Assembly: GCF_000336915.1 (NCBI RefSeq) | Contig: NZ_AOMD01000021.1 | Span: 224,388-288,387 of the forward strand | Length of the DNA stretch: 64,000 nt | Direction of reading: 5' to 3' | From: Halococcus saccharolyticus DSM 5350 | Lineage (GTDB): Archaea; Halobacteriota; Halobacteria; Halobacteriales; Halococcaceae | Shown here: positions 1-64,000 of the stretch, one piece after another | Layout: each line of letters opens with the position of its first letter | Numbering within the stretch: the stretch's first letter is position 1 | The notes under the pieces: generated by a model | Told to the model about the DNA's origin: nothing | Databases searched by the model: none | The model's input: only the letters and a program-made list of their open reading frames with translations | Made by a program: the position numbers and the translations under genes

Positions 1-564
1 TCACTTGTCCGACAACGAGACCGTACAGAAGTCGTTCGAGAGGGGCGCGCCGAGGTTCGCTGCGCCGCCGAGCGCCGCCGTCACACCCGGCACGACCTCG
101 ATCGGGACGTCCGTCGCTCCCTCCGCCTCGGCCATCGTGAACAGCAGGTCGCTCTTGCCGTAGACGTTCGGATCGCCGCCAGAGACGTGGGCGACGTCCT
201 CGCCGTCGCGGACCCGATCGAACGCCTCGCGCGCGAGTTCGATCTGCTGGCCCATCGACGACCGGACGAGCGTCTGGCGGGTGCCGTTCGGTCGTTCGAG
301 CACCGTCGCCCCGTCGGCACCGGCGGCAGTCCCGCCGTCGGTGGCCGCAGCGACTACGGCATCCGCGGGCGGCAGCGTGCCGTCCCGTTGAAGGAACTCC
401 TGGTAGAGATTGGAGGCGATCACGCAGTTGGCGGTGGCGATCACGTCCCTCGCGCGCTGGGTCATCGCGTGGGGCAGGCCGGGACCGATCCCGACGACGG
501 AGAGCGTTCCGAGGCCGTCGCTCGAAGCGGAGCCCGAATCCCGAGCGGAGCCGTCGCCGCTCAT
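1..564 (-). CDS. cbiH: Precorrin-3B C17-methyltransferase (CbiH/CobJ), ends early
   Basis: SAM-dependent tetrapyrrole methyltransferase for ring contraction in anaerobic cobalamin synthesis. The N-terminal GIGPG motif (about residues 25-29), the GGDPNVYG motif and a VPGVTAA segment are all present. The ATG at 564 directly follows the cbiG stop, so the two are translationally coupled. At 187 residues it is roughly a quarter to a third shorter than the usual 240-260+. Its last residues, VSLSDK, match a conserved point where family members continue, as I recall with a Trp. Here the next codon, at positions 1-3, is TGA. This may be a true nonsense mutation or an assembly effect; the remainder lies outside the window. 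Identity of the family is firm, integrity is not. Confidence 0.8.
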   Translation of the reverse strand: MSGDGSARDSGSASSDGLGTLSVVGIGPGLPHAMTQRARDVIATANCVIASNLYQEFLQRDGTLPPADAVVAAATDGGTAAGADGATVLERPNGTRQTLVRSSMGQQIELAREAFDRVRDGEDVAHVSGGDPNVYGKSDLLFTMAEAEGATDVPIEVVPGVTAALGGAANLGAPLSNDFCTVSLSDK

Positions 565-1563
565 CTATCGCCCCACCGCCACGGTCACGGCGTCGTCGAA
601 CCGCTCCTTTTCGCGCGCGAGTTCGTGGTCACGGCCGCCGGCGATCGCTGACGCCTCGGCGATCCCCGGCCACCCGATCAGCTCTTTCGACCGCGACGGC
701 GACGGTCCCTCGAACCCCTCCAGAGTCTCTTTCTCGAAGAGCACGACCCCCGCTCCGATCTCCTGTGCAGCCTCGTAGAGGCCCTCCTCGTCCTCCTTCC
801 GGGTGCCGGTCGCGACGAAATCGACGTCGTCGAACCCGCAATCGAGGTCGTCGAGAGCGGCCGCCCACGCGTCGCGGACCTGCTCCGCTCGGACGCCCGA
901 GACGGTCCCCGTCCCGAGCACGACGCCCGCGTCGCTGTTGCGCTTGAGAACGGTGATGTCGTCGCCGACCAGCACCGCTCGGGGGCCGTCGAGCCGCGCG
1001 ACGGGGCCGAGGTCGTCGTTCAGCACCGCGAGGTTGGTCGCCACCGTCGAGTCGCCGTTGACGACGTGCGCATCGAGCGCCTTCGCCTTGCTCTCGACGC
1101 CCTGCTCGCCAGCGGCCTCGCTCGCGGTCGTCATCGCCGGGACAGCACCCATTTCGGCGAGATCGCCCGCGACCTGGTTCGCGCCGTGGTGGCCGCCCGT
1201 GATCGGGATCGCCCACGTGAGTTCCTCGTCGACGACCACGATCGCGGGGTCGTCCCACTTGCTGTCGAGCAGCGGCGCGGTCTTGCGCATCGCGATGCCC
1301 GAGGCCATCAGGCCCACGAAGCAGTCGTACTCGCCCCAGTGCTCCTCGAAGACGTCGCCGTGGTACTCGACGATGTCGACGCGGTCGTAGTCGTCACCGA
1401 TGCCCGCCTCGATCTCGCGGGCGATGTCGAGCTTGCGCTCGAAGCTCACGATGGCGATCTCTTCGGCCACTTCGCCATCCGAATCCGGCGTGGAGCAGTG
1501 GCCGCTCGATTCGTTCTGTTCGTTCGTTTCACTCGAATCCGTCTCGTTGGTGTCCGTGCTCAT
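565..1563 (-). CDS. cbiG: Cobalt-precorrin-5A hydrolase (CbiG)
   Basis: Opens the delta-lactone of cobalt-precorrin-5A and releases the C20 fragment as acetaldehyde. The 332-residue protein has an acidic, low-complexity start (about residues 1-35). The CbiG N and middle regions follow, including GLMASGIAMRKTAPLL, and then ITGGHHGANQVA. A C-terminal CbiG domain carries GTRKEDEEGL and a PSPSRSKELIG segment. It lies between cbiF (9 bases upstream) and cbiH (no gap), in the usual order of the haloarchaeal cbi operon. Confidence 0.93.
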   Translation of the reverse strand: MSTDTNETDSSETNEQNESSGHCSTPDSDGEVAEEIAIVSFERKLDIAREIEAGIGDDYDRVDIVEYHGDVFEEHWGEYDCFVGLMASGIAMRKTAPLLDSKWDDPAIVVVDEELTWAIPITGGHHGANQVAGDLAEMGAVPAMTTASEAAGEQGVESKAKALDAHVVNGDSTVATNLAVLNDDLGPVARLDGPRAVLVGDDITVLKRNSDAGVVLGTGTVSGVRAEQVRDAWAAALDDLDCGFDDVDFVATGTRKEDEEGLYEAAQEIGAGVVLFEKETLEGFEGPSPSRSKELIGWPGIAEASAIAGGRDHELAREKERFDDAVTVAVGR

Positions 1564-1572
1564 GATCTAATC

Positions 1573-2445
1573 TCAATCGTCCGCCTCGCTCTCATTTTCA
1601 TCCGTGCCTCGGTTCGCCCAGTCGCCGTAGAGGTACGATCGCTCGTAGCCCGCGCCCGTCGCCGCGTCGCCGATGATGACCATCGCCGAGGCCCGGTAGC
1701 CCGCCGCCGCGACTCGCTCGCCGATGGTCCCGATCGTGCCCTCGATGACATCCTCGTCGGGCCACGAGGCGTGGTAGACGACGGCCACGGGGGTATCGAG
1801 ATCGTGACCCATCTCGACCAGCCGCTCCATCGTCTCGGCGATCGCGTGGGTTCCGAGGTAGATGCAGGTCGTGACGTCGCCCATCTCGACGAACTCGCCG
1901 ATGTGATCCTCGTCGGGATCGAGGGTCTCGCCCCGCGGGCGGGTGAACGCGACGTGGTTCGCCACGCCGTTGAGGGTGAGCTGGGTCCGGAGCGTCGCGC
2001 TCGCCGCGAACGCCGACGTCACGCCCGGCACGAGGTAGGTGGGCACGCCTTCGTGTTCGAGCGCGTCCATCTGTTCGAGAGCCGCACCGTAGATCGCGGG
2101 ATCGCCGCTGTGGAGCCGCACGACGCTCCGTCCGGTCTCGTAGGCGTCGCGCATCAACGGAATCAGCTCCTCCAAGTCCTTCCCGATGCTCGACACCTGC
2201 TCGGCGTCCGCACAGTACGCGTCGAGGAGTTCGCTGTTGACCAGCGATCCCGCATGGACCACGAGATCGGCGGTCTCGACCAGCTCTCGGCCAGTGACCG
2301 TCAGCAGGCCGGGATCGCCCGGCCCGGCTCCGATGAACGGAATTCCGTCTTGGATCTCGCCGGCGGTTCGCTCGCCGATGCGCGGATCGCGCTCCGCCTC
2401 GCGGACGTCGCCCGCCGCATCGATCGCGTCTTGAGGATCGGTCAT
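1573..2445 (-). CDS. cbiF: Cobalt-precorrin-4 C11-methyltransferase (CbiF)
   Basis: SAM-dependent methylation at C11 of the corrin precursor. The protein (290 residues) shows FIGAGPGDPGLLT near residue 35, then RLHSGDPAIYGA and LVPGVTSAFAASA, the core motifs of tetrapyrrole methylases. The ATG at 2445 overlaps the cbiL stop as ATGA, and homologues begin at this MTDPQ-like point. A longer in-frame extension to 2496 would run into cbiL and is not needed. The C-terminus is an acidic tail. Confidence 0.93.
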   Translation of the reverse strand: MTDPQDAIDAAGDVREAERDPRIGERTAGEIQDGIPFIGAGPGDPGLLTVTGRELVETADLVVHAGSLVNSELLDAYCADAEQVSSIGKDLEELIPLMRDAYETGRSVVRLHSGDPAIYGAALEQMDALEHEGVPTYLVPGVTSAFAASATLRTQLTLNGVANHVAFTRPRGETLDPDEDHIGEFVEMGDVTTCIYLGTHAIAETMERLVEMGHDLDTPVAVVYHASWPDEDVIEGTIGTIGERVAAAGYRASAMVIIGDAATGAGYERSYLYGDWANRGTDENESEADD

Positions 2446-3320
2446 CGGGAGCGGACCTCCGGCGTCTCGTCGCCGCAGCCCTCGCCTTCGGCACACTCCG
2501 CGACGGCAACGCTCCCCGCTCCGTGGCTGTCGGTGGTTCCGGCCCGAGCGTCGGCCGCCGTTCGACTCGGTCCGTCCGACCCGCCGTCGCTGGTTTCTGC
2601 CCCCGATTCCGCCACGGGAACGCCTGCAGACTCGTCTTTCTCGAACGCGCCGGTCGCCGGTGTGGTGTCGAGATCGTGCTTCTCGGCGTAGGCCAGGGTG
2701 TAGTAGTCCCGCTCGGCGATCGCGTCGGGGTCCTCGGTCACGATGGTCTCGCCTTGTTCCATGAACAGCCGGCGGCCGTACACCACGTCGTAGCCCACTT
2801 CGTGGAGTCCCTCGTGAGTCGTCGGCGCGTCGGTGACTTTGAACAAAATCATGCGATCGGGTCCCGTCGGAGCCGCACCGCGGGCGGCCTCGCGGAGCGC
2901 GAGGCTCGCGCCTGCCGCGATCTCGACGCCGAGTGCGGTCGCAAAGGCAGTGACCGCGCTCACGCCGGGGACGATCTCGATCCCGACGTCGGGATGAAAC
3001 GCCGCGAGCGTCCGTCGGAGGTGGCCGAACGTCGAGTAGACGTTGGGATCGCCGAGGGTAACGAAGGCGGCCGTTCCGTCACGCGCTCGCGGTGCGATCT
3101 CCAAGGCGGCCGCCCGCCACGCTCGCCGGAGTTCCTCCTCGTCGCGGGTCATCGGGAAGTCGAGATCCCCGATGCGTTCGTCGGAAACGTGCTCGACCGC
3201 CACCGACCGCGAGAGGCGACCCGGTGAGTAGACCACGTCGGCCGTTTCGAGTACGCGCTTGCCACGGATGGTGAGGAGGTCCGCCTCGCCGGGGCCGAGT
3301 CCGACACCGTAGAGGGTCAT
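2442..3320 (-). CDS. cbiL: Precorrin-2 / cobalt-factor-2 C20-methyltransferase (CbiL)
   Basis: Adds the C20 methyl group early in cobalamin synthesis. The sequence opens with MTLYGVGLGPGEADLLT, the family's SAM-binding start. GDPNVYSTFGHL and EIVPGVSAVTAFA follow. The last 80 residues or so are a Gly/Ser/Glu-rich, probably disordered tail containing a CAEGEGCG cysteine pair; this is beyond the usual catalytic length. ATGA overlaps link it to both cbiT and cbiF, so the block is one operon. Confidence 0.92.
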   Translation of the reverse strand: MTLYGVGLGPGEADLLTIRGKRVLETADVVYSPGRLSRSVAVEHVSDERIGDLDFPMTRDEEELRRAWRAAALEIAPRARDGTAAFVTLGDPNVYSTFGHLRRTLAAFHPDVGIEIVPGVSAVTAFATALGVEIAAGASLALREAARGAAPTGPDRMILFKVTDAPTTHEGLHEVGYDVVYGRRLFMEQGETIVTEDPDAIAERDYYTLAYAEKHDLDTTPATGAFEKDESAGVPVAESGAETSDGGSDGPSRTAADARAGTTDSHGAGSVAVAECAEGEGCGDETPEVRSR

Positions 3321-3922
3321 GTCGTTTCTCCATCGACGGTCTCACTGCCGTCGCTGTCACCGTCACCGCCGTCGGCGGCGTCACCGGCTCCGCCGACCAG
3401 CATGTACACCGGGTTGTCGGCGTCAAAACTCGTCGCGCCGGCGAGCTCGTACCCGTGGCTCACTTGGAACTGGACGACCTCGTCGAGGAGATCGCGCTCG
3501 CGGAACGCCGCGGTGGCCGCCCCGGCGACTTCGAGCCGCGAGACGTTCATCACGACCCGATCGACGCCGGTTGCGACGGCGTGATCGAGCACGGCCTCGT
3601 AGTTTCGACTGCCGCCGACGAACAGCGCGTCGGCATCCTCCGGCAGACCGTCGGGCGCTTCGGCTTCGCGGAGCTCGACGTCCGCAGTGACATCGTTGGC
3701 CGCGAGGTTTTTCTCGGTTACTGCAAGGCGTTCGGACTTGCGTTCGAGCGCGGTGATCCGACCCGCGCGCCGTGCCGCCGCAACGGTGACGGCCCCGGTA
3801 CACGAACCGACCTCGACGAAGTGATCCGTCGGCGTCAGGGCGAGCTTCTCGAGCAGCACGGCCCGCACCTCCGACTTGGTCGGACCGGCCTTCGCGTCGT
3901 GGGGAAGCGCTACACGCGACAT
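3317..3922 (-). CDS. cbiT: Cobalt-precorrin-6B C15-methyltransferase, decarboxylating (CbiT)
   Basis: Rossmann-fold methyltransferase that methylates C15 and decarboxylates the C12 acetate. It is the CbiT half of bacterial CobL. The SAM loop reads VEVGSCTGAVTVAAA near residue 38, and DALFVGGSRN is the second family landmark. A Gly/Asp-rich tail closes the 201-residue protein. I chose ATG 3922; GTG 3925 and TTG 3928 are in-frame alternatives. It is the first gene of the cbi operon in this window, behind an AT-rich promoter. Confidence 0.9.
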   Translation of the reverse strand: MSRVALPHDAKAGPTKSEVRAVLLEKLALTPTDHFVEVGSCTGAVTVAAARRAGRITALERKSERLAVTEKNLAANDVTADVELREAEAPDGLPEDADALFVGGSRNYEAVLDHAVATGVDRVVMNVSRLEVAGAATAAFRERDLLDEVVQFQVSHGYELAGATSFDADNPVYMLVGGAGDAADGGDGDSDGSETVDGETT

Positions 3923-3944
3923 CACCAACTACAACTCCGGTGGG

Positions 3945-3990
3945 CAGTAAAACAATTTTGGTTGTTTTAGTACAGGTTGTTTTTCTCCCA
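3945..3990. promoter_or_regulatory. Divergent cbi promoter region with repeated GTTGTTTT operator
   Basis: An AT-rich island separates cbiT from the divergent regulator. It contains an inverted repeat, AAAACAA (3949-3955) and TTGTTTT (3962-3968), with a 6-base spacer. GTTGTTTT recurs in direct orientation at 3976-3983. The repeat overlaps the region where a TATA box for a leaderless cbiT transcript would lie. I infer a binding site for the regulator at 4071; no experimental motif is known to me. Confidence 0.5.
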
Positions 3991-4070
3991 ATGGTGACAA
4001 AGCCGGCTCAAATACAATCGTGCCCGGAGTACACCAAAACTACTTGCGTTCGCGGTGCGCACCGTCGACG

Positions 4071-4880
4071 ATGACGAACGCGGACGACGCCGGGGACGTG
4101 GGGGTGCTCCGGAGCAAGCGCAACGCCACCCGGTATCGGATTCTCACGCAGATCGCCGAGCGCCAGCCGGCGGTCAGCCAGCGCGAGGTCGCCGACGCGA
4201 TCGGTGTCACCTCCCAGGCCGTGAGCGACTACCTGAAGGACCTGATCGACCAGGACTACGTCGAGAAACACGGCCGTGGACGGTACGAGGTCACCAACGA
4301 AGGCGTCGACTGGCTGATGTCTCGGACCGACGAACTCCGCGAGTTCGTGGACCACGTCGCCACGGACGTCATCGAGGAGGTCGACATCGATACCGCGCTG
4401 GCGACGGCCCCGATCACTACGGGCGAAACGGTCTCGCGCACGATGCGGGAGGGCGTGATGTGCGCGACGCCTGGCGGTACCGGGAACGCAACCGCGGTTG
4501 CAGTCACCGACGCCGAAGCTGGCGAGGATGTCGGAATCACGGAGTTCGCGGGCGTGCTCGATTACGATCTCGGGATGGTGACGGTGCTGTCGGTCCCGCA
4601 GATTCAGGACGGGGGGAGTGCGGCGCTCGATCCCGAGACGATCGCCGACGCCGCTGCGGACCACGATCTGGTGGCGACGGCGGGGACCGAGGCGCTGGCC
4701 GCGGCGCGGGCGGCGGACGTCGACCCCGACATCCGGTTCGGGACGGCGACTGCGGTCCGGGAGGCTGCCACGAAAGGACTCGATGTCTGTCTTCTCGCCG
4801 TCGCGGACCAGCTGTCGGCCCACACCGGCGAACTCCGCGACGGCAACGTGAGCTACGAAGTCGTGGATACGGCCACGTAG
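4071..4880 (+). CDS. Winged-helix transcriptional regulator divergent from the cbi operon
   Basis: About 269 residues. Residues 15-85 form a MarR-like winged helix (RYRILTQIAERQPAVSQREV, then TSQAVSDYLKDL). The rest is a haloarchaeal ligand or sensor domain. It has a Gly-rich GGTGNATAVAV segment and an MCATPGG cysteine. I recall this C-terminal domain as a DUF (possibly DUF7839), number uncertain. ATG 4071 is preferred over the upstream start at 4020 because homologues start near MTNADD and the HTH follows at normal spacing. Position suggests control of cobalamin synthesis. Confidence 0.8.
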   Translation: MTNADDAGDVGVLRSKRNATRYRILTQIAERQPAVSQREVADAIGVTSQAVSDYLKDLIDQDYVEKHGRGRYEVTNEGVDWLMSRTDELREFVDHVATDVIEEVDIDTALATAPITTGETVSRTMREGVMCATPGGTGNATAVAVTDAEAGEDVGITEFAGVLDYDLGMVTVLSVPQIQDGGSAALDPETIADAAADHDLVATAGTEALAAARAADVDPDIRFGTATAVREAATKGLDVCLLAVADQLSAHTGELRDGNVSYEVVDTAT

Positions 4881-4934
4881 CAATCGCTTACGAGGGTCGT
4901 CGCGCACCGCGAAAAATCGCTACCGGTCGCGGCC

Positions 4935-5291
4935 TTATGCGTTGTCGTCGACGAGGTCGCGCACGGTGTCGGCGCGCCCGGCGTCGGTCACGAACTTCGA
5001 GAACGTCCAGTCGAGCTTGTCGACAACGGCCTCGTAGCCCGGGTCGGTGAGCTCGTACTGGTTGGTGCGCTTGTCGAGTTCGCTCTTGGCGACCAGATCC
5101 AGCTCCACGAGGTCGTCGAGGTTGGGGTAGAGTCGCCCGTGGTTGACTTCCGAGTCGTAGTACTCTTCGAGCTGGCGCTTGATCGCCAGGCCGTACATCG
5201 GCTCGTCGGACAGGATGACGAGGATGTTTTGTTGGAAAGCCGTCAAGTCGCGTGCGATACTCCGGTCCGGTGCCGCTTGTGCCTCTGACAT
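4935..5291 (-). CDS. PadR-family transcriptional regulator
   Basis: 118-residue protein with the PadR winged-helix signature: TAFQQNILVILSDEPMYGLA, then a HGRLYPNLDDLVELDLV segment typical of the recognition helix and wing. The end is a short charged helix for dimerisation. ATG 5291 fits a TATA-like box centred near 5323; the upstream in-frame ATG at 5309 lies too close to that box. It converges with the regulator at 4071. The target is not evident from the neighbours. Confidence 0.88.
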   Translation of the reverse strand: MSEAQAAPDRSIARDLTAFQQNILVILSDEPMYGLAIKRQLEEYYDSEVNHGRLYPNLDDLVELDLVAKSELDKRTNQYELTDPGYEAVVDKLDWTFSKFVTDAGRADTVRDLVDDNA

Positions 5292-5315
5292 CGCACCGTG
5301 ATATGTCATCGGTCT

Positions 5316-5328
5316 ATTTAATAGTTTG
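5316..5328 (-). promoter_or_regulatory. TATA-like box of the padR gene
   Basis: On the minus strand the sequence reads CTATTAAATAG with flanking AAA. It is nearly palindromic and lies about 30 bases before ATG 5291, the spacing of a leaderless archaeal promoter. The palindromic form could also serve autoregulation by the PadR dimer. Confidence 0.45.
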
Positions 5329-5410
5329 CAACTTCATCCGGGAGTACGGCAGTTTTAGTGGCTGATACCGTTACAACCAGTAAATACCACCGCCAAATCC
5401 GGTTGGTTCG

Positions 5411-5455
5411 ACAGTGGGATATTCACTGTTGACGGGCGAATAGAAAATATTTTTT
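5411..5455 (+). promoter_or_regulatory. Promoter of the pyrophosphatase gene
   Basis: A TATA-like stretch (TAGAAAATATTTTTT, 5441-5455) lies about 30 bases before ATG 5480. Just upstream is a small inverted repeat, ACAGTG (5411-5416) and CACTGT (5424-5429). The element is directly visible; a regulatory role for the repeat is only possible. Confidence 0.5.
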
Positions 5456-5479
5456 GGCTGCCCCCTGGAGATCCGGTCG

Positions 5480-6013
5480 ATGACGAATCTCTGGGAAGAC
5501 CTCGAAACGGGCCCCGATCCGCCCGAGGAGATCTACGCAGTCGTCGAGTGTCTCAAAGGCGAGCGCAACAAGTATGAGTACGACAAGGACGTGCCCGGCG
5601 TCGTCCTCGACCGGGTGCTCCACTCCAACGTCCACTACCCCTCCGACTACGGGTTCATCCCGCAGAGCTACTACGACGACGAGGACCCCTTCGACGTCCT
5701 CGTGTTGGTCGAGGATCAGACGTTCCCCGGCTGTATCATCGAGGCCCGCCCCGTGGCCCTGATGAAAATGGACGACGACGGCGAGCAGGACGACAAAGTC
5801 ATCGCCGTCCCGAGCGAGGACCCCCGCTACGACCACATCGAAGATCTGGAGGACATCACCCAGCAACAACTCGACGAGATCGACGAGTTCTTCGAGACCT
5901 ACAAGAACTTGGAGGAAGGGAAGGAAGTCGAGACGCAGGGCTGGGAGGATCGACAGGCGGCCTACGACGCGATCGAACACGCTCAGGACCTCTACGCCGA
6001 ACAGTTCGGCTGA
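5480..6013 (+). CDS. ppa: Inorganic pyrophosphatase (family I)
   Basis: Cytoplasmic Mg-dependent hydrolysis of pyrophosphate to two phosphates, which pulls biosynthetic reactions forward. At 177 residues it has the usual size. The family shows in KYEYDKDVPGVVLDRVL, HYPSDYGFIPQSYYDDEDPFDVLVL (with the Asp cluster DDEDPFD) and EDPRYDHI, then KNLEEGKEV. The start is fixed by the strong TATA-like box 30 bases upstream. Stand-alone gene. Confidence 0.97.
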   Translation: MTNLWEDLETGPDPPEEIYAVVECLKGERNKYEYDKDVPGVVLDRVLHSNVHYPSDYGFIPQSYYDDEDPFDVLVLVEDQTFPGCIIEARPVALMKMDDDGEQDDKVIAVPSEDPRYDHIEDLEDITQQQLDEIDEFFETYKNLEEGKEVETQGWEDRQAAYDAIEHAQDLYAEQFG

Positions 6014-6055
6014 ATCTGCGAGAGTTCCTCTCCATCAGTCGGATAGTGAGCGTTG

Positions 6056-6247
6056 ATGAACGCCGATTCTGCCAAGGGATGGACTCTTCGAGCAGTGGGA
6101 TTTCTCGTCTTGATTGTGAGCCAGAGCGGGGATTTCTGGTCGGCCATCCCGGAAAACGCCCAAACTCTACTGCTCACATCTGGTCTGGTGCTATGTCTCT
6201 CCTCTCGATACTATGATACCAAGGCGTATCAGTCGACGAACGATTGA
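6056..6247 (+). CDS. Small predicted membrane protein, unknown
   Basis: 63 residues with two hydrophobic segments (about residues 12-24 and 36-52) separated by a short polar loop. The tail is polar and ends TKAYQSTND. ATG 6056 is used; a TTG just before it is also in frame. The base composition is visibly less GC-rich than neighbouring genes and wobble positions are mixed, so it may be a recent acquisition or a marginal ORF. No family recognised. Confidence 0.4.
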   Translation: MNADSAKGWTLRAVGFLVLIVSQSGDFWSAIPENAQTLLLTSGLVLCLSSRYYDTKAYQSTND

Positions 6248-6311
6248 ACTCTGAGAACAGGTTCCGGGGAAAACACATCTTCAACGTCTACGTCCATCAC
6301 AAACGAAGGCC

Positions 6312-6446
6312 ACTCCCTCCCCAACCGATTCCTTCGCTCGGCGGCCCTCACTTCGTTCGCGCCGCCCGTCGCTCAGTCATCCCTCACACGGTGTTAGCGC
6401 TCGGTGCTCGCTTTCGCTCGCACACGAGCGCGAGCGCGCGCCACCG
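6312..6446 (+). repeat. Dispersed element family 1, copy A
   Basis: Begins ACTCCCTCCCCAACCGATTC, continues with CTTCGCTCG, contains CAGTCATCCCTCACACG, and ends GCGCGCCACCGC. The same start, middle and end recur at 10534-10680 (inverted), 41921-42140 and 43402-43500. The variable middle is rich in CGCTCG-type words. It fills the space between two convergent genes and has no credible reading frame. Confidence 0.7.
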
Positions 6447-6469
6447 CAGACGGTGAGCGGCCCCAGCCG

Positions 6470-6703
6470 TCACTCCCGCGGACAGGTGTCGATGCTGAGT
6501 AGCTTGTTCAGCCCGCAGCGCGCCGTGGCGAAATTGAACAGCAGTCCGGCGCTCCCGAGTGCCGCGACGATCGCCGTCGAGCGCCGATCGGCACGAAACG
6601 AACCAACCGCGATCGCGAGGAGGCACGCACCGATCACGCCACGAGCGATCCGATCGAGACCGCCGACGTTTCGCTCGAACATGCTCACATCTCGGCGTTC
6701 CAT
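6470..6703 (-). CDS. DUF2892 / YgaP-like transmembrane protein
   Basis: 77 residues. The motif FERNVGGLDRIARGVIGACLL opens the domain. Two transmembrane helices follow (about residues 20-35 and 42-58), with a C-terminal CGLNKLLSIDTC segment. This is the usual form of the small DUF2892 membrane protein, often linked to sulfur-transfer or redox proteins elsewhere, but no such partner is here. ATG 6703 is preferred over TTG 6709; ATG 6682 (MFERN) is a further alternative. Confidence 0.8.
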   Translation of the reverse strand: MERRDVSMFERNVGGLDRIARGVIGACLLAIAVGSFRADRRSTAIVAALGSAGLLFNFATARCGLNKLLSIDTCPRE

Positions 6704-6797
6704 CGACAAAAACCGTCGTATTCATCACGGTTATGCCGGAGGTCGCGAGGAATGTGTTAGAATTATGGATAATCTTTTGCGTGCGGGATGCGTAGCG

Positions 6798-6941
6798 ATG
6801 ATCGTGATGGCCGCAAAACGTTCCGGTGCTGGCTTGCAGCACCCCACGGTGGTCCCCGAGAACCTCGTCGACGACGCGGACGGTGCGGACGACGGGACAG
6901 CGCGCTGTCCGGCCTGTGGACAGCCGCTCGGCGAGCACTGA
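6798..6941 (+). CDS. Very small protein with a C-terminal CPACG zinc knuckle
   Basis: 47 residues, too short for many gene finders. The end reads ARCPACGQPLGEH, resembling haloarchaeal small CPxCG-type zinc-finger proteins, though a second Cys pair is missing. The final His and dimerisation could complete a site. An AT-rich TATA-like stretch (TTAGAATTATGGATAATC, near 6760-6777) sits about 30 bases before ATG 6798, which supports this start over ATG 6765. Function unknown. Confidence 0.55.
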   Translation: MIVMAAKRSGAGLQHPTVVPENLVDDADGADDGTARCPACGQPLGEH

Positions 6942-7026
6942 CTGCTGGCGGCTCCCGACGATCCTCGTCCCGTGAGGGGTGACGCCGAAACGAACGTTCT
7001 TTGTGCCCCTCGTGAGTAGCCGCCCC

Positions 7027-8373
7027 ATGGGACTGTTCGACCGCATCCGTGGCGACGACGCCCCGCGCGTCGCCTTCTTCGGTATCGACGGGGTTCCGTA
7101 CAGCCTGATCGAGGACAACCCGGACGTCTTCGAGAACCTCACCGCGCTCGCCCGCGAGGGGAGTTCGGGCGCGATCGATTCGATCGTGCCTCCCGAATCG
7201 AGCGCGTGCTGGCCCTCGCTCACGACTGGCGTCAACCCCGGCGAGACCGGCGTCTACGGCTTCCAGGACCGAGAAGTTGGCTCGTACGAGACCTACGTTC
7301 CGATGGGCCGAGACGTCCAGGCGACTCGTGTCTGGGATCGTGTCGAGGACGAGGGCCGCGACGCAACCGTGATGAACGTCCCCGTGACCTTCCCACCCCA
7401 GCGTGACGTCCAGCGGATGGTTTCGGGTTTCCTCTCGCCCGGCGTCGACGAGGCCGCCTACCCCGACGAACTCCGGGACACCCTCAACGGGCTCGACTAC
7501 CGGATCGACAACAACGCGAAACTCGGTCACGACGACGACAAAAGCGAGTTCATCGAGGACGCCCACGCCACGCTTGACGCCCGGTTCGAAGCCTTTTCGC
7601 ACTACGTCGAGCAGGACGACTGGGACCTCCTCTTCGGCGTGTTCATGACCACCGACCGGGTGAATCACTTCCTGTTCGAGGACTACGAGCGCGACGGCGA
7701 GTACAAAGAGGAGTTCTTCGAGTTCTACAAGAAGGTCGACGAGTACCTCGGTCGGCTGCGCGAGATGCTCCCCGACGACGTCACGATGGCGGTCGCCTCC
7801 GATCACGGCTTCACAGTCCAGGACCACGAGGTTCACTTCAACGAGTGGCTCCACCAGAACGGCTGGCTCGACTACGAAGACGACGATCACGAGAGTCTCG
7901 CGGACATCTCCGACGACACCGAGGCGTACGCGTTCATCCCGGGTCGGTTCTACATCAACCTCGAAGGCCGCGAGCCACGCGGCGCGGTCGCCGAAGAGGA
8001 CTACGAGGAGAAACGCACCGAGCTCAAGAAGGCGCTCGAAACGCTCGAAGGCCCCGACGGCCGGAAGGTCTGCGAGCGCGTCGTCGAGAAGGAGGACGCC
8101 TTCCGCGGGGCCCACGACGATATCGCCCCCGATCTCGTCGCCATCCCGAACCACGGCTTTGACCTCAAGGCCGGCTTCTCGGGTCACGGCAGCGTCTTCG
8201 ACACCGGCCCGCGCAACGGGATGCACAGCTTCGACAACGCCTGCCTGTTCGTCGACGATCCGAACGCCCGCGTCGGTGACGACACCGACCTGTTCGACAT
8301 CGCGCCCACGCTGCTCGACGCGATGGAGATCGACTACGACCGCAGCGAGTTCGACGGATCGAGCCTCGCCTAA
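7027..8373 (+). CDS. Alkaline phosphatase-superfamily phosphodiesterase
   Basis: 448 residues of the type I phosphodiesterase / nucleotide pyrophosphatase fold. Seen are FFGIDGVPYSLIEDN (first metal Asp), SSACWPSLTTGVNPGETGVYGF around the presumed Ser/Thr nucleophile, and ASDHGFTVQDHEVHFN, then SGHGSVFDTGPRNGMHSFDN with further metal-binding His/Asp. No signal peptide, so cytoplasmic. The natural substrate is unknown for the haloarchaeal members. ATG 7027 gives the usual MGLFDRIRG-like start. Confidence 0.88.
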   Translation: MGLFDRIRGDDAPRVAFFGIDGVPYSLIEDNPDVFENLTALAREGSSGAIDSIVPPESSACWPSLTTGVNPGETGVYGFQDREVGSYETYVPMGRDVQATRVWDRVEDEGRDATVMNVPVTFPPQRDVQRMVSGFLSPGVDEAAYPDELRDTLNGLDYRIDNNAKLGHDDDKSEFIEDAHATLDARFEAFSHYVEQDDWDLLFGVFMTTDRVNHFLFEDYERDGEYKEEFFEFYKKVDEYLGRLREMLPDDVTMAVASDHGFTVQDHEVHFNEWLHQNGWLDYEDDDHESLADISDDTEAYAFIPGRFYINLEGREPRGAVAEEDYEEKRTELKKALETLEGPDGRKVCERVVEKEDAFRGAHDDIAPDLVAIPNHGFDLKAGFSGHGSVFDTGPRNGMHSFDNACLFVDDPNARVGDDTDLFDIAPTLLDAMEIDYDRSEFDGSSLA

Positions 8374-8388
8374 CACACCCACTTCCAC

Positions 8389-8394
8389 TTTTTT
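8389..8394 (+). terminator. Oligo-T terminator after the phosphodiesterase gene
   Basis: Six consecutive T residues 16 bases after the stop at 8373, with no strong hairpin in front. Archaeal RNA polymerase terminates at such T-tracts. Confidence 0.4.
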
Positions 8395-8437
8395 ACCGCG
8401 TCCCAAATCGTGCACTGCGGGCGCTCGGAGTCCCTGT

Positions 8438-8594
8438 AAAACCTGGACTAAAAACACCCGCTCACTCGCGCTCCGCGCTCGTTCGCGGTACGACTGCTTG
8501 CGCTCTCCGCGACCGCACAGCACCCCCCGAGCCCTCGGCACTCCCTGCGGTCGTGCCTTCGCCCTCGACCCACCAGGAGAGCTTTGCTCTCCTG
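8438..8594 (+). repeat. Dispersed element family 2, copy E, with perfect hairpin
   Basis: Fills most of the 338-base gene-free gap 8374-8711. Shared blocks with 57561-57714 (inverted) are AAAA..TGGA..AAAAAC, CCCGCTC, CGCGGTAC, CTCTCCGC.ACCGC, GAGCCCTCG and CGCCCTCG..CCACCAGGA. At its end is a perfect hairpin, CAGGAGAGC (8574-8582), loop TTT, GCTCTCCTG (8586-8594). Codons do not favour any frame, so I call it non-coding. Confidence 0.65.
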
Positions 8595-8711
8595 AGCCTC
8601 GACGAGTGAAGCGAGTCGAGACGCCAGGACCGTACTGCGACCACAGCCGCACCGCAATCACCCACCGCCGCCGGCAAAGGTTCAAATCAGAAACCGCGAC
8701 CACCGTGGGGC

Positions 8712-9623
8712 ATGCAGGACGCGTTGGATCGGGCGACGACAAACGCACACGACGACTGCGGCTGCGAGCCACGCATCGAGGGCCGCCGGCTCGTTGTCGA
8801 CGCCACCGACTGCCCGGAGGAGGGTCACCTAGCGGCGAGCCCTGCCTGTCGTGCGAGTGTCGTCGACGCGCTCGTCGGCCGCCCCGTCGTCAGAGTACGA
8901 ACTCGGATCGAGACCGGGGTGTACGTCCACAACGACGGGGCAACGGCGCTGCTGGTCGCCGCCGGGCGGTTCGTCGCGCTCGCCGCGGACCACGATCGGG
9001 CGCTGGCGACCCACGCGCTCGGCGACCCGCTCGGTGCGGCCCGCGTCGCGGCCGGTCGCACCGGACCCGTTGCGGAATTCGCGGCCGCAACCGGGCTGAT
9101 CGAGGGCGCACGGCGCGCCACGGGCTACGACGACGCGTTCGCCACCCGCTCCACGACCGAACTCAATTCACTTACGTCGGCGAGCATTACTCCGAATATG
9201 TTCCACGACATCGACGATGCGGGCGATCTCTCGCCCGACGAACTCCGCGCGCGCTACGATCAGCGCCTCCGAGCCGTGATCGAGGAACACGGTGTCGAGA
9301 TCGTCGCCGACGAGGCTGGCGTCGCGAGCGAGCCGGTCACGGCGCTCGCCGAGGGCGAATCACCCGAACTCACGCTCGAAGAAGCTGCGGCGATCCTCGC
9401 CGTGAGCGAGGACGAACCCGACGCGGAGGCCATCGTGCTCGAAACCCGTGATCACCTCCTGATGGGGATGACGACCGCCGTCCTCGACGTCGAGGCGGTC
9501 GAGTCCGGGATCGATGGCGCGCTCGACGCCCGCGAGATCCAGCAGAAGATCGAGGGGCGGCTCCCGATGGATCTCGACGAACTCGCCACCATTCACGGCT
9601 ACATCGAGGAGCGCAAACCGTGA
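8712..9623 (+). CDS. DUF5791 protein, in frame behind a secretion-ATPase-like N-terminal region
   Basis: Two unlike parts in one reading frame. Residues 1-160 (CGCEPRIEGRRLVVDATDCP, ASPACRASVVDAL, ALLVAAGRFV, GPVAEFAAATGL) resemble the start of haloarchaeal type II/IV secretion ATPases. The catalytic Walker domain is absent. From ATG 9198 (MFHDIDDAG) to the end, 141 residues match the complete DUF5791 family, including RLPMDLDELATIHGYIEERK. An AT-richer stretch before 9198 could be its own promoter. So this may be a functional fusion, or a normal DUF5791 gene with a relic in front. The role of DUF5791 is unknown. Confidence 0.7.
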   Translation: MQDALDRATTNAHDDCGCEPRIEGRRLVVDATDCPEEGHLAASPACRASVVDALVGRPVVRVRTRIETGVYVHNDGATALLVAAGRFVALAADHDRALATHALGDPLGAARVAAGRTGPVAEFAAATGLIEGARRATGYDDAFATRSTTELNSLTSASITPNMFHDIDDAGDLSPDELRARYDQRLRAVIEEHGVEIVADEAGVASEPVTALAEGESPELTLEEAAAILAVSEDEPDAEAIVLETRDHLLMGMTTAVLDVEAVESGIDGALDAREIQQKIEGRLPMDLDELATIHGYIEERKP

Positions 9624-10510
9624 CCCGCGTCGCCATTCTGGGGTGTGGCTACGTCGGTCTCGAACTCGGCCGCCAGCTCGCGCCCGATCACGACGTCGTC
9701 GGGGTGCGCCGCTCGGCGGACGGCGTCGAGCGGATCGAGCGCGCCGGATTCGACGCCATCCAAGCCGACGTCACCGATCCCGACGGCCTCGCGCGCGTTC
9801 CGGACGCCGACGCCGTGGTGTTCGCGGCGAGTTCGGGTGGACGGGACGCAGACGCCGCGCGCGAGATCTACGTCGACGGCCTCCGGACCGCGATCGAGAT
9901 CTTCGGCACGCGAGACCACCCGCCAGACCGCCTGGTCTACACTTCCTCGACCGGTGTCTACGGCGACCACGACGGCGCGTGGGTCGACGAGGACACGCCG
10001 ATCGAGCCGACGACCGAGAAGACCGAGGTGCTCGCCGAGGCCGAGCGGATCGCCCGCGAGGAAGCCAGCGATCACGGCATTGCGGGAACGGTCGCGCGCT
10101 TTGCGGGGCTGTACGGCCCCGACCGCTACCGGCTCGACCGCTACCTCGACGGTCCCGTGACGGCGGGCTATCTTAACATGATCCACCGCGACGACGCCGC
10201 CGGCGCGATCCGATTCCTCCTCGAAACCGACGCCGCCCGCGACGACACAGTGCTCGTCGTCGACGACGAACCCGTCCCCAAGCACGCGTTCGCCGACTGG
10301 CTCGCCGACGAGTGCGACGTTCCGCGCCCCGCAAAGCGCACCAAAGCCGAGCGCCTCGAAGACGGCGACCTCTCTGCGGCTGCACGCCGCCGGATCGAGA
10401 CCTCGAAACGGTGTGCGAACGACGAGCTCCGCGATCTGGGCTACGAGTTCACGTACCCGACCTACCGCGAGGGGTATCGGGCGGCGATCGACGCGTACCG
10501 GAACGGATGA
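9620..10510 (+). CDS. NAD-dependent epimerase/dehydratase-family protein (YeeZ-like)
   Basis: 296 residues, extended SDR fold. The N-terminus has VAILGCGYVGLELGRQL, the dinucleotide-binding loop of the atypical GxGxxG type found in YeeZ-like proteins. VYTSSTGVYGDHDG carries the Ser and Tyr positions, but the canonical YxxxK is replaced by a TEKTEVLAEAE segment. The GTG start overlaps the preceding stop as GTGA, so it is coupled to the DUF5791 gene. Substrate unknown. Confidence 0.85.
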   Translation: MTRVAILGCGYVGLELGRQLAPDHDVVGVRRSADGVERIERAGFDAIQADVTDPDGLARVPDADAVVFAASSGGRDADAAREIYVDGLRTAIEIFGTRDHPPDRLVYTSSTGVYGDHDGAWVDEDTPIEPTTEKTEVLAEAERIAREEASDHGIAGTVARFAGLYGPDRYRLDRYLDGPVTAGYLNMIHRDDAAGAIRFLLETDAARDDTVLVVDDEPVPKHAFADWLADECDVPRPAKRTKAERLEDGDLSAAARRRIETSKRCANDELRDLGYEFTYPTYREGYRAAIDAYRNG

Positions 10511-10533
10511 CGGCGGCAGTCAGAAACCCGCTT

Positions 10534-10680
10534 GCGGTGGCGCGCGGGAGCGGAGCGCGGCGCGACCGAAGGGAGGGCCGCGGATGCGAACGGGGAGCGA
10601 AGCGACCCGTGAGCGCGTCAGCGGACGCGCGACTCGCGCGAGGGATGAGCGAACGAGCGAAGCGGCTGGGGAGGGTGTGG
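10534..10680 (-). repeat. Dispersed element family 1, copy B (inverted)
   Basis: Read on the minus strand it starts CACACCCTCCCCAGCCGCTT, runs through CGCTCATCCCTCGCGCGAGT and ends GCGCGCCACCGC, as in copies A, C and D. It occupies half of the gene-free space 10511-10806 between two plus-strand genes. The middle differs in length and sequence from the other copies. Confidence 0.7.
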
Positions 10681-10721
10681 ATTGCGGTCTCTCGTTTGCC
10701 TCGTGATCGGTGCTGTCGCTG

Positions 10722-10738
10722 AGCATCGCAACGATGCT
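10722..10738. other. Perfect hairpin upstream of the aldo/keto reductase
   Basis: AGCATCG (10722-10728), loop CAA, CGATGCT (10732-10738). It is followed by a TCGGA-TACG-TCCGA repeat near 10769-10782. These lie 70 and 30 bases before ATG 10807 and could be operator or structured leader DNA. Confidence 0.4.
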
Positions 10739-10806
10739 GTTTCGTGGTGGCGTTGTTCGGATACGTCCGACCAACAGCATATCAGCACGAGCTACCAACC
10801 GCTCAC

Positions 10807-11895
10807 ATGGCAACCAGCGAGGCGACGTGGGCGTACCGCGACCGCCACACCGACGGGTTCGGACGGACGTACTTCCGTCGGTTCGGCGACTGCATCGTCT
10901 CCAGCATCGGCTTCGGCACCTACCTCGACGATCCAACCGACGCGGTCGACGAGTCCTATCACGACTCGATCGTGCGGGCGCTCGACTCCGGGATCAACGT
11001 CGTCGACACCGCGATCAACTACCGTCACCAGCGCTCCGAGCGGGTCGTCGGACGCGCGCTCGATGCGGCCGACATCGATCGCGACGCGGTGGTGATCACC
11101 ACCAAGGGCGGGTTCGTCCCGTTCGACGGCGAGCGACCCGACGACCCTGGCGAGTACATCCGCGAGGAGTACGTCGAGCCCGGAATCGTCGACCCTGACG
11201 ACCTCGTCCGCGGGATGCACTCTCTCGTGCCCGCGTTCGTCGACGATCAGCTCGATCGCTCGCTCTCGAATCTGGGGATCGAAACGATCGACTGCTATTA
11301 CGTCCACAACCCCGAGTTCCAACTCGACGAGCGCTCGCGTGAATCGGTCTACGACGATCTGGAGGCGACGTTCGTCCGGCTGGAGGAGCGCGCGGCCACT
11401 GGCGACCTCCGCCATTACGGCGTCGCGACGTGGGACGCGTTCCGTGTCACACCTGACGATCCGAACCACCTCTCGCTCCCCGAAGTCGTCTCGCGCGCCC
11501 GCGCCGCCGCCCGGACCGCGGGCAACGATGCGACTCACTTTCGGGCCGTGCAGCTCCCGTTCAACGTCGTCATGGCCGACGCGTTTACCGTCGCGGCCCA
11601 CGACGGTCCCGACGGCCCCCAGAGCGCGCTCCGGTTCGCGCGCGAGGCTGGACTCGACGTGTTCGTGAGCGCCCCGCTCGCCCAAGGCCGTCTCGCTGAC
11701 GAAATCCCGACCGACGTTGCCGAGCGACTCGACGGCGAAACGCCGGCCGCGAAGGCGCTCACGTTCGCGCGCTCGGGGCCTGGCGTGACGTGTGCGCTCG
11801 TCGGGATGCGTCGTTCGGAACACGTCGTGGCGAACGTCGATTCGGGTCGAGCGGACGCGATGGGGGCGGACGCATTCGACGCGACCTTCGAGTGA
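10807..11895 (+). CDS. Aldo/keto reductase
   Basis: 362 residues, TIM-barrel NAD(P)H oxidoreductase. The tetrad can be placed: Asp in VVDTAINY, Tyr in that same segment, Lys in VITTKGGF and His in CYYVHNPEF. NADPH-binding features near the C-terminus (CALVGMRRSEHVVAN) fit the L-galactose-dehydrogenase-like branch. Insertions lengthen it over the usual 320. ATG 10807 begins after the hairpin region; an upstream start at 10744 would run through it. Confidence 0.88.
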   Translation: MATSEATWAYRDRHTDGFGRTYFRRFGDCIVSSIGFGTYLDDPTDAVDESYHDSIVRALDSGINVVDTAINYRHQRSERVVGRALDAADIDRDAVVITTKGGFVPFDGERPDDPGEYIREEYVEPGIVDPDDLVRGMHSLVPAFVDDQLDRSLSNLGIETIDCYYVHNPEFQLDERSRESVYDDLEATFVRLEERAATGDLRHYGVATWDAFRVTPDDPNHLSLPEVVSRARAAARTAGNDATHFRAVQLPFNVVMADAFTVAAHDGPDGPQSALRFAREAGLDVFVSAPLAQGRLADEIPTDVAERLDGETPAAKALTFARSGPGVTCALVGMRRSEHVVANVDSGRADAMGADAFDATFE

Positions 11896-11978
11896 GCGAC
11901 CCACCCCACATGTGTGAAGTGTACAGAGTCGAGCGTGTTAACACTATGAGTAGTTCTCCATCGATTGATCCAAAAGAC

Positions 11979-11987
11979 GTATATAGT
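11979..11987 (+). promoter_or_regulatory. TATA box of the FilR1-type regulator
   Basis: GTATATAGT centred about 27 bases before ATG 12010, with an AAAA-containing BRE-like stretch just upstream. It suggests a leaderless transcript. Further upstream, AGTGT (near 11917) and ACACT (near 11941) form a loose inverted repeat that could be an operator. Confidence 0.55.
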
Positions 11988-12009
11988 ACTACTGGGGAAG
12001 TCCGAACCA

Positions 12010-12798
12010 ATGGGACCGCGCGAGCACATCGCGTTTCTGGCCGGCTCAGCGAACCGGGTACGGATCCTCGAAACGCTCCGCGAGCAGCCCCATCGCCAGT
12101 GTGGACTCACCGAGGCGTGCAACCTGTCACGCTCGACCGTCCACCGCGCGCTCGACGGACTCGAAAGTCGGGGGTGGGTCGAGCAGACGGACGGCAAGTA
12201 CCGGCTCACCATCGGCGGCGATCTCGTTCTCAGCCACTACGAAGCGCTCGAATCGGCGATCGACCGGATCGACGAGTGGGGAACGTTCCTGAACCGACTC
12301 GGCGACCTCGCCGACACACTCCCGCTCGCAGCGCTTTCGAAGGCTACGCTGGTGACGAGCACCCGGGAGAATCCCCACGCGGCTGCCACCCATTTCACTG
12401 AGCAGTTCAGGACGGCCACGACCGAAACGTTTCGTGGCATCGCGTCGGTTGTCAGTCCACGCTTCACAGAGGCCGCACAGCCGCTCATCACGAGTGGTAC
12501 CGATATGGAGTTGCTCATCGACGAATCGGTGCTCGACGCCTCGTCAACCCACTATTCGAGCGAACTCGAAAAAGGATATTCGCTCGACAATTTCGCGCTG
12601 TACTGTTATCCCGCCGAACTCAACTTCGGTCTCGCAATTTTCGACGAACGCGTGCTAATCAATGCACACGACGAGCGTGGCGTCCTCCGCGAGTGTCTCG
12701 ACAGTACCGACGAGACACTCCGATCGTGGGCACAGGACGTCTACGACGATCACCGGACTGCCGCCCGCCGCGCCAAGCACCTCGCCGAGCCGGAGTGA
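12010..12798 (+). CDS. Winged-helix regulator with a FilR1-type sensor domain
   Basis: 262 residues. Residues 5-75 form an HTH (HIAFLAGSANRVRILETL, LSRSTVHRALDGLESRGWV). The C-terminal part (FRGIASVVSPRFTEAAQPLI, ELLIDESVL, FALYCYPAELNFGLAIFDE) matches the FilR1/DUF1724 domain common in methanogen and haloarchaeal regulators. Such proteins usually bind a small ligand; the ligand and targets here are unknown. The neighbouring aldo/keto reductase, 114 bases upstream, is a possible target. Start set by the TATA box. Confidence 0.85.
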   Translation: MGPREHIAFLAGSANRVRILETLREQPHRQCGLTEACNLSRSTVHRALDGLESRGWVEQTDGKYRLTIGGDLVLSHYEALESAIDRIDEWGTFLNRLGDLADTLPLAALSKATLVTSTRENPHAAATHFTEQFRTATTETFRGIASVVSPRFTEAAQPLITSGTDMELLIDESVLDASSTHYSSELEKGYSLDNFALYCYPAELNFGLAIFDERVLINAHDERGVLRECLDSTDETLRSWAQDVYDDHRTAARRAKHLAEPE

Positions 12799-13197
12799 AC
12801 ATCTATGTCTCGCGGTACGGAACATGTTTCACACCTTGACACACGATGCAGGAGGTAAGTATTCCATACTCGGGGTCATCCGTACGGATGGAACCGCCTC
12901 TGGTTCCGTGCGCACGGGATCCGGTCCGTTGCCCTGGCATCATCTCCCGTGCCTTTTCGCCACGACAGTAGATCGCAGCGCTCGCCGTCACAAACCGGCG
13001 AGCGCGGGTGCATCCGGAAGATTTGATTGATCGCCTCGCGTAGCGTCGGCCGTGTCACGGAGCCCGCTATCCGGCCCGCCGCGTTCGTCGCGACCTCGCC
13101 CGATTCTCTGCCGCTCGCTCTCCGCTGTCAGGTTTCCCAAACCCCAGAGTACCGACGGGTCGCCGACCGTGAGGACGGCCGTACGGGGATCGTAATC
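12799..13197. other. 399-base gene-free region with two hairpins
   Basis: No frame here looks coding. It contains GGAACC (12890-12895) pairing with GGTTCC (12902-12907). A stronger 10-base stem follows: GCGCTCGCCG (12978-12987), an 8-base loop, CGGCGAGCGC (12996-13005). Around 12857-12898 it loosely repeats the promoter-and-start layout of the preceding regulator gene. I see no tRNA-like fold. An upstream in-frame extension of the next gene covers 13027-13197, but homologues start at 13198. Confidence 0.45.
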
Positions 13198-14289
13198 GTG
13201 GAGTACGTTCAAGAACGGATCGCGACGCTCCACGACTTCGGCGACGCGGTCCCGGACGCACCCACCGACCAGGCGACCGTCGTCGTGCCGATGACCGACC
13301 GGGAGTACCGGACGCCGGCGGCCGAACGAGTTCTCTCGACGCTCGCCGATATCGACCCTGCGCGGGTGATCGTCGCCCTCCGAACCGAACCGGCGAACGT
13401 CGACGCGTTCGACACGTGGCTCGCGGCGTTCGATCCGGTCGAGACGCTCTGGTGTGGCGGCCGGCGGGTGCAGAAACTGCTGGCCGAGCACGGTCTCGAC
13501 GGCGCGCAGGGCAAAGGACGGGACGTCTGGCTCGGACTCGGCGTCGCTGCACTCGACACCGAGTACGTCGTGATCCACGACGCCGACGCGACCTCGTACT
13601 CGTCGGCGCACGTCCGCAACCTCCTCGCGCCGCTCGACGGTGAGTTCGGGTTCGTGAAAGGGTACTACGCCCGTGTCGAGCGAAATCAGCTGTTCGGACG
13701 GCTGTTTCGGCTATTCTACGTTCCCCTAGTGCGCGCACTCGCCGACCGCCACGATGCGGGTATCCTCTCCTATCTCGACGCGTTCCGGTACGCGCTCGCG
13801 GGCGAAGTCGCGCTCACGACCGACCTCGCGCGCCAACTTCGGGTGAGTCGCGAGTGGGGTCTCGAAATCGATACGCTCGGGGCTGCGTTCGACGCCGTGG
13901 GGTTCGCGGGCACAGCTCAAGTAGACCTCGGTACCCACGTCCACGACCACCGCGACGTCGGCGGGTCGGCGGGGCTGGCGGCGATGAGCCGTGCGGTCGG
14001 CGCGGCGGTCTTTCGGACGATCGAGACACACGGGGTCGCGCCAGCGTACGAGACGCTTCCCGCGCGATACGAAACCGCCGCAAAAACGCTCGTCGAGCAG
14101 TACGCTGCCGACGCCGCACACAACGGGCTCGACTACGACCGGGCGGCCGAGCGCGACCAGGTCGCCCGGTACGCTGCTGCGATCGAATCTCCCGGTTCGG
14201 ACACGCGGCTCCCGGCGTGGGAAGACACGTCGCTCGATCCCGAGCGTCTCCGCCGAGCCGCGCAAGCGGACCTCGAATCGGTTGAGTGA
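13198..14289 (+). CDS. Glycosyltransferase of the GpgS-like type
   Basis: 363 residues, GT-A fold. VVVPMTDREYRTPAAERVLSTL is the nucleotide-binding start and VIHDADATSYSSAHV carries the DxD metal motif. GFVKGYYARV and EVALTTDLARQLRVSREWGLEIDTLG follow as in glucosyl-3-phosphoglycerate synthases. Homologues I recall begin MEYVQER; here that residue is encoded by GTG at 13198. Likely makes a compatible solute or glycolipid precursor, but the product is not established for haloarchaea. Stand-alone. Confidence 0.85.
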   Translation: MEYVQERIATLHDFGDAVPDAPTDQATVVVPMTDREYRTPAAERVLSTLADIDPARVIVALRTEPANVDAFDTWLAAFDPVETLWCGGRRVQKLLAEHGLDGAQGKGRDVWLGLGVAALDTEYVVIHDADATSYSSAHVRNLLAPLDGEFGFVKGYYARVERNQLFGRLFRLFYVPLVRALADRHDAGILSYLDAFRYALAGEVALTTDLARQLRVSREWGLEIDTLGAAFDAVGFAGTAQVDLGTHVHDHRDVGGSAGLAAMSRAVGAAVFRTIETHGVAPAYETLPARYETAAKTLVEQYAADAAHNGLDYDRAAERDQVARYAAAIESPGSDTRLPAWEDTSLDPERLRRAAQADLESVE

Positions 14290-14336
14290 GTCGGTAACGC
14301 GACTGACGCCGCTGGCGATCGAGATGTCCTCCGTCG

Positions 14337-14522
14337 TCACCCGGATCGCGATTCGAGCGCCGTGCCGACGCCGATCCCGATGGCGACGCCGACACCCAGC
14401 CACAATCCCATCTCGCCCGTCGCCGTCCCGAGGGCTGCACCGAGTCCGACTCCGATAGCGATCCCCACCCCGAGCCGTCCGCCGTCGAGTGCGTCGTCCC
14501 CGTCGCTGGTTTCGGTCGTCAC
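14337..14522 (-). CDS. Small glycine-zipper membrane protein
   Basis: 61 residues with acidic first 15 residues and then two hydrophobic helices built of GxxxG repeats (GVGIAIGVGLGAALGTATG, then LGVGVAIGIGVG). GTG 14522 must be the start because an in-frame stop lies just upstream. Glycine-zipper pairs of this kind occur widely in haloarchaea with no known function. Convergent with the glycosyltransferase gene. Confidence 0.65.
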   Translation of the reverse strand: MTTETSDGDDALDGGRLGVGIAIGVGLGAALGTATGEMGLWLGVGVAIGIGVGTALESRSG

Positions 14523-14629
14523 GACTCAGATGGGGGAGCCACTACCAAAACGGTACCGCGGGATCGGTTCGAGTCGGCTGACCGCGGGCGACCCAAAGAG
14601 CCATTGGCGTCGACCGGCACCGTCGAACG

Positions 14630-15187
14630 ATGGAGTTCAGCCACGACGAGCTCGCTGGCGTGGTCGATCTGTTCGGCGCGCTGACCCGTCCGGAGCTGTC
14701 ACAGGCGTGTGACGAACTCGCATTCAAGCGTGGCGTCGAGTTCGAGTCGGCGGAGACGATCGACGACGCGATCGCGGCCTACCGTCTCGTCGCGATCGAG
14801 TCCGCCGACGCCGACCTCGTGGAGGCGAGCTCGGAGACGGTCGCGGACGAGCCGCTGCTCGCAGCCGGTCCGACGGCGTTTCCGACGCTCCCGGATCGAG
14901 CCGAGGACCTGCCACACATCCTCGATATCGAGCCACGCGAGATCGACCGCACAGTGTTGGGGGCCGTCGCCGAGGAACGGTTCCGTGCCGACGCAGCGCG
15001 GGCGGTCGCTACCGGCGACCACGCGCGGATCACGCAACTGCTCGACGTGAGCTACGATCTCGAAGCGTGGGCTCCGGTCGCGCTCGACGGCGTCCGTGAT
15101 CGGCTCGACGATGCGGCGGCAGGGATGGATGCGGCCGACGACCGCGTCGGAAACGCCGTAGCCGAAATCGACGAGCGGACGAATTAA
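14630..15187 (+). CDS. Conserved haloarchaeal protein, unknown function
   Basis: 185 acidic residues, no membrane segment. The start MEFSHDELAGVVDLFGALTR and the middle LPDRAEDLPHILDIEPREID are characteristic of a family I remember only as a haloarchaeal DUF (perhaps DUF7109). A helical, Asp-rich tail follows. It ends 24 bases before the NUDIX gene, so the two are probably co-transcribed. Confidence 0.75.
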   Translation: MEFSHDELAGVVDLFGALTRPELSQACDELAFKRGVEFESAETIDDAIAAYRLVAIESADADLVEASSETVADEPLLAAGPTAFPTLPDRAEDLPHILDIEPREIDRTVLGAVAEERFRADAARAVATGDHARITQLLDVSYDLEAWAPVALDGVRDRLDDAAAGMDAADDRVGNAVAEIDERTN

Positions 15188-15211
15188 GCCCCGGCGGCGC
15201 GTTCGATGGGT

Positions 15212-15811
15212 ATGGATCTCGCGCGGGTGGCTCGGTACGCGGCCACGGCGGTCACCGACGAGCAGCGGGAGGCGGCCGTACTCGCGCCAGTCATCACCCG
15301 CGAGGACAACCCGTACCTCCTCTTTACCAAGCGCGCCGACCACCTCGGCGAGCATCCGGGTCAGATGAGCTTTCCCGGGGGCGGCCGCGAACCGAGCGAC
15401 GAGGACCTCACCGCAACCGCGCTCCGGGAGGCAAACGAGGAGATCGGCCTCGATCCGGAAACCGCCGACGTGATCGGCCGGCTCGACGACATCCGGACGG
15501 TGACGGAGTACGCGGTCCGGCCGTTCGTCGCCCGCGTCCCCGACCGCGAGTACGTCCCCGACGAGCGCGAGGTCGCCGAGGTAGCAGTCCTCTCGGTGGC
15601 AGAGCTCACCGACCCGGCGAACTACGACTCAGAGCGCCGCGACCACCCTCACTACGGCGAGATCCGACTTCACTTCTTCCGGGTCGACGACTACGTGGTC
15701 TGGGGCGCGACTGGGCGCATCCTCGCCCAGCTTCTCGAACTGACGACCGACTGGCGCGTGCCCGACGAGCCGGATCGCGTGGTCGATCCCGACGCCGACT
15801 TTCCGGTGTAA
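15212..15811 (+). CDS. NUDIX hydrolase, CoA-pyrophosphatase type
   Basis: 199 residues. The NUDIX box is complete: GREPSDEDLTATALREANEE followed by IG, preceded by HLGEHPGQMSFPGG, which marks the CoA diphosphatase (YeaB/NUDT7) branch. Such enzymes cut CoA or oxidised CoA to 4'-phosphopantetheine and ADP derivatives. The C-terminus VWGATGRILAQLLEL is also typical. ATG 15212 is used; ATG 15206 is two codons upstream. Follows the DUF gene at 14630. Confidence 0.9.
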   Translation: MDLARVARYAATAVTDEQREAAVLAPVITREDNPYLLFTKRADHLGEHPGQMSFPGGGREPSDEDLTATALREANEEIGLDPETADVIGRLDDIRTVTEYAVRPFVARVPDREYVPDEREVAEVAVLSVAELTDPANYDSERRDHPHYGEIRLHFFRVDDYVVWGATGRILAQLLELTTDWRVPDEPDRVVDPDADFPV

Positions 15812-15862
15812 TCCCACCGTTTGCTGCGCTCAGTCGCGCGCTACGCGCGCTCCTTCGCTGGC

Positions 15863-15980
15863 AAAATGTGGATCAAAAGCCTCCTCCCTCCCGGTGGTCG
15901 GTCGTCGGCCCGCTCGTTCACGTTGCTCACTCGCGGTGGAGGCGCTGGCGCAACCACCACCGCACCGCGCTCACTCTCCG
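15863..15980 (+). repeat. Dispersed element family 2, copy G (divergent)
   Basis: Starts AAAATGTGGATCAAAAGCC, nearly identical to the start of copy F at 57714, then CCCGCTCGTTCACG, CTCACTCGCGG and CACCGCACCGCGC blocks in the family order. The middle is shorter and more diverged than in E and F. A GCGCGC-TAC-GCGCGC hairpin lies just before it. It ends in the tail of the methylase relic. Confidence 0.5.
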
Positions 15981-16290
15981 ACCGCTTCCTCCACGATCTC
16001 GATTTCTCCGTCAGTCAGCCCGTACAACTCATAACTCATAGACGATCTCGTCGATCAGGTCGTCGGTGCGCTTGATTTTCTCGTCCAACTCCGCCGCACG
16101 CTCGCGGGCGTCCATGTAGCGCTCGATGCCACCCTCGATATCCGCCAGCGCGGGCAGCGTCAGGTCCTCCAGCCGGTCGAGCGGCGAGATCGTCGCGGTG
16201 GCGTTGTCTCGATAGCCCGCGAAGCCGCCGGCCTCGGCGACCGCGTGGGGCACGAACGCCTCAATGAGGTCGGCCTCGGCCCCACTCAGC
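15971..16290 (-). pseudogene. C-terminal relic of an Eco57I-type DNA methylase, frameshifted
   Basis: About 110 codons match the extreme C-terminus of haloarchaeal restriction-modification methylases: ADLIEAFVPHAVAEAGGFAG, LTLPALADIEGGIERYMDAR and KRTDDLIDEIVYEL. The frame then stops at 16029. A 7-base tandem duplication on the plus strand, ACTCATA at 16027-16033 and 16034-16040, causes this. Removing one unit restores YGLTDGEIEIVEEAVGE and a stop at 15971, the normal family ending. Homology begins within a few bases of the stop of the next gene upstream, so the body of the methylase has been deleted. Confidence 0.75.
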
Positions 16291-16294
16291 CCGG

Positions 16295-17113
16295 CTACAC
16301 CCGCCGGACGAGATGCGCCCGGATCGCCCGCTGGCACCGATCGCAGACCTCGATGACCCGAGCCACCGTCGAAAGAATCGGATACGCCACCGGGAACGCG
16401 TCGTAGAGACACGCCGCGAGATCCTGGTGGGCGATACCGGCCTCGCCGTCACCGGTGGTGGTCGCACGAAGCACCGACTGCCGGTCGCGAGCAACGGTTG
16501 CACACTCCTCCCGGAACTCGTCGAGCCGATCGTGACGTGCTCGAAGCGCCTCGAAACCGAGCTCGGTGAGCGGTGTCTCGTTGACCTCGACGATCCACCC
16601 GAGCACGTCGTCGAGAGTGTCCGTCGCCTCGACGAGCGATTCGGCTTCGCGATCGAGCGCCCTCTCCATCGCCCGCAGCTCGGATCGTCGCTGTGTTACC
16701 TCGGACAGGACACCGTTCTTGATCCCGGCGGTGAAGCCGACGGTGGCGTTCTGTGGCGCGAGCGCCACCGCAACTTGCTCGGACAGCTCGGCGGCGATCG
16801 CTTCGAGCAGCGTCTCGCCGTCGTCGACGTCCGCAGTGCTGTGCGGGCGGACGGTCGTGGCGAACTGTTCTCTGACCCGTTCACAACGATCCGATCCACC
16901 CGTCCCGCTCGACTGCATCGTGGCAACCGAACCGGCCGTCGTCTGCTGGCCAGCCGTCGCCTGCCGGGTGGCCTGTGTTCCGGATGGCGTGTCGACCGAC
17001 AGCTGCTCGATCTCGCGGACGAACCGCCCGTAGGCAGTCTGCTTTTCCGTGACAACGGCCTGTTCGTCCCGAACGCGGTCGAGTGCCTGTCGAACGTGTG
17101 TTTCGACGGTCAT
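16295..17113 (-). CDS. Haloarchaeal protein of the DUF7260 type
   Basis: 272 residues, mostly helical, with coiled-coil-like stretches (VRQALDRVRDEQAVVTEKQT at the start; RSELRAMERALDREAESLVE in the middle). It includes an Ala/Thr-rich linker and a CPxxC-free C-terminus with VCDRCQRAI. I recall DUF7260 for such proteins; the number is from memory. ATG 17113 overlaps the stop of the previous gene as ATGA. Its end abuts a deleted methylase, so the final residues may be new. No function known. Confidence 0.65.
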   Translation of the reverse strand: MTVETHVRQALDRVRDEQAVVTEKQTAYGRFVREIEQLSVDTPSGTQATRQATAGQQTTAGSVATMQSSGTGGSDRCERVREQFATTVRPHSTADVDDGETLLEAIAAELSEQVAVALAPQNATVGFTAGIKNGVLSEVTQRRSELRAMERALDREAESLVEATDTLDDVLGWIVEVNETPLTELGFEALRARHDRLDEFREECATVARDRQSVLRATTTGDGEAGIAHQDLAACLYDAFPVAYPILSTVARVIEVCDRCQRAIRAHLVRRV

Positions 17114-17463
17114 CGATCCCCCTCCGCGGTCGCACGGAGCCGAGCCAGCTCGCGGTCGGCAACTGCCCAGAGCTGACGGTGCCACTCGGCCCCTCCGTGG
17201 TCGGGCCGACCACGAACCCCGGCCACGTCCTCGCAAACGATGAGGTCGTGGATCGCGACCCGTGGATCGTACCGTCGCAGCCGAGCGCGGTAGCGCCGGG
17301 CGACGCGGGCCGCCCGGGCCGCCGTGGCTCGGTCGTCGAACCGTAGCCCGGCAACCGGTACCGGGTGCTCGCCGGTGCGAGCGCACACGACACAGTACCG
17401 GCCGCCGTCGGTCGCCAGCGCGTCGAGAGTAGCGCGGATGGTGTGGAGCGTTGATCCGGTCAT
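17110..17463 (-). CDS. Small Arg-rich protein with CVVC motif, unknown
   Basis: 117 residues. GRYCVVCARTGEHPVPVAGLRF carries a Cys pair that could bind zinc. RAARVARRYRARLRRYDPRV is a basic helix, and HDLIVCE ends the conserved part. It resembles a haloarchaeal family I remember as DUF7552, with low certainty. ATGA overlap with the next gene shows the two are made together. The unusual basic charge for a haloarchaeal protein suggests nucleic-acid or membrane-surface contact. Confidence 0.65.
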   Translation of the reverse strand: MTGSTLHTIRATLDALATDGGRYCVVCARTGEHPVPVAGLRFDDRATAARAARVARRYRARLRRYDPRVAIHDLIVCEDVAGVRGRPDHGGAEWHRQLWAVADRELARLRATAEGDR

Positions 17464-17501
17464 GTGTGATGGGTCCTGTCTCGTCGTGCGGGGTCGGTCG
17501 T

Positions 17502-18416
17502 TCAGTCCTCCGTCTCGACAGCCCGTCGCTCGGCTTCGATCTCACGAGCGCGTTCGAGAACCCGATCGTCGTCGACGTGTTCGAGCAATCGAGACTGTCC
17601 ACGCCGAGTCCGGGTAACGATTTCCTCCTCGCTGAGATACTGATCGAGACGACGATCGATCTCGTGCTCGCGCAGCTCGTCCAATCGGTCCTCTGAACCG
17701 TCGTGATCGTCGGGCAGGCGGTCGTCGAACCACTCGCCCCAGCGCTCGCGGTCACGCCATTCGTCCGTCAGTTCGGCCTCCTTGCGCACCCAGTCGTACT
17801 GCTCGGCGACGGGATCGGGATAGCCGCGATCGCGACGGACGTCCGCGATGAGAGCGTGTCCGGCGCGCGCGCCGCGTCCGGCCGCGATGATCGCCTGGCG
17901 GTCCGCCCCGTTCGATGGCGACGCGACGTAGCAGCCATCGATCGGCGTCCGGCCATCGACGTCGGCGTACGACCGATCGAACCGCTCGTACTCCTCGCCG
18001 TCGTGTTCGCGGGTCGCGAACATCGCATCGTCGCCGAGCGACCGGAGATACTCGCCGTCGTAGCGCGTTGCTGCGATGGCCCGCGCAGCAGTAACCCGGC
18101 GACCTTCCTGGGGTTCGATCACGAACCCGTCGCCGTCGTCGGAGTGATCGATCGATTCGACGAGATCCGGAACGATCTCGCAACCCGCTTCCGTGGCGTG
18201 GTCGTGGAGCAGCGCGGAGAACGTCTCGATGTCGATACCGGCGGGGAAACCGGGGTAGTTCTCCAGATACGCACACCGGCGGATCGAGGAGCGACCGCGA
18301 TCGAAGATCACGGTGTCGAGGCCGTACCGGGCGGTGAACACGCCCGCCGAACAGCCCGCTGGACCACCGCCGATGATAGCCACATCGACGTCGTCGATTT
18401 CTCGATCCGTACTCAT
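17502..18416 (-). CDS. FAD-binding oxidoreductase of thioredoxin-reductase type, without the NADPH domain
   Basis: 304 residues. VDVAIIGGGPAGCSAGVFTA is the FAD Rossmann motif and LENYPGFPAGI a TrxR-family landmark. The second FAD segment, GRTPIDGCYVASPSNGADRQ, follows directly at about residue 160. The NADPH-binding insert and its CxxC pair are therefore missing. The last 90 residues are a charged, helical tail rich in Arg, Glu and Asp. It overlaps the 82-residue gene upstream and shares the iron-boxed operon. Ferric-siderophore reduction or sensing is a guess from position. Confidence 0.8.
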   Translation of the reverse strand: MSTDREIDDVDVAIIGGGPAGCSAGVFTARYGLDTVIFDRGRSSIRRCAYLENYPGFPAGIDIETFSALLHDHATEAGCEIVPDLVESIDHSDDGDGFVIEPQEGRRVTAARAIAATRYDGEYLRSLGDDAMFATREHDGEEYERFDRSYADVDGRTPIDGCYVASPSNGADRQAIIAAGRGARAGHALIADVRRDRGYPDPVAEQYDWVRKEAELTDEWRDRERWGEWFDDRLPDDHDGSEDRLDELREHEIDRRLDQYLSEEEIVTRTRRGQSRLLEHVDDDRVLERAREIEAERRAVETED

Positions 18417-18661
18417 TCCTCCAGCTCCCTCACGATCCGGCCCGGATCGATGTCACGAGCACGCAGGTGTTCCTCGACGGCACAGAGGGTTCGTATCGTC
18501 CGCTCGTCCGCGCCGTACTCCCGGAGGAGGACGCTGTTGCGCCGGTAGCAGTCGATCAGGCGCTCGTCGGACCACTCGTGGTACTCGACTGCTGGCAAGC
18601 CGGTGACGTCGTCCGGGGTCGAACCCATCCGCTGGACGGTCGACGGAGTCTCGTCGGTCAC
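18413..18661 (-). CDS. 82-residue protein of unknown function, iron-boxed operon
   Basis: Small acidic protein, mainly helical. VEYHEWSDERLIDCYRRNSV and ADERTIRTLCAVEEHLRARD are the likely conserved parts. GTG 18661 lies 2 bases after the binding-protein stop, and its own stop overlaps the FAD gene start. It is thus sandwiched in a tightly coupled operon and probably works with the FAD protein. No family recognised. Confidence 0.7.
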   Translation of the reverse strand: MTDETPSTVQRMGSTPDDVTGLPAVEYHEWSDERLIDCYRRNSVLLREYGADERTIRTLCAVEEHLRARDIDPGRIVRELEE

Positions 18662-18663
18662 GA

Positions 18664-19851
18664 TCAGCTATCTCCGTTGATGATGTCCGCGACGCGCTGG
18701 CGGTCGAACAACTGTTCGTCCCGGTCGAACTCGTCGGGGTACAGCTGCCATGCGCCGCGTTCGGTCCACGCGAGGTTGATGATCGGTCCTTGGTATATCC
18801 CGGCTCCACGGTACACGTCGTCGTTGTTCACCGCAGTCAACTGGCTCGCCACGTCGTGGTCCTGCATGAACGACACGAGGGTGCTCTGGAACTCCTCGCG
18901 GGACATTCGCTCGAATCGACCACGGCCGTCCCACATGAGGAGTACGTCCGGATCGGCCTCCGCGACGGCTTCGTAATCGATCGTGCTGCCGGACCGATAG
19001 AAGTCCTCGATCCCGGCCTCGGTAAGCGCACTCCTCGCGCCGAGGTCTCGCCACTGCTTGTACGACGTGCCCTGATTGATGGGATACGGGTAGAACTCCT
19101 CCGGCTGGTCGGACGTGACGAGGAGGATCGCGACCGACGGTCGATCGGACTCCGACGGCAGTCGTTCTCGTATCCGGCCGATGAACTCGTCGTGCAGCCG
19201 TTCGAACTCCCGATATCGCTGTTCCTGTCCGAACACCTGCGCGAGCTTCTCGAAGGCCTCGTAGAGGCTGTAGTACTGATGATCGTGCCACTGGAACGCC
19301 TGTGAATAGATGCTGTTTCCGAAGACCGGCCCGATGTTCTCGTCGACTTCGTCGAGATCGGCCTGCTTCCACTTCGAGCGGCTCAGTACGAACACCGGGT
19401 CGAACACGTGAACATCGGCGTCGAGCTCGTAGAACAACTCCTTGCTCAGCGATTGCCCCCACAGTTCGTCGATAGTGGTCTTGTCGACGCTCACACCGGG
19501 GATCTCGTCGTAGATGTGCGTGTGATACCGATTGGGTCGCCAGAGACCCTTCGGCGGCTCCTGGCCGAGCGCGATCCCCATGTCCGCCCAGCTCCCGTTG
19601 TTCGCGACCCACGTCTCCGGCACTTCCTCGAAGCTCACCTCGCCCATGGGGGCCATCGTCACCGAGTACGAGCTCTCGCTCCCACCCGCCGTCGTGTTTC
19701 CGTCGCCGGAGTCGTTCGAACCGTTCGCCCCATCGCCAGGACTGCTTCGCCCAGCACAGCCGGCGAGCAGCGCCCCACCGACGACCGCACTACCGTACTT
19801 CACGTACTCCCGCCTCGTCGGGCCCCGATACCCAGTGGAGTCGTCCGGCAT
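18664..19851 (-). CDS. Tat lipoprotein, iron-siderophore ABC transporter binding protein
   Basis: 395 residues. The start has a twin-arginine motif (TRREYVKYG), a hydrophobic run and a lipobox, LLAGC, then a Gly/Ser/Asp linker. The rest is a FecB/BtuF-like two-lobed binding fold with PMGEVSFEEVPETWVANNGS, a long connecting helix and an ADPDVLLMWDGRGRF segment. Such proteins capture ferric siderophores or haem outside the membrane. No permease or ATPase gene lies next to it. Two DtxR-like boxes precede the ATG, the nearer only 5 bases away. Confidence 0.9.
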   Translation of the reverse strand: MPDDSTGYRGPTRREYVKYGSAVVGGALLAGCAGRSSPGDGANGSNDSGDGNTTAGGSESSYSVTMAPMGEVSFEEVPETWVANNGSWADMGIALGQEPPKGLWRPNRYHTHIYDEIPGVSVDKTTIDELWGQSLSKELFYELDADVHVFDPVFVLSRSKWKQADLDEVDENIGPVFGNSIYSQAFQWHDHQYYSLYEAFEKLAQVFGQEQRYREFERLHDEFIGRIRERLPSESDRPSVAILLVTSDQPEEFYPYPINQGTSYKQWRDLGARSALTEAGIEDFYRSGSTIDYEAVAEADPDVLLMWDGRGRFERMSREEFQSTLVSFMQDHDVASQLTAVNNDDVYRGAGIYQGPIINLAWTERGAWQLYPDEFDRDEQLFDRQRVADIINGDS

Positions 19852-19856
19852 ATGAA

Positions 19857-19906
19857 TTAGGGCTGCCTAAAACAATAAAGCCGTTTCGGTTTTTCGGCGG
19901 GCCTAA
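19857..19906 (-). promoter_or_regulatory. Paired DtxR/SirR-like iron boxes around the promoter
   Basis: Box 1 at 19857-19870 is TTAGGGCTGCCTAA, a perfect TTAGG-N4-CCTAA palindrome. Box 2 at 19893-19906 is TTCGGCGGGCCTAA, with one mismatch in the half-sites. They are 36 bases apart centre to centre. A minus-strand TATA-like CTTTATTG (about 19873-19880) lies between them. The arrangement fits repression by a DtxR-family iron regulator (haloarchaeal SirR/Idr) with iron bound. Confidence 0.75.
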
Positions 19907-20127
19907 ACAATGTGCGAAACGGGGCATCCGGCGAAGAACGCACCAGCGAGCCATCGACCGGGGATGCGGGCTTGCAGCGAGGAGATGCTCCAGCCAGGAG
20001 GTCGTGAAGCCCTACGCGCCACCGATCGTCCCACGAACGTCCGCTTCGAGAACACTACTCGCGACCGACACGACGAGACGACCGCCGCTGCCCGACAGTA
20101 TATCACCCAGCAGGACGAACGACCGGT

Positions 20128-20304
20128 ATGCCTGTTCCCGGGTACGACCCCGACGACCTGGATTCCGAACTCGAAGGCAAGCTCACCGACGATGAGATCC
20201 GCGACCGACTGAACGACGAGGAGTACGAGCGCTACGAGAACGGCGAGAGTCTCGTCGGCCTGCTCGACGAGGACGAGCTCGACGATCTCCTCGACGACAC
20301 GTAG
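20128..20304 (+). CDS. Small acidic protein, unknown (58 residues)
   Basis: ATG 20128 to TAG 20302-20304. The protein starts MPVPGYDPDDLDSELEGK and ends EDELDDLLDDT. It has about 40 percent Asp and Glu and two short amphipathic helices, each with a repeated D/E-x-x-L pattern. Third codon positions are strongly G/C, as in real genes here. It is easily missed because of its size. Its function is unknown; the charge suggests a protein-binding adaptor. Confidence 0.6.
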   Translation: MPVPGYDPDDLDSELEGKLTDDEIRDRLNDEEYERYENGESLVGLLDEDELDDLLDDT

Positions 20305-20406
20305 CGACCGCTCTCCGCATGTCACGGCAGCGTCGAATCGCCCGCCTCGGATCGTCCGAACCACCGCATCCCGAACGATTTTGTGCGGCACCGTCCACCA
20401 CCGGTC

Positions 20407-21390
20407 ATGGAATACACTTCCCTCGGTTCCACCGGCACGAAGGTATCGAAGCTCTGTCTCGGCACGTGGCGCTTCGGCAAGCAGACCGGCGACGTGCTCG
20501 AAACCGATCGTGAGGAAGCCCACGAACTGCTCGACGCCGCGGCCGAGCGCGGGATCAACTTCATCGACACCGCGAACGGCTACGGCGACGGCGACTCCGA
20601 GCGCTGGATCGGCGAGTGGCTCGACGACCGCGATCGCGAGGAGTACGTCATCGCCTCGAAGGTGTACTGGAGTCAGGAGAGTCGCTTCACCGAGAACCTC
20701 GGCCGGAAGAACATCCGCACTGAGATCGAAGGTACTCTCGACCGACTCGGTACGGATTACCTCGACGTCTACTACATCCACCGCTTCGACGACGACACGC
20801 CGGTCGAGGAGACTCTCCGCACGCTGAACGATCTCGTCCGCGAGGGGAAAGTCAACCATCTCGGCGCATCCACGATGGCCGCCTGGAAGCTCACGAAGGC
20901 GCTCTGGAAATCCGACGTCGAGGGACTCGAACGCTTCGAGGTGACCCAGCCCCTCTACCACGCCGCCTACTACGAGGACGTGAGTGACTACCTCGAAGTC
21001 TGTGCCGATCAGGACCTCGCGGTCTGTCCGTACTCGCCACTCGCCGGCGGCTTCCTCACCGGCAAGTACGAACGAAGCGGCGAGGGCGTCCACGACGTCG
21101 AGGCTCCCGACGGCTCCCGCGGGAGCTTCGACGAGTTCTTCGACGACTACTACGTCTCCGAGCGCGGCTGGGACGTGCTCGACGCCGTGCGAGGGGTCGC
21201 CGACGAGATCGACGCGACGCCCGCCCAGGTCGCGCTCCGATGGCTCATCGAGCGCGAGCAGTTCACCTGCGTCCCGATCGTGGGCGCGCGCACGGTCGAC
21301 CAACTCGACGAGAACCTCGGCGCGGTCGACATCTCGCTATCGAGCGACCACCACGACCGGATCGACGCGGCGCGTGCCGGCGAGCAGTAA
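20407..21390 (+). CDS. Aldo/keto reductase (YghZ/Kvbeta-like)
   Basis: 327 residues. Catalytic positions are visible: Asp and Tyr in FIDTANGYGDGDSERWIGEW, Lys in VIASKVYW and His in VYYIHRFDDD. The C-terminal VPIVGARTVDQLDENLGAVD binds NADPH. It belongs to the branch close to voltage-gated channel beta subunits and YghZ. ATG 20407 starts at MEYTSLG, the normal family start. Convergent with the lut genes. Confidence 0.92.
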   Translation: MEYTSLGSTGTKVSKLCLGTWRFGKQTGDVLETDREEAHELLDAAAERGINFIDTANGYGDGDSERWIGEWLDDRDREEYVIASKVYWSQESRFTENLGRKNIRTEIEGTLDRLGTDYLDVYYIHRFDDDTPVEETLRTLNDLVREGKVNHLGASTMAAWKLTKALWKSDVEGLERFEVTQPLYHAAYYEDVSDYLEVCADQDLAVCPYSPLAGGFLTGKYERSGEGVHDVEAPDGSRGSFDEFFDDYYVSERGWDVLDAVRGVADEIDATPAQVALRWLIEREQFTCVPIVGARTVDQLDENLGAVDISLSSDHHDRIDAARAGEQ

Positions 21391-21423
21391 CTGAGCTCGA
21401 ACGACCAACGCACGACCGCTCGT

Positions 21424-23676
21424 CTACTTCTCTCGCGCTGGGTCGAGGAGCTGCACCGGGTGCCGACTCGGCCGCTCCAGCAGCGAATCGAGCTGTTCGG
21501 AACACGACGTCCCGCTCGCCACCACAGTCCGGTCGCGGGCGTCCTCGGTCGTGAACTGAGCTTCGAGGTCGCTCCCGACGTCCATGCTCAGTTCGTAGTA
21601 CTCCTGCTTGTAGCCGAACGAACCGGCCATCCCACAACACTCGGTCTCGGAGGTGAGCACGTCGTAGCCACACTCCTCCAGCACGGCCACGGTGTGGGCT
21701 TCGAGTCCCAGCGTCCGTTGCTGACAGTGGCTGTGGTACGCCACTTGCTCGCCGTCGTCAGGCCGCAGCGCCTCACGCTCGGCCCCGTTTTCGAGCAGAC
21801 CGTAGACGTACTCGATCATCTCGTAGCTGCTCTCGGCCAGCCGCTCGGCCGACATCTCGGGCAGGAACTTCTCGTACTCGTTCGCGAACATCGCGAGGTC
21901 GGAGGGTTCGATTACCACCACGTCGCGGCCCGCGTCGATGTGTTCGGCGAGGTCGGCGTAGGCGTCGTGGGCGTGACGCTCGGCGGTGGCGATCATTCCC
22001 TGAGAGAATGGTGCGCGCCCGCTCGACGCGACGTCGGGTACGCGTACCGCCACGTCGAGCGCCTCTAGAACCCTGACAGCGGCCTTCCCACGATCGGTGT
22101 GAACGTGGTTGGTGTAGACGTCGGGATAGAGCACCGCCTCGCGGTCGGCGTTGGCTGCTGGGATTCGCGACCCACCCCGTGTGTCGAACCACTCGACGAG
22201 CGTCTCACGTTCGAATTTCGGGAGTGCACGCCGGCGGTCGATCCCGAGAAACCGCTCCAGCACCGCGCGGCTCGGCCCCGATCCCGCGAGCCAGTTCGAC
22301 ACCGGTGCGGTGGCGCTGCCGAGTTTCGCGAGCGTCGCGTAGTTGCCGAAAAAGCGCTTTCGAGGAGTGAGTCCGCCAGGCTCCTCGTCGGGCGTCAGCC
22401 CCTCGACGAGGAAGTCGAGTTCGGGCGCAGCACCGTCCTCGTGGTTGATCCGGTCGCGCACCACGGTGTTGATCCACGGGATGTCGATCTTCACGGGACA
22501 GGCGTTCACGCAGCGCGAGCAGCCGGTACAGAGGTCGTTGAACTCGGCGGCGCTGTCCTGTCCGTGGACGCCGGCCTCCCAGCCGGTGGCGATCCCGCCG
22601 GTGTAGGTCTCGCCGCCGAAGGCGTGGCCACCGACGTGCTGGAAGTTGGCACACGAGTTCGCGCACGCGCCACACCGGATGCAGTACAGCGTCTCGCGGA
22701 GCTGGTCGTCATCGCGCATCGCCGACCGGCCGTTGTCGAGCAGCACGAGGTGGAACTCGCGGTCGTCGTTGCCGGCGCTGCCACCGTTACCATCCCCGAC
22801 ACCGGTCTTACTCAGCGGCGTGTCGGGATCCCCGAAGTCGAGCGTCGGCGTTTCGACCGGCGGCGAGAGGGTCGTGACGTACTGGGCGATCGACTGACCA
22901 GTGGCCGAACGCGCGATCAACTCCACGAACGGCTGGAGCTCGCGGATCGAGGGGATGAGCTTCTCGACGCCCGCAACGGCGACGTGGGTGTCGGGCGCGA
23001 CCGCACACTTCCTCGCGTTGCCCTCGTTGGTCACGAGCGTGATCGAGCCCGATTCCGCGAGCACGAAGTTCGCGCCGGTCATCCCGACATCGGCGTCTTG
23101 AATCCGTTCGCCGAGCCAGTCCCGCGCGAACGCGGTGAGTTCCTCGGCAGCTTCGAGCGGTTCGTCGGGATCGAACTGCCGGTTGAACAGCTCGGCGATC
23201 CCCTCGCGGGACTTGTGCATCGCTGGTCCGACGATGTGTGAGGGCGACTCGTCGGCCACCTGAAGCACCCACTCGCCGAGGTCGGTCTCGTGAACGTCGA
23301 CGCCGGCCGCTTCGAGGGCGTCGTTGACGTCGATCTCCTCGGTGGTCATCGATTTCGATTTCACGAGCGAGTCGGCGTCGCCGGCCACCGATTCGATATA
23401 CTGGTTCGCGTCCGCGGCGTCGTCGGCGAGATAGACTTGCCCGCCGTTCGCCTCGACCGCCGCGGTGACCTGATCGATCAGCTCGGGCAGCCGCTCGATC
23501 GCCTCGGCCTTGATCTCACGGGCTTCGGTCCGGAGCTCCTCGTGCGCCGTGAACTCCTCGACCGCGTCGTAGCGCGCCTCGTTGAAGTGCGTGGCGTCGG
23601 CGTGGACGTTCTCGCCCTCGGTGTCGAGCAGGTGGCGGATCTGTGCCGCCTTCTCCCGGCGCGTCTCGGCGCTCAC
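21424..23676 (-). CDS. LutB-LutA fusion: lactate-oxidation iron-sulfur protein with LUD domain
   Basis: 750 residues. Order: LUD domain (about 20-320, with VKSKSMTTEEIDVNDALEA and GMTGANFVLAESGSITLVTN). Next come two 4Fe-4S motifs, CIRCGACANSCANFQHVGG and CTGCSRCVNACPVKI (about 370-450). Two Cys-rich CCG domains end it, the last reading ETECCGMAGSFGYKQEYYE. Bacterial LutB and LutA are separate; here they are joined. With LutC this should oxidise L-lactate and pass electrons to the quinone pool. GTG 23676 overlaps the lutC stop. Confidence 0.88.
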   Translation of the reverse strand: MSAETRREKAAQIRHLLDTEGENVHADATHFNEARYDAVEEFTAHEELRTEAREIKAEAIERLPELIDQVTAAVEANGGQVYLADDAADANQYIESVAGDADSLVKSKSMTTEEIDVNDALEAAGVDVHETDLGEWVLQVADESPSHIVGPAMHKSREGIAELFNRQFDPDEPLEAAEELTAFARDWLGERIQDADVGMTGANFVLAESGSITLVTNEGNARKCAVAPDTHVAVAGVEKLIPSIRELQPFVELIARSATGQSIAQYVTTLSPPVETPTLDFGDPDTPLSKTGVGDGNGGSAGNDDREFHLVLLDNGRSAMRDDDQLRETLYCIRCGACANSCANFQHVGGHAFGGETYTGGIATGWEAGVHGQDSAAEFNDLCTGCSRCVNACPVKIDIPWINTVVRDRINHEDGAAPELDFLVEGLTPDEEPGGLTPRKRFFGNYATLAKLGSATAPVSNWLAGSGPSRAVLERFLGIDRRRALPKFERETLVEWFDTRGGSRIPAANADREAVLYPDVYTNHVHTDRGKAAVRVLEALDVAVRVPDVASSGRAPFSQGMIATAERHAHDAYADLAEHIDAGRDVVVIEPSDLAMFANEYEKFLPEMSAERLAESSYEMIEYVYGLLENGAEREALRPDDGEQVAYHSHCQQRTLGLEAHTVAVLEECGYDVLTSETECCGMAGSFGYKQEYYELSMDVGSDLEAQFTTEDARDRTVVASGTSCSEQLDSLLERPSRHPVQLLDPAREK

Positions 23677-24179
23677 GCCTCGATCACCACCACGTGGACC
23701 GCGGCTGGGCCGTGGACACCCTCGACCATCGCACCCATGTCGGCGGTCGCGCTCGCACCCGTCGCGAACACCACGCTGTCCCGGCCCGCCTCGAACCCCT
23801 CGTCGAGCCGCGTGAACGCCTCGTCGAGCCCCCACACGACGTCTTCCTCACGGACGACGGCGACGTGGCGCTCGGGAAAGAGACTCACCGGCTCGTCACC
23901 CGCCGCCGAGGACTCGATCGCGAGCGTGCCGTAGGTCGCGACCGCCGTCCCGACCGGCGTCACGCCCGTCCGCGCGGATTCGAGCTGAGCGGGCGTCGGA
24001 TCAACGGTGACCGGCACGCCGTCAAGTGAAACACCGTCGATCCGGAGCGGAACGCCGATCGCCGGCTCGTCGATGATCGCCGCGAGCGCGTCGTCGAACC
24101 CCGCCGGATCGGTGCGCGTCATCTCGACACCCAAATCGTCGAGTGAGGACTCGAACGTCGCGACCGTCTCGGTTGCCAT
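23673..24179 (-). CDS. lutC: LUD-domain protein (LutC)
   Basis: 168 residues, NagB/RpiA-like LUD fold. PVGTAVATYGTLAIESS, HVAVVREEDVVWGLDEAF and SVVFATGASATADM are typical of LutC, including the final GVHGPAAVHVVVIE. It is the small subunit of the Lut lactate-oxidation complex and first in the two-gene operon. ATG 24179 is preferred; an upstream in-frame ATG at 24221 lies in the promoter. Confidence 0.88.
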   Translation of the reverse strand: MATETVATFESSLDDLGVEMTRTDPAGFDDALAAIIDEPAIGVPLRIDGVSLDGVPVTVDPTPAQLESARTGVTPVGTAVATYGTLAIESSAAGDEPVSLFPERHVAVVREEDVVWGLDEAFTRLDEGFEAGRDSVVFATGASATADMGAMVEGVHGPAAVHVVVIEA

Positions 24180-24321
24180 ACCATCACGATCGATCCAGCG
24201 AGGTATTCGTCTTTTGCCCAAATGTCGGTGGTGCAGTCGGTACGTCTCAGGACAGTGTCGATTCTATCGATCGACTGCCGATACCCGAACACTCGTCCGG
24301 TCGCGGATCGACGAATCAGCC

Positions 24322-25350
24322 GTGACAGACACCAACCGCCAGTTCGTTCTGGGCAAGCGTCCCGACGGGAAACCCGATCGCGACACGTTCGAGCTCGAAG
24401 AACGCGACGTTCCCGAACCACGCCACGGCGAGGTGCTCGTACGAACGCTCTATCTCTCGGTCGACCCATACATGCGCGGACGGATGCGCGACCGCGAGTC
24501 CTACGCCGATCCGTGGGAGGTCGGCGATCGGATGGCGGGCCACGTCGTCGGTGAGGTCATCGAGTCCGCACACGACGACTGGGCCGCTGGAGAGTTCGTC
24601 TTCGGCGAGGGGTTCTGGAGCGAGTACGCCGCCCTTGACGGCGACGACCTCACGCCCGTCGACCCCTCCCTCGAAAACCTCTCGCTGCCCGCCTATCTCG
24701 GCGTGCTCGGGATGCCAGGCCGGACGGCGTACTTCGGCACGCTCGACGTGCTCGAACCCGATCCGGGCGACACGGTGGTGGTCTCCGGGGCGGCGGGCGC
24801 GGTCGGCTCGACCGTCGGCCAGATCGCGAGTCTCGCTGGCGCGCGCGTCGTCGGGTTCGCGGGCAGCGACGAGAAAGTTCGTTATCTCGAAGACGACCTC
24901 GGGTTCGACGCCGGGATCAACTACAAGACGACTGACGACTACCGCAGAGCGCTCGCCGACGCCGCACCGAACGGCGTCGACGCGTACTTCGACAACGTCG
25001 GTGGGCCGATCTCGGACGCGGTGTTCACCCAGTTGAACGTCGACGCGCGAGTGGCGATCTGCGGGCAGATCGCGCTATACAACGAGGAGGGCGTCCCGAC
25101 CGGCCCGCGCAAGCTCCCGCAACTCATCGCGCCACGTGCCCACGTCGAGGGGTTTCTCGTCTTCGACTACGCGACGCGGTTCGAGCACGCGAACGACCGA
25201 CTCCGCGACTGGGTGGCGAACGACGACATCGAACACCGAGAATCGATCGTCGAAGGGTTCGCAAACGCTCCCGACGCCTTCCTCGGGCTGTTCGAGGGTG
25301 ACAACATCGGCAAGCAGGTCGTGAAGGTCGCCGAACCGAGCGAATCGTGA
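24322..25350 (+). CDS. NADP-dependent medium-chain oxidoreductase (PTGR/CurA type)
   Basis: 342 residues, zinc-free MDR. LSVDPYMRGRMRD is the family start landmark and VVSGAAGAVGSTVGQIASLAG binds NADPH. FDNVGGPISDAVF and CGQIALYNE follow. Such enzymes reduce alpha,beta-unsaturated ketones or aldehydes, often electrophile detoxification. GTG 24322 gives the expected MTDTNRQ start. Its stop overlaps the cupin gene start, so the two form an operon, divergent from lutC. Confidence 0.9.
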   Translation: MTDTNRQFVLGKRPDGKPDRDTFELEERDVPEPRHGEVLVRTLYLSVDPYMRGRMRDRESYADPWEVGDRMAGHVVGEVIESAHDDWAAGEFVFGEGFWSEYAALDGDDLTPVDPSLENLSLPAYLGVLGMPGRTAYFGTLDVLEPDPGDTVVVSGAAGAVGSTVGQIASLAGARVVGFAGSDEKVRYLEDDLGFDAGINYKTTDDYRRALADAAPNGVDAYFDNVGGPISDAVFTQLNVDARVAICGQIALYNEEGVPTGPRKLPQLIAPRAHVEGFLVFDYATRFEHANDRLRDWVANDDIEHRESIVEGFANAPDAFLGLFEGDNIGKQVVKVAEPSES

Positions 25351-25685
25351 AAACCGTCGAGACCGACGAGACCGACGGCTTCTTCGAAGTCGTCGCCGAT
25401 ACTGATCGATCCCAGGCCGCAACGATGGTGCTCTCGCCGGGTCAGTCCACGGGCGGTCCCGAGAACCGCCACCCCGACGCCGACCAGTGGTGCTACGTCG
25501 CCGATGGAACCGGGATCGCCGTCGTCGGCGGCGAGGAGCACCGCCTCGAACCGGGGACGCTCGTCTGCATCGAGGCCGGCGAAGCCCACGAGATACGCAA
25601 CGACGCTGGCGCTGGTGGCAGCGACGATTACGACGATGAGAGGGGCCTTCGGACGATCAACGTCTACGCACCACCGGTGTACTGA
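25347..25685 (+). CDS. Cupin-domain protein
   Basis: 112 residues. The cupin motifs are PENRHPDADQWCYVADGTG and PGTLVCIEAGEAHEIRN, with His and Glu candidates for metal binding. GTG 25347 overlaps the oxidoreductase stop as GTGA. It probably acts on or stabilises a product of the same pathway. No closer function can be assigned. Confidence 0.85.
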   Translation: MKTVETDETDGFFEVVADTDRSQAATMVLSPGQSTGGPENRHPDADQWCYVADGTGIAVVGGEEHRLEPGTLVCIEAGEAHEIRNDAGAGGSDDYDDERGLRTINVYAPPVY

Positions 25686-25776
25686 CCTCGACGTTCGTCG
25701 CTGTGGCCATCGTCGTATAAACGACACCGCACGTGGTGGGTGTGTAGTCACGTGTCCCTGCTCCCTTCCTGTGTCT

Positions 25777-27207
25777 ATGAGTACCGAATCACAGGACAAA
25801 ACGTGGGCCATCGACGGCGTGCCGTCGGCCCGCGACATCGACGAGATCGACCTCAACGAGTTCGAGACCGGGCCGATAGCGAAGTTCGTCGTCGCGTTCG
25901 CCGTCGGCGCGGTCTTCTTCCTCGTCCCGGTGCCGTGGCAGGGCGAGATCACCGTCCCGTTCGACATCGTCGTCAGCACGATCACCACCTCGTTCCCGGA
26001 CGCCGTCGGGGTGTACGCACTGGCAATCATCGTTGCTGGCGGCGTATTGACGACTGCCGCCGAACTCGACGCTCGGGAAACTGTCTCACTCGACGCCGAT
26101 CTGTCGTACTTCGAGAGTTCGGTCGCGTTCTGGGCACTCCGGGTGCTCGGTGCGGTGCTCGCGCCGGTGATGTTCTTCAAACTCGGACCCGAATGGCTCC
26201 ATACCCCGGCGACGGGCGGGTTCATGTGGGGGACGTTGATCTACAGCGTCGGCGTCATCATCCCGATCGGCGCGATTTTCATCACGATCTTCGTCGAACT
26301 CGGCGGGCTGGAGTTCGTCGGCACGCTCGCGAGGCCGGTGATGAACCCGCTGTTCAAACTTCCTGGAAGAGCGGCCCTCGACAGCCTCGCGTCGTGGGTC
26401 GGGTCGTACTCGGTGGGCCTCTACGTCACCCGGAACGTCTTCGATCGCGGTGGCTACAACAAGCGTGAGGTGTTCATCATTGCGACCTGCTTCTCGACGG
26501 TCAGCATCGGGTTCGTCGGCGTGGTCGCCGCCACGGTCGACATGCTCGCGCTGTTCCCGGTCATCTTCCTCGCGTACTTCGTGTGTGTCGTGATCTGTGC
26601 CGCGATCCTCGTCCGGGTGCCGCCGATCAGCACCGTTCCGGAGGAGTACGTCGCCGAACCCGATCCCGAAATCCCGTTCGTCGGCTCCCCACGGGAGTAC
26701 CTCCGGTTCGCGCTGAGCGAGGCGGTCGGGAAGGCGAAGGAGGGCGAGACGTTCGCCGGGGCGGCGTGGCGTGGGTTCGTCGACGGGCTGAAACTCACGA
26801 GCCTGATCCTCGGGACGATCCTCGCGGTCGGTCTCGCGGCGGTGCTCCTCTCGGCGTACACCCCGACGTTCGATATCCTCGGTGCGCCGCTCGTGCCCGT
26901 GATCGAGCTGCTCGGGCTGCCGAGCGCCGAGACGGTCGCGCCGGCGACCATCGTGGGGATCACCGAGATGTACGTTCCGGTCCTACTGGTGGAGGAGGCC
27001 GCGCCGATGGCGCGGTTTTTCATCGCCGTGCTCGCGGTCTCCCAGCTCATCTTCTTCTCCAGCGTCGGCCCGATGACGATGGACATGTTCAGCGATGTTC
27101 CGGTGCGATTTCGCGATCTCGTGATACTGTTCGTCATGCGCACGGTCATCCTCGTGCCGCTGATCGCCGGGATGACCCACCTCGTCGCCGCACTCGGGCT
27201 GCTCTAA
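25777..27207 (+). CDS. YjiH-family membrane carrier (nucleoside-recognition/gate domains)
   Basis: 476 residues with about 10-11 hydrophobic helices. Gate-domain features are GSYSVGLYVTRNVFDRGGYN and TCFSTVSIGFVGVVAATVDM, and later a second half with APATIVGITEMYVPVLLVEE. YjiH proteins are presumed transporters of unknown substrate. The gene lies immediately before the hut regulator and the hut operon, so histidine or urocanate import is a fair hypothesis. Its end overlaps the convergent regulator by 4 bases. Confidence 0.82.
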   Translation: MSTESQDKTWAIDGVPSARDIDEIDLNEFETGPIAKFVVAFAVGAVFFLVPVPWQGEITVPFDIVVSTITTSFPDAVGVYALAIIVAGGVLTTAAELDARETVSLDADLSYFESSVAFWALRVLGAVLAPVMFFKLGPEWLHTPATGGFMWGTLIYSVGVIIPIGAIFITIFVELGGLEFVGTLARPVMNPLFKLPGRAALDSLASWVGSYSVGLYVTRNVFDRGGYNKREVFIIATCFSTVSIGFVGVVAATVDMLALFPVIFLAYFVCVVICAAILVRVPPISTVPEEYVAEPDPEIPFVGSPREYLRFALSEAVGKAKEGETFAGAAWRGFVDGLKLTSLILGTILAVGLAAVLLSAYTPTFDILGAPLVPVIELLGLPSAETVAPATIVGITEMYVPVLLVEEAAPMARFFIAVLAVSQLIFFSSVGPMTMDMFSDVPVRFRDLVILFVMRTVILVPLIAGMTHLVAALGLL

Positions 27208-27857
27208 GCCCGAACGTACTCGATCAGCGCTGCGACCAGCTTGTTCTCCGCCCGCCGGAGGTGTTCCTCGGCGGTCCGCCGCTCGACCCCGACCGCGTCG
27301 GCGATCTCGGTGGTCGTGGTCTCGCGGGGAATCTCGTAGTACCCCCGATCGTAGGCGACCCCGAACGTCTCTCGCTGGCGCGCCGAGAGATCGGGGAGGA
27401 CGCCATCGAGCGTGAGCAGCGGCGCGTCGTGAGCGACCGTCTCGATCTCGCGCTTTTGCTCGACCGAGACGGAAAACCCGTCATCGATGAGATCGCGGTA
27501 GCACGCCGTGAGGTTGGCCGGATCGAGCGCGAGCACTCGACAGGATTTCGCGCCGCCGGTGTAGCGCAGCGGCGGCAGGAGGAGGCAGTCGTGGCGGGCG
27601 AGGTACGACTCGATCAGGTCGCCCTTGCGTCGTTTGAGACATTCGGCGGTGACGACCACCAGCTCGTCCGGCCGCCGGAGGAGGTCTTGGACGCCGACGC
27701 GCTCGCGGACGTGTGCGAGGATCTCGTCGGTCGCGTCGTCCGTGACATAGAGGAGATCACAGTGGTCGTTACACCACAGCTCGACTGCGGCGTCGGTGCC
27801 GGCGGTCGCGACGGCGTAGGCCCCGTCGCCCTCGATCCGAAAGGTGGCTTCGTACAT
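27204..27857 (-). CDS. Bat-type HTH regulator, probable hut regulator
   Basis: 217 residues. The last 55 form an HTH_10 domain (LSARQRETFGVAYDRGYYEI, TTTEIADAVGVERRTAEEHL, RRAENKLV), as in bacterio-opsin activator Bat. The N-terminal half is the usual haloarchaeal ligand region. It is transcribed away from hutU with only 85 bases between the starts, and a perfect palindrome lies in that gap. I infer that it controls hutUGIH and perhaps the YjiH carrier. Confidence 0.85.
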   Translation of the reverse strand: MYEATFRIEGDGAYAVATAGTDAAVELWCNDHCDLLYVTDDATDEILAHVRERVGVQDLLRRPDELVVVTAECLKRRKGDLIESYLARHDCLLLPPLRYTGGAKSCRVLALDPANLTACYRDLIDDGFSVSVEQKREIETVAHDAPLLTLDGVLPDLSARQRETFGVAYDRGYYEIPRETTTTEIADAVGVERRTAEEHLRRAENKLVAALIEYVRA

Positions 27858-27877
27858 ACGCTGGAGAACGAACCCTC

Positions 27878-27903
27878 ACTAATAAAAGACACTCCACGTG
27901 GAG
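27878..27903. promoter_or_regulatory. Regulator TATA box and CTCCACGTGGAG palindrome
   Basis: ACTAATAAAAGA (27878-27889) is a minus-strand TATA region about 25-30 bases before ATG 27857. Next to it, CTCCACGTGGAG (27892-27903) is a perfect 12-base palindrome midway between the divergent regulator and hutU, and so an operator candidate for both. Confidence 0.55.
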
Positions 27904-27942
27904 CACCAACGGTATCGTGAGTCGTTCGCATAGATGGAGGGG

Positions 27943-29679
27943 ATGAGCGAACAGGAATCCGCCGCGACCGAGTCCGGCATCGGCGAGCCGTCCGAGCAGT
28001 GGCGCGAGTACCAGGGCGCACCGACGGGCACTGAGATCGAGTGCAAGGGGTGGCGACAGGAGGCCGCCCTCCGGATGCTCAACAACAACCTCGATCCCGA
28101 GGTCGCCGAAAAACCCGAGGACCTCGTGGTGTATGGTGGGACCGGCAGAGCGGCCCGAAGCTGGGACGCCTACGACGCCATTCTCGCCGAGCTACGTGAC
28201 CTCGACGACGAAGAAACCCTGCTCGTCCAGTCGGGCAAGCCCGTCGGCCGCTTCGCAACTCACGAGCGAGCGCCCCGGGTGCTGATCGCGAACTCGAATC
28301 TCGTGGGGAAGTGGGACGACTGGGAGCATTTCCACGAGCTCGAAGCCGAGGGCAAGATCATGTACGGCCAGATGACCGCCGGCTCGTGGGCGTACATCGG
28401 CACCCAGGGCATCATCCAAGGAACCTACGAGACGCTCGCTGAACTCGGTCGGCAGGAATACGACAGCAACCTCGAAGGAAAAATCGTGGCCACCGGGGGT
28501 CTCGGCGGGATGAGCGGTGCACAGCCCCTCGCAGTCACGATGAACCGCGGCGTCTGTATCGCCGCCGAGGTCGATGCGCGCCGGATCGAACGCCGACTCG
28601 ATACGGACTACCTGATGGAACGCGCTGACAGTCTCGACGAGGCGCTCGACAACGCTGAGGAAGCGGCCGAAGCCGGCGAACCGTACAGCGTCGCCGTCGA
28701 GATGAACGTCGCAGACATGCTCGAAGCGATGCTGGAGCGCGGGTTCGTCCCCGACGTCGTGACCGACCAAACCAGCGCCCACGACGAATTGGGGGGGTAC
28801 TACCCCAGCGGCTACTCCGTCGCGGAGGCCGACGAACTTCGAGAATCGGACCCCGAGCGCTACCGCGAGGAGAGCCTCGACACGATGGAGCGTCATGTCG
28901 ACGCCATCCTCGAACTTCAAGAGCGCGGCGCGGTTGCCTTCGAGTACGGCAACAACCTCCGTGGCCAAGTCGAGGATCACCGCGGGCGCGAGGACGCTTT
29001 TGATTTCCCCGGGTTCGTTCCTGCCTACATCCGGCCGATGTTCTGTCGCGGCCGCGGCCCGTTCCGGTGGGCGGCGCTGTCCGGCGATCCAGCCGACATC
29101 CACCGCACCGACGAGGCGGTGACCGAACGATTCCCTGACAACGAATCGCTCAACCGCTGGATCGAACTCGCTCAGGAACAAGTATCTTTCCAGGGACTTC
29201 CTTCACGAGTCTGCTGGCTTGGGTACGAAAACGACGAAAATGGATTGACCGAGCGCGCGCGCTTCGCGCTCCGGATCAACGAACTCGTCGCCGACGGCGA
29301 AATCAGCGCACCGATCGTCGTCACCCGCGATCACCTCGACGCCGGCAGCGTCGCCAGCCCACACCGCGAGACCGAGGCCATGCGGGACGGCACCGACGCG
29401 GTCGCGGACTGGCCGATCCTGAACGCCCTCCTGAACTGCGCCGCGGGCGCGGACATCGTGAGCGTTCACGACGGCGGCGGCGTCGGTATCGGCAACGCGC
29501 TCCATGCCAACAACCACGTCGTGCTCGACGGCTCCGATCTGGCTGCGGAGAAGGCTCGCCGCGTGTTCACGACCGATCCGGGGATGGGCGTGATCCGCCA
29601 CGCCGACGCGGGCTACGACGAGGCCATCGACGAGGCCGACCAGTCGGACGTGGCGGTGCCGATGCGGGACCGACGATGA
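27943..29679 (+). CDS. hutU: Urocanate hydratase
   Basis: Second step of histidine degradation: urocanate plus water to imidazolonepropionate, using tightly bound NAD. 578 residues, the normal size. [32 protein letters not shown] (NAD loop), [18 protein letters not shown] and [19 protein letters not shown] are all conserved. ATG 27943 is chosen by family start; ATG 27934 is three codons upstream. First gene of hutU-G-I-H. Confidence 0.96.
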
Positions 29680-30599
29680 GCCTGCACGAACCGCCGGCGT
29701 GGTCGGGGTCGTCGTCGGATCCGAACGACGAGCAGTTCGGTGACGTCGTCGAACCCGCGACGCTCGATCGTGCCGGCGAGTTCGACGCCGTCCTCGTCGG
29801 CGAGCCGTACGATGATGCGGTGATCGGCCGGCGCGGCGCGCGCGAAGGACCGGCGGCGCTCCGCGACGCACTCGCCGGCGTCAAAACCCATCACTTCGAT
29901 GCGGGTCCCGTCGAATCGATCGGCGATCTCGGCAACGTCGTGATTCCGGATGGCGATGTCAGCGCGGTCCAAGAGACCGTCCGCGAGACCACCCGCGACG
30001 TTCACGCTCAGGACGCGCTTCCGGTCTTTCTCGGCGGCGACAACTCGCTCACGTACCCGAACGCTGCGCCGCTGCTCTCGGAATCGGCCGGGATCGTCAA
30101 TTTCGATGCGCATCTCGACTGCCGTGAGGTACAGGAAAAACCGACCAGCGGGACGCCGTACCGACAACTCCACGAGGACGGTCTCGACGCCTACGCCTGC
30201 GTCGGGGCGCGCCACTTCGAAACCTCGACCGCGTACGCCGAGTACGTCGACGAACAGAACGGGGCGATCGTTACGAGCGAAGCTGTCGGCGACGATCCCG
30301 CTGGAGCGGTCGACCGTGCGCTCGACGCGATGGCTGGCGTCGAGACGGTCTACGTCAGCGTGGACCTCGACGTGCTCGACGCCACGGCTGCGCCGGGCGT
30401 GAGCGCGTCCACACCCGGTGGGATCACGACGCGGGAACTCTTCGAGGCCCTCCGCCGTGTCGCAGCCGACGACCGGGTGGCGGGATTCGAAGTCGTCGAA
30501 TGTGCGCCGTCGCTCGACACCGAGGGGCGGACTGCCGCCGCGGGCGCACGAGCCGTCGCCCACTTTCTGACGGGGTACACGGAGGAACACGATGACTGA
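29676..30599 (+). CDS. hutG: Formimidoylglutamase
   Basis: Hydrolyses N-formimidoylglutamate to glutamate and formamide. 307 residues of the arginase/agmatinase superfamily. Mn ligands are seen in [11 protein letters not shown] and [20 protein letters not shown]. The first site normally reads GGDH; here it is GGDN, so one His ligand is replaced by Asn. ATGA overlap with hutU. Last step of the pathway although second in the operon. Confidence 0.93.
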
Positions 30600-31833
30600 A
30601 CTCACGACACTAATCCACGACGCGAGCGAGATCGTCGTCGGACCCGGCGAAGACGACACGCTCGAACAGCACGAAAACGCCGCTCTCGCCGTCGTCGACG
30701 GTCGTGTGGCCGCGGTCGGTCCGACCGACGAGATCACCGAGGAGTACCCGCCCGAGAACGCCACTCACGCGATCGACGCCGATGGACGAAGCGTGATCCC
30801 GGGGTTCGTAGATTCACACACCCACGGCCTGTTCGCGGGCGATCGCTCCGACGAGTTCGCGGCGAAGCTCCGCGGGAAGACGTACCAGGAGATTCTGGCC
30901 GAGGGCGGTGGAATCCTTCGAACCGTGCGCGCCGTCCGGGAGGCGAGCAGCGAGCAACTCCTCTCGAACCTGCTCGGTCATCTCGATACGATGCTCGCTC
31001 ACGGCACGACCACCGTGGAGGTCAAGTCCGGCTACGGGCTCGATACCGAAACCGAGCTCCGGATGCTCGACGTCATCCGACAGGCCGACGACACGCACCC
31101 AGTCGACGTGGTCCCCTCGTTCATGGGTGCCCACGCCGTTCCCGAGGGAACCGACGCCGAGGCGTACACCGAGCGAGTCATCGACGACCAGCTTCCCGCA
31201 GTCGCCGATCAGGGGATCGCCGAGTTCTGCGACGTGTTCTGCGAGGAGGACGTCTTTTCGGTCGAGCAGTCCCGCAGCATTCTCGAAGCCGGAATTGAGT
31301 ACGGACTCACGCCGAAAGTCCACGCCGAGGAGTTCGTCCGGCTCGGCGGCGCACAGCTCGCGGCCGATCTCGGTGCGGCGAGCGCCGACCATCTGCTTCA
31401 CGCGAACGACGACGATCGTGCGGCGCTCGCCGAGGCGGGTGTCACGCCCGTCCTTCTCCCCGGAACGGCCTTCTCACTCGGCGCGGAGTACGCCGACGCG
31501 CGGGCGTTTCTCGACGAAGGAGGGTCGATCGCGGTGGCGACCGATTTCAACCCGAACTGCCACTCCCAGAGCATGGGTTTCGCGATCGCGCTCGCCTGTA
31601 TCGGGATGGGGATGACGCCCGCCGAAGCGCTGCTGGCCGGGACACAGGGCGGCGCACGCGCGCTCGACCGTGCTGGCGAGAGTGGTTCGCTTCGCGAGGG
31701 AATGGCTGCCGACGTGGCCATCATCGACGCCCCATCGCACGTTCACGTGCCGTACAACTTCGGTGTGAACACCGTCGAAACGGTGCTCAAGGACGGCGAG
31801 CTAGTATCGGGGACGGAAGAAAGCCATGAGTGA
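30592..31833 (+). CDS. hutI: Imidazolonepropionase
   Basis: Metal-dependent amidohydrolase that opens imidazolonepropionate to formimidoylglutamate. 413 residues, usual length. Metal ligands lie in [11 protein letters not shown], the Lys/His segment around [42 protein letters not shown] and [13 protein letters not shown]. Overlaps hutG by 8 bases and hutH by 8 bases, a tightly packed operon. Confidence 0.95.
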
Positions 31834-33406
31834 GCGCGAACCAGTCGTCCTTGATGGGACGTCGCTCACTCCCGAGGACGTGGCGCGGGTCGCTCGTGAC
31901 GACGCCCGGGTGACGATCGCCGAGTCCGCACGCGAAGCCGTGCGGGGATCTCGAGAGCGCGTCGAGAAGGTTCTCGACGGCGACGAGGCGGTCTACGGCT
32001 TGAACACCGGTTTCGGCCAGCTCGTGACCGAACGCATCCCCGAAGGCGAGCGCGAACGCCTCCAGACCAACCTCGTCCGGAGTCACGCTTCGGGTGTGGG
32101 ATCAGAGCTCGACCGCGAGGCGGTCCGTGCGATGATGCTCACGAGGATCAACGCCTTGGTGAAGGGGTACTCGGGGATCCGCGAGATCGTCGTCGATCAC
32201 CTCGTGACGATGTTGAACGAAGACGTCCATCCGGTCGTCCGGTCGCGGGGCAGTCTCGGCGCGAGCGGCGATCTCGCGCCGCTCGCCCACCAGGCACTCG
32301 TTCTGTTGGGCGAAGGCACCGCCGAAGTGGATGGCGAAGAACTCGACGGCGAGGCGGCACTCGCACGGGCGGGCCTCGAACCGCTCTCGCTCGCCGCGAA
32401 GGAGGGACTCGCTCTCATCAACGGCACACAGCTGTCCGTCGGGCTGGCTGCACTCTGTGTCGTCGACGCCGAGCGCGCCGTCCGCGGGGCTGACATTGCG
32501 GGCGCACTCACGACCGAGGTTTCGATGGGGACGACCGCCTCGTGCGCTCCGGCGATTCAGGACGTTCGCCCCCACGACGGCCAGGCGACGAGCGCACGGA
32601 ACATCCGCAAACTCACCGCCGATTCGGAAATCGTCGAGTCCCACCGCAACTGCGATCGGGTTCAGGACGCCTACTCGCTACGCTGTCTCCCGCAGGTCCA
32701 CGGCGCAGTGCGTGATGCGATCGTCCATCTCCGTGAGGCCGTCGAGACCGAATTAAATAGCGCGACCGACAACCCGCTCGTCTTTTCGGGCGCTGACGTC
32801 GACGATCGCGCCAGTGGAACGGCGTCGGTCGGCGTGCTCTCCGGCGGCAATTTTCATGGGGAGCCGCTCGCGCTCCGACTCGATTATCTCGTGAACGCGC
32901 TCACGGAGCTCGCTGCGATCGCCGAGCGCCGCACCGATCGGCTGCTCAATCCCAACCTTCAGGAAGAACACCTCCCGCCGTTTCTCACGCCCGAAAGCGG
33001 CGTGCGCTCGGGCTACATGATCGCCCAGTACAGCGCCGCCACGCTCGTGAACCAGAGTCGATCGCTCGGGTCGCCTGCGACCGACAACACGCCCGTGAGC
33101 GGTGGCCAGGAGGACCACGTGAGTATGAGCGCCGAAAGCACACACCACGCCCGGACCGCCGTCGAGAACGCGCTGACGACCGTTGGGATCGAACTCCTCT
33201 GTGGCGCACAGGCGATGGAGTTCGTCGACGACGATCTCGATCCTGGAACGGGGACTGGCGCAGCCTACGATGCGATCCGCGAACACGTGCCGCCGCTCGA
33301 CGACGATCGGCCACTCCACACCGAGATCGAAATCGCGACGGAGCTGGTGGCTACAGGACGGCTCGACGACGCTATCGAGTGCGCCCTCGACGATTCGATC
33401 GAGTAG
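31826..33406 (+). CDS. hutH: Histidine ammonia-lyase
   Basis: First step of the pathway: L-histidine to urocanate and ammonia. 526 residues. The MIO cofactor arises from Ala-Ser-Gly in GSLGASGDLAPLAH (about residue 145). YGLNTGFGQL, NGTQLS, HRNCDRVQDAYSLRC and QYSAATLVNQSRS are further conserved catalytic parts. Last gene of the operon. No hut gene for the alternative deiminase route is present. Confidence 0.96.
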   Translation: MSEREPVVLDGTSLTPEDVARVARDDARVTIAESAREAVRGSRERVEKVLDGDEAVYGLNTGFGQLVTERIPEGERERLQTNLVRSHASGVGSELDREAVRAMMLTRINALVKGYSGIREIVVDHLVTMLNEDVHPVVRSRGSLGASGDLAPLAHQALVLLGEGTAEVDGEELDGEAALARAGLEPLSLAAKEGLALINGTQLSVGLAALCVVDAERAVRGADIAGALTTEVSMGTTASCAPAIQDVRPHDGQATSARNIRKLTADSEIVESHRNCDRVQDAYSLRCLPQVHGAVRDAIVHLREAVETELNSATDNPLVFSGADVDDRASGTASVGVLSGGNFHGEPLALRLDYLVNALTELAAIAERRTDRLLNPNLQEEHLPPFLTPESGVRSGYMIAQYSAATLVNQSRSLGSPATDNTPVSGGQEDHVSMSAESTHHARTAVENALTTVGIELLCGAQAMEFVDDDLDPGTGTGAAYDAIREHVPPLDDDRPLHTEIEIATELVATGRLDDAIECALDDSIE

Positions 33407-33476
33407 GCGTCGTCGCTTCGTCACGGTGATTCGGCGTCGTGCCGAACTCCCTCCATCTAAGTCTCTGCTCGAACTT

Positions 33477-33496
33477 ACGTACTATGCGAGGTACGT
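33477..33496. promoter_or_regulatory. ACGTAC/GTACGT inverted repeat before the GAF gene
   Basis: ACGTAC (33477-33482) and GTACGT (33491-33496) with an 8-base spacer, ending four bases before the GTG at 33501. In this position it would block or mark the transcription start. It may be the target of the XRE protein encoded in the same operon. Confidence 0.45.
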
Positions 33497-33500
33497 TTAA

Positions 33501-33995
33501 GTGACTAACGACAGTACCGACGAACCACCGACGATGAACGACGAAGAGACACCGTCTTCCATAGCGCCGAAACCCGACGAGGGAACGGGGGAAGTTCTCC
33601 AAAATGTCGTCGCGGAATTCGACTGTACGTCAGGCACGCTCCACCGAACGGACGAAGACGGATTACAGCTCGTTGCTTCCGTCGGTATTCCGGACTCCGT
33701 TCTTCCGCGGATCGAGACGATTCCGGTCGGCAAAGGAATGGCTGGATTGGCGGCCGAGCGAATGGAACCAGTCGATATCTGTAATCTCCAGACGGACGAC
33801 TCCGGCGTCGCCGAAGACGGCGCACGCGCGACGGGGATGGAGGGGTCACTTGCTGCCCCGATCATCGGAGAGGACGGCACGCTCGAAGGAACGATCGGGG
33901 TTGGCAAGCCGGAACAGTACGAGTTTACCGCCGAAGAACGTGATAAGCTGATGAGGATCGGCAAGCAGATCATCTCCCATGACAGCACAGAATAA
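33501..33995 (+). CDS. GAF-domain sensor protein
   Basis: 164 residues. After an acidic start, residues 30-155 form one GAF domain (VVAEFDCTSGTLHRTDEDGL, PVGKGMAGLAAERMEPVDIC, GSLAAPIIGEDGTLEGTIGV). No output or membrane domain. GTG 33501 is taken; ATG 33534 is an alternative. It overlaps the XRE gene by 17 bases, so a sensor-regulator pair is likely, but the ligand is unknown. Confidence 0.85.
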   Translation: MTNDSTDEPPTMNDEETPSSIAPKPDEGTGEVLQNVVAEFDCTSGTLHRTDEDGLQLVASVGIPDSVLPRIETIPVGKGMAGLAAERMEPVDICNLQTDDSGVAEDGARATGMEGSLAAPIIGEDGTLEGTIGVGKPEQYEFTAEERDKLMRIGKQIISHDSTE

Positions 33996-34212
33996 CCCGC
34001 CACTCGGTGAGGAACTCCGAGATCGCCGCCAGACCCGTGGCCTCCACCAGATGGAAGTCGCAGCCAATCTCGAAACAACGACGGCCGTGGTCGCGGCGTG
34101 GGAGGACGGCGACCGGGTCCCGAGCGACGAGCACGCGGCCGCGCTCGTAGAGCTGTTCGGCGAGAGTGAGCAATCCGGATCGTCGACCGAACCGCGAACG
34201 AGTGACGGCTAG
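33979..34212 (+). CDS. XRE-family HTH protein
   Basis: 77 residues, almost only the HTH: GEELRDRRQTRGLHQMEVAA, then TTTAVVAAWEDGDRVPSDEH. A Ser-rich tail follows. Start inside the end of the GAF gene implies coupled translation. Small DNA-binding partner, probably controlled through the GAF protein. Confidence 0.82.
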   Translation: MTAQNNPPLGEELRDRRQTRGLHQMEVAANLETTTAVVAAWEDGDRVPSDEHAAALVELFGESEQSGSSTEPRTSDG

Positions 34213-34399
34213 TCGCATTCCTCTTTCGGACGGGGCGAGAGCAATCTAGACCAACACACAGGCCACCCGAAGGAGCGTCTGATTACACGATGAGAACTAT
34301 CGAGTTTTCGGTCCGAAGCGGAGCGTAACTGCGCTCGTGGCGTTCCGCGGAGCGGGCACGCCTCGCAACGTTTGTAACCCGACGGGCGGTGGGTGCGGT

Positions 34400-35365
34400 A
34401 TGTCCCTCCTCTCGATCTTTGCGAGCGCCATTCTTCCGATCGTCACGATCGCGGCGGTCGGTTTCGTGCTCGGCCGCGTCCGGTCCATCGCGGTCGACCC
34501 GCTCAACACCGTGACGATCTACGTGCTGGCTCCGGCGCTCGTCTTTCACAGCATCGCGACCACCGACATCGGTGGCGAGACGCTCGTGAAACTCGTCGTG
34601 GGTGTCGTCGGATTCATTCTCGTCATGGCGATGGCCGCGGAGATCGTCGGGCGCGCACTCGGCGAGGACGAACCAATTCGGAGCGCGCTCGTCCTCGTGA
34701 GCTCCTTTTCGAACTGCGGGAACTTCGGCATCCCACTTTCGGCGTTCGCGTTTGGGGTGGTCGGCCGCGCGACTGCCGTGGTCTATCTCGTCGGCCAGAG
34801 CGTCGTGGTCTACACCGTGGGAGTCTATCTCGCCTCTCGCTCCGGGGGCGACGGCGGATTCGGCTCGGTCAAGCGGGTGTTCGAACTCCCCCTCGTCTAC
34901 GCGGTCGTGCTCGCGGCGCTCGTGCGCTGGCTTGGGGTCGTCCCTCCCGCTGACGGTACAACGATGGAAACCCTGAAACTCGTCGGCGATGCGGCGATCC
35001 CACTGATGTTGTTGCTCGTCGGCATCCAGCTCGCTAACACGAATTACGGCACTGCGGTCGCGCGCGTTGGCACCGCGAACGCGCTCAAACTCGTGATCGC
35101 ACCGGTCGTCGGATTCGCGATCGCGGCCCTGCTCGGCTTCGAGAACACGACGGTCGCACGGGTGTTCGTGCTCGAATGCGCCGCGCCCGCGGCGATCACG
35201 CCGCTCATCCTCGTGATCGAGATGGGCAGCGACCGTTCCGTGGGCGGCGTCACCGCCCCCGAGTACGTCAGCGCCGCCGTCCTGACCACGACGCTCGCGA
35301 GCGTTCCCGTCCTTACCGGCGTGATCGCCGTGCTCGAAACCGATCTCGTCGGTTCGTTCCTCTGA
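34400..35365 (+). CDS. AEC-family transporter (auxin-efflux-carrier type)
   Basis: 321 residues with about ten membrane helices in two halves. FASAILPIVTIAAVGFVLGR starts the first half. SFSNCGNFGIPLSAFAFG and VFVLECAAPAAITPLILVIE are the unwound-helix regions of the fold. AEC carriers move organic acids such as malate; the lactate-type dehydrogenase 136 bases downstream suggests a 2-hydroxyacid here. ATG 34400 fits the first helix. Confidence 0.88.
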   Translation: MSLLSIFASAILPIVTIAAVGFVLGRVRSIAVDPLNTVTIYVLAPALVFHSIATTDIGGETLVKLVVGVVGFILVMAMAAEIVGRALGEDEPIRSALVLVSSFSNCGNFGIPLSAFAFGVVGRATAVVYLVGQSVVVYTVGVYLASRSGGDGGFGSVKRVFELPLVYAVVLAALVRWLGVVPPADGTTMETLKLVGDAAIPLMLLLVGIQLANTNYGTAVARVGTANALKLVIAPVVGFAIAALLGFENTTVARVFVLECAAPAAITPLILVIEMGSDRSVGGVTAPEYVSAAVLTTTLASVPVLTGVIAVLETDLVGSFL

Positions 35366-35501
35366 GTCTCCTCCACCGTTCAGAAGAAGCCATCGCGACA
35401 GTCACGAACGACAGCCCGCACCGCGGTCAACCACGAACCTGATCGGTGCAAGCCTTGGGGGCCATCCCAGTGTTTAACATTATCTACCGCCGAAAATACG
35501 T

Positions 35502-38500
35502 ATGGCTGCCGAGGAGGCTTCCGATACAGCCGACTTTTCGACATCGGTCGACGCGCTGGGGCACGATCACGCTGACGTCGCCGAGTACCGTGCGCTCGCC
35601 GCCGATCTGCGCGAGGCGGTGCGCGGCGAAGTGGCGTTCGACGAGTACTCTCAGGTGCTCTACGCCACCGACGGCAGCATCTATCAAGCACGGCCCGCGG
35701 GCGTGGTCCGTCCGCGCGACATCGAGGACGTGCGGGCGGCGGTCCGGATCGCCGCCGAGCACGATGTCCCCGTACTCCCGCGCGGTGCAGGGTCATCGCT
35801 CGCCGGCCAGACCGTCGGCCCGGGCTGTGTGGTGCTCGATTGCAGCCGTCACATGGACTCGATCCTTGACGTCGATCCCGAAGGACGGACCGCGACCGTC
35901 CAACCGGGCGTCGTTCAGGATCACCTCGACGCCCACCTCGACGAGTGGGGACTCAAGTTCGCGCCCGATCCCGCTTCCTCGAACCGTGCGACGATCGGCG
36001 GCGGGATCGGGAACAACAGTACAGGCGCGCACTCGGTCCGGTACGGCATCACCGACGCCTACACCGAGGAACTCCGAGTGGTGCTCGCCGACGGCTCGCT
36101 GATCCACACCCGCGAGGTCGTCCTCGACAGTCCGGAGTGGGAGGCCCTCGTCAGCAAGGACGACCGCGAGGCCGCACTCTACCGCACGGTTCGTGAACTC
36201 GTTGAGAACAACCGAGAAAAGATCGCAGAGCGCTATCCGAGCCTGAAGCGCTCGGTGTCGGGCTACAACCTCCACAAGGTCGTGTACGAAAACGACGACG
36301 GAGAGGAGGTCATCAATCTCTCGAAGCTGTTCGTCGGCGCGGAGGGGACCCTCGGCGTCGTGGTCGAGGCGACGCTCGGCCTCGTCACGAAACCCGACTC
36401 GACCGCGCTCACGCTCTACTGTTTTGCCGATCTCGTCGACGCGATGGCCGCCGTCCCCGAAGCGCTCGACTTCGACGTGAGCGCGGTCGAGCTGATGGAC
36501 GACGAGGTGTTCCGGCTCGCAGGTGACTCCACCGAGTTTTCCCAGTACGTCGATCCGATTCCCGAGGGCACGGCAGCGGCGCTGATGCTGGAGTTCGACG
36601 CCGAACTGTGCGACGACTTCGAGGCCGCCATCGAGGGAACGAACGCCCACTTCGTGGAACAGGGTGCGGCGTTCGACGTGCTGGAAGCGTACTCGGCCGA
36701 GGATCAATCGAAGCTCTGGAAACTCCGGAAGGCCGCGATCCCGCTGCTGATGAGTCTGGAAGGCGATCCCAAACCCTACCCGTTCATCGAGGACGCCACC
36801 GTTCCGCCGGCGGAACTCGCGGAGTACGTCGTCGAGTTCGAGGCAATCCTCGACGACCACGACACCTCGGCGGCGTACTTCGCCCACGCCGGGTCGGGGA
36901 CGCTCCACATCCGGCCGATCCTGAATCTCAAAGAAGGCGAGGGTATCGAGGCGATGCACTCGATCTCCGAGGACGTCACCTCGCTCGTCATGGAGCACGA
37001 CGGAGCCTTCTCGGGCGAACACGGCGACGGCCTCGCGCGCACCGAATTCAACCCGAAGATGTACGGCCAAGACCTCTGGGGGGCGTTTCAGGAGTTGAAA
37101 CTCGCCGCCGATCCGGATCGACTGATGAACCCCGGAACGGTCGTCTACTGGAACGAAGACGACGAGAGCGCGCCGGCGGACGGACGCGGCGTCGGCGCGG
37201 ACATGCGCGAGAACCTCCGATACGGTGCGGAGTATTCGTCGCTCGAACCGCAGACGACGATGGCGTTCGACGAGAGCGCAAGCGACGAGGTCGGGAGCGA
37301 CGGGAGTGGGGACGGCGAGGGGTTCTCACACCTCGTCGAGCTCTGCAACGGCTGTGGGACCTGCCGCCAGACCGACAGCGAGACGATGTGTCCGACCTAT
37401 CGCGCTTCGCGCGAGGAGATTCAGACCACCAGGGGCCGGGCGAACCTCCTCCGGGCGGCGATTTCGGGAGAGCTTCCCCAGGAAGAGCTCTACTCCGAGC
37501 GATTCCAAGAGGAGGTGCTCGATCTCTGTGTCGGCTGCAAGGGGTGTGCGAGCGACTGTCCGACCGGCGTCGACATGGCCAAGCTCAAAACCGAGGTCAA
37601 ACACCAGTACCACGAGCGCGAAGGGATCGGCCGCCGCGAGCGCCTGTTCGCGAACGTCGACCGACTCGCGGCGCTCGGGAGTCGGTTCGCGCCGCTCTCG
37701 AACTGGCTCCCGAAACTGCCGGGGGCACGGGCTGCGATGGAGAAGACGGTGGGAATCGCCCGTGAGCGCGAACTTCCACACTTCGCGAGGGAGTCACTCG
37801 AGGAATGGTTCGAAGCGCGTGGCGGTGCGGCGATCTCGCCCGACGAGGCCGAGGCGAAGGTGGCGCTCTTTCCCGATACGTACACCAACTACAGCCATCC
37901 TCGGCCGGGGAAGGCGGCGGTCCTCGTGTTGGAGGCCGCCGGCGTCCACGTTACGATCCCCGACGACGTCGCGCCGAGCGGACGGCCCGCCTACTCGAAG
38001 GGTCTGCTCGACGTCGCCAGCGATCGCGCGCGGACGAACGTCGAAGCGCTCGACCCGCTCGTCCGGGACGACTGGGCGGTCGCGTTCGTCGAACCCTCCG
38101 ACGCGGTGATGTTCCAGGACGAGTATCTCGATCTGCTCCCCGACAGCGCGGCGGCGACGCGTGTTTCCGAGAGCGCATATGGCGTGCTCGAATACCTCGA
38201 TCGGTTCCGACTCGACGACCGGGTCGATTTCACCGCACCCGACACGTCGCTCACCTACCACGGCCATTGCAACCAGAAGGCGCTCGCGAAGGACCACCAT
38301 GCGGTTGGCGTCCTGCGACGAGCAGGCTACGACGTCGATCCGCTGGAGTCGGGCTGCTGTGGAATGGCCGGCTCCTTTGGCTATGAGGCCGAACACTACG
38401 AACTCTCACAGACGATCGGGAACATCCTCTTCGATCAGGTCGACGCGAGCGACGGCGATCGAGTGGTCGCACCTGGCACCTCCTGTCGTACTCAGATCGG

Positions 38501-38567
38501 CGACCGATCCGACGAATCGCGACCACGTCACCCGATCGAGGCAGCCGCGGTAGCTCTCGTTCGCTGA
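35502..38567 (+). CDS. FAD-linked oxidase fused to Fe-S/CCG module (D-lactate-type dehydrogenase)
   Basis: 1021 residues. Order: FAD-binding type 4 domain (about 50-230: LPRGAGSSLAGQTVGPGCVV, ATIGGGIGNNSTGAHSVRYG). FAD oxidase C domain (260-560: AHAGSGTLHIRP, EHDGAFSGEHGDGLAR). Two 4Fe-4S motifs (CNGCGTCRQTDSETMCPTY and CVGCKGCASDCPTGVDM, about 610-690). CCG region ending SGCCGMAGSFGYEAEHYE. It joins the functions of GlcD/Dld and GlpC in one membrane-associated dehydrogenase for D-lactate or glycolate. Single gene. Confidence 0.92.
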   Translation: MAAEEASDTADFSTSVDALGHDHADVAEYRALAADLREAVRGEVAFDEYSQVLYATDGSIYQARPAGVVRPRDIEDVRAAVRIAAEHDVPVLPRGAGSSLAGQTVGPGCVVLDCSRHMDSILDVDPEGRTATVQPGVVQDHLDAHLDEWGLKFAPDPASSNRATIGGGIGNNSTGAHSVRYGITDAYTEELRVVLADGSLIHTREVVLDSPEWEALVSKDDREAALYRTVRELVENNREKIAERYPSLKRSVSGYNLHKVVYENDDGEEVINLSKLFVGAEGTLGVVVEATLGLVTKPDSTALTLYCFADLVDAMAAVPEALDFDVSAVELMDDEVFRLAGDSTEFSQYVDPIPEGTAAALMLEFDAELCDDFEAAIEGTNAHFVEQGAAFDVLEAYSAEDQSKLWKLRKAAIPLLMSLEGDPKPYPFIEDATVPPAELAEYVVEFEAILDDHDTSAAYFAHAGSGTLHIRPILNLKEGEGIEAMHSISEDVTSLVMEHDGAFSGEHGDGLARTEFNPKMYGQDLWGAFQELKLAADPDRLMNPGTVVYWNEDDESAPADGRGVGADMRENLRYGAEYSSLEPQTTMAFDESASDEVGSDGSGDGEGFSHLVELCNGCGTCRQTDSETMCPTYRASREEIQTTRGRANLLRAAISGELPQEELYSERFQEEVLDLCVGCKGCASDCPTGVDMAKLKTEVKHQYHEREGIGRRERLFANVDRLAALGSRFAPLSNWLPKLPGARAAMEKTVGIARERELPHFARESLEEWFEARGGAAISPDEAEAKVALFPDTYTNYSHPRPGKAAVLVLEAAGVHVTIPDDVAPSGRPAYSKGLLDVASDRARTNVEALDPLVRDDWAVAFVEPSDAVMFQDEYLDLLPDSAAATRVSESAYGVLEYLDRFRLDDRVDFTAPDTSLTYHGHCNQKALAKDHHAVGVLRRAGYDVDPLESGCCGMAGSFGYEAEHYELSQTIGNILFDQVDASDGDRVVAPGTSCRTQIGDRSDESRPRHPIEAAAVALVR

Positions 38568-38636
38568 CAGGACCTCGGAACCCCGATGCTGCTCGGTCGC
38601 TCTGACAGCAGGCAGGAGGGTCCGTGATCCCGAGAC

Positions 38637-39068
38637 TCACCGCCGCGCGTTCGAGTCCTCGTTACCGAGCGCTTGCTTCAGGAACGACATCCAGCGCTTT
38701 CGGTCGGCGGCCTCGTTCGCGTCGGCCTCACGCTCGATGTCGGTGGTCCCGAGATCAGAGAGTGCGTTCAGCGCGCGATCGATGCCGACGATGCTCTCAA
38801 CCAGCCGCTCGCCCTCTTCGCGCGGGATGTCGGCGTCTTCGAGGCGCTGCTTGCGCTGGAGGCGCTCGCGCCGGAGGTTCTTCTTCGCCTGCTCGACGCG
38901 CTCGCGCTCGTTCGCCGGCACTGACTCACGTGATCGTGTTTCGAAAACGAACTCCCGAAGCGCGAGCCGGTCACCCTGGATGTCGATCGTTTCGGGGATC
39001 GACGCGCCAACGGTCGCGCCCTCGCGTTCGACTCGCGCGAGGAGCTGTTTTCGCTCGTACGGCTTCAC
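38637..39068 (-). CDS. DUF5788 family protein
   Basis: 143 residues, charged and helical. PYERKQLLARVEREGATVGA, then ESVPANERERVEQAKKNLRR and a coiled-coil-like LRRERLQRKQRLEDADIPRE, ending RKRWMSFLKQALG. A haloarchaeal family without known function. GTG 39068 fits the family start; the long in-frame extension to 39251 is not coding in style. Confidence 0.82.
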   Translation of the reverse strand: MKPYERKQLLARVEREGATVGASIPETIDIQGDRLALREFVFETRSRESVPANERERVEQAKKNLRRERLQRKQRLEDADIPREEGERLVESIVGIDRALNALSDLGTTDIEREADANEAADRKRWMSFLKQALGNEDSNARR

Positions 39069-39213
39069 GCTGGACACTCGGTGTTGCCGGGCTTTCACTC
39101 CGTCGGGTGCGTTTGACCGGCGGCAGCACTCGAACGCGCCGCGACCGTTCGGCAGTCCCGTTTCGCTCTTCGGAACCCAACCGATTTTAGCCGGCGTCAC
39201 TAACCCACAGTAA

Positions 39214-40131
39214 ATGGCGACGTGCGACCAGTGTGGTCGGAGCGAGAACATGCCGTATCACTGCCGACACTGCGGTGGCACCTACTGCGGCGAGCACCGC
39301 CTCCCCGAGAATCACGGCTGTTCGGGGCTCGACGACTGGAACGATCCATCGGGGATCTTCGACAGCGGCTTCGACGACAGCGTCGACAACCCCGGCAGCC
39401 AGACGTCGTCGGAGCGGTTGTCCGGCGTCCTCGATACCGGCGTCGGCGGACCGCTCGGGTTCTTCCGTGGGAACATGACGTTCGTGTTCCTCGGACTGAT
39501 GTTCATCACGTTCGGGTTGCAGTTCATCTTGTTCCCGTTGTTCGGGATTCCGATCAATTCTCAGCTCTGGAACGCGGCGTTCGTCATCTCACCGATCCAT
39601 CCGGAGTACGTCTGGACGTGGGTCACGTCGATCTTCGCCCACGGTGGGCTCTGGCATCTCCTCGTCAACGCCATCGTGATCTACTTCTTCGGCCAACTGG
39701 TCGAGGAGTACGTCGGCTCGCGGGATTTCGCCCTGCTCTTCATCGGGAGCGGTGTGCTCGCTGGCCTCGCCCAGATGGGGGTCGGGATCGTGCAGAACGA
39801 CCCCACGGGTGCGCTCGGCGCGAGCGGCGCGGCCCTCGCCATCCTCGGTGTACTCACGGTGTTGAACCCCGATCTCCGGGTCTATCTCTACTTCTTCATT
39901 CCCGTCCCGATCTGGCTGCTCACCGTGGGGTACGCCGCGGTCTCGGTCTCGGGGGCACTCGGCGTCCCGATCCTCCCCGGCGTCGCCAACGTCGCTCACC
40001 TCGCTGGGCTCGTCATCGGGCTCGTCTACGGTCAGCACGTCAAGGGTCGGGTGAACGCACGGAACCGCCTCCAGTTCGGCGGCGGCCGCGGCGGTGGCGG
40101 GATGGGTGGCCGCGGGCGCGGCCCGTTCTGA
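39214..40131 (+). CDS. Rhomboid intramembrane protease with AN1 zinc finger
   Basis: 305 residues. Residues 1-40 form an AN1-type finger (CDQCGRSENMPYHCRHCGGT, YCGEHRLPENHGC). The rhomboid domain has six helices: HGGLWHLLVNAIVIYFFG, then the Ser nucleophile in GALGASGAALAILG and the catalytic His in NVAHLAGLVIGLVYG. A Gly/Arg-rich tail closes it. It cleaves membrane-protein helices; the AN1 finger probably faces the cytoplasm to recruit partners. The endonuclease V gene begins 4 bases after its stop. Confidence 0.93.
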   Translation: MATCDQCGRSENMPYHCRHCGGTYCGEHRLPENHGCSGLDDWNDPSGIFDSGFDDSVDNPGSQTSSERLSGVLDTGVGGPLGFFRGNMTFVFLGLMFITFGLQFILFPLFGIPINSQLWNAAFVISPIHPEYVWTWVTSIFAHGGLWHLLVNAIVIYFFGQLVEEYVGSRDFALLFIGSGVLAGLAQMGVGIVQNDPTGALGASGAALAILGVLTVLNPDLRVYLYFFIPVPIWLLTVGYAAVSVSGALGVPILPGVANVAHLAGLVIGLVYGQHVKGRVNARNRLQFGGGRGGGGMGGRGRGPF

Positions 40132-40134
40132 CGC

Positions 40135-40950
40135 ATGGAGCCCGCTCGCCCCGCGTTCGTTCCCGATCCGTCGGCCTCGCGTGAGACGATGGAAACGCTT
40201 CAGCGCGAGATCGCTGCCACCGCGACCTTTTCCGACGATTTCGGATTCGATCCGGCAGCAGTGTCGACCGCCGACACACACACCCTCGATGCGATCACTG
40301 ACGATCGAACGGCCACGAGCCCGTCGCATGACGACCAACCGATCGTCGTCGGCGTCGATCAGGCCTTCCTCGACGATCGGGCGGTCGGAGCGATCGTCGC
40401 CTTCCGTGGTGGGGAGGTGATCGAACGCGCCCACGCCGTCGTCGATCTCGAATTTCCGTACGTGCCCGGCCTCCTCTCCTTCCGGGAGGCCGGCGCGATC
40501 CTCGCGGCGTTCGAGCGTCTCGATGTCGAGCCAGATCTCGCGGTGTTCGACGGCAGTGGTCGGATTCACTACCGCGAGGCCGGTCTTGCGACTCACATGG
40601 GCGTCACGCTCGATCTGCCGGCTGTCGGGGTCGCCAAAGGATTGCTCTGTGGCGCGCCCCAGCGATCGCTCGACGATCTTTCTGAAGGAACCCGCGTCGC
40701 CATCACGGCCGACGACAGCGTCGAGACAGCGGACGACACCGACACCGTCATCGGCTACGCGCTCCAGACCCGCCAGTACGACTCCGGAAACCGATACATC
40801 AACCCAGTGTACGTGAGTGCAGGCCACCGTGTCGGCAGCGAAACGGCTGCTGATCTCGTCGAACGGCTCTGTAATGGGTACAAGCTCCCCGAACCGACGC
40901 GACTCGCCGACAGCTATGCCGACGAGGTGAAGCGCGATCACGACGACTGA
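40135..40950 (+). CDS. nfi: Endonuclease V
   Basis: Cuts DNA (or RNA) near deaminated adenine (inosine). 271 residues. IVVGVDQAFLDDRAVGAIVA holds the first catalytic Asp, EFPYVPGLLSFREAGAILAA is the best family signature, and AVFDGSGRIHYREAGLATHM the second Asp. An N-terminal helical extension of about 60 residues is usual in haloarchaea. Follows the rhomboid gene by 3 bases. Confidence 0.93.
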   Translation: MEPARPAFVPDPSASRETMETLQREIAATATFSDDFGFDPAAVSTADTHTLDAITDDRTATSPSHDDQPIVVGVDQAFLDDRAVGAIVAFRGGEVIERAHAVVDLEFPYVPGLLSFREAGAILAAFERLDVEPDLAVFDGSGRIHYREAGLATHMGVTLDLPAVGVAKGLLCGAPQRSLDDLSEGTRVAITADDSVETADDTDTVIGYALQTRQYDSGNRYINPVYVSAGHRVGSETAADLVERLCNGYKLPEPTRLADSYADEVKRDHDD

Positions 40951-41030
40951 CGTTTCGATCGCCGTGCTGTGACGCACGATCGTGGCGACGAACGGCGGAA
41001 GTTAACTACCCGGCCCGAGAGTGCGGAGAT

Positions 41031-41855
41031 ATGACCGCGAAGACCGCGCTGATCACCGGCTGTTCGTCGGGTATCGGTCGCGCAACTGCGGAAGCCTTCC
41101 GCGACGAGGAGTGGACGGTGTACGCGACCGCCCGCGACGAGGACGATCTGTCGGCGCTCGACGACGCCAGTTGTGAGACCGCAGCGCTCGATGTCACCGA
41201 CGACCAGGCGGTAACGGCCGTCGTCGAGCGAGTTATCGACGACACTGGTCGCATCGACTGCCTCGTGAACAACGCTGGCTACGGGCAGTTCGGCCCGATC
41301 GAAGACGTGCCGATCGGCCTCGTCCACGACCAGTTCGACGCCAACGTCTACGGTCCACACCGACTGACTCGCGCCATCCTGCCGCACATGCGCGATCGCG
41401 GTACGGGAACCATCGTGAACGTCTCCAGCACCGCCGGCCGGTTTGCCACGCCCGCCAAGGGCGTCTACGCGGGCTCGAAGTTCGCGCTCGAAGCTATGAC
41501 CGACGCGCTCCGCACGGAGGTCGCGGACTACGGGATCGACGTCGCGGTCGTCGCACCGGGTCCAGTGAACACCGACTTCGAGGACCGCGCCGAGGACGAA
41601 CTCGCCGGCCTCGAACGGTCGGGCGCGTACGAGACGTTCTACGATCTCCTTGACGATTCGCGCACCGTCGTCGAGGGCGGCGTCGGCACCGTCTCGCCCG
41701 TCGAGGTCGCTGAGGCCATCGTCGATGCGGCAGTCTCGCCGAACCCACCCGCGCGCTACCCCGTCGGGCCGCTCGCGAGTCTCGCCGAGTACGCCCGTTT
41801 CCTCCCCGCCGGTGTCCGGAACCGGCTCTACAGCCTCGCCCGTCGCGTGGTGTGA
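41031..41855 (+). CDS. Short-chain dehydrogenase/reductase
   Basis: 274 residues, classical SDR. Cofactor loop ALITGCSSGIGRATAEAF, NNAGYG motif, Ser in NVSSTAG and the YxxxK catalytic pair in YAGSKFALEAMTDAL. Arg after the first Gly-rich loop (ATARDED) suggests NADP. The C-terminal extension of about 40 residues (ARYPVGPLASLAEYARFLPA) is seen in retinol-dehydrogenase-like SDRs. Substrate unknown. Confidence 0.92.
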   Translation: MTAKTALITGCSSGIGRATAEAFRDEEWTVYATARDEDDLSALDDASCETAALDVTDDQAVTAVVERVIDDTGRIDCLVNNAGYGQFGPIEDVPIGLVHDQFDANVYGPHRLTRAILPHMRDRGTGTIVNVSSTAGRFATPAKGVYAGSKFALEAMTDALRTEVADYGIDVAVVAPGPVNTDFEDRAEDELAGLERSGAYETFYDLLDDSRTVVEGGVGTVSPVEVAEAIVDAAVSPNPPARYPVGPLASLAEYARFLPAGVRNRLYSLARRVV

Positions 41856-41920
41856 TTCCGGGAACGATCGAGCAGCGCTCGTTCGCGGTTCGATTACCGA
41901 CACCACCGCTCCGTACAGCC

Positions 41921-42140
41921 CACATACCTCCCCAACCGATTCGTTTGTTCCGCTCGCTTTGCTCACTCCACTCACTCATCCCTCGCACGGAAGTTGCGCG
42001 CCGATAAACGGCGTTTGCCCACGGGCGGCGCGAGGCGGCTTCGCCGCCTCGAATGCGCGGCGCGTAGCGCCGCGCATGGCCCGTTCGCACGGCCAGCGGG
42101 ACGGCGAGCCGTCCCGCTCGGCGCAGCCGCGCGCCACAGC
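41921..42140 (+). repeat. Dispersed element family 1, copy C, with three perfect hairpins
   Basis: Covers most of the 308-base gap 41856-42163 between convergent genes. Family start ACCTCCCCAACCGATTCG, middle CTCATCCCTCGCACG, end GCGCGCCACAGC. The variable middle holds three perfect stems with 2-3 base loops: 42031-42051 (9 bp, loop TTC), 42053-42077 (11 bp, loop GTA) and 42095-42118 (11 bp, loop GA). Longest copy in the window. Confidence 0.72.
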
Positions 42141-42163
42141 ATCTCAAAACTCGATCGGCACAG

Positions 42164-43264
42164 TCACTCGAAAAAGTCGGCCAGCCGTCGGGCCGCATCC
42201 ACGACATCGGGTGTGACGAGCGCAAACCGGAACCAGTCGGCGCGGGTCTCGCCGAACGTCTCGCCCGGCATCCCGGCCACGCCGGCCTCGTCGATCAGCC
42301 GCTCGGCGTTCGCCATCGTGCCTGGGAATCCCGAAAATCGTGCCATCACGTAGAACGCGCCGTCTGGAGTGGAGTACTCCGCTCCAGCGTCGTCGAGCGC
42401 GTCGGTGAACGTCGCGACCCGCTCTTCGAGCCGGTCGCGATTCGCGGCGTAGTACTCGCGATCGGTCGAACGCAGCGCTTTGAGGACGGCGTACTGAGCC
42501 GGCCGACTGCCGGTGACGTTCGCGAGCATGTGTCGCGTGCGCGCCGCGTCCCGCAGCGCCGGCGGGAAGATCCCGTAGCCTACCCGAAACCCCGTGATCG
42601 CCATCGACTTCGAGAAGGAGTTCGTCACGACTCGGTGGGCGGAGTCGACACCGAGCGCGCTCGCGAACTTGCCCGAGTAATCGAAGTGGTCGTACACCTC
42701 GTCGCTCACGAGCACCGCACCGCAGTCTTCGGCGATCCCGACGAGCTCGGCCATCGTGTCCTCGGGGTAGACCGCGCCGGTCGGGTTGTTCGGCGTGTTG
42801 ACGACGATCGCAGCAGTGTCCGAGCCGGCGCGCTCGCGGACCGCAGCGGGGTCGAGCCGGCCGTCGTCGGCGACCGGGACGTACCGCGGCGTGCCGCCGA
42901 GAAGCTTCGTCTTCCCGGGGTAGTAGGGGTAGACCGGATCAGTGAGCAGGACCTCTCGGCCCGCTTCGCGATCGAGCGCCGCCGCGAGTGCGAGGTGGTT
43001 CGCCTCGCCTGCGCCGTTCGTGACGACCACCGATTCGGGATCGACGTTCCGCCGGGCAGCGATCTCTTCGCGGAGTTCGGTCAACCCCTCGCTCGGTGGG
43101 TACTGGTAGTCCACCCCGCCGAGGTCGGCGTACTCGTGGAGCCCTTCGGTGATCCCGGCGGGTGCGTCCCAGTCGGGATTGCCGCTCACCATGTCGATCA
43201 CGTCGCGATCGGCGGCCGCCGCGTACTGCATCACCCGGAAGAACTGCGGCGTCTCGTAGTCCAT
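42164..43264 (-). CDS. PLP-dependent aminotransferase (class I/II)
   Basis: 366 residues. DMVSGNPDWDAPAGITEGLH opens the substrate side, TNGAGEANHLALAAAL precedes the cofactor pocket, NTPNNPTGAVYP and the Asp of VLVSDEVYDHFDYSG bind pyridine nitrogen and substrate, and the Lys is in VTNSFSKSMAITGFRVGYG. Aspartate/aromatic type; exact substrate not clear. ATG 43264 (MDYETPQFF) is the family start, not the longer ORF from 43351. Confidence 0.9.
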   Translation of the reverse strand: MDYETPQFFRVMQYAAAADRDVIDMVSGNPDWDAPAGITEGLHEYADLGGVDYQYPPSEGLTELREEIAARRNVDPESVVVTNGAGEANHLALAAALDREAGREVLLTDPVYPYYPGKTKLLGGTPRYVPVADDGRLDPAAVRERAGSDTAAIVVNTPNNPTGAVYPEDTMAELVGIAEDCGAVLVSDEVYDHFDYSGKFASALGVDSAHRVVTNSFSKSMAITGFRVGYGIFPPALRDAARTRHMLANVTGSRPAQYAVLKALRSTDREYYAANRDRLEERVATFTDALDDAGAEYSTPDGAFYVMARFSGFPGTMANAERLIDEAGVAGMPGETFGETRADWFRFALVTPDVVDAARRLADFFE

Positions 43265-43401
43265 ACCGTCGGTGTGGCCCGGCTCGTACTCGGTCTTTCG
43301 CCTCGGAGTGTCGGCTAGATGGGTTTGAATACACACCCGTAGTATCAACACTAGTACTGATTCATCGGAGACAAATCACGACGCAAATGAGAAACCGCAA
43401 G

Positions 43402-43500
43402 CCACACCCTCCCCAACCGATTCCTTCGCTCGGGCTTCGCCCTCACTCAGTCATCCCTCGCACGAGTCGCGCGTTTTCGACGCGCTCCCGCGCGCCACCA
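43402..43500 (+). repeat. Dispersed element family 1, copy D (shortest)
   Basis: Starts CCACACCCTCCCCAACCGAT, continues TCCTTCGCTCGGGC, CTCAGTCATCCCTCGCACG and ends GCGCGCCACC, all in 99 bases. A GCGCGT-TTTCG-ACGCGC hairpin sits in the middle. Lies in the 292-base divergent space between the aminotransferase and cinA, and so may represent the minimal unit of the family. Confidence 0.7.
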
Positions 43501-43556
43501 CTTCTTCAGGGTACCTGACCACCGGCTTCTTACTCGATGGCCGCCATTGCTCGTGC

Positions 43557-44099
43557 ATGACACGGGACCCGGACGAACCACCGATCGAGGAACGACTCGG
43601 CACCGCACTCCGGGAAACCGACGCGACGATCGCGGTCGCCGAATCCTGCACGGGCGGTCTCGTCGGCTCGCTGCTCACCGACGTACCGGGGTCGAGCGAC
43701 TACTTCGACCGCTCGGTCGTGACGTACTCCTCGCGGGCCAAGCGCTCGCTGCTCGCCGTTCCGCGCGAGGAACTCGACGCCCACGGTGCAGTCAGCGCGC
43801 CGGTCGCCCGCGCGATGGCCCGCGGCGTGCGCGATACCGCCGACACGACGTGGGGCGTCGCCACGACTGGGATCGCCGGCCCCGACGGCGGCACCGACGA
43901 GAAACCCGTCGGCACGGTCCACATCGGGGTCGCCTATGCAGGCGAGTGGGAGAGCGGCGATTCGGCCGCAGCCACCGAACATCACGTCTTCGAGGGATCG
44001 CGCCGCGAGGTCAAGCGGAAAATCGCCCGGCGCGCGCTGACGGCAGTGCTCGAACGACTTGACGAGCGGCGGAACCGCCGCTCGAACGACACGGCTTAA
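43557..44099 (+). CDS. CinA-domain protein (nicotinamide-nucleotide amidohydrolase)
   Basis: 180 residues, only the C-terminal CinA (PncC) domain. AVAESCTGGLVGSLLTDVPG is the hallmark, followed by SDYFDRSVVTYSSRAKRSLL and GVATTGIAGPDGGTDEKPVG. Family members convert nicotinamide mononucleotide to nicotinic acid mononucleotide in NAD recycling. Start at ATG 43557 with an acidic N-terminal extension of 15 residues. Confidence 0.9.
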   Translation: MTRDPDEPPIEERLGTALRETDATIAVAESCTGGLVGSLLTDVPGSSDYFDRSVVTYSSRAKRSLLAVPREELDAHGAVSAPVARAMARGVRDTADTTWGVATTGIAGPDGGTDEKPVGTVHIGVAYAGEWESGDSAAATEHHVFEGSRREVKRKIARRALTAVLERLDERRNRRSNDTA

Positions 44100-44173
44100 C
44101 CGCTGCCGGTCGTCGCGGCGCACGATGAACGGGATGAGTTGTTGGCGACGATGAGTAGGGAGGCGTCCGGACG

Positions 44174-44662
44174 ATGAACAAGAAGGGGCACGTCATCAAC
44201 GCGCTCGTCCTGAGCGTCGGACTCGCGTATCTCACTCACCCCACGGGCGACGCCACTACCGCGCGCGCGGTCGTCGGGTTCGCGGTCCCGGTGGTGCTCG
44301 GGGCGCTCGTCCCCGACGTCGACACCGCGTTCGGGAGCCACCGGAAGACGTTCCACAACCTCCCGACGCTCGGACTCTTCGTCGCGTATCCTCTCTACTT
44401 CGACAATCTCGAACTGGTGTGGATCGGCGTGGCGACCCACTACGTACTCGATCTGCTCGGGACGAAGCGGGGACTCGCGCTGCTGTACCCGCTCGACAGC
44501 ACCGAGTTCGATCTCCCCGTGGGAGTCCGGGTGGAGAGTCGGTACGCGACCCTCGTGGTCCTCCTCATCACGGGCGTCGAGATCGCCGTCGCCGCGGTGC
44601 TCGCAGCCGACACTCCCCGACAGCTTCTCACCGACGGCCTGCGCGCGGCCGGCCTGTTCTGA
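44174..44662 (+). CDS. Membrane-bound metal-dependent hydrolase (YdjM/DUF457-like)
   Basis: 162 residues with four or five helices. The start MNKKGHVINALVLSVGLAYL, then GALVPDVDTAFGSHRKTFHN and ATHYVLDLLGTKRGLALLYP carry the conserved His/Asp residues of this predicted hydrolase family. Biological substrate not known. Stand-alone, 74 bases after cinA. Confidence 0.85.
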   Translation: MNKKGHVINALVLSVGLAYLTHPTGDATTARAVVGFAVPVVLGALVPDVDTAFGSHRKTFHNLPTLGLFVAYPLYFDNLELVWIGVATHYVLDLLGTKRGLALLYPLDSTEFDLPVGVRVESRYATLVVLLITGVEIAVAAVLAADTPRQLLTDGLRAAGLF

Positions 44663-44759
44663 CGGCGGTTCGCCAATCCCTCGACGGCGCACCGACCGGC
44701 GATCGCCCGGGATGGAACAGAACAGGTATGGGCCACGCGCCAGTCGTCCCGACAGAGTG

Positions 44760-45920
44760 ATGGGTTCATCGAAACACGCTGTGGTCGTCGCCTGCCTCGT
44801 CCTCGCGGCGTCGGTCGTGGGTGTCACCGGCGTTGCACCCGTCGGCACCGCGAACGCCCAGTCCGGGGGCGGCCCGATCCCGATCGATTCCTGCCGGACG
44901 ATCGCCGACGACGGCAGCTACGTTCTCACTGAAAACGTCACGAACAGCTCAGCCGACACCTGCATCCAGATCCTGTCGAGCGACGTCGTCTTCGATGGCG
45001 GTGGTCACACGATCGACGCCGGGCCGAACGCGACCCCGAACGCCACCAACGGCTCGAACGGAACGGCAAGCGTCGGCGTCCGAGTCAACAACTCGCTCAC
45101 GACGACCGCGAACGTCACCGTCCGCAACGTGACGACGACCGACTGGACGTCCGGGGTCGCTTATCGTGACGTGAACGGCGGGTCCATCCAGGACGTCAAC
45201 GCGAGCGCGAACGCCCGCAACGGGATCCAGCTCGTGGGATCGGACGACACACGACTCGAAAGCGTCACCGCGGTCAACAACAGCCGATGGAGCCTCTACA
45301 CCGCGGGCAACGCCACGAACACCCGAGCGACGAACCTCACGACCCGCTCGGCGACGGTCTCGTTCACCGCGAGCGACGTCGCGCTCACGGGTGTTTCCAA
45401 CCCGCCGCTCGGCACGGAAAACCGGACGAATGTCGGGCAGTTCGTCGGAGCGGTTGCCACCGCGCCGAACGCCTCGCTCGAGCTCACCGTTCCGTACACC
45501 GACGAGACCGTTACCAACGCGAACATCACTGAGCGATCGATCCGACTGTGGACCTACGACGGCACCTGGCAGCAGGTTCCCGGCGTGAACTACGTCAACC
45601 TCACCAGCAATCGCGTCGTGGCGACCGTCCCATCTCCGGAGAACGCGTCGGTCCTCGCGCCGCTGGGCAAGACAGCGACCCCGACGCCGACACCAACGCC
45701 GACGGCGACCGCGACGCCGACGCCAACAGCAACAGAGACGGCGATCACCACAGCGACCCCGACGACGGGTGACAGTGGTGAATCGGGCGGAACGACCGCA
45801 GCGAACGGGACCGCCAACGAATCCGGCGGCAACAGCGGTGCGTTCGGCCCTGGATTCGGAACGATCGCCGCCATCGCCGCTCTCTTCGGAGCCGCCGTCC
45901 TCGCGCTTCGCCGCCGCTGA
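44760..45920 (+). CDS. Secreted surface glycoprotein with PGF-CTERM-like anchor
   Basis: 386 residues. Sec signal peptide (residues 1-32, cleavage after TANA). The body has a right-handed beta-helix look (VVFDGGGHTIDAGPN, NGIQLVGSDDTRLESVT) with many N-glycosylation sequons. A Thr/Pro stalk follows (about 305-345). The end is FGPGFGTIAAIAALFGAAVL plus Arg-rich tail, a PGF-CTERM signal for archaeosortase A and lipid attachment. ATG 44760 follows a GTG-rich leader. Confidence 0.85.
   Translation: MGSSKHAVVVACLVLAASVVGVTGVAPVGTANAQSGGGPIPIDSCRTIADDGSYVLTENVTNSSADTCIQILSSDVVFDGGGHTIDAGPNATPNATNGSNGTASVGVRVNNSLTTTANVTVRNVTTTDWTSGVAYRDVNGGSIQDVNASANARNGIQLVGSDDTRLESVTAVNNSRWSLYTAGNATNTRATNLTTRSATVSFTASDVALTGVSNPPLGTENRTNVGQFVGAVATAPNASLELTVPYTDETVTNANITERSIRLWTYDGTWQQVPGVNYVNLTSNRVVATVPSPENASVLAPLGKTATPTPTPTPTATATPTPTATETAITTATPTTGDSGESGGTTAANGTANESGGNSGAFGPGFGTIAAIAALFGAAVLALRRR
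45671..45770 (+). repeat. Thr-Pro stalk coding repeat
   Basis: Imperfect tandem of CCGACG/CCGACA/ACGGCG triplets encoding alternating Thr-Pro and Thr-Ala inside the surface-protein gene. Such stretches can change length by slippage. The encoded stalk is likely O-glycosylated and spans the S-layer. Confidence 0.6.
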
Positions 45921-45963
45921 AACGGATCGTTTCGCTGGCCACATCACCGACGGGTCCCGACGA

Positions 45964-46719
45964 TCAGTAAACGGACAGTTCGTCGAACCGACCGTCGTAG
46001 TGCTCGTGGTGCGGATGGGTCGCCGTTCGGCCGGGGAGGACGAGCCGATCGAACTTCCCCCACGAGTTCTCGTAGCCGAGATGGGCGAACTCCGCCGCCC
46101 GCCTGGCGCGGTGAATCGCGCCGCGTCGCCGCTGGACCCAGCGTGGCGCGTCTTCCGTAAACGCCGCCACGAGGTCGGCCTCGGTCTCGATCGACTCGTC
46201 GAACGCCGTCCAGACCTCGCCGATGGTCCCGCGGCGATGAGCGTACGATGAACCGAAGGCGGAGAGGCCGAACCGATCGGCGATCTCGCGTGCCCGGCGG
46301 GCGTGGTGCGGCCAGTATTTCGCGTTGTCGACCTCGACGGCGTCGATGGTTGCACGGTGTCGACCGATGGCGGCCGCGTCGAAGCCCACGTTCAAGAACT
46401 CGGGATGGGGAACCAACACCGCCGCGTTCTGGCGACGGAGTTCAGCCATCGTTCCATCCAGCGTGAGGAAGTCGGGCACCGGATCGGAAAGGCCGATCGC
46501 GAGCACGTGCTGGCGATCACGCCACGATCCGGTGAACAGTTCGCGTCCCGGCACCACCAGCAGATCGTCGTCGGAGAACGCGCGGGCTCTGGCCCGAATC
46601 TCGGGTAGACGGGTAAAATGCGGCGCGTACACCACGGCATCGAGGCCGTAGCGCTTGGCCCGGCGGACCACTCGCTGATCGAGGACTTTGACGTGGACGT
46701 CGATGCGGGACTCGCTCAC
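45964..46719 (-). CDS. PHP-domain phosphoesterase-like protein
   Basis: 251 residues. PHP landmarks: RIDVHVKVLD, DAVVYAPHFTRLPEI, VVPGRELFTG, AVLVPHPEFLNVGF, VDAVEVDNAKYWPHH and SYAHRRGTIGEVWTAF. The first motif is normally HxH; here the second His is Lys. Metal binding may thus be reduced. GTG 46719 gives the usual SESRIDVH start. Exact activity unknown. Confidence 0.82.
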   Translation of the reverse strand: MSESRIDVHVKVLDQRVVRRAKRYGLDAVVYAPHFTRLPEIRARARAFSDDDLLVVPGRELFTGSWRDRQHVLAIGLSDPVPDFLTLDGTMAELRRQNAAVLVPHPEFLNVGFDAAAIGRHRATIDAVEVDNAKYWPHHARRAREIADRFGLSAFGSSYAHRRGTIGEVWTAFDESIETEADLVAAFTEDAPRWVQRRRGAIHRARRAAEFAHLGYENSWGKFDRLVLPGRTATHPHHEHYDGRFDELSVY

Positions 46720-46885
46720 GGCTGACCTACAGTACCGATTCTCGCAGACGGCGGTTAACTCGTTCGACCTGTGGTCGTGAGCCACCCGGACCATCGCCGA
46801 TCAACCACATCCATGAACTCTCGCGAGACAGTTCCGAAAGCGGACAACGGGTCAGCCTACGTGGTTACGCCGGCGAAGCGAGTGG

Positions 46886-46915
46886 AAAAATTAGAAGAAC
46901 GTGCTAGCGTTCTTC
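46886..46915 (-). terminator. Hairpin plus T-tract downstream of spt5
   Basis: Read on the minus strand: stem GAAGAACG (pairing 46915-46908 with 46901-46894), loop CTAGCA, then TAATTTTT at 46893-46886. This is a bacterial-style terminator about 66 bases after the spt5 stop. The space between holds the large inverted repeat. Confidence 0.55.
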
Positions 46916-46944
46916 GGAGTTCACTCACAGTAGCTTCGCTGCCG

Positions 46945-47009
46945 TTCGGGTGCTAGATAGCGAGGAGCGCTTCGCTACGCTCAGCGCTCCTCGCTATCTA
47001 GCACCCGAA
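46945..47009. repeat. Perfect 27-base inverted repeat overlapping the 3' end of spt5
   Basis: Left arm 46945-46971 and right arm 46983-47009 are exact complements with an 11-base loop. The right arm encodes the last nine codons of spt5 (IRVLDSEER and part of the preceding codon); the left arm is an inverted copy just beyond the stop. Confidence 0.85.
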
Positions 47010-47418
47010 TCTGGTCGCCACGGACGGTGACGGGGATCGGCACCGTCGCCTCGTAAAGTTCGACCGTCACCTGATCCTTGCCCTCGTCGATGCGCTGGAC
47101 CTGAGCCTTCTCGCCCTTGAACGGGCCGGCGATGAGCTCGACGATGTCGCTCTCGGCGATCCCCTCGACATCGGGTTTCGGCGAGAGGAAGTGTTCGACC
47201 TCCGCGATCGAGGACTCGCCCGGCACGAGATTTCTGGCGTGGGGGATCTCGTCGAGCACGCGTTCGAGGATCGCGTGGTCGTCGGCCTCGACCATCACGT
47301 AGCTCGTGAGCGAGTCGGGCGCGAGCGCGGCGTGGATGTCGTTTTCCTCGCGGTTCATGATCATGTCCGCCACCGTACGCTCCTGGCTCGCGGTGGTCTT
47401 CACGGCGTACACGCTCAT
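46981..47418 (-). CDS. spt5: Transcription elongation factor Spt5 (NusG)
   Basis: 145 residues. NGN domain (1-85: [55 protein letters not shown]) and KOW domain (90-140: [20 protein letters not shown]). Binds the RNA polymerase clamp and aids processive elongation. It begins one base after the secE stop. The gene pair and neighbouring ftsZ1 are a conserved haloarchaeal block. Its last codons lie in a large inverted repeat. Confidence 0.96.
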
Positions 47419-47419
47419 C

Positions 47420-47593
47420 TCAGAGCCCTCCCGGCACGAACCCCATCACGAAGGCGATCAAGAATCCGAGGATGCCCACAAGGACGATCCCCGCACCCGC
47501 GATGAGTGCGATCTGTGAGAACTCCTCCCAGTCGGGCGTACTGGCGAGCTTCAACACTCGCGTATAGCTCGAAAGGTCGTATTTGATGTCCAT
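47420..47593 (-). CDS. secE: Protein translocase SecE/Sec61-gamma subunit
   Basis: 57 residues, below common ORF cut-offs. [20 protein letters not shown] is an amphipathic start, followed by [20 protein letters not shown] and one C-terminal transmembrane helix. It clamps the SecY channel halves. ATG 47593 lies 63 bases after the ftsZ1 stop and its TGA is one base before spt5, so secE-spt5 is an operon. Confidence 0.93.
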
Positions 47594-47656
47594 GTTGGCG
47601 GCTGTAGCGTTCCGACGGGTTTCTATGTGTTGTTTCGACTGGCGATCGCCGTCGCG

Positions 47657-48787
47657 TTACTCCACGTAGTCGATGTCGTTGTCGACCCGACCGGTTTCGT
47701 CGGCGAGGTCGGACTGGCCGTAGATCTGGGGCGACTCGACACCCGTAACCACGATCATGGTCTCCATCGTGCCGCTGAAGCTCTCGTCGACCGACGCGCC
47801 CCAGATGATCCGGGCGTCGGGATCGATCCGGTCGTAGATCTCCTCGACGACGCCCTCTGCCTCTTCGATACTCATGTCTGGACCGCCGACCACGTTGACC
47901 AGCGCGGAACTCGCGCCCTTGAACTCCACGTCCAGCAGCGGCGAGCGCAGCGCCGACTGGATCGAGTCGCGGGCCTTGTTCTCCGAGTCGGACTCGCCGA
48001 GCCCGATCATCGCGACGCCGCCGTTCTCCATCACGGTGCGCACGTCGGCGAAGTCGACGTTCACGAGGCCGGGCTTGGTGATGAGTTCGGTCATCCCCTT
48101 GACCGACCGCATCAGTACGCGGTCGCAGATGGTGAACGCGTCCTGGAGCGGGAGATTCGGCGCGTACTCGAGCAACCGGTCGTTCGGGACGACGATCACG
48201 GTATCGGAGACCGCACGCAGCCGTTCGAGACCCGCGTCGGCGTTCGATCGCCGGCGCTCGCCCTCCGCAGTGAACGGGATCGTGGCGATCGCGATTGTGA
48301 GCGCGCCCGCCTCCTGGGCGGCCTGGGCGACCACCGGGGCCGCGCCGGTACCGGTGCCGCCGCCGAGGCCCGCCGTCACGAACACCATGTCCGAACCATC
48401 GATCGATTCCCGGATGTCGTCCAGGGTCTCGCGGGCGGCCTCCTCGCCGATCTTCGGTACCGAGCCCGCGCCGCGCCCGCCGGTGCGCTCGCGGCCCATC
48501 AAGATCTTGGTGTCGGCCTGGACCTGTTCGACGAGATGCTGAGCGTCGGTGTTGGCGGCGACCAGCTTCGCACCGTGGATCCCCTCCTTGTCCATTCGGG
48601 TGACGGTGTTCGAGCCCGCGCCGCCACAGCCCACCACCGTGATCTGGGTCTTGAGATCGTCGACGACTCCGGCGAGTTCCTCGTTGGTCATCGTCCCCTT
48701 TTCGCGCTCGCCGGCCGGCGTCTCGTGGCCGTCACGCTCGTCGCCCGCTTGACTCTCGTCGATGGCATCCTCGATGATCGAATCCAT
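47657..48787 (-). CDS. ftsZ1: Cell-division GTPase FtsZ1
   Basis: 376 residues. Tubulin signature [18 protein letters not shown] near residue 120. The nucleotide-binding start [17 protein letters not shown] and the T7 loop region ([20 protein letters not shown]) are present. An acidic N-terminal arm of about 40 residues is typical for FtsZ1, which acts as assembly scaffold with FtsZ2. Upstream of secE-spt5 on the same strand. Confidence 0.96.
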
Positions 48788-48815
48788 TTATGACCGCATG
48801 ACGCACGGCGGCTAT

Positions 48816-50189
48816 TTATCTTTCCCCTTCTGTTCGAGGTGTGTCATTGTCCTCGTCGAGCGGAAATCGTCGCTCGCGACGTTCGTGGACCGTCTCGGGC
48901 TCGATCGTCCGGCCGTCGACCGTGACTGCCTCCCCGTCGGCGAGTCGGCCGAACGCCGGCCCCTCTGACACACCCGCGTCGCGTGCCGCCGTGGGGTCGA
49001 ACGCCGTTTCACGCGCTATCAGCGCGTCGTCACGGCGTTCGACGGTCTCGTACTCCTCGTCGAGAACGTCGGCGAACGCGTCGACGATCTCGGCGAGGTC
49101 GTCAGTCTCTCGAAGGACGACCTCGCCAGCGAGCCGCGAACCGCCGTGATCGGTGTCGAACGCGATCGTGCGACGCTCGACCGCTGCACGCGTCGCTGCG
49201 GCGTCGATCCCCTCGGCTTCGGCGAGGAGCGCCGCCGGGAGCGAGACGGTCGTGATCCCGTTGATCGCCTTGCCGGCCTCGTGAGCGCGGTCGCCGAATC
49301 GGAGTCCAGCGTCGACTGATCCGATCGCGCACTCGACCTGTGCGACGAGGTCGAGGGAGACACCCGCGGTCTCGCGGAGCCATGTCTCGGTCACGACCCG
49401 ATACCCGAGATCGTCGATCGCGTCCGTCAGCGTGGGTCGGTCGCCCTCGACGAGCGCGCGGGTCGCGCCGCTTCGCTCGAACGCTTGCCGGAGGACGTCA
49501 CGGTTTTCGCTCGGATCACCCATCGCGTCGAGCGCCCAGTCAACGCCGATGTGTCCCACTGCCCAGTCGGTCTCGCGCACCACACGCCCGAATCGGGGGA
49601 CGTAGTGGCCGCCACCGAACCCCACCACCTGGCGATCGCGATACGGCCCGATCCCCCGCAGATCGAGGATAGCGCGCGCGACCGCTCGTGCGCCGTCGGG
49701 GTCGTCCCACTCCGTTTCGCCACTCCCTAGTTCGACGAACATCGAGGGCGCGCCGACGTCGGAGGGGCCGTGGTGAGTGCCCTCCATTCCGACGTCGTAC
49801 CCCGATGGCGCGTGTTCGCGGAGCGCATTGAGCACTCGGGCTTGGGCGTTCGGGCAGGCTGTGGCGAGTTCGCCGTCCGCACCACCGTGTTCGGCGGGAC
49901 CGAAGTTGCCGGTGTGGTGGGCGGTCAGGAGCGGTCCGGTGTCACCGGCGTGTTTCGAGGCGAACACCACGAACTCGGGAGCGGCGAAGACGTCGGCCAC
50001 GCCCTCGAGATCGAGGTGGAGATCGTCGAGCGAACGGAGTTCGAACCCTGGTGTGCGGTGGACGGTGCCGCCGCCCTCGCTGTCGGAGCGGGCATCGTCC
50101 ACGACTCGTTCCCAGTCAGTGAGTTCGAGCAGGTGGTCGCCGATGTGGACCGACGCCGGGTCGGCGCGGCTGACGACGATACCGATCAT
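48816..50189 (-). CDS. dtdA: D-aminoacyl-tRNA deacylase (archaeal DtdA)
   Basis: Removes D-amino acids from mischarged tRNA. 457 residues. MIGIVVSRADPASVHIGDHL opens it. LTAHHTGNFGPAEHGGADGE, MEGTHHGPSDVGAPSMFVEL and VVGFGGGHYVPRF are conserved His-rich zinc or catalytic parts of the GEK1/DtdA family. It is 28 bases upstream of ftsZ1. The last 100 residues are a haloarchaeal extension. Confidence 0.93.
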   Translation of the reverse strand: MIGIVVSRADPASVHIGDHLLELTDWERVVDDARSDSEGGGTVHRTPGFELRSLDDLHLDLEGVADVFAAPEFVVFASKHAGDTGPLLTAHHTGNFGPAEHGGADGELATACPNAQARVLNALREHAPSGYDVGMEGTHHGPSDVGAPSMFVELGSGETEWDDPDGARAVARAILDLRGIGPYRDRQVVGFGGGHYVPRFGRVVRETDWAVGHIGVDWALDAMGDPSENRDVLRQAFERSGATRALVEGDRPTLTDAIDDLGYRVVTETWLRETAGVSLDLVAQVECAIGSVDAGLRFGDRAHEAGKAINGITTVSLPAALLAEAEGIDAAATRAAVERRTIAFDTDHGGSRLAGEVVLRETDDLAEIVDAFADVLDEEYETVERRDDALIARETAFDPTAARDAGVSEGPAFGRLADGEAVTVDGRTIEPETVHERRERRFPLDEDNDTPRTEGER

Positions 50190-50234
50190 ACTGAGACGCG
50201 ACGGGCGAGCGAGTAAACCCGTTCGTTTCGGTTT

Positions 50235-51653
50235 TCAGTCGGCCCGTTCCGGCTGGGTTCTTTCCGGTCCGACGGCCTCCCGAGCGGTCGTGGTCGTCCG
50301 TCCGAGGAGGTCGGCCAGCGCGTCGCGGCGGGCATAGAACAGCGCCGCGCCGAGAACGAGGTATATCGCCGTGTAGACGTAAAGGACGTTGATGCTCAGT
50401 GCGGTCGCCTGCGGTTCGGGGACTGTCTGGATGATGGCGAACTCGATACCGACCTGCGAGACGAACAGGACGAGCAGGCCGACCGCCTCGCGCATGCTAA
50501 TCTCGAAGTTGGTCAGGAGCGCGATCGCGAAGAGACTCTGGGCGGCGGTGATCCAGATTTCGGCCATCTGTTTCTCGTCGAACGGCAGTCCCCCGAGGTG
50601 GCCGGCTGCGATGGAATAGACCACCGCGAGGGTACCGATGAGCAGGGTCCACTGGTTGAGTTTCGAGGAGATGAGCGCGTTGAACCCCGCGGTCGAGCGT
50701 GCCTTGTTCACGAGGTAGGCGACGACGATGAGTTCCGGACTCTCGCTTGCGAGCGGTGCGAGCCACTGAATCATGAAGAACTCGGGGATACCGTACTGGA
50801 GACCCAGCTGTTCGAGACCGACGGCGAACGGTTCGACGGCGATGAAGATCAGGACGCCCGAATAGGTGAAGAGCGCGAGAACGCTGGCGATGCGCGGTCC
50901 CTTCGACCACGACTGGAGATAGGCGGGCACGCCGACGTGTTCTTCGCCTTCTTCGACATCGCCGCGGATGATGATAGCGATATAGAGGACGTAAAGCCCA
51001 ACGAGGACGAGCGTATCGAGCAACCCGATACCGCCGATCGGGCCGTTGCCGCTGAACGTCGTTCCACTCAACGGGACGACGAAAGCAAAGAGGGTCGCCG
51101 CGAGCAGGAAGGAGATTTCGAGCGCGAGGTCACGATCGAGCGTGACGGCGCTTTTCAGGAACCCCGAACGGTGATCGACGGCGGGATCGTCGGCGTGCCG
51201 CGCCCGATACACAGTAAAGAGAGCGATGCCGGCCCAGCCGAGACCGATGAGAATGCGGTTCGCGCCGGTCATGTTGGCGACCGCGAGGTTGGCGTTGGCC
51301 ATGCCCTGTGCGGTCCCCTCGAACGCACCGGCGTTCCACGCATAGAGCGCGTCGACGGCGTACTCCGGCGCGACGGCGAGAACTGCCAGCACCGCGATGG
51401 CGAACGCGCGTGGCACGTCCTTCTCTGCGGTCTCGGCCCCCCACGCGAGCAGGAAGGCGGCCCCGAGAACGGCCAGTCCGGCGACGACGACCGCCGTTCC
51501 CGGGGCGATGTTCTCGCCCGGGTGGATGGTCATGTACCCGCCGTAAGAGATGAACGTCGCCACGAACGGCACCGTCAGCAACAGCGCTGCGGCGACGGCA
51601 GCAAGTGGATGGCGAAAACGGTCGAGCATTACCGGAAATCGCGAGGGGAGCAT
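50235..51653 (-). CDS. CaCA-family cation exchanger (sodium:calcium antiporter-like)
   Basis: 472 residues, about eleven helices in two inverted halves. The alpha repeats are seen in [20 protein letters not shown] plus [20 protein letters not shown], and in [20 protein letters not shown] plus [20 protein letters not shown], with the acidic PE residues that bind cations. Cation is uncertain (Ca or other). ATG 51653 is used; ATG 51629 is an alternative. Divergent from aroE. Confidence 0.87.
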
Positions 51654-51733
51654 ACCTATCTCTTTTGCTGTCGCGTGCAGCACCGGCGTTCGTCGACCGG
51701 CCCGCTTATCGCTCCGGCTCACGACGATCGCCC

Positions 51734-52546
51734 ATGCAGGTGTTCGGGCTGGTCGGCAATCCCGTCGGTCACTCGCTGTCGCCGCCGATGCACGAGGCGG
51801 CCTACGAAGAGTGCGGGATCGACGCGCGGTACGTCACGTTCGAACCCGATCCCGACGATCTCGAAGCGGCCATCGAGGGCGCACACGCTCTCGGTATTTG
51901 TGGCCTGAACGTCACGATCCCGTTCAAACAGGGCGTCCTCGATCTCGTCGAGCCCGACGACCTCGCGGCGCGGATCGGTGCGGTCAACACCATCGATTTC
52001 GGCGACGCTGACGACCGGGCGTCGGTGCCAACGGGTCACAACACCGACGCCGAGGGTGTCAGACGGGCGTTCGGACATCATGACGTGTCACTCGACGGAC
52101 GAGCGGTCGTCGTCGGGGCAGGTGGGGCGGGCCGTGCAGCAGCGTTCGCGCTCGCCGATGCAGGCATGTCGGTCGCGATCGCTAACCGTACAGTGGAACG
52201 CGCGGACGAACTCGCAGACGAGATCGACGGTGCGAACGGACACGGACTCGACGCGCTCGAACGAGTCGTCGCCAACGCCGACGTGGTGGTGAACGCCACG
52301 AGCGTCGGGATGGAGGCGAACGAAACGCCGGTCCCTGCCGAGGCGCTTCACGCCGATCTCGCCGTCCTCGATGCGGTGTACTCGCCGATCGAGACCCGAC
52401 TGCTCCGAAACGCTGCGGCGGTTGGCGCGACGACGATCGACGGCGGGTGGATGCTGCTGTATCAGGGCGTTGCGGCGTTCGAGCGGTGGACCGGCCAGGA
52501 TGCGCCGATCGACGTCATGAACGAAGCGCTTCGGGCACGTATTTAA
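51734..52546 (+). CDS. aroE: Shikimate dehydrogenase
   Basis: NADPH-dependent reduction of 3-dehydroshikimate. 270 residues. [20 protein letters not shown] binds shikimate, NVTIPFKQ contains the catalytic Lys, and [20 protein letters not shown] binds NADP with NRT as the phosphate contact. VVNATSVGM and [19 protein letters not shown] complete the family motifs. Followed after 25 bases by the HhH gene. Confidence 0.96.
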
Positions 52547-52571
52547 GTCCGGGGGGAGACAATCCCGATCC

Positions 52572-53294
52572 ATGACGCTGCTGGATACCATCAAGTCGAT
52601 GCTCGGCATCGATGACCGAGATTCGGGCGACGACCGATCGAGCGACGACCGTGGCGGTGTGACGGTCGAACGCGAACCGGACGATCGTAGTTCGGGGACA
52701 GCCCCGGAGACGGGTTCGGAGGACGCGGTCAAGGGGACGGAGACGAGCGAAACGGATCGCGACACGGACGAGCCGGCTGCCGCCGGGACCGACGCCGCGG
52801 GATCGACCGAATCGATGGTCGACGAGGACGCGGAAGGTGGGGCGGAACCGGGCGAAGTGACCGGACCGACGACCGGCGACGCCGAGCCATCCGAGCCCGC
52901 AGTCGAGACCACCTCAACCGAGGACGCCGACGAGGACGAAACCGTCAGCGACACGGGCGATGCGGTCGACGACGCCGACGAAAGCGTCGCGGCCGGCAGC
53001 GATGCGACGGGCTCGACCGGATCGATCACCGAGGAGACGAACGAATCGATCTCGGCGGCCGAAGATGCCGAGGCTGCGGGACCGACCGACGAGGAGCCGG
53101 GCGACACCGCCGAACACGACGTGGACGTGCTCAAGGGCATCGGACCATCCTACGCCGAACAGCTCGAATCCGCCGGCGTCGAGACCGTCGCCGATCTCGC
53201 CGACGCCGACTCGGCGGACCTCGCTGAGGAAACCGACATCTCCACGAGCCGGATCGATCGCTGGACCGAGCGCGCGAAGGCTCGACGGCAGTAA
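52572..53294 (+). CDS. Helix-hairpin-helix protein with long acidic linker
   Basis: 240 residues. A short N-terminal helix (MTLLDTIKSMLGIDD) is followed by about 165 residues of Asp/Glu/Ser/Thr/Gly-rich low-complexity sequence. The C-terminal 60 residues are an HhH domain (VLKGIGPSYAEQLESAGVET, VADLADADSADLAEE) of the DUF4332-like type. It should bind DNA or a protein. Gene order aroE-HhH is common in haloarchaea. Confidence 0.85.
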   Translation: MTLLDTIKSMLGIDDRDSGDDRSSDDRGGVTVEREPDDRSSGTAPETGSEDAVKGTETSETDRDTDEPAAAGTDAAGSTESMVDEDAEGGAEPGEVTGPTTGDAEPSEPAVETTSTEDADEDETVSDTGDAVDDADESVAAGSDATGSTGSITEETNESISAAEDAEAAGPTDEEPGDTAEHDVDVLKGIGPSYAEQLESAGVETVADLADADSADLAEETDISTSRIDRWTERAKARRQ

Positions 53295-53327
53295 TCCGCG
53301 TGCGAATGGACACGGCAGGTGCTATCG

Positions 53328-53354
53328 ATATCGGAACGCGACTCGCTCCGATAT
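53328..53354. promoter_or_regulatory. ATATCGGA/TCCGATAT inverted repeat before pabC
   Basis: ATATCGGA (53328-53335) and TCCGATAT (53347-53354), 8-base arms with an 11-base spacer, 56 bases before ATG 53410. Could be an operator or a scar of the deleted genes that usually lie here. Confidence 0.4.
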
Positions 53355-53409
53355 GGGCTGCGTCCGCCACCGCAGCCGACGCTGTGTTCGACAGCCGCAG
53401 TGGGGACCG

Positions 53410-54285
53410 ATGAAGTACCACGTCGACGGCGACCTCGTGTCGGCCGACGAGGCGAGCGTGAGCGTTCGCGATCGAGGGTTTCGCTACGGTGACGCCGCGT
53501 TCGAGACGCTTCGTTCCTACAACAGGTCGATCTTCGAGTGGGACGCCCACGAGGCGCGACTCCGCCGAACTGCCGAACAGTTGGGATTCGCCGACGCGGT
53601 GCCCAACGACCTTCGAGAGCGCGTTCGGGCGACGCTCGCCGCGAACGATTGCGACGAGGCGTACGTCCGACTCTCCGTGACGCGCGGGGCCGGAGCGGGA
53701 CGACTCACGCCCCCGCCCGACATCGACCCCACGGTCGTGATCATCGTCGAGGAACTCCCGCGGGGCGGTCTCAGTGGCGAATCGGTGTGGGACGGCCCGG
53801 CGACGGTTCAGACTGTGAAGACCCGTGCGGTGCCGGACGCGGCGGTGCCGAGCGACGCCAAGACCCACAACTATCTCAACGGAATCCTCGCACGGCTCGA
53901 ACTCCAGCGAGCGGCGAACGAGGAGTACCGTGCGGACGAGGCACTGTTGCGGGACGACGAGGGGCATCTCATGGAAGGAGCGACGAGCAACGTCTTCTTC
54001 GTCGACGACGGGACGCTCAAGACGCCCAGCACCGACGGGCCGTTACTGGACGGGATCACGCGGTCCGTCGTGCTCGACCTCGCTGCCGACGAGGAGTTTC
54101 CTGTCGAGACTGGCCGGTACACAACCACCGACGTACGGGAGGCCGACGAGGCGTTTCTCACCAACACGACGTGGGAACTCCGACCGATCGCGCGCGCCGA
54201 CGGGGTCGCGGTCGGCGGCGGGCCGGTGACGCGGCTGTTGGCGAGGCTGTTCGACGAGCGGGTCGAGCGTCGACAGTACGAGTGA
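53410..54285 (+). CDS. pabC: Class IV aminotransferase, aminodeoxychorismate-lyase-like
   Basis: 291 residues of the PLP fold-type IV family. FRYGDAAFETLRSYN starts the active-site region. The Lys lies in AKTHNYLNGILARLELQRA, and LMEGATSNVFFVDDGTL plus LLDGITRSVVLDLA bind the PLP phosphate. In folate synthesis it would cleave aminodeoxychorismate to p-aminobenzoate; branched-chain or D-amino-acid transamination is the alternative. pabA and pabB, usual neighbours, are absent here. Confidence 0.85.
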   Translation: MKYHVDGDLVSADEASVSVRDRGFRYGDAAFETLRSYNRSIFEWDAHEARLRRTAEQLGFADAVPNDLRERVRATLAANDCDEAYVRLSVTRGAGAGRLTPPPDIDPTVVIIVEELPRGGLSGESVWDGPATVQTVKTRAVPDAAVPSDAKTHNYLNGILARLELQRAANEEYRADEALLRDDEGHLMEGATSNVFFVDDGTLKTPSTDGPLLDGITRSVVLDLAADEEFPVETGRYTTTDVREADEAFLTNTTWELRPIARADGVAVGGGPVTRLLARLFDERVERRQYE

Positions 54286-54343
54286 TTCGAGCCGCGTGCG
54301 GCCGCACGACCGGCATAGACAGCACGCCGGATCGTCAGCCATC

Positions 54344-54811
54344 TCAGTTCGTGGTAGTGCTCAGTTGTGAGTCGTCGCTGAGTTCATCGAACAGATCCAC
54401 CACACGCTGGTGAATGTCGTCTCGAATCGAACGCACCGTGTCGATGTCCTCTCCATGAGGATCGAGAAGGTTCCAGTCGCGGATGTCAACCGTTGAATCC
54501 TCCTTATCAATCTCAAGCGTCGAACAGCCCATCGTCGCCACGTAATCGCACGACTGGAGTTCCTCGCTCGTGATTTCGCGCGGCGTCCGCTCCGAGAGAT
54601 CGAATCCTTCCTCGCGCATGACTTCGATGACCCCCTCGTGAACGTGGTCCGCTGGGCGGGTACCTCCAGTGAGAATCTCGACGGCGTCGTCGAGATCTCG
54701 GCGTTGGCGTTCGTACTCGGCGAATGCGGTCGCCATCTGCGAGCGGCCAGCGTTCTGGACGCACATGAACGCGAGTCGGATCGTGTCAGTGGAATCGGTA
54801 GTGGTGGACAT
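54344..54811 (-). CDS. arsC: Arsenate reductase, low-molecular-weight phosphatase type
   Basis: 155 residues. The P-loop is FMCVQNAGRSQMATAFAEYE (CX5R). ATMGCSTLEI and RDWNLLDPHGED provide the later Cys and the general-acid Asp. Converts arsenate to arsenite for export. It follows acr3 by 21 bases on the minus strand, so arsR-acr3-arsC is one operon. Confidence 0.9.
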   Translation of the reverse strand: MSTTTDSTDTIRLAFMCVQNAGRSQMATAFAEYERQRRDLDDAVEILTGGTRPADHVHEGVIEVMREEGFDLSERTPREITSEELQSCDYVATMGCSTLEIDKEDSTVDIRDWNLLDPHGEDIDTVRSIRDDIHQRVVDLFDELSDDSQLSTTTN

Positions 54812-54832
54812 TGGTTTTGGTTCGTGTGGTGG

Positions 54833-55996
54833 TTAGTCGTCAGTTGTTGGCTCCGAAGCGGATGCGTCGAAACTGCCCGTTCCAGCCCCACCCCAGTCGA
54901 GGTTGCGCTGGAAGTAGAGTGCAACGTTGACCAGCGCGAGCAGGACGGGCACCTCGATGAGCGGGCCAACGACGGTCGTGAAGGCGACGCCGGAGCCGAC
55001 GCCGAACACCGCGACTGCGACCGCGATGGCGAGCTCGAAGTTGTTCGATGCCGCTGTGAATCCGATTGCGGTCGTCGTCGAGTAGTCCGCACCGATGCCC
55101 TTCCCCATGCCGAAGCTCACGAAGAACATCACCACGAAGTAGATCGTCAGCGGCACGGCGATCAACAGGACATCTGCGGGTGCAGCGATGATGTTCTCGC
55201 CTTGCGTGGCGAACATCACAATCACGGTGAACAGTAACGCGACCAGCGTCAGCGGGTCGATTTTCGGGATGAGCTCCTCGTCATACCACTCCTCGCCCTT
55301 GGTGTGGGTGCCGACGTAGCGAGTGAGAAAGCCGCCGACGAAAGGAATGCCGAGAAAGACCACGATCGCTTGAAACACCTGCATCGGCGTGATATCGAAG
55401 GTCGTGATGCCGGCAACGAGCGAGTCCATTCCCAGCAGCGGCGGCAGGAACAACCCAAAGAACCAGACGTAGACGCCGTAGGTAACGATCTGGAAGAGGC
55501 TGTTGAACGCCACTAGTCCGGTAACGTATTCGGGAGAGCCTTCGGCGAGTTCGTTCCAGACGAGCACCATTGCGATACACCGGGCCATCCCAATGAAGAC
55601 GAGTCCGAGGAAGAACTCGGGGCGCGCCGGTAGGCCCGGAACGAGTCCGCTGAAGAAGACGACCGCCAGTCCGAACATCAGCGTCGGGCCGATGAGCCAG
55701 TTCTGGATGAGGCTCAGCCCGAGTACGCGCCAGTTGCTGAACACCGTTCGGAGCTGCGAGTAGTCCGCCTTCGCCAGCGGCGGGTACATCATCACTATGA
55801 GGCCGATCTCTACGAGGTGGAGGTTCTGAATCGGTTCAGTCACCGATGGGGCGATATAGCCCAATCCCACCCCAATAGCCATCGCGCCGAAAATCCAGAC
55901 GGTGAGATACTTGTCGAGAAAGTCCATCGAGCGCGGGTCACCACACTGCGGACACGAGCAGTCCGGGCCGTGCTCGTGAGCATCGACGCTACTCAT
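54833..55996 (-). CDS. acr3: ACR3-family arsenite efflux permease
   Basis: 387 residues, ten helices. N-terminal Cys pair CPQCG precedes the membrane part. MARCIAMVLVWNELAEGSPE contains the conserved Cys essential in ACR3, and AASNNFELAIAVAVAVFG the other conserved helix. Exports arsenite using membrane potential. Overlaps arsR by 8 bases. Confidence 0.94.
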   Translation of the reverse strand: MSSVDAHEHGPDCSCPQCGDPRSMDFLDKYLTVWIFGAMAIGVGLGYIAPSVTEPIQNLHLVEIGLIVMMYPPLAKADYSQLRTVFSNWRVLGLSLIQNWLIGPTLMFGLAVVFFSGLVPGLPARPEFFLGLVFIGMARCIAMVLVWNELAEGSPEYVTGLVAFNSLFQIVTYGVYVWFFGLFLPPLLGMDSLVAGITTFDITPMQVFQAIVVFLGIPFVGGFLTRYVGTHTKGEEWYDEELIPKIDPLTLVALLFTVIVMFATQGENIIAAPADVLLIAVPLTIYFVVMFFVSFGMGKGIGADYSTTTAIGFTAASNNFELAIAVAVAVFGVGSGVAFTTVVGPLIEVPVLLALVNVALYFQRNLDWGGAGTGSFDASASEPTTDD

Positions 55997-56387
55997 CGCT
56001 CACGCTCCCTTCAAGGACTGTCACAAGGGCGATGGCACGGTTGGTAGCTTGGTACTTCTTCCAGCGTCCGTCCTTGCGTCCGGTCACGAGCCCCGCGTCG
56101 ACGAGTGCCGAGAGCGCGTGACTGAGCCCGCTCTCGCTCACGTCGACGACGGCCTGAAGCTCACAAACACAGAGTTCCTCCTCGGCTGCTACGAGCACGC
56201 GAACGAGCGTGTAGCGCGTCTCGTTGGCGAGCGCAGCGAGCACGTCGAGCTCGACGTCGACCTGCTCCGGGCCGAGTGCCGCTTCGAGCGTGCCGAGTTC
56301 GTCGAGTCGCCGCTCGACGTCCTCGTCTCGACACTCCCCGAGTTCGTCTTCGAGGTATCGCTGAAGTCGTTCGGTCGCTTGCGCCAT
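55989..56387 (-). CDS. arsR: ArsR-family repressor
   Basis: 132 residues. HTH: LAALANETRYTLVRVLVAAE, then ELCVCELQAVVDVSESGLSH, with the ELCVCEL Cys pair that senses arsenite. Long helical N-terminus. ATG 56387 is followed upstream by the probable operator. First gene of the ars operon. Confidence 0.92.
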   Translation of the reverse strand: MAQATERLQRYLEDELGECRDEDVERRLDELGTLEAALGPEQVDVELDVLAALANETRYTLVRVLVAAEEELCVCELQAVVDVSESGLSHALSALVDAGLVTGRKDGRWKKYQATNRAIALVTVLEGSVSDE

Positions 56388-56395
56388 GGAAATTC

Positions 56396-56415
56396 AGTTG
56401 ACTACTGACTCAATT
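56396..56415 (-). promoter_or_regulatory. ArsR operator candidate
   Basis: AGTTGA (56396-56401) and TCAATT (56410-56415), one mismatch from a perfect inverted repeat, 8-base spacer. It starts 9 bases before the arsR ATG (minus strand) and covers the expected transcription start. AT-rich TTAATT next to it may be the TATA box. Confidence 0.5.
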
Positions 56416-56529
56416 AACTGTTCCGATATCAAAACGGGTGATACCCTAATTTTGTATATTTCTGCCTCTGAATTGCTTATCTGGGTGCGGGCGAAAGGGT
56501 TTTTAATTGAGAGAGTGCTAAATCAGAAC

Positions 56530-56949
56530 GTGCAATCAGAGCAAGCCAACAGATCGATTCCGGACCGAGCGAGCGAAGCCAGCCGAAGGCAGCGCGCTGG
56601 GACGGAGTTCATCGGCGGCTACGGAACAACGACCGGCGACTCGGACCTCCGTTTCATCGAGGGGCAACTTCCCGAGCACGAGGGCCGGGTCGAAAGCGAC
56701 AAATCGCCAGCCCAGCAGCTCAAACTCGTCTTACAGAACCTCGAAGCCACGCTGAATCAGCGCGGGCAGAGGATGGACGATGTGCTTCAGCTAACGCTGT
56801 ATCTCACCGACATGGATGCCTACGAATCGGTCAACGATACCTACGAGAGATACTTCGAGGACACGCATCCGGCGCGCACGACCGTCGGAGCCTGCGAACT
56901 ACTCGGTGGTGCCGCCGTCACCGTCGACGCGGTCGCCGCCCTCGAGTAG
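56530..56949 (+). CDS. RidA/YjgF-family protein
   Basis: 139 residues. LRFIEGQLPEHEGRVESDKS, LVLQNLEATLNQRGQRMDDV, LTLYLTDMDAYESVNDTYER and ARTTVGACELLGGAAVTVDA are typical of RidA, with the Arg of PARTTV binding imine substrate. Deaminates reactive 2-aminoacrylate-like imines. The N-terminus is atypical. GTG 56530 lies about 28 bases after a TTTTTAATTG box; GTG 56515 is the alternative. Divergent from the ars operon. Confidence 0.78.
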   Translation: MQSEQANRSIPDRASEASRRQRAGTEFIGGYGTTTGDSDLRFIEGQLPEHEGRVESDKSPAQQLKLVLQNLEATLNQRGQRMDDVLQLTLYLTDMDAYESVNDTYERYFEDTHPARTTVGACELLGGAAVTVDAVAALE

Positions 56950-57171
56950 CACCGAACAGACTGCTACGGATACGAAGTCGGTTCCGGGCACTCGTGATCG
57001 AGACCATCAGAGCGGCGAAATCGATGTTGTTACGGTACTACTGGACGTGCAGATGGGGGGCTATTTGGCCAGTAGTGTATGTTAGAAGCAGAGATCGTTC
57101 TCTCCTCGCGCGGACGGATCGACTTCTCCGAGACCTGATGCCGCTCTCGGACCTCGATCGCGGCGCTCGCT
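56950..57171. other. Gene-free stretch with an 8-base inverted repeat
   Basis: 222 bases, less GC-rich than the average. ACTACTGG (57037-57044) and CCAGTAGT (57069-57076) form an inverted repeat with 24 bases between. It may be a convergent terminator or the footprint of an old insertion. Nothing else recognised. Confidence 0.35.
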
Positions 57172-57468
57172 TCACTCGATCCGAAAGAGCGGCTCCTCGA
57201 TCGATTCACTCCGACACTCGGGACATCGCGAGGGACGGTTCGCGTGGTCGTCGAACCCCGAAAACCCGCAGTCGCGACACTCCGGTGGGGCGACGAGGAG
57301 CTGTTCGTCCTCGGCTTCGAGCGACTGGGCGATGTGCTCGACGTGTTCCAGCACCGCTTCGGTCGTGATCGCAAACTCCTCGGCCAGCATGCCAGGTGGT
57401 GCCGTTTCGCCACGGAGGAACTCCGCGATGCGTTGGCGCGTCGTCGCATCCTCGTCCGCTTCGCGCAT
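57172..57468 (-). CDS. HTH plus zinc-ribbon regulator (COG3357 type)
   Basis: 98 residues. HTH: TRQRIAEFLRGETAPPGMLA, EFAITTEAVLEHVEHIAQSL. Zinc ribbon: CRDCGFSGFDDHANRPSRCP followed by ECRSESIEEP, four cysteines in two CxxC pairs. This short fusion is a conserved archaeal predicted regulator of unknown target. ATG 57468 starts at MREADED. Confidence 0.87.
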   Translation of the reverse strand: MREADEDATTRQRIAEFLRGETAPPGMLAEEFAITTEAVLEHVEHIAQSLEAEDEQLLVAPPECRDCGFSGFDDHANRPSRCPECRSESIEEPLFRIE

Positions 57469-57560
57469 ACCCCACCTCCGAACGCGACTGATAAAAACGG
57501 TTCCCGGTTTTCTGGTTGGGGCGGTTCGCGGCCGGCGGCCGCGGTGCAGCGCGGTGGCGG

Positions 57561-57714
57561 TCCTGGTGGACCGAGGGCGAGGACGCGACCAGTGGGAGCG
57601 TTCGAGGGCTCGGGCGGTGCTGTACGGTAGCGGTTGCGGTGCGGAGAGGACCAGCCGCTGTACCGCGAGTGAACGAAGTGAGCGAGCGGGTAGTTTTTGA
57701 TCCACATTTTTGCG
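57561..57714 (-). repeat. Dispersed element family 2, copy F (inverted)
   Basis: Lies in the 300-base gene-free gap 57469-57768. On the minus strand it runs AAAAATGTGGATCAAAAAC, ACCCGCTCGCTC, CGCGGTAC, CTCTCCGCACCGC, GAGCCCTCG and CGCCCTCGGTCCACCAGGA, the same blocks and order as copy E at 8438. Between blocks the sequence differs. Confidence 0.65.
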
Positions 57715-57768
57715 AGGAGAGGTGGCCGACCACAGGGAGGCCACCCGACGAAGTAAAAAGGTGGGGCT

Positions 57769-59571
57769 CTATTCAGTCGGTGTCGTTTCGACCTCGCGGC
57801 CCTCCTCGACGGCGGTGGTAAGCGAGACGTTGAGGACCACCATGGCGACGACGCCGCCGATCACGGTGACGACGTTCTTCACGGCGTGATCGACGATGGC
57901 CGCGCCGAGCGCGACCGGGGTGGCGACGGGCGTGAGCCCGACAACGAGCAGGCTGAACGCGCCCTCGTAGAGCCCGATGCCGCCGGGCGAGAGCGGGAGC
58001 ACCTTGGCAAGGTTGCCGACGCTCACGGCGAAGAAGCCGACCGCGACGAGCGTCGTGAGCGGGAGCGAGACGTCGAAGGCGGCGAACACCAACAACGCGG
58101 TCACGACGTCGAGCGTCCAGATCAGGAGGCTCGTCGCGCCGACGCGGGCAAACGCACGTCGGTCGTTCGCGACCGTCTGAATATCCCCGACGAAGCGTTC
58201 GATCACGCCCGCGACCCGATCGGCGTAGGCGTCGGTGCTGAAGCGGCGGACCCCGCGACGGACGAGGTTCCGATCGGAGCGCGCGCTGGCGACGATCACG
58301 CCGACCGCGACGATCGCGGCGAGACCGACGCCGCTGGCGACGAGGATGGCGGTCCGGCCGCTTTGGCTCCCGTCGGCGACGGTCGCACCGAGGCCAGCGA
58401 GGCTGGTGATCCCGGTTGCGGCGAGGCCCATCAGGACGACGCCGGCGAGCAGGGTGATCGTGAGGAGGTCGAACACGCGTTCGACTGCGAGCGAGGCGAA
58501 GCCCGTCGGATAGGGCACGCGCCGGCGAGTTTTGACCACGTATGCCCGGACAGCGTCGCCTGCCCTGGCGGGGAAGACCAGATTCCCCGTTTGGGAGATG
58601 AACACCGCACCCGTGAGGAAGCCGACGCCTTCAGTGAATCCCAACTCGTCGAGAATGTCGCGGTAGCGCGCGCCACGGACCGGCCACGAGAGCACGTAGA
58701 TGAGTGCGGCCGCGGCGACGAGCGCGGGATCGGCCGCGCGCATCTCTTCGAGTACAGTCCCGACATCGAGATACTGGGTCATCAGCCCGATCGCGAGGAT
58801 CGTGAGGAGGGTGCCGGCGACGAGCGTCACGCGCCGCGTGATCCGGGGCGCAACGGCGAGCTGCCACCACGTCCGCAAAATGGCGCTCCCCATTCCGAGC
58901 ACGTCCCGAACGAAGTCAACGGTGGTATCACCCTTCGGTGTCCACGCGACCGGGAATTCCTCGACCCGGTAGCCCGCGCGCTGGGCGCGAACGAGGAGTT
59001 CGGTGTCCCAGAACCAGTGGTCGTCCTCCACGTCGTCGAGCAGCGTTTCGAGGACCGCACGATCGAACGCCTTGAACCCACACTGGTGATCGTGAACCGA
59101 CGAGCGGAGGAACAGTCTGACGAGTCCGTTGTAGGTGCGACTCGGCACGTCGCGTTTCGCGGGGCGGTCGGCCTCGCTCGCCGTGAGCAATCGTGAACCG
59201 GTGGCGACGTCGGCCTCGCCCGAACGGACGCTCTCGACGAGCTCCTCCAAGTGGGTCATGTCCGTCGCGAGATCGGTGTCGAAGTAGACCAGGGTCTCGC
59301 CCCTCGCCGCGCGGAAGGCTCGCGTGAGCGCGCCGCCACGACCGAGCCGATCGTCGCTGTGGACGTGTCGTACCCGATCGTCCTCGCTGGCGAGTCTCGC
59401 GGCGATTTCGGGCGTGCGGTCGGTACAGCCGTCCTCGGCGACGAGCACCTCGAAGCTTCCCGCCGGCAGGAAGGATCCGAGCGCATCGAGGGTCGTTTCT
59501 ACTGTGCCCTCGATCGTCGCAGCCTCGTCGTAGGCCGGCAGCACGACGCTCACGTCGACCCCGCGACTCAT
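57769..59571 (-). CDS. AglD-like glycosyltransferase with flippase-type membrane domain
   Basis: 600 residues. GT2 domain 1-230 (VSVVLPAYDEAATIEGTVET, VLVAEDGCTDRTPEIAARLA, YFDTDLATDMTHLEELVESV, with the DxD metal motif). The rest has about eight helices of the UPF0104/LPG-synthase type (FISQTGNLVFPARAGDAVRA). Resembles Haloferax AglD, which loads mannose on dolichol phosphate for S-layer N-glycans. ATG 59571 preferred over TTG 59598. No other agl genes here. Confidence 0.85.
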   Translation of the reverse strand: MSRGVDVSVVLPAYDEAATIEGTVETTLDALGSFLPAGSFEVLVAEDGCTDRTPEIAARLASEDDRVRHVHSDDRLGRGGALTRAFRAARGETLVYFDTDLATDMTHLEELVESVRSGEADVATGSRLLTASEADRPAKRDVPSRTYNGLVRLFLRSSVHDHQCGFKAFDRAVLETLLDDVEDDHWFWDTELLVRAQRAGYRVEEFPVAWTPKGDTTVDFVRDVLGMGSAILRTWWQLAVAPRITRRVTLVAGTLLTILAIGLMTQYLDVGTVLEEMRAADPALVAAAALIYVLSWPVRGARYRDILDELGFTEGVGFLTGAVFISQTGNLVFPARAGDAVRAYVVKTRRRVPYPTGFASLAVERVFDLLTITLLAGVVLMGLAATGITSLAGLGATVADGSQSGRTAILVASGVGLAAIVAVGVIVASARSDRNLVRRGVRRFSTDAYADRVAGVIERFVGDIQTVANDRRAFARVGATSLLIWTLDVVTALLVFAAFDVSLPLTTLVAVGFFAVSVGNLAKVLPLSPGGIGLYEGAFSLLVVGLTPVATPVALGAAIVDHAVKNVVTVIGGVVAMVVLNVSLTTAVEEGREVETTPTE

Positions 59572-59653
59572 TGGCTCGACTGCGCCAGCCACGGACAAAG
59601 CCCTTCTGGGTCGTGGTTCAGCCGTCGATTTTCTCCGACAACCACGAGAAAAA

Positions 59654-61387
59654 TCAGTCCGCGCCTTCGGGCGTGTGCGCCGTCGTGAACCCTGGGAGGT
59701 CGATCCCGAGCGTCGCCGCAGCCTCGTCGGTCGAATCGTACGGGCGGTTCACCACCAGACTGCCGGCGCGCTGGTCGCCGAGTCCTGGTAGTGCCGCGAG
59801 CTCGTCCATCGAAGCGCGGTTGAGATCGAGCGGCGTAGGCACCCCGGACACCGACCGGTAGCCGTGATCCGTGATCGCGACGTCGATCGTCCGACCGAGT
59901 TCGCGCTCGCCCGGCACCGCGACCAGCAGCGGGTACGTCCCGAGCTGGCGGCCGAACGTCCGGCCGTCCTGGTGGTATTCGAGGTGGACGTCTGGGAGAA
60001 CGGTCCCAGGAGGCGCGACTCGCTGGAGCATCGGGTTGTCGATCTCCTCGCGCACCTCCCCTTTGTACTGTTTGAACAGCTTCTTGTGATCGTCGGCGAT
60101 CTGCGCGCCGGTGTCACTCATCTCGGTCCCATCGAAGGCCATCACCTGGCGGATGTTGATCCGACGGAGCAGCAGCCCGGCGTCGTACACCCGCTGGAGG
60201 AACTGCTTGTTGAGTTCGTAGGTCTCCTCACGCTCGCCCTTCAGCCCGTGGAGCAGGTTGATCCCCGGAAGGAGTTTGGGGAGGCGGTCGACGGCGTCGG
60301 CTCCGTACGTCGGCGCAGCCGAGCGATCCTCGCTAGGCCGCCAGCCCGCCTCCTCGTTGACGATCTCCACGGCGCGAAAGCACTCGTCGGCGGTGACGTT
60401 GAGATCGTTCGCCTCCTGAACCTGGGGATCGGCGCTTTCGAGCCCGAACGCGGCGGTATCCCCGGGCGTGTTGTGCTCGGCGATGATCCGGAGTCCTTCC
60501 CGTGAGTCCTCGGGCCACCGCACGATCGTGACCGGGTTGATGTTGTCGAGGTGAAGGGTTTCGAGCTCGGGGGCCACTTCCCGAATCCCGCCGTAGAGGT
60601 CCCGAAGCGCCTCGGGGTTCGGGGCCTCGCCATCGCCACCGTACGCGAGAATGTCGGCCTGACGGCCTAGCCGGAAGTGGCGCGCGCCGCGGTCCGATAG
60701 CGCGTCGACCTCGCTCACGACCGACGGCGGTGGGCGGAACGAGGGGTTGCCGTAGAGCGGTTCGGTACAGAACGAACATCGGTACGCACAGCCGCGGGAG
60801 GTTTCGAGCTCGCAGATCAGGTACTCGGGATGATTTGGGTGTTGTTCGACCACGAACGCACCCTCGCGCGCCCACTGTGTGACCTCCTCGACGTCGCGCA
60901 TCCGGTCGCCGAATCCTTCCAGGCCATTGGCAACGAGATCGTGGGCCGCGGCCTCGACGTCGCCTTTCGCCACGAACTCGAAGTCCAGATCCGATCGTTC
61001 GGTTTCGGTCGCGCCGGCGTTCTCCTCGCCGACGCCGAATTTGACTGGGCCGCCCATCAGACTCGTGCCCTCCGCAGCCCACGCGATCTCCCGGACTTCG
61101 TCGGGTTCGGCCGGCGTCCCGCCGACGTACTTACCGGGGACAGTCATTCCGCCGAGGTAGATCATGAGGTCCGCATCGGCCACATCGCGCCACTTGTTCC
61201 GCTCGTCCCGCAGTTCGTCGATCGTGTGGTAGGTGATCTGCTCTTCGGGAACGCCTGCGTCCACGAGCGCACCGGCGGTGAACCGTGGATAGGTAGAGAT
61301 GTACGGTGGGACCCCGAAGTGGGCGGGTTCGTCGACGTACCCATCTATGAGAGTTACGTCGAGGTCGGCGGGATCCGGCGCAGTCAT
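59654..61387 (-). CDS. Radical SAM protein with C-terminal helix-hairpin-helix
   Basis: 577 residues. N-terminal B12-binding-like region (LDVTLIDGYVDEPAHFGVPP, LMIYLGGMTVPGKYVGG). The radical SAM Cys motif is CAYRCSFC (CxxxCxxC, about residue 200), then the barrel (ETLHLDNINPVTIVRW, PGINLLHGLKGEREETYELN). The end has an HhH domain (LNRASMDELAALPGLGDQRA). Conserved in euryarchaea as an uncharacterised, possibly tRNA- or DNA-linked enzyme. ATG 61387 gives MTAPDP. Confidence 0.88.
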   Translation of the reverse strand: MTAPDPADLDVTLIDGYVDEPAHFGVPPYISTYPRFTAGALVDAGVPEEQITYHTIDELRDERNKWRDVADADLMIYLGGMTVPGKYVGGTPAEPDEVREIAWAAEGTSLMGGPVKFGVGEENAGATETERSDLDFEFVAKGDVEAAAHDLVANGLEGFGDRMRDVEEVTQWAREGAFVVEQHPNHPEYLICELETSRGCAYRCSFCTEPLYGNPSFRPPPSVVSEVDALSDRGARHFRLGRQADILAYGGDGEAPNPEALRDLYGGIREVAPELETLHLDNINPVTIVRWPEDSREGLRIIAEHNTPGDTAAFGLESADPQVQEANDLNVTADECFRAVEIVNEEAGWRPSEDRSAAPTYGADAVDRLPKLLPGINLLHGLKGEREETYELNKQFLQRVYDAGLLLRRINIRQVMAFDGTEMSDTGAQIADDHKKLFKQYKGEVREEIDNPMLQRVAPPGTVLPDVHLEYHQDGRTFGRQLGTYPLLVAVPGERELGRTIDVAITDHGYRSVSGVPTPLDLNRASMDELAALPGLGDQRAGSLVVNRPYDSTDEAAATLGIDLPGFTTAHTPEGAD

Positions 61388-61513
61388 ACCAGTCCATTCG
61401 GCGTCGAGACGTAAAAACGCGACTCTACGGGTTCGAGATCGCCACTTGCACCTTGGATCGACCGCCCCGCCGAGACCCGTGGGTTGATAGGCCACGCGGG
61501 ACTACGAACGAGT

Positions 61514-61672
61514 ATGCCGGCAACCCTCGAAGTCGTCTGTACGGACGACAGCTGCGAGATGGACATGTTCGAGATGCACTACACCTACGACATGCCCGAC
61601 GGCGTCGGCGTTGAGGACTTCCAATGTCCCTACTGCGGCGGCACCGACTGTCTCGACGCCGTCGAGCTATGA
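61514..61672 (+). CDS. Small zinc-finger-like protein (DUF7559 type)
   Basis: 52 residues. Two Cys sites: VVCTDDSCEMDMFEMHYTYD and FQCPYCGGTDCLDAVEL. Looks like a zinc ribbon or rubredoxin-like knuckle. I recall DUF7559 for it, uncertain. Its TGA overlaps the hsp20 start as ATGA, so both are translated together. Confidence 0.75.
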   Translation: MPATLEVVCTDDSCEMDMFEMHYTYDMPDGVGVEDFQCPYCGGTDCLDAVEL

Positions 61673-62157
61673 TTCGCGACGTCGGCGAGTCGCTCGGCAA
61701 CGCGGTCCTCGATGGCGTCGGGCGGATCGCGGGTCGCACCCAGGAGCGTCGCCCGCTCCCGACCGACATTCTGGAGAGCGACGACGCCTACCTCGTGGTG
61801 TTCGACGCGCCCGCTGCGAGTTCGGAGGACGTCCAGGTTCGCTTCTCGGAGGACGCGGTCCACGTCCGGATCGATCGCGTCCGCGACCACCACGAGGGGT
61901 TCGAGATGCGCGCGCCAGGGCGCGGGCTCGCGCTCGACGGCCAGGCCGACCTCCCCGACGGCGCAGTAGTCGACCCCGAAGCCGCGACCGCGACGCTGAC
62001 AAGCACCGGCACGCTCGAAGTCGAAATTCCGAAAGCCGAGGAACGTGAGGACGACCCAGTCCGAATCTCGACGGCCGACGAGACCGACGCCGCTGAGAGC
62101 GCAATCGAGGAGATCGACGGCGGCGACGACGCGGGCTCCACGAGCGAGTCGAGCTGA
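61669..62157 (+). CDS. Hsp20 / alpha-crystallin-like small heat-shock protein
   Basis: 162 residues. Crystallin-like beta fold with RRPLPTDILESDDAYLVVFD, ASSEDVQVRFSEDAVHVRID, DGQADLPDGAVVDPEAATAT and LEVEIPKAE (the IXI-type anchor). Acidic Ser/Glu/Asp tail. Diverged member; a chaperone holdase role is presumed. Coupled to the small zinc protein upstream. Confidence 0.8.
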   Translation: MIRDVGESLGNAVLDGVGRIAGRTQERRPLPTDILESDDAYLVVFDAPAASSEDVQVRFSEDAVHVRIDRVRDHHEGFEMRAPGRGLALDGQADLPDGAVVDPEAATATLTSTGTLEVEIPKAEEREDDPVRISTADETDAAESAIEEIDGGDDAGSTSESS

Positions 62158-62161
62158 CGAA

Positions 62162-62824
62162 TTACCCGTCGACGATCCCCACGATCTCGTGGAGGTCGTC
62201 CGCCTCGTAGGTCGGTGTCGCCGTGAGATCTACATCACGGCAGTGCGGTCGGCGGACGAACACCGAATCGATGCCCGCCCGACGGGCTGCGATCACATCG
62301 CTCTCGCTGTCGCCGACGTAGAGCGCCGATTCGGCGTCGAGATCGGCCAGCGCTCGGTTGAGGTACTGCGGGTCCGGCTTCTTGCGCCGGAGACTGTCGA
62401 CGGTTTTCTCGCGGCCGTAGTGGGTGTCGAACAGCGGTCGCAGATCGAAGAAATCCAGCACGAACGTCACGGTGGAGTGGTGGTTGTTGCTCACGACACC
62501 GCGACTCTGTGGGAGGTCCGTGATGGCTGCAACGTCGTCGTATCGATCCCGTGTGCCCGCCCTGAACGCCTTGAACTGGGAGCGTTCGTCGTGGCGCTCG
62601 CGCGCTTCCCAGAACACGTCAGGGTCGAGATCGTGGGCGACGCAGATCTCCTGCAGGCGTTCGACGGTGACGCCATCGACGATATCCGCGATGTGCTGGC
62701 GGTCGGTCGTCTCGACGCCCACCTCGCGGAACGCGGCGCGCGTCGCTTCGCTTTGGGTGTCGTGTGCCGGCGGCTCGATCAGGATACCGTCGTTGTCGAA
62801 CAGTACTGCATCGTACTCAGTCAC
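62162..62824 (-). CDS. HAD-family hydrolase (phosphoglycolate-phosphatase type)
   Basis: 220 residues. Motif I YDAVLFDNDGIL (DxD), motif II VVSNNHH, motif III KKPDPQYLNRAL and motif IV YVGDSESDVIAARRAG are all visible. Substrate unknown. GTG 62824 is used because homologues begin just before motif I. Convergent with hsp20, 4 bases between stops. Confidence 0.9.
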   Translation of the reverse strand: MTEYDAVLFDNDGILIEPPAHDTQSEATRAAFREVGVETTDRQHIADIVDGVTVERLQEICVAHDLDPDVFWEARERHDERSQFKAFRAGTRDRYDDVAAITDLPQSRGVVSNNHHSTVTFVLDFFDLRPLFDTHYGREKTVDSLRRKKPDPQYLNRALADLDAESALYVGDSESDVIAARRAGIDSVFVRRPHCRDVDLTATPTYEADDLHEIVGIVDG

Positions 62825-63028
62825 TTCCAGGACGTACTCAGACCAGATAATTGTCTTTTTCGACACGAACGCGCGCTGGCAGTCTGTGACGAAATCGTAT
62901 GGCGAACGGTATCAACAGACGAGGAATGCGAAAACTGTCCCCGATCAGAGACAGTGCGGCGAACTGCTGTAGCGGTCGTGGCCCAGCGCCCTCACCAGGA
63001 GCGCTCCAGCCATTCGAACGTGACGAGG

Positions 63029-63313
63029 TTATTCGATGTGGCCTTCGCGCCGGAGCTGATCGGCGTCCTGGCTCTTGTAGCGCCACTCGATGTTGGCTTT
63101 TTCGTCCTGCCAGTCCCACGGCTCGACGAGGACGACGTCGCCCTCTTCGATCCATGTCCGGTACTTCATCCGGCCGGGAATACGCCCCATCCGGTTCTCG
63201 CCGTCCTCACACCGGACACGAACGTGGTTGCCCCCGTTGTGTTCGGTCACGACCGCGAACAGCTCGTCGTCGTCGGGCATACGAAGGTTTCGACGCCCGT
63301 TTTGTTCACTCAC
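63029..63313 (-). CDS. eif1A: Translation initiation factor aIF-1A
   Basis: 94 residues, S1-like OB fold. [60 protein letters not shown] and [16 protein letters not shown] are typical. Binds the ribosomal A site during start selection. GTG 63313 encodes the first Met of [10 protein letters not shown]. Confidence 0.96.
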
Positions 63314-63419
63314 ATCGGTTTTACGGTGCGGACACGGTTAAGTCATGGGCATCATCCGGTAGCATGGCACATGGGCCGAGAGCCGGAGCGATTTTACGCA
63401 CCGGCGTGCTCAGAGGGAT

Positions 63420-64000
63420 GTGGATTCTACCGAGGTCAGACGACGGTGGGCCGAACGCTCGGGAGCGTACTCGCCGGAGTACTACGCTCACCACGGGCCG
63501 AACGCGACGAGCGAGGCGATTCGCGAACGGCTCGCGCCGGTCGGTCGTGACGCGACGATCCTCGAACTCGGCTGTAGTTCGGGTCGCCACCTCGCGCACC
63601 TCCATCATAACGGCTACGGAAACCTCAACGGGATCGAAATCAACCCCGAAGCGCTCGATGTGATGGCCGAGACCTATCCCGAACTCGCTGCCCAGGGAAC
63701 CTTTCACGTCGACGCCATTCAGGACGCCGTCACGGAGTTCGACGACGGTCGGTTCGACGTCGTGTTCTCGGTCGAGACGCTTCAGCACGTTCACCCCGAC
63801 GACGACTGGGTGTTCGACGAACTCTGCCGCATCACCGGCGATCGCCTCATCACGTCCGAAAACGAGGGCGAAGCGGCGGATCGTCGGGGCACGGCTACGG
63901 ACGCGATGAACGAGGTTGATGGCGTCCCGCTGTACTACCGCAACTGGAAGGACGTGTTCACCGACCGTGGCTTCACCGAGATCGGATCGGAGCCGGTCAA
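63420..64000 (+). CDS. Class I SAM methyltransferase, partial at window end
   Basis: At least 193 residues, no stop before the window ends. ATILELGCSSGRHLAHLHHN is the SAM loop (motif I), NGIEINPEALDVM motif II, and FDVVFSVETLQHVHPDDDWV motif IV region. GTG 63420 gives MDSTEVRRRWAERSGAYSPE, a usual start. Target unknown. Confidence 0.85.
   Translation, partial: MDSTEVRRRWAERSGAYSPEYYAHHGPNATSEAIRERLAPVGRDATILELGCSSGRHLAHLHHNGYGNLNGIEINPEALDVMAETYPELAAQGTFHVDAIQDAVTEFDDGRFDVVFSVETLQHVHPDDDWVFDELCRITGDRLITSENEGEAADRRGTATDAMNEVDGVPLYYRNWKDVFTDRGFTEIGSEPV

Follow-up and report, generated by a model that had tools for sequence, protein, structure and literature searches.

A probable deletion and frameshift scar of a restriction-methylase gene in Halococcus saccharolyticus, and a possible recurrent seam at haloarchaeal defence loci

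Between a DUF7260-type gene and a convergent NUDIX gene, the window (the whole stretch of 64,000 nucleotides of Halococcus saccharolyticus DSM 5350 that was analysed) carries a short stretch of DNA which the original prediction read as the tail of an Eco57I-like methylase, killed by a 7-base duplication, deprived of its body, and marking a former defence locus replaced by accessory genes. The locus raises the question of which gene stood here, what put an end to it, and what, if anything, came in its place.

A Pfam search with the tail frame alone found no family at E 0.1, and the Eco57I assignment therefore rests on a full-length orthologue in another genome of the same genus (G002). This open gene of 1379 codons (L026:5981-10120, start codon chosen by homology) is located between the orthologues of the DUF7260 and NUDIX genes, and is the intact gene that the original prediction had proposed to look for at this locus in sister strains. 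It matches the Pfam families Eco57I (PF07669, E 8e-29) and TaqI_C (PF12950, E 4e-16), both above cut-off, as well as N6_Mtase, and carries NPPY, features of the Eco57I/TaqI_C-type (type IIG-like) methylases of Halobacteria. The best PADLOC model was DrmMI, type IIG models matching with a lower score; the G002 neighbours identified so far are genes other than the DISARM partners drmA, drmB, and drmC. The score against the BREX PglX model was far below its cut-off (NCBIfam BREX_1_MTaseX, 100 bits, cut-off 500). A D...EAK pattern at residues 97–139 of the translation used could represent a putative type IIG nuclease part. Judged by these matches, the G002 gene is best described as a predicted Eco57I/TaqI_C-type, type IIG-like restriction-methylase. 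In contrast to such methylases, the window copy consists of the last ~104 codons, frameshifted and without the catalytic parts. When 60 genomes, the own one among them, were searched with the window tail, 34 gave matches at E 0.01. The own genome carries a paralogue with a 1426-codon frame on another contig (C29), ~63% identical in the tail, which among the matches listed is the sole one to the methylase front at E 1e-5.

The remnant occupies positions 15971–16292 on the minus strand and comprises the last ~104 codons and the stop codon, with 86% protein identity to the end of the G002 orthologue; it was also compared with a 14-row tail alignment. It had been put at 110 codons and measures about 105. 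From 16292 onwards the sequence is homologous to the methylase; the stop codon of the DUF7260 gene (16297–16295) ends two bases earlier, and the upstream edge abuts that gene as predicted. On the plus strand, ACTCATA is read twice in tandem, at 16027–16033 and 16034–16040. Reading the frames apart, the upstream one ends with YEL and a premature stop codon (16031–16029, minus strand), while YGLTDGEIEIVEEAVGE and the native stop codon (15973–15971) are read in the downstream one. Perfect 7+7 tandems are not rare in themselves, with 10 start positions in the window versus 12.5 expected in Markov-shuffled sequence. The tandem is meaningful because comparison with relatives, not rarity, reveals an insertion: aligned to the G002 orthologue, it is a clean 7-base insertion, and it is absent at the same point in the tails of 14/14 aligned relatives.

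Compared with G002, the window lacks 3,970 bases (L026, about 5836–9805), namely some 145 bases upstream of the methylase start together with codons 1–1275 of 1379, start codon included; the junction is at 16292–16295 on the minus strand. The upstream DUF7260 gene (16295–17113, minus strand; PF23921, E 2e-73) is open and 84% identical to its G002 orthologue, which stands in the same place. The convergent NUDIX gene (15206–15811, plus strand), assigned with Pfam and used as a marker of the site in sister genomes, is 95% identical in G002 and G003. The gene order matches that of G002 on both sides, with the genes for DUF7552, an FAD protein, an 82-codon product, a binding protein, and an aldo-keto reductase on one side, and the DUF7109 gene and those at 13027 and 11965 on the other; the orthologues of the DUF7260, DUF7552, FAD, 82-codon, and binding-protein genes that adjoin the open methylase are 84–92% identical. 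Since the supposed accessory genes flank the open gene in G002, they are the original neighbours and the event was most simply a deletion, so that the idea of a replacement had to be dropped. The heptamer GGGCTGA, found at the right end of the deletion and slightly beyond its left end in G002, is suggestive only. The intergenic stretch between the convergent stop codons (15813–15968) is a dispersed repeat; a query of 229 bases (15812–16040) gave 24 matches in the own genome, and the 22 besides itself and the paralogue tail stop short of the methylase coding part.

Taken from these comparisons, the window locus is very probably (at a rough probability of 0.92) a pseudogene scar that arose through deletion and frameshift of a restriction-methylase gene. 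It is orthologous to a full-length methylase with the same gene order around it, and the catalytic methylase domain is absent. The ancestor would have had a full Eco57I/TaqI_C-type restriction-methylase gene between the DUF7260 and NUDIX genes, a state that G002 would have kept. A deletion starting just past the DUF7260 stop would then have taken out the upstream region with the first ~1275 codons and reached into the conserved tail, ending methylase function, and the 7-base tandem duplication would additionally have broken the remaining frame. The gene is dead twice over: its body is gone and the leftover is frameshifted. The duplication does break the frame, but it was not the sole killer that the original prediction made of it; since the loss of codons 1–1275 alone suffices to kill the gene, the duplication is most simply later decay, an order of events that we infer.

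The sequence comparison does not clearly point to relaxed selection in the window tail, the outcome being outgroup-dependent. With G005 as the outgroup, dN/dS was 0.18 on the window branch versus 0.17 on the G002 branch (window higher in 52% of bootstraps), and with G009 it was 0.42 versus 0.02 (98% of bootstraps). Pairwise values, which include the junction residues, were 0.23 between the window and G002 and 0.08–0.25 among G001, G002, G005, and G009. Dating the death of the gene by dN/dS was given up on account of this dependence on the outgroup.

The NUDIX gene was found in 9/10 genomes of the genus, own included. The site has an open methylase in G002, the tail only in the window (G000), and a two-gene module with a different tail in G003. 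An open diverged methylase (56%) lies near the NUDIX block in G007, where the NUDIX–HTH block has the opposite orientation with respect to the methylase from that in G002 (L161:3013-12522). In G004, G005, G006, G008, and G009, no methylase was found within roughly 9 kb on each side of the NUDIX gene, and it is because of these five genomes that the direction of change, i.e., loss in the window, rests on the G002 orthology. In G003, the module and tail are followed by ~1.2 kb of other genes and then by the same NUDIX, DUF7109, 13027, and 11965 (GT/HTH) block as in the window, which invites the hypothesis that the window lineage, too, first had the module in place of the methylase body and later lost it, with the tail left behind. 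We regard this route as very unlikely. No module trace is present between the DUF7260 gene and the tail in the window, the own genome has no match to the second module gene at E 1e-10, and the window tail is 86% identical to the G002 methylase versus 62% to the G003 tail. Moreover, beyond the module the G003 contig comes to an end, and the site there is therefore recognised by one flank in common (DUF7260 was looked for in that genome and not found), and a single deletion from the G002 state is simpler.

The module consists of an AAA_5 ATPase related to McrB and a putative nuclease of ~450 residues (e.g., L024:10260-13146, L028:1-2353, L032:5509-9151, and L037:7160-10067). The ATPase of the G004 copy matches McrB (6hz4) at E 1e-12, which places it with McrB-type NTPases; the PRK11331 McrB model was matched with an E value of 8e-14, the score of 51 bits staying below the cut-off of 637. 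The second protein has a conserved RPDVI.LE...EYLITEVKNS stretch, and no Pfam or PADLOC family was found for the three copies tried. Its structure model (20 rows; pLDDT 64, pTM 0.55) had no Foldseek match under E 0.001. With VIA-align, the C-terminal half of the model weakly matched several nucleases, best of all Can2 (Z 7.7), and the likeness of the model to McrC (6hz4), whose type combines a DUF2357 domain with a PD-(D/E)xK nuclease, was also weak (Z 6.2, rmsd 5.0, 128 aligned). Matches to this protein at E 1e-10 are present in 127 of the 392 genomes of the order, and two of the 31 named records found are from Nanohaloarchaea-type organisms.

Among 72 module loci, 15 have a same-strand methylase tail no more than 300 bases downstream, three have a tail in the opposite orientation on the other side, and 54 are without a tail in the stretch examined. 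When the stretches around the module at 64 of the 72 loci were searched with a whole-methylase model, a piece was detected at 17 and neither the front nor the middle of a methylase at any; all pieces start at position 1254 or later of about 1416, with break points varying from 1254 to 1394. Both a methylase and a module are present in 21 genomes versus 27.9 expected (hypergeometric p 0.04, kinship uncorrected; the inputs 76, 144, and 21 are hand counts from the methylase and module searches). With 21 genomes carrying both, a genome-wide mutual exclusion is weak at best.

Isolated tails are not confined to this locus. In the 392 genomes of the order, the tail was matched in 200 and the front (first ~130 residues) in 161 at E 1e-5. 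Frames shorter than 250 codons accounted for 29/150 listed tail matches, the window's included, versus 5/150 listed front matches (Fisher p 1.3e-5), counts that are uncorrected for kinship, and conservation is lower in the front than in the tail. A front is retained nearby in six of the 29 (G013, G017 on C63, G210, G373, G390, and G174), and the tail of G292 is at a contig end; minus these seven tails, and with fronts uncorrected, the comparison becomes 22/150 versus 5/150 listed matches (p 9e-4). In a tree of 64 tails (118 columns; 34/61 inner branches open), the 11 module-linked tails required nine changes versus a shuffled mean of 10.4, a number as low as nine being reached in 67/500 shuffles. 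Since the module-linked tails are scattered, several of them beside same-genus genes, the tree favours resident scars over a tail travelling with the module, as far as these sequences can tell, and a tail that is the constant third gene of the McrB-like module is unsupported on the same grounds.

Several other arrangements were seen among these loci. L171, L173, L034, and L193 have at least two methylase tail pieces in succession, which looks as though tails had been left there repeatedly. In G210 (L174, reverse strand, about 8101–8505), a 134-codon frame in which the first ~34 model positions are fused to the last ~99 represents an in-frame internal deletion of a methylase. In G114 and G138, a unit of ~150 bases, made up of the last few methylase codons and a downstream stretch, is repeated, partly in tandem, and in G220 the methylase gene lies between diverged inverted copies separated by about 6 kb. 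These observations come from L191:10531-12529, L195:4102-4213 and 10229-10336, and L190:12025-14096.

The abundance of the tail in short frames, relative to that of the front, could also mean that selection maintains it as a small working gene or a regulatory stretch, here and in other haloarchaea. The original prediction had named short frames kept under selection in close relatives as the observation that would speak against it. Short tails do exist elsewhere, and some have a low dN/dS: about 0.22 for G114 and G276, which share one junction (0.09 for the second module gene), and 0.29 for G057 versus G243. However, the break points differ, and where the tree resolves, the short tails group with genes of their own genus. 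In the window itself, the frame is broken, and its sole long open frame starts inside the DUF7260 gene. The G114/G276 figure takes in codons overlapping the second module gene, and since gene conversion with full-length genes also gives a low dN/dS, either this or selection could account for it. A function of the tail has, in our judgement, only a slim chance of being the explanation. Least probable of all is an artefact of assembly, in which 4 kb would have been lost or collapsed and the 7-base repeat would be false: although the assembly is a draft of 36 contigs, the junction lies inside a contig of 371 kb, and the one further strong match to the tail within this genome, about 63% identical, is too distant to collapse.

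In five same-genus pairs, one genome has the methylase and the other the module. The full gene in G009 and the module with tail in G004 have flanks 91–93% identical, and the tail stretch of G004 is about 90% identical to G009. In G066/G038, G080/G073, G220/G114, and G194/G270, stretches match on both sides (main flanks at 77–92% DNA identity) and the right seam lies in the tail. G009, G066, and G080 have an open methylase frame, whereas a stop splits it in two in G220 and G194. As judged from these alignments, methylase and module with tail occupy one site in the five pairs. Other pairs gave no such picture: in G119/G215 and G276/G220, similarity is confined to the region of the tail, without a clean swap; in G119/G138, the flanks match but tandem repeats blur the comparison; in G114/G211, one flank matches and the tail does so weakly, again without a clean swap; and G270/G197 can be aligned on one side only because of a contig end. 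The window site fits the swap pattern, being open in G002, reduced to the tail here, and occupied by module and tail in G003. The conserved methylase end would be a recurrent seam in haloarchaea, and recombination or deletion at such loci may have its right-hand limit there.

Frequent transfer and loss of restriction–modification genes, patchy in Halobacteria, were described by Fullmer et al. 2019 (PMC6471742), and the window adds one such loss together with its scar; the main text of that survey does not use the words 'pseudogene', 'remnant', 'partial', or 'McrB', so that under such terms, at least, it covers neither scars of tails nor swaps with a module. Fukuda et al. 2008 (PMC2614495) reported that mcrBC homologues are often linked to methylase homologues, some of them type IIG, and methylase associations are also noted in an McrBC census (PMC11090510). 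In contrast to the McrBC–methylase competition of the former work, the McrB-like module here takes the position of the methylase body, the tail being all that remains of the methylase, and its cutting of methylated DNA is putative. A system described in 2022 (PMC8989522) is similar in combining a resident modification-dependent nuclease with a methylase whose mark the nuclease attacks, but it settles the conflict by silencing the nuclease, whereas here a conflict, if there is one, would be settled by loss of the methylase body. Of the papers listed by searches of PMC, none deals, by title or the start of the abstract, with methylase tail scars or the module swap, which leaves absence unproven.

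We tentatively suggest, as a possibility rather than the expected outcome, that allele replacement at defence loci of haloarchaea repeatedly ends in the 3' part of genes of this methylase family, where bodies are exchanged for the module or for nothing and about the last 45–165 codons are left, perhaps since an active methylase is incompatible with a modification-dependent nuclease at one site. The window and G003 would then represent the 'nothing' and 'module' states of one locus. Loss of the body may be selectively cheap, or even required on arrival of a modification-dependent nuclease, and such a conflict would account for the loss of the body upon gain of the module; this reading is limited by the 21 genomes, counted by hand, which carry both.

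Taken alone, the window locus is an ordinary dead restriction–modification gene with an unusually clear record of its death, owing to the open sister gene. For annotation, it is a warning that isolated 'methylase' frames of 100–200 codons in haloarchaea can be scars. With pairs mapped in five genera and the tail as the seam, a conflict between methylases and modification-dependent nucleases becomes testable in archaea.
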